Part shown: positions 1 to 11,114 of the stretch, piece by piece | How positions within the stretch are numbered: the stretch's first letter is position 1 | How the letters are laid out: each line of letters opens with the position of its first letter | Assembly: GCA_025938055.1 (NCBI GenBank) | Contig: JAICQC010000118.1 | Coordinates: forward strand, 1 to 11,114 | Length of the DNA stretch: 11,114 nt | Direction of reading: 5' to 3' | Origin: Anaerolineales bacterium | Lineage (GTDB): Bacteria > Chloroflexota > Anaerolineae > Anaerolineales > Villigracilaceae | Notes under the pieces: generated by a model | What the model was told of the DNA's origin: nothing | Database searches by the model: none | Seen by the model: the letters and a program-made list of their open reading frames with translations, nothing else | Position numbers and translations under genes: made by a program

Positions 1-8
1 AACGCGCC

Positions 9-1412
9 ATGCCGAAAACTCTCTTTCAAAAAATCTGGGACTCGCATGTGGTCACAGAACAACCTGACTCTCCCACGGTCCTCTACATTGATCTTCACCT
101 CGTCCATGAAGTGACGTCACCACAGGCGTTTACGGGGTTGCGCGAGCGCGGGCTCAAAATCCGCCGCCCGGAAAAGACTCTCGCAACCATGGATCACTCG
201 ATTCCCACGACGCCGATCGGTGTTCCCATTGCCGACGCGTTAGCCGCCGCGCAGATAAAACAGATGGAAGTGAATGCTGCTGAATTCGGGATTACTCTCC
301 ACGGCATGGACAGCCCTCACCGCGGCATTGTCCATGTAATCGGTCCTGAACTCGGGCGGACCCAGCCCGGCATGACCATCGTCTGCGGAGACAGCCATAC
401 CGCCACGCATGGAGCCTTCGGCGCACTTGCCTTTGGGATCGGCACGTCTGAAGTGGAACACGTCCTGGCGACGCAATGTCTTCTGCAGAAGAAGCCGAAG
501 ACCTATGAAATTCGTGTCAATGGGAAGCTGCCAATTGGCGTTTCTGCCAAGGATATTATTCTTGCCCTGATCGCGAAGATCGGAGTCGGTGGCGGGACGG
601 GTCATGTCCTGGAATACACAGGCGAAGCGATCCGCGGACTCAACATGGAACAGCGCATGACCATCTGCAATATGTCCATCGAAGGCGGCGCGCGGGCAGG
701 CATGATCGCCCCCGATGATACAACGTTCGAATACCTGCACGGGCGCGAGTTCGCGCCAAAAGGCGAGGAATGGGACAAAGCCATCGCCAGGTGGAAGGCT
801 CTTCCCACAGACGAAGGCGCGAGCTATGATAAAGCGATTACGCTGGATGCGACTGAGCTTGAGCCAATGATTACATATGGCACAAATCCTGGCATGGGCA
901 TCAAGATCACTGGCCGAATACCAACAGCCGATGCGTTCAAGGATACATCGCAGCGCGCCGCGTTTGAAAAGGCGATGACCTATATGGGACTCCAGCCGGG
1001 ACAATCTCTGCTCGATCAAAAAGTGGATGTGGTCTTCATCGGTTCCTGCACCAACTCGCGCATTTCCGATCTGCGTCTTGCAGCTTCGATGCTTAAAGGT
1101 CGCAAGGTCGCAGATGGTTTGCGCGTCATGGTTGTACCCGGTTCTCAGGATGTAAAGAAACAGGCAGAGAACGAAGGCTTGGATCGAGTCTTCAAGGAAG
1201 CCGGCGCGGAATGGCGCGAAGCAGGCTGCAGCATGTGCATCGCAATGAATGGCGACCAATTGCAGCCCGGACAGTATGCTGTTTCGACCAGCAATCGCAA
1301 CTTTGAGGGCCGCCAGGGCAAAGGCGGACGGACCTTCCTCGCCTCCCCGTTGACTGCCGCCGCGACCGCCCTTACCGGCAAGGTCACTGATGTCCGCACC
1401 CTGTTGAGTTAA
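9..1412 (+). CDS. leuC: 3-isopropylmalate dehydratase large subunit
   Basis: Large [4Fe-4S] subunit of isopropylmalate isomerase. With LeuD it interconverts 2- and 3-isopropylmalate in leucine synthesis, and in this operon probably also citramalate and 3-methylmalate through citraconate. The 467-residue length matches the E. coli type (466). The three cluster cysteines are visible at C347 (SCTNSR) and at C407 and C410 (CSMC), the same numbering as in E. coli. The aconitase-type motif [13 protein letters not shown] lies around residues 126-138, and the C-terminal [10 protein letters not shown] motif is present. Only 8 bases precede the ATG, so the ribosome binding site and promoter lie outside the window; the start is accepted because [14 protein letters not shown] matches the usual LeuC N-terminus. 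The next gene begins 2 bp after the stop, so the two are almost certainly co-transcribed. No key residue is missing. Confidence 0.97.
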
Positions 1413-1414
1413 TT

Positions 1415-2179
1415 ATGGTCACAGACGAAGTTTGGAAATTACCTGCAATTGTCGACCGGTTCCTTTCATATCGTGCCGCGATTCCCCTGGCTCAGGAACA
1501 GATCGGCGTGATGATGTCGATCCTCAAGTCGCGTGGACATCCTGTTGAAAAGTTCCTTGACCTGGGCTGTGGCGACGGGATACTCGGGGCAGCGATCCTG
1601 GGCGAATACCCCTCGAGCCGCGGCGTGCTGGTGGATTTCTCAGAACCAATGCTCGCCCAGGCGCGCGAGCAACTGAGGGATTTCGAAAGCCAGCTTGTTT
1701 TTGAGAATCTCGATTATGGGGACCGGACTTGGGTGGACGCGATTCAGCCTCATGCTCCGTTCGATGCAATTGTCTCAGGATATTCTATCCACCATCAGCC
1801 CGATATTCGCAAGCGCGAGATCTACGAAGAAATCTTTTCGTTGCTCGATCTCGGCGGATGGTTCGTCAATATTGAGCATGTCTCCTCGGAGGCACAGCTG
1901 AACATTGACTTGTTCGAGCACCACTATGTTTCCGCCCGTTATGCAATCGAGCAGCGCAACGGCGGCACTCGCACCCTTGCTCAGCTTGCGGAGGAATATA
2001 AGAACCGTCCTGATAAAGCCGCTAATATTCTGGCGCCCACCGAACTTCAATGTGCCTGGCTGCGAGAGATCGGATACGAAGAAGTGGATTGCTACTTCCG
2101 CATCTTTGAACTTGCTGTTTTTGCAGGACGCAAGCCTAATCCAAAACACTTGCACAGCACGCAAGTGCAGGTGCCGTAA
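1415..2179 (+). CDS. class I SAM-dependent methyltransferase
   Basis: A 254-residue Rossmann-fold methyltransferase of unknown substrate. Motif I is DLGCGDG (D49-G55, with the glycine-rich loop at 51-55). The acidic residue that ends strand 2 is D74 in VDFSEPM and should hold the SAM ribose. The later motifs FDAIVSGYSIHH (about 111-122) and a LLDLGGW turn (about 138-144) fit the Methyltransf_12/25 families. No signal peptide or membrane segment is seen, so it is cytosolic. The ATG lies 2 bp after the leuC stop with only a weak Shine-Dalgarno, which suggests translational coupling. It sits between leuC and leuD, whose products form one enzyme, so a role linked to leucine or citramalate intermediates is possible. 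Yeast Tmt1, for example, methylates 3-isopropylmalate and trans-aconitate. This link is inference from position only; RNA, protein or small-molecule substrates are equally open. Confidence 0.87.
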   Translation: MVTDEVWKLPAIVDRFLSYRAAIPLAQEQIGVMMSILKSRGHPVEKFLDLGCGDGILGAAILGEYPSSRGVLVDFSEPMLAQAREQLRDFESQLVFENLDYGDRTWVDAIQPHAPFDAIVSGYSIHHQPDIRKREIYEEIFSLLDLGGWFVNIEHVSSEAQLNIDLFEHHYVSARYAIEQRNGGTRTLAQLAEEYKNRPDKAANILAPTELQCAWLREIGYEEVDCYFRIFELAVFAGRKPNPKHLHSTQVQVP

Positions 2180-2196
2180 ATCAACAATCGTAAATC
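2175..2196 (+). repeat. short direct repeat CGTAAATC x2 at the methyltransferase/leuD junction
   Basis: The octamer CGTAAATC occurs at 2175-2182, overlapping the methyltransferase stop codon, and again at 2189-2196, a 14 bp period. It fills most of the 29 bp gap before leuD. The leuD ribosome binding site is weak: only GGAA at 2197-2200 precedes the ATG at 2209. The repeat may be replication slippage; no function is evident. Confidence 0.4.
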
Positions 2197-2208
2197 GGAA
2201 CTCACCTT

Positions 2209-2790
2209 ATGGCTCAATTCACAACACTTACCTCCCGTGCCGTTCCTCTTCCTGCGAACGACATTGATACCGATCAAATTATCCCTGCACGTTTTTTGAA
2301 AGCCACCGACAAAAATGGCATGGGCGATCACCTCTTTGCAGACTGGCGCTATAACTCAGATGGCACGCCCAAATCAGATTTTATCTTGAACAAAAGCGAG
2401 TGGCAGGGCGCGCATATTTTGTTGGCAGGCGACAACTTCGGCTGCGGCTCCAGCCGTGAACATGCGCCCTGGGCGCTGACCGCCTACGGATTCCGCGCCG
2501 TGATCTCCACCTCGTTTGCAGATATTTTCCGCAACAACTCGCTCAAGAACGGGCTCATCCCAATCATTGTGGATGAAGAGACACACAGGATGTTGTTCGA
2601 TCTTGTGGAAGAAGTGCCAAACGCCGAATTCACGATGGACCTGGAATCGCAAACACTCTCCTTTCCGAATGGCTCCGTCAACTTTCCGATCGACCCGTTC
2701 AACAAGGCTTGTTTGCTGAATGGCGTAGACGAGCTTGGGTACATCATGACTTTCGAAAAAGAGATCGCTGCGTTTGAAGAAAGGATGTAA
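2209..2790 (+). CDS. leuD: 3-isopropylmalate dehydratase small subunit
   Basis: Swivel-domain subunit of isopropylmalate isomerase, partner of LeuC. It has 193 residues, close to the E. coli length (201), so it is the long bacterial type rather than the short archaeal type. Diagnostic motifs are NDIDTDQIIPARFLK at residues 17-31 and GDNFGCGSSREHA at 74-86, which carry the substrate-recognition loop and the conserved serine-arginine segment. LeuCD supplies the isomerisation step for leucine and, given cimA immediately downstream, probably for the citramalate route to isoleucine. It is separated from leuC by a methyltransferase gene, whereas leuC and leuD are more often adjacent. The start at 2209 gives the expected N-terminus. 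Confidence 0.96.
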   Translation: MAQFTTLTSRAVPLPANDIDTDQIIPARFLKATDKNGMGDHLFADWRYNSDGTPKSDFILNKSEWQGAHILLAGDNFGCGSSREHAPWALTAYGFRAVISTSFADIFRNNSLKNGLIPIIVDEETHRMLFDLVEEVPNAEFTMDLESQTLSFPNGSVNFPIDPFNKACLLNGVDELGYIMTFEKEIAAFEERM

Positions 2791-2797
2791 TTCGTAG

Positions 2798-2812
2798 TTG
2801 ATAATTTATCAA
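2798..2812. repeat. perfect 7+1+7 palindrome between leuD and cimA
   Basis: TTGATAA at 2798-2804 and TTATCAA at 2806-2812 form a perfect inverted repeat around one central T in the 46 bp leuD-cimA gap. It is AT-rich in an otherwise balanced region. It could be a small operator or an RNA hairpin, or chance in AT-rich spacer. TTGATA also resembles a -35 box, but only a poor -10 (TTAAAA at 2821) lies 17 bp on, so an internal promoter is weakly supported. Confidence 0.45.
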
Positions 2813-2836
2813 TTATGAGTTTAAAAGGGCACCAAC

Positions 2837-4399
2837 ATGGATTTACCCCTTATACAGATTTACGATACCACCCTGCGCGACGGGACTCAATCCGAAGGCT
2901 TCACTCTCTCAGGTAATGACAAGATTCGCATCGCGCAGAAGCTGGATGACCTGGGTGTAGCCTTCATCGAGGGCGGCTGGCCCGGGTCCAACCCCAAGGA
3001 TGTGGAGTTCTTCGAGCGTGCTCGCGATATGCAATGGAACCACGCACTGATCGCCGCGTTCGGCTCCACCTGCCGTGTCAAGGGAGGACCTGAGGATGAC
3101 GCCAACATCAAGGCGCTGATCGATTCGCATACACCCGTCTGCACGATCTTTGGCAAAACGTGGACACTACACGTCAAGGAAGTTTTGCTCACCACGTTGG
3201 AAGACAACCTGCGCATCATCGAGCAATCCGTTGCATACCTCAAAGCCAATGGAAAGCGCGTCATCTATGATGCCGAACATTTCTTCGATGGCTACAAGGC
3301 GGATTCTGCCTATGCACTCGAAACCCTGCGCGCGGCAATCCGTGGCGGCGCGGAGACGGTCGTCCTGTGCGACACCAATGGTGGGACGTTGCCGTGGGAT
3401 CTGGAGCAGATCATTCGAGAGGTGAAGCCTGCCCTTGCCCATCCATTCGGCATCCATACTCACAATGATTCAGAATGTGCTGTGGTCAATTCGTTGACCG
3501 CCGTCCGCGAGGGGGCAATTCAAGTGCAGGGAACCATCAACGGAGTCGGCGAACGGTGTGGCAATGCAAATCTCGTTTCCATCATGGCGGACCTTGAACT
3601 CAAGATGGGCTATCCATGTTTGCCGGAGGGGAAGATCAATTGTCTCTATGAGCTTTCGCATTTCGTGGCAGAAGTGGCGAATATCACACCTGACGAACAT
3701 TTACCCTTTGTTGGTAAATCGGCGTTCGCGCATAAAGGTGGAGTCCACGTGGCGGCGATGCGCCGCAGCGCGAAATCCTACCAGCATATCGAACCTGAAC
3801 TGGTTGGCAACAAGATGCGCGTGGTCGTTTCCGATCTTTCAGGTCGAGGGAACTTATTAAGTAAAGCAGAGGAGCATGGGGTGGAAGTGGAAGGCGAGGA
3901 AGTTCTACCGGTTCTCAATGACATCAAGGAACTCGAAGCGCGCGGCTTTGCCTTTGAGGCTGCCGAAGCCTCAGTCGCCATGATGTTGAAGCGCCAGGAA
4001 TATGGATACAAACCTCCCTTCGAACTTGTGGATTTTCTTGTGAATGTAGAGCACCGTCAGGGACGCGGTATCTTCGCTGAGGCAATGGTCAAGGTGCGCG
4101 TGCAGGGCGAACTGCTGCATACAGCGGCAGAGGGCAACGGTCCAGTCAACGCGCTGGACAATGCGCTGCGTAAGGCACTGCTGGGCTATTATCCTCAGAT
4201 CGCGGATTTTCACCTGTCCGATTACAAGGTCCGCATCCTGGATTCAGATCATGGGACGGAAGCGATTACACGCGTTCTGATCGACACACGTAACAACACG
4301 AGCCGCTGGAGCACCGTGGGTGCGAGCACGAATATCATCGAAGCCAGTTGGCGCGCGCTTGCCGATTCGGTAGAATATGGCTTGATGGTGGCGCATTAG
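2837..4399 (+). CDS. cimA: (R)-citramalate synthase
   Basis: Condenses pyruvate and acetyl-CoA to (R)-citramalate, the first step of threonine-independent isoleucine synthesis. The 520-residue length fits the long CimA family. The N-terminal TIM barrel of the HMGL-like/DRE family shows DTTLRDGTQ at residues 10-18 (catalytic R14 and metal ligand D15), HTHND at 207-211 (metal ligands H207 and H209) and GVGERCGNANL at 236-246. The segment IEGGWPGSNPKD near residues 44-55 is typical of CimA rather than LeuA or homocitrate synthase. The C-terminal part, from about residue 395, is a LeuA-dimer-type allosteric domain, so feedback control (isoleucine would be expected) is likely. A clear ribosome binding site, AAAAGGG at 2823-2829, lies 7 bp before the ATG. 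The neighbours leuCD and leuB supply the following steps. 2-Isopropylmalate synthase is the main alternative, but length and motifs favour CimA. Confidence 0.93.
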   Translation: MDLPLIQIYDTTLRDGTQSEGFTLSGNDKIRIAQKLDDLGVAFIEGGWPGSNPKDVEFFERARDMQWNHALIAAFGSTCRVKGGPEDDANIKALIDSHTPVCTIFGKTWTLHVKEVLLTTLEDNLRIIEQSVAYLKANGKRVIYDAEHFFDGYKADSAYALETLRAAIRGGAETVVLCDTNGGTLPWDLEQIIREVKPALAHPFGIHTHNDSECAVVNSLTAVREGAIQVQGTINGVGERCGNANLVSIMADLELKMGYPCLPEGKINCLYELSHFVAEVANITPDEHLPFVGKSAFAHKGGVHVAAMRRSAKSYQHIEPELVGNKMRVVVSDLSGRGNLLSKAEEHGVEVEGEEVLPVLNDIKELEARGFAFEAAEASVAMMLKRQEYGYKPPFELVDFLVNVEHRQGRGIFAEAMVKVRVQGELLHTAAEGNGPVNALDNALRKALLGYYPQIADFHLSDYKVRILDSDHGTEAITRVLIDTRNNTSRWSTVGASTNIIEASWRALADSVEYGLMVAH

Positions 4400-4406
4400 T
4401 TGTTCC

Positions 4407-4491
4407 GTCCTGAGCAGAGCGCAACGTAGTCGAAGGACAGTCTGATTAGTATCAATGGTCTGCATGAAACGCGCGCTTCGACTGCGCTCAG
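4407..4491. repeat. pair of inverted CTGAG...GTCGAAG repeat units between cimA and leuB
   Basis: The 110 bp gap (4400-4509) holds two related units in opposite orientation. Unit 1 (4407-4438) runs from GTCCTGAG to AGTCGAAGGAC and has self-complementary ends (GTCCT/AGGAC). Unit 2 (4476-4491) is CTTCGACTGCGCTCAG. CGTAGTCGAAG (4425-4435) pairs with CTTCGACTGCG (4476-4486), with one G-U in RNA, and CTGAG (4410-4414) pairs with CTCAG (4487-4491) across a 10-base bulge. The mRNA could therefore fold into a long stem with a loop of about 40 bases. No T-tract follows, so it is not a terminator. Related palindromes recur in intergenic regions of many bacterial genomes as REP-like elements; that this one is multi-copy here is inference. 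Confidence 0.65.
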
Positions 4492-4509
4492 TACGAAGAA
4501 AGAATCTTT

Positions 4510-5568
4510 ATGAACTTCAACATCACCCTCTTACCTGGCGATGGTATCGGACCCGAAGTGGTCTCCGAAGCCGTGCGCATGCTGGATGTGATCGCCCATA
4601 ATTGCGGTCACACCTTCCATTACACGGAACGACTGATAGGCGGGTGCTCCATCGATCAATATGGCACGTCGCTTACCGGTGAAACCCTTGCAGACTGCCA
4701 ATCTGCAGACGCGGTGCTGCTGGGTGCGGTCGGCGGACCGAAATGGGATGACCCGAACGCCAAAGATCGCCCGGAACGTGGCTTGCTCGCCCTGCGCAAG
4801 GGACTCGGTGTGTTCGCCAATCTCCGGCCCGTGAAAGTGCATTCTGCACTGATGGATGCTTCGCCTCTCAAGCCGGAGAAGCTCAGGGATGTGGATATTC
4901 TCGTGCTGCGCGAACTGACAGGCGGTTTGTATTTCGGTCAGCCCAAAATGCGCGAGATGAAGGATGGTTGTGAACGAGCAGTGGATACGCTTGAATATTA
5001 CGACTATGAGATCAGACGCATCATGGACCTGGCGTTCCAACTGGCGAAAGGAAGAAAGAAAAAGGTTACCTCTGTGGATAAGGCGAATGTGCTTGAATCC
5101 TCGCGCCTGTGGAGACAGATCGCCATACAAACCGGGAAAGAACACCCTGATGTTACACTGGAGCATCAGCTCGTGGACAGCGCCGCAATGAAACTGATTA
5201 CGGATCCAGCGTCGATGGATGTGGTCGTCACCGAGAACATGTTTGGTGATATCCTCACGGATGAGGCATCTGTGCTGGCAGGGTCACTGGGGATACTGCC
5301 CTCTGCCAGTTTATCGGAGACAGGCGCCGGGTTATACGAGCCGATCCATGGGTCCGCGCCGGATATCGCAGCGAAGGGAATCGCCAACCCGGTGGGAACG
5401 ATCCTGTCTGCTGCGTTGATGCTGCGCTATTCTCTCAAGCTGGAAGACGAAGCCGCAATGATCGAGCGCGCGGTGGATGACACAATCACAGACGGAGCAC
5501 GCACAGCGGATCTCGGCGGCACGTTGACGACCCGTCAGATGACGGATGAAATCATCAAACACTTATAA
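4510..5568 (+). CDS. leuB: 3-isopropylmalate dehydrogenase
   Basis: NAD- and Mg/Mn-dependent oxidative decarboxylase. It converts 3-isopropylmalate to 2-oxoisocaproate (leucine) and, in a citramalate pathway, 3-methylmalate to 2-oxobutyrate (isoleucine). The 352-residue length is normal. The start [12 protein letters not shown] is the family N-terminus. R134-E135 in [10 protein letters not shown] is the LeuB-specific substrate loop. K191 in VDKANV is the catalytic lysine. D223, D247 and D251 (LVDSAAMKL and [12 protein letters not shown]) are the metal and substrate carboxylates. The C-terminal [15 protein letters not shown] segment forms the NAD site. It follows the repeat-filled spacer after cimA; only a purine stretch (GAAGAAAGAA, 4495-4504) precedes the ATG as a ribosome binding site. 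The ilvE start lies 11 bp after its stop. Confidence 0.97.
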
Positions 5569-5572
5569 GGAG
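5567..5572 (+). promoter_or_regulatory. strong ribosome binding site of ilvE
   Basis: AAGGAG overlaps the leuB stop codon (TAA at 5566-5568) and lies 7 bp before the ATG at 5580. It is the best Shine-Dalgarno in the operon. It supports the start at 5580 over the in-frame ATG at 5586 and ties ilvE translation to the end of leuB. Confidence 0.8.
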
Positions 5573-5579
5573 AGAGAGC

Positions 5580-6515
5580 ATGGGCATGGAATCCAAATTC
5601 ATCTGGATGGACGGCGACCTGGTGGACTTCGAAAGAGCCACGGTTCACATCCTCAACCCCGCGATGCATTATGGTGCAGCGGTCTTTGAAGGGATACGGG
5701 CATACAACACCGCCAAAGGACCGGCAGTCTTCCGCTTGCAGGAACATGCTGAACGCCTGCTTGCTTCCGCGCATGTGTTTGGTATACGTGACTTCCCCTT
5801 CAGTGCGGAGGATATCGTGAAGGCTGTTAAGGAGACCGTGCAGGCAAACGGATTTACTGATTGCTACATCCGCCCGCTGCTGTATCTAAAAGGCGGCGCG
5901 TGGAATCTGAATGTCGATGCGGGCCAACCCGCGCTTGCCATTGCCGTCTGGCAGTGGAGCAATTATCTTGGCGAAGAAGCGCTGGCAAAAGGGATCCGGG
6001 CGAACATCTCCTCCTATACGCGCCATCACCCGAATGTGAGCATGACCAAGGCGAAGATTGCCGGAAATTATGTGAACAGCTTCCTTGCCAAGACCGAATC
6101 AGAACGCCTCGGCTTCCAGGAAGCGATCATGCTCGACCCGCAGGGCTATGTTGCCGAATGTACGGGGGAGAACCTGTTCGTGGTGCGCCGCAGGAAGGTC
6201 ATTACCCCGTCGACCGCGCCGGTGCTGGAAGGCATCACGCGTCACACGATATTCACAATTGCAAAGGATCTGGGGTACGATGTCCTGGAGCAGCCGATCT
6301 CCCGTGACCAGTTGTACATTGCCGATGAAGTCTTTGTGTGCGGAACTGCCGCGGAGTGCATCGGCTTGAGCGAGATTGACTTCCGTACGATCGGCGATGG
6401 CAAGACAGGTCCGATCACGCGCTCTATCCAAAATGTGTACCACGACCTCATCCGCGGTAAGGTGGAAAAGTATGAAGACTGGTGCGATTACGTGGAAGAA
6501 AAGGTCAAGGTCTGA
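5580..6515 (+). CDS. ilvE: branched-chain amino acid aminotransferase (class IV, PLP)
   Basis: Transfers the amino group between glutamate and the 2-oxo acids of valine, leucine and isoleucine, the last step of the pathway that this operon serves. It is 311 residues long, as in E. coli IlvE (309). The fold-type IV features are present: HYGAAVFEGIR at residues 30-40, the predicted PLP lysine K159 in MTKAKIAGNY, and the AECTGENLF phosphate-binding segment at 192-200. VFVCGTAAE near the C-terminus is the typical BCAT loop. IlvE is favoured over D-amino acid transaminase or aminodeoxychorismate lyase by the YGAAVFEGIR and GTAAE motifs and by the operon. It is the last gene before a strong terminator. 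Confidence 0.95.
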   Translation: MGMESKFIWMDGDLVDFERATVHILNPAMHYGAAVFEGIRAYNTAKGPAVFRLQEHAERLLASAHVFGIRDFPFSAEDIVKAVKETVQANGFTDCYIRPLLYLKGGAWNLNVDAGQPALAIAVWQWSNYLGEEALAKGIRANISSYTRHHPNVSMTKAKIAGNYVNSFLAKTESERLGFQEAIMLDPQGYVAECTGENLFVVRRRKVITPSTAPVLEGITRHTIFTIAKDLGYDVLEQPISRDQLYIADEVFVCGTAAECIGLSEIDFRTIGDGKTGPITRSIQNVYHDLIRGKVEKYEDWCDYVEEKVKV

Positions 6516-6548
6516 TGTTTTGGAAGGTGTGCCAGAACCGTTGCCATC

Positions 6549-6585
6549 AAAAGGCGAGTCATGCGAGGCTCGCCTTTTCATTTTC
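6549..6585 (+). terminator. intrinsic terminator of the leu/cim/ilv operon
   Basis: AAAAGGCGAG (6549-6558) and CTCGCCTTTT (6569-6578) form a perfect 10 bp stem with a 10-base loop, followed by CATTTT. It lies 33 bp after the ilvE stop. The A-tract on the left arm means it could also act on transcripts from the opposite strand. Confidence 0.9.
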
Positions 6586-6763
6586 TAAGGAGTTTGTCTG
6601 TCTGGCGAGGGCTTGGTCAGCCATACGCTGAGGAGCCCGACGGCATAACCGGTCACAGAGAGTGCGTACAGGCAGCGCGCCCCGAAGGCGTCAGAAGTAT
6701 ATCACTCACGACTGTGTCCAATAATGTATCGGAATTTGTATCCGGGAGGTATATCCCTGTATA
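6586..6763. other. intergenic region without a supported gene
   Basis: Between the operon terminator and the next promoter I find no convincing gene. On the minus strand, 6585-6701 reads as a short open frame ending TAG at 6587-6585, with a hydrophobic stretch (LYALSVTGYAVGLLSVWL) followed by a polar tail. It looks like the last residues of a membrane protein, but there is a stop codon just upstream and no plausible start, so it may be a relic or chance. Near 6744-6757, GGGA...TCCC flanks GGTATA, a small imperfect dyad upstream of the promoter. Confidence 0.4.
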
Positions 6764-6792
6764 TTGACCTGCCAATTTGCTTCCCCTAAGAT
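6764..6792 (+). promoter_or_regulatory. sigma70-type promoter for the acidic protein gene
   Basis: TTGACC (6764-6769, 5 of 6 consensus) and TAAGAT (6787-6792, 4 of 6) are separated by exactly 17 bp. Transcription would start near 6799 and give a short leader of about 30 bases carrying AAAAGGAG (6813-6820), 9 bp before the ATG at 6830. The position after a strong terminator makes it likely that the downstream genes are an independent unit. Confidence 0.65.
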
Positions 6793-6829
6793 TGCGATAC
6801 GAATGCCGGAATAAAAGGAGAATGGACGA

Positions 6830-7561
6830 ATGCCTAAGAAAAAGAAGCACATTGAAAAAGAGGAAGCAGAGGAGATCGAACAAACCATCGATTCATATAC
6901 CGGGGAATTGGAGCCGGTAGCGGAAGATGCCGATCAATTTATTGAAGTTGTGCCCGAGGAGACGGATGACCGCAATGGGCAAAATTACCTGCTGAACGAG
7001 GAAACCAGCATGGATTCCTATGCCGCAGATGCGGATGCCGACGCTGTCGCCGAACAGTCTGCTCTCTACACGGACGATGAAGCTATCGAAGATGATTTTG
7101 CCGATCGGCAAAAACTTGCCGCGGCGGGACGGGACATTATGCAGGAGGAGTTGGAGGAGCATAACTCGCTCTCACCAGAGATTTCCGGCGGCGATTTGGA
7201 CGCCTCCTGGCAAACCGCCAATCAGGCGGGTGAGGAAACAGTGGGCGGCAGTGTGTCCACGCCCGATCAGGATGTCGTCGATGAGCTGGGAAAGGCGGCG
7301 GGTCTGACCTATGCAGATGACGAGCCCCTCAACTCTGGGGAAAAGGTCCTGGACCGCGACCGCGATCGCTGGGAACTGAACCCTGCCTCTGCCCAGGATC
7401 AGGACGAAGAATCGGAAGTTGAAGAGGAGGACGAAGACGAGGAATTGGATGAACTGGAGGAGCTTGACGAGCTCGATGAAGAAGAGGACGAGGATCTCGA
7501 GGAAGATCTAGAAGATGATGAATTCATCGATGGCGAACTTGAAGAAGATGAGGATGTATAA
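6830..7561 (+). CDS. highly acidic DUF6335-like protein
   Basis: A 243-residue cytosolic protein with no signal peptide or membrane segment. It begins with a short basic patch (MPKKKKH) followed by a long acidic, probably disordered region. Residues 115-187 form the only conserved-looking part: SGGDLDASW (119-127), then ETVGGSVSTPDQDVVDELG, and RDRWELNPAS (178-187). This resembles the DUF6335 family as I remember it from cyanobacteria and other bacteria; the assignment is from memory. No catalytic motif is visible. The tail (190-243) has 40 acidic residues out of 54, with Leu spaced every three residues in LDELEELDEL. The ribosome binding site AAAAGGAG supports the 6830 start; an out-of-frame ATG at 6822 is closer but opens a short frame. 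The next gene starts 26 bp downstream with its own strong ribosome binding site. The function is unknown; a stress-related role is speculation. Confidence 0.8.
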   Translation: MPKKKKHIEKEEAEEIEQTIDSYTGELEPVAEDADQFIEVVPEETDDRNGQNYLLNEETSMDSYAADADADAVAEQSALYTDDEAIEDDFADRQKLAAAGRDIMQEELEEHNSLSPEISGGDLDASWQTANQAGEETVGGSVSTPDQDVVDELGKAAGLTYADDEPLNSGEKVLDRDRDRWELNPASAQDQDEESEVEEEDEDEELDELEELDELDEEEDEDLEEDLEDDEFIDGELEEDEDV

Positions 7562-7587
7562 AAATCTTGAGGTCATAAGGAGTTGCC

Positions 7588-7922
7588 ATGGGTTTTGATC
7601 AGTATCATGAACCTCCCCAGGAACTTTCTGAGGAAACACGCACCTATATACGTGTCCTTCAATCGCTGATCGAAGAAGCGGAGGCAATCGACTGGTACGT
7701 CCAGAGACTTAGTGTGGAAAAGGATGAAGAGGCTCGTGCGGTGATGAGTCACGCCCAAAAGAAGAGTTTATTTATTTTGGCATCGATCTTGAATTTTTGC
7801 TGCGCCGTACTCCGGTCTGGCGCAATACGCCAGCGTGCGGCGTGAAAAACATACTTTTCAAAAAGGACGATCTGACTGAATTGGCAGAGAAAGCAGAAGA
7901 AACGATTCATGAAGAGGAGTGA
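7588..7922 (+). pseudogene. encapsulated-ferritin (EncFtn)-like gene with a -1 frameshift
   Basis: The frame from ATG 7588 (ribosome binding site AAGGAG at 7577-7582, 5 bp spacing) encodes YHEPPQELSEETR, then LIEEAEAIDWY, a clear EncFtn N-terminal half, but ends at 7845 with an unrelated tail. From 7761 the EncFtn sequence continues one frame back: EEFIYFGIDLEFLLRRTPVW, then ILFKKDDL, to TGA at 7920-7922. One extra A in the AAAA run at 7757-7760 would join the halves into 111 residues. Compared with Rhodospirillum rubrum EncFtn, ligand E32 corresponds to E30 and E62 to E60, but the ligand H65 corresponds to Y63. EncFtn proteins are two-helix ferroxidases that form a ferritin-like site by dimerising, normally inside encapsulin shells. 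No targeting tail of the GSLxIGSL type and no encapsulin gene is visible. It may be a decayed gene, a homopolymer sequencing error, or, less likely, a recoded gene. Confidence 0.82.
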
Positions 7923-7933
7923 AGTCCGTAGTA

Positions 7934-7960
7934 TTGATGGTAACAACCTTAAAATACAAT
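7934..7960 (+). promoter_or_regulatory. possible promoter for the PRC-barrel gene
   Basis: TTGATG (7934-7939) and TACAAT (7955-7960, 5 of 6 consensus) lie just after the stop of the frameshifted EncFtn-like gene. The 15 bp spacing is shorter than ideal, so this is a weak call. It would allow the PRC-barrel gene to be expressed on its own. Confidence 0.3.
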
Positions 7961-8006
7961 CACTGCTTTACGCGATAGCGGGAAGCAATCCTACATGAGG
8001 TGCGTC

Positions 8007-8648
8007 ATGCGTTTGACCAAAGGAGTCGAAGTGTTTACTGCAACCGGTGAAAAAATAGGGACGGTCAGCCGTGTTGTTATCGACGCGAAAACCAGAGATG
8101 TGACCGATCTGGTCGTTGAAAAGGGGGCGCTCTTTAAGGATGAAAAGGTCATCCCAGTAGGGCTGGTCGATCTTGAGAATGAAGAGCGTATCGTGCTGCG
8201 GGAGACTAATCAGGATGTGGATGATTTTCTTGACTATGAAACAACTCATTACATCCCGGTCGATCATGCCGGGTCACCTGAGAGCGGCATAGAGGCAACC
8301 TACTGGTATCCGCCGGTTAACCTGCAGGTTCCCCAGGGCGGTATGATGACGGGGGCTATGCCCGATCGGGCTCTACAAACCGAAACAAGCATCCCCGAAG
8401 GACGCGTGACAATTTCACAAGGAGCGCAGGTTTTTAGCTCAGATGACCAGCATGTCGGGAATGTGGAGGAGGTGATCGCTAGTTCTGACAATAACACCGT
8501 TACCCACTTTGTCGTTGGCAAGGGTTTTCTGCTCAAAGAGCATAAATTGGTCCCTGCCTTCTGGGTGGTAAATGTCTCCGACGATAAGATCTTCCTGTCC
8601 ATCGAGGCGCGTGTCTTTGAGCGCTTACCCGATTACCAGCCTTATTAA
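8007..8648 (+). CDS. double PRC-barrel domain protein
   Basis: A protein of 213 residues with two PRC-barrel domains. Domain 1 spans about residues 2-70: RLTKGVEVFTATGEKIGTVS, with VTDLVVEKG and KVIPVGLVD. Domain 2 spans about 134-205: VTISQGAQVFSSDDQHVG, with VTHFVVGKG and KLVPAFWV. Each shows the two-strand GxxVFxxxGxxxG pattern followed by an IxVxKG strand. They are joined by a linker of about 60 residues rich in Pro, Tyr and Gly. PRC-barrels are small beta-barrel modules that bind partners in photosynthetic reaction centres, ribosome maturation (RimM) and stress proteins; here the partner is unknown. I chose the ATG at 8007 because TGAGGTG (7996-8002) sits 4 bp upstream and MRLTKG is the usual start of such proteins; an in-frame ATG at 7995 would add 4 residues. 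It ends 8 bp from the convergent glycosyltransferase gene. Confidence 0.88.
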   Translation: MRLTKGVEVFTATGEKIGTVSRVVIDAKTRDVTDLVVEKGALFKDEKVIPVGLVDLENEERIVLRETNQDVDDFLDYETTHYIPVDHAGSPESGIEATYWYPPVNLQVPQGGMMTGAMPDRALQTETSIPEGRVTISQGAQVFSSDDQHVGNVEEVIASSDNNTVTHFVVGKGFLLKEHKLVPAFWVVNVSDDKIFLSIEARVFERLPDYQPY

Positions 8649-8656
8649 GCGAACGG

Positions 8657-9877
8657 TCATGTCTGCGCCGCGGAGACGGTTTCCTGACTTGCCGTCTCGT
8701 CTGCGGTTAAGGTGACAGACTGGTTTGCCTTTTTATCCTCAATCGCCTGCTCATAGACGCTTACCAGCTGCTTGCTAAGCTGGTTGATATCGAAGGTCTT
8801 GGCTTTCTTCAATGCCTGATTGCTGAAGCGTTTCATCCGCTGCGGGTCAGATAAAAGCCTCTGGATACCCTTCGCCAGCACAGCCACATCATTCTTTACC
8901 AAAAAACCCTGCTTGCCATGCTCGACGATATCGCGCGTTCCGCTACCGTCCACTGCTATGACCGGCAGACCAGCCGCCATCGCTTCGATGGTGACGAGTC
9001 CCTGCGTCTCGGTGATGGATGCAAAGGTGAAGGCGTCGGCGGCTTTCAGATAACGCGGGACTTGATCAAACGGCAGAGAACCTGTAAAGGTAACTCGTTC
9101 CGCGATGCCCAGCTCAGACGACAGAACCTGCAGGCTCTCCTTTGCAGGGCCGTCACCGATCAGCACGAGCCGCAGCTCAGGATGTTTCTCATATGCTTGG
9201 GCAAGGGCGCGGAGGAGGGTATCCCAGTTCTTTTCGGGAGCCAGGCGTCCCACCGAGATCAGAACGGTCTCATCCTGCCAGCCTAACTGATTGCGCAGGG
9301 CTTTGCCGTCGGCTTTCAGAAAAGGCTCTAGGTTTGTCCCGGTTGGGATCACTGTAAAGGGTCCCTCCAAACCATAATCCTTGACCAGGGTGGCTCTCAT
9401 ACTTTCAGATGGGATGATGATATGCTGGCATTTTCGCATATAGTCCATCAGCCATTTGTGAATTCTGGTTTTCAGAAACTCCTGTATCGCTTCCTGGGGG
9501 AAGGGAACGTAATGGGTATATTCCCAGTATTGGGTGTGGAACGTGAACACAAGCGGTAAGCCAAGCTCTGAGGCTCTGTGAGCTGCCGTCTGACCGAGCA
9601 GAATGGGATGATGGGTATGGATTACATCCAGCTTGAGTATGGGCAGCAATTGTTCTACAAACGGCGACATGGGTAGAGCTGCAGAGATATCCCCGGGCAG
9701 GGGCAGGCTGGGATATCGAAAGATAAAGGGCTCTGTATCCTTGTACTCGTTATCTGACTGTGCAAAAACAAATACATTATGACACTGCTGCATCAGGGCT
9801 TCTCGAAAGGAAGCCACTGATCGCACAACCCCATTGACTACGGGATGATAATAATTCGTAAAGAAGGCAATATGCAA
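8657..9877 (-). CDS. GT4-family glycosyltransferase
   Basis: A 406-residue GT-B retaining glycosyltransferase, soluble or membrane-associated. The N-terminal domain begins HIAFFTNYYHPVVNGVVRSV, with the acceptor-side loop NGV (residues 15-17) and DVIHTHHP (84-91). The C-terminal domain has GRLAPEKN (210-217; R211 and K216 contact the donor phosphates) and the EX7E pair E290/E298 in ETQGLVTIE, followed by AMAAGLPV. It resembles diacylglycerol glucosyltransferases and other GT4 enzymes, so a glycolipid or an alpha-glucan is a plausible product; the substrate cannot be read from the sequence. The last 25 or so residues are polar and probably disordered. The start is TTG (9877-9875), with GGAG 6 bases upstream on the minus strand, inside the end of the preceding gene. 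The upstream stop is 3 bp away, so the pair is translationally coupled. Confidence 0.92.
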   Translation of the reverse strand: MHIAFFTNYYHPVVNGVVRSVASFREALMQQCHNVFVFAQSDNEYKDTEPFIFRYPSLPLPGDISAALPMSPFVEQLLPILKLDVIHTHHPILLGQTAAHRASELGLPLVFTFHTQYWEYTHYVPFPQEAIQEFLKTRIHKWLMDYMRKCQHIIIPSESMRATLVKDYGLEGPFTVIPTGTNLEPFLKADGKALRNQLGWQDETVLISVGRLAPEKNWDTLLRALAQAYEKHPELRLVLIGDGPAKESLQVLSSELGIAERVTFTGSLPFDQVPRYLKAADAFTFASITETQGLVTIEAMAAGLPVIAVDGSGTRDIVEHGKQGFLVKNDVAVLAKGIQRLLSDPQRMKRFSNQALKKAKTFDINQLSKQLVSVYEQAIEDKKANQSVTLTADETASQETVSAAQT

Positions 9878-9880
9878 GGT

Positions 9881-11114
9881 CTACTCCGTGGTTTTGTGAA
9901 ATAAGGCGGATAAAAGTTTGTGCTCTTCCTGCCGTTTGTTTTCAAAGATGTGACAGGCATAGATAATCATCCCCGCGTTCCAGGTGAGCGGCGCTTCAGG
10001 TGTATACCATATGCTCGAAAGTGGTTTGCCATCTGGAGCATGCACCTCGTTAACCTGCCGGTCCTGCAGGATCACTTTCAGGATGCGGGCAACCAGTTTC
10101 TGCGCCTCCTCGAGGTGACCAGTTCTCACCAGAGCGATGACATGCCATGCGCCGATCCAAAGCCAGGAGGCATCGGTGTGATAGTTTGCCATCCCTCCGA
10201 GCAGGTTTTCAAGCGCAATCAGCTGTCGCGGATAAGAAGGATAGGTAACCCGCGTTGGAACCGGTTCTGCCATCCGCGCCTGATCCATGACTCTGAGGAT
10301 GCTTTCCGCCTGTTCGTGTTTTGTCAGCCCCCAGGCGATCGCCAGTAAATTGCCATCGCTGCTTAACTGTGTTAAGGTATCGCTGGTGATAAAGTACCCG
10401 AGATCCTCGCGCCAAAAGTGTTTGTTAATGGCACGAACGACGTTCTCCGCCTTTACAAAATAGTAGACGGCTTCCTGTTGCAGGTCCAGGCGCGTGGCGG
10501 CGATTGCCATCTCTGAGAGCGCCTTCCAGTACACTACATTTGTGTACAGGACGCGTCCATGCCGCGCGATCGAATCTGCCCAATCGGCGAAAGCTCCCTG
10601 GTGGAGCAAGGGGTCATCATCGGGTCCTTTGAGATAATTCTCCAGCCACTCCATGGCGGCTCTGAGCTCAGACCAGTGGTTTTCGAGAAAAACCTTATTC
10701 CCTGTTTCCTGTGTATACGCCAGTGCCGCAATAACAAGCAATGATTGTCCATCCAGCGAAGGAGCGCCATGCCCGCTCAGGTACTTGGGTTTGAGCAGCA
10801 TTTCGTTGGGCTGCTCACGCCCGAAAAAAGAGTGGAGAAAACGCGTTACCACATGCACTGAATGGAGCTTAACGGGTAACTGCCCTTCAGGCGTCTGGTG
10901 CCAGAAGAACGCCTCGAGAGTCTCCTTCACCGGATTATATTGCTTCAGAGTCAGCAATCCATGAGCGGCGAACCCAAAATCCCGCGCCCAGCTCTCTGAG
11001 AAATTGCGATACCCTGCGTGGAGTATTTCCTTGCTCACATGGTTGGTCAGTCGGCGCGGCTGAATACCGGAACGCAGACTCTCTGCCGCGATGAAAATTG
11101 CCAGCGCTTCTTCG
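9881..11114 (-). CDS. six-hairpin glycoside hydrolase (debranching enzyme/invertase-like), 5' end outside the window
   Basis: The frame runs open to the window edge. Twenty-five codons upstream of a GTG at 11038-11036 read as protein (EALAIFIAAESLRSGIQPRR), so the gene begins beyond 11114 and about 410 C-terminal residues are visible. Counting from that GTG, motifs are SWARDFGFA (16-24), DGQSLLVIAALAY (96-108), FADWADS (150-156), FWREDLGYF (208-216) and SSDGNLLAIAWGL (227-239). These match the (alpha/alpha)6 toroid enzymes such as amylo-alpha-1,6-glucosidases (glycogen debranching C-terminal domain) and GH100 invertases. The aspartates in FADWADS and a glutamate in YTPEAPLTW near the C-terminus are candidate catalytic acids; this is inference. 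It is followed 3 bp later by a GT4 glycosyltransferase gene, pointing to carbohydrate storage or glycoside turnover. The exact specificity is open. Confidence 0.75.
   Translation of the reverse strand, partial: EEALAIFIAAESLRSGIQPRRLTNHVSKEILHAGYRNFSESWARDFGFAAHGLLTLKQYNPVKETLEAFFWHQTPEGQLPVKLHSVHVVTRFLHSFFGREQPNEMLLKPKYLSGHGAPSLDGQSLLVIAALAYTQETGNKVFLENHWSELRAAMEWLENYLKGPDDDPLLHQGAFADWADSIARHGRVLYTNVVYWKALSEMAIAATRLDLQQEAVYYFVKAENVVRAINKHFWREDLGYFITSDTLTQLSSDGNLLAIAWGLTKHEQAESILRVMDQARMAEPVPTRVTYPSYPRQLIALENLLGGMANYHTDASWLWIGAWHVIALVRTGHLEEAQKLVARILKVILQDRQVNEVHAPDGKPLSSIWYTPEAPLTWNAGMIIYACHIFENKRQEEHKLLSALFHKTTE
9884..9893 (-). promoter_or_regulatory. ribosome binding site deciding the TTG start of the glycosyltransferase
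   Basis: On the minus strand the sequence CCACGGAG precedes TAGACC and then TTG. GGAG lies 6 bases before the TTG codon at 9877-9875 and within the last codons of the upstream hydrolase gene (stop TAG at 9883-9881). This supports the non-ATG start and coupling of the two genes. Confidence 0.65.

Follow-up and report, generated by a model that had tools for sequence, protein, structure and literature searches.

The locus and its two reading frames

The window, by which we mean the whole 11,114-nucleotide stretch of DNA that was analysed, carries on its forward strand a gene of the EncFtn-like family that is spread over two reading frames. The gene is preceded by AAGGAG (7577-7582, +), a sequence resembling a ribosome-binding site and lying five bases 5' of the ATG. 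Its first half (7588-7758, +; 57 codons in frame 0) was recognized by its match to the Pfam family PF22277 and by its identity to an intact copy, L001, located in the MAG of an Anaerolineales bacterium. A purine-rich stretch (7756-7766, +) carries the change to the -1 frame, in which the second half (7761-7922, +) reads as 53 residues, EEFIYFGIDLEFLLRRTPVWRNTPACGVKNILFKKDDLTELAEKAEETIHEEE, up to the TGA at 7920-7922. The open reading frame that starts in frame 0 (7588-7845, +) encodes 85 residues, and its out-of-frame tail with the stop codon (7759-7845, +) is not conserved in the relatives.

The L001 copy is identical to the two halves at 81% of 57 and 79% of 47 aligned codons, respectively, and what the window reads in its -1 frame follows on directly from the first half in the intact relatives. 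This agreement is far beyond chance and confirms a single EncFtn-like gene over two frames. It bears out an earlier note, made from the sequence alone, that had described one protein broken in two by a -1 shift of frame; the relatives are uninterrupted across the site, and the joined protein has the 111 residues given there when both frames are read. The comparison with related genomes that the note proposed yielded an intact, syntenic copy in L001 and no conservation of the tail of the 85-residue frame.

Relatives and genomic context

Relatives were collected in genome contigs using the 85-residue protein as a query (best 80 of 243), as a second set of proteins (120 best of 6556), and as 149 full-length proteins pooled from three match lists, among the matches listed. 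Intact relatives are mostly 103-110 residues long. A strict pattern, at least 95 residues with an ExxH motif, was satisfied by 76 of the best 80 of 243 loci. L004, which is intact with the His, and L036, in which the contig end cuts the gene but the His is present, fit by eye, and the two remaining loci, L003 and L040, are each frameshifted by a single base, at sites other than that of the window (EncFtn-like genes at L003:6001-6345 and L040:6001-6345). Among 31 further loci, including L082, L083 and L099, which duplicate L001, L002 and L050, the pattern was found in 29, and L089 and L103 have EEYKHF.

In L001 the gene order is that of the window, around an intact EncFtn-like gene of 105 residues. 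The upstream neighbour (6830-7561, +) encodes an acidic DUF6335 protein (PF19861, E 1e-29), 81% identical to that of L001 over 171 residues, and the downstream neighbour (7995-8648, +) a PRC-barrel/DUF2171 protein (PF05239, PF09939), 72% identical. For the other genes, identity over the matched stretches was 93% for CimA, 83% for LeuB, 91% for IlvE, 77% for GT4 and 81% for GH. The order DUF6335, EncFtn-like, PRC/DUF2171 (6830-8648) is common to the window and L001; in the other loci compared, up to L082, which is the place of L001, no DUF6335 match was found at E 1e-8.

The gene was carried by one of 301 genomes of the order of L001 (L001 itself), by two of 120 of its family (L001 and L002) and by 43 of 400 genomes drawn from its phylum, at 46 places. 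None of these 46 places in the 43 Chloroflexota genomes has an in-gene stop; an internal stop suspected in one copy was discarded, the flagged TGA being the natural stop at the gene end. A DNA similarity search against plasmids gave one match, of 112 bases, in Bradyrhizobium. The protein search returned seven plasmid records and no phage record, and therefore no sign of a phage gene. Plasmid records of Bradyrhizobium, Rhodopseudomonas and Gemmatirosa hold relatives (58-63% over 86% of the intact relative P0002; CP069301.1, NZ_CP133114.1, NZ_CP044544.1, NZ_CP025114.1 and NZ_CP007129.1).

Family membership

In a Pfam profile search, residues 5-58 of the 85-residue protein matched PF22277 (EncFtn-like) with an E-value of 8.7e-16 and 57.9 bits, the curated cut-off being 27 bits. 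Because the open reading frame exceeds this cut-off, automated annotation would find the family, and its database entry does carry PF22277; the expectation that automated calling would miss the ferritin was thus mistaken. The profile check suggested for the joined 111-residue protein also returned PF22277, and joining the halves with an X at the junction raised the score to 69.3 bits. The second half by itself gave no match in a Pfam search up to E 1. With TIGR04535, the encapsulated ferritin model, the 85-residue protein scored 55.7 bits, below the NCBIfam cut-off of 125, and so did the intact relatives L001 and L014 (86.5 and 91.2 bits). The predicted structure of P0002 (pLDDT 76, pTM 0.59) had 5n5f, 3k6c and 5l8b as best PDB matches in Foldseek (probability 1.00, TMt 0.72-0.74, rmsd about 6).

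The gene fits the short EncFtn class without targeting peptide (s-FLP) described in an excerpt of PMC11202242, in that it would encode 111 residues if read through and has no targeting peptide. The s-FLP of Nitrosomonas europaea, NE0167 (PDB 3k6c), is alike in its length of about 95-110 residues and in having no targeting peptide, and it is matched by the intact relatives in sequence and by the P0002 model in Foldseek. In contrast to 3k6c, the window copy is frameshifted and has a Tyr in place of a His; its subfamily starts with MGFDQYHEPP, and a four-residue insert is present in the window and some of its relatives. With the EncFtn proteins of R. rubrum (Rru_A0973, PDB 5da5) and H. ochraceum (5n5f) the gene shares PF22277, and its intact relatives share the fold, as judged from the sequence of L001 and from Foldseek with the P0002 model, whereas the window has neither shell gene nor targeting peptide and L001 and L014 lie below the TIGR04535 cut-off.

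Shell gene and targeting peptide

No family-1 shell gene was found among the genes of the window, and a GIGSL-like C-terminal targeting peptide is absent from its frame, which ends in EETIHEEE. The designation 'EncFtn encapsulated ferritin' in the earlier note holds for the family, by PF22277, but 'encapsulated' is not supported for the window protein, for want of both elements. Two sets of genomes carrying the subfamily gave PF04454 (family-1 encapsulin) in 1 of 25 and in 0 of 41, some of these absences being possibly gaps, as completeness is not given; the 25 genomes come from a list of 26 loci from which L039 was left out, and 3 of 14 controls were positive. The pattern G[SN]L within the last 25 residues, used to detect targeting peptides, occurred in L075 alone among the best 80 of 243 loci (79 with a stop codon), and in 6 of the 149 proteins among the matches listed, all as KKGNL(I/V)EL, which is not a targeting peptide. 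The family-2 shell PF19307 was present in 2 of 31 subfamily-carrying genomes and in none of 14 controls.

Matches of the MGFDQYHEPP subfamily to 'encapsulated ferritin' should not be read as evidence of an encapsulin compartment, because of 66 genomes, whose completeness is not given, one yielded a family-1 shell gene. We use 'shell-less' with caution, since the review that names the s-FLPs, first classed as non-encapsulated, leaves their entry into a shell open, in the part of the text at hand (PMC11202242).

The one PF04454-positive genome of the 25 is that of L075, an Actinomycetes MAG. Its EncFtn-like protein belongs to the same subfamily (60% to the 85-residue query over residues 1-72) but differs from that of the window in a C-terminal extension, TGTLGIGSLREGSD, and in an encapsulin gene directly downstream (L075:6001-7184, the gene with the GIGSL tail being followed at once by the encapsulin gene). 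This tail resembles the family-1 targeting consensus SDGSLGIGSLKRS given in an excerpt of PMC8346489. In the Chloroflexota genome G697, two family-2 encapsulin genes (PF19307) lie close together (C1:8781250-8785808), and the EncFtn-like gene is located elsewhere, away from this pair.

A tyrosine at the metal site

In the hidden frame, the codon at 7773-7775 (+) is TAT (Tyr) where the alignment of the relatives has the conserved iron-ligand His of ExxH. The motif is also out of frame, and ExxH, the functional motif of the EncFtn-like family, is thus missing from the window. The frame of the second half had been correctly given in the earlier note, but the Tyr, which emerged from the alignment with the relatives, had been overlooked. 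Residue 63 is His in all of the 120 best of 6556 relatives, and the position is His in 148 of the 149 full-length relatives among the matches listed. The sole non-His among these 149 is P0144, a full-length protein in which Asn replaces the iron ligand (EEFINF).

Conservation reaches 95% or more at 61 columns of the 149 relatives among the matches listed, and the window deviates from these at the Tyr alone. The deviation is notable for its place and not for its number, because 62 of these 149 relatives also depart at one column at least. The Tyr codon, which belongs to the active site, begins 12 bases after the start of the shifted frame. By alignment to the solved EncFtns, the position is equated with what would be His65 of R. 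rubrum EncFtn. Excerpts of PMC5012862 place the irons of that protein between Glu32, Glu62 and His65, and report that the H65A variant elutes as a monomer. Tyr for His is here confined to the window and to another broken copy, P0124, which fits that His being essential.

Recent loss or sequence error

Between the window and L001, pN/pS is 0.128 for the first half, 0.123 for the second and 0.125 overall, values that are rough for this gene because its synonymous change is saturated. The adjacent genes gave 0.203 (DUF6335) and 0.226 (PRC), and the others 0.178 (GT4), 0.166 (LeuB), 0.073 (IlvE) and 0.049 (CimA). These ratios argue for purifying selection on the gene through most of the time since the window and L001 separated.

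We favour a recent, real loss of function of the EncFtn-like gene, to which we give a probability of about 0.7. On this reading, the bacterium would be a close relative of L001 in which a gene encoding a short, shell-less ferroxidase of the EncFtn-like kind was inactivated not long ago. By homology with EncFtn, the intact relatives would form two long helices; pairs of them would create a di-iron site whose ligands are Glu, the Glu of ExxH and His, and they would assemble into rings of ten. A net loss of one base in the purine-rich stretch would interrupt helix 2 of the protein immediately ahead of ExxH; the change of the His ligand to Tyr would be a second lesion. The 85-residue product would keep helix 1 and part of helix 2, followed by a foreign tail, and no iron site would be expected in it. 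We infer that the change belongs to the organism and not to the assembly, and that the activity has presumably been lost. The broken copy itself would be an ordinary gene loss, likely of a dispensable gene. Papers on encapsulin or ferritin-like pseudogenes or frameshifts included none on such a loss, as far as titles and the opening of abstracts tell.

The main rival to a real loss is a sequencing or assembly error, with the organism's gene in frame and the His-to-Tyr change either alone real or an error as well. We regard it as unlikely, though the change is a single base within a purine run, a pN/pS of 0.125 is typical of a live gene, and no conserved column other than that of the Tyr is departed from. 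The gene appears free of damage beyond the two lesions, as would also be expected from an error. Similar frameshifts are present in 2 of the best 80 of 243 relatives; some of these may be assembly errors, and that of L003 lies on a contig with a name like that of a long-read unitig. Against an error, the ten other genes of the window contain no internal stops despite 29 homopolymer runs of 5 or more, and the identical 85-residue protein is found on two contigs, which may both derive from the same reads and the longer of which has the window's length of 11,114 bases. A second lesion at the active site, so shortly after the start of the shifted frame, also speaks for the loss being real.

Other broken copies and remaining alternatives

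Proteins shorter than 100 residues numbered 8 of 157 among the matches listed, a count inflated because short query sequences were used, and none of the 120 best of 6556. P0124 reads KEEFIYFGIDLNF and then exits the frame; it has the same Tyr as the window, breaks at a later place and departs at 5 of 44 conserved columns. P0125 breaks later still, with the His present, and P0123 breaks near the window's place. A hidden Tyr in P0123 was considered and dropped, as the protein letters do not settle His versus Tyr. In the tree, which is poorly resolved with weak deeper support, P0011 groups with P0124 (0.98), and P0012 and P0093 group with the window (0.78). Shared ancestry of the Tyr in the window and P0124 was set aside, as this tree does not join them; the Tyr may have arisen separately in the two. 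It seems improbable that indels at two hot spots flanking ExxH, a purine run on its 5' side and a T run on its 3' side, repeatedly inactivate shell-less EncFtn-like genes in wild populations, with loss of the His ligand accompanying them, at a locus that would be dispensable or switched on and off.

We think it still less probable that the 85-residue protein is a working, conserved short form. The short proteins P0123, P0124 and P0125 do rank next, with 94%, 100% and 94% of the 85 residues aligned. P0124 and P0125, however, retain KEEFI(Y/H)FGIDL and exit the frame later, and the agreement of their tails with that of the window reflects nothing more than the same stretch of DNA being translated in an identical wrong frame; only P0123 exits near the window's place. 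Of the best 80 of 243 loci, 76 satisfy the strict pattern given above, and the broken ones are L003 and L040.

Recoding at CAA-AAG, raised in the earlier note, is the least plausible: a -1 ribosomal slip on the A-AAG tetramer would yield the full-length protein, with Lys at the AAG, the commonest residue there (95 of the 120 best of 6556 relatives), and a -1 frame free of stops up to 7919, but the full-length relatives among the matches listed lie in one frame and require no slip, C CAA AAG does not have the X XXY YYZ form of a slippery heptamer, the downstream folds are at most mildly better than shuffles (7762-7841, z -0.80, 41 of 200 shuffles equally good; 7766-7825, z -1.86, 10 of 200; 7810-7840, z -1.35, 16 of 200), and the product would still be without the His ligand. 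The heptamer and stimulator, conserved in relatives, that mark a programmed -1 frameshift were thus not found.

The four-residue insert and other features of the window

The stretch linking helix 2 to helix 3 is longer by four residues, within TPACGV, in the window and in 13 of the 149 full-length relatives among the matches listed; these 13 form no single group in the tree. The insert was considered as damage and this was rejected, because intact relatives share it. In the predicted model of P0002, residues 84-91 have a pLDDT under 50. The insert adjoins DNA able to form a 6-bp hairpin with a 5-base loop (7817-7844, +), in which 7817-7822 would pair with 7828-7833 and which overlaps the TPACGV codons (7827-7844), as seen from the fold and the alignment of the relatives. 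Elsewhere in the window, a methyltransferase gene (1415-2179) is located between leuC and leuD.
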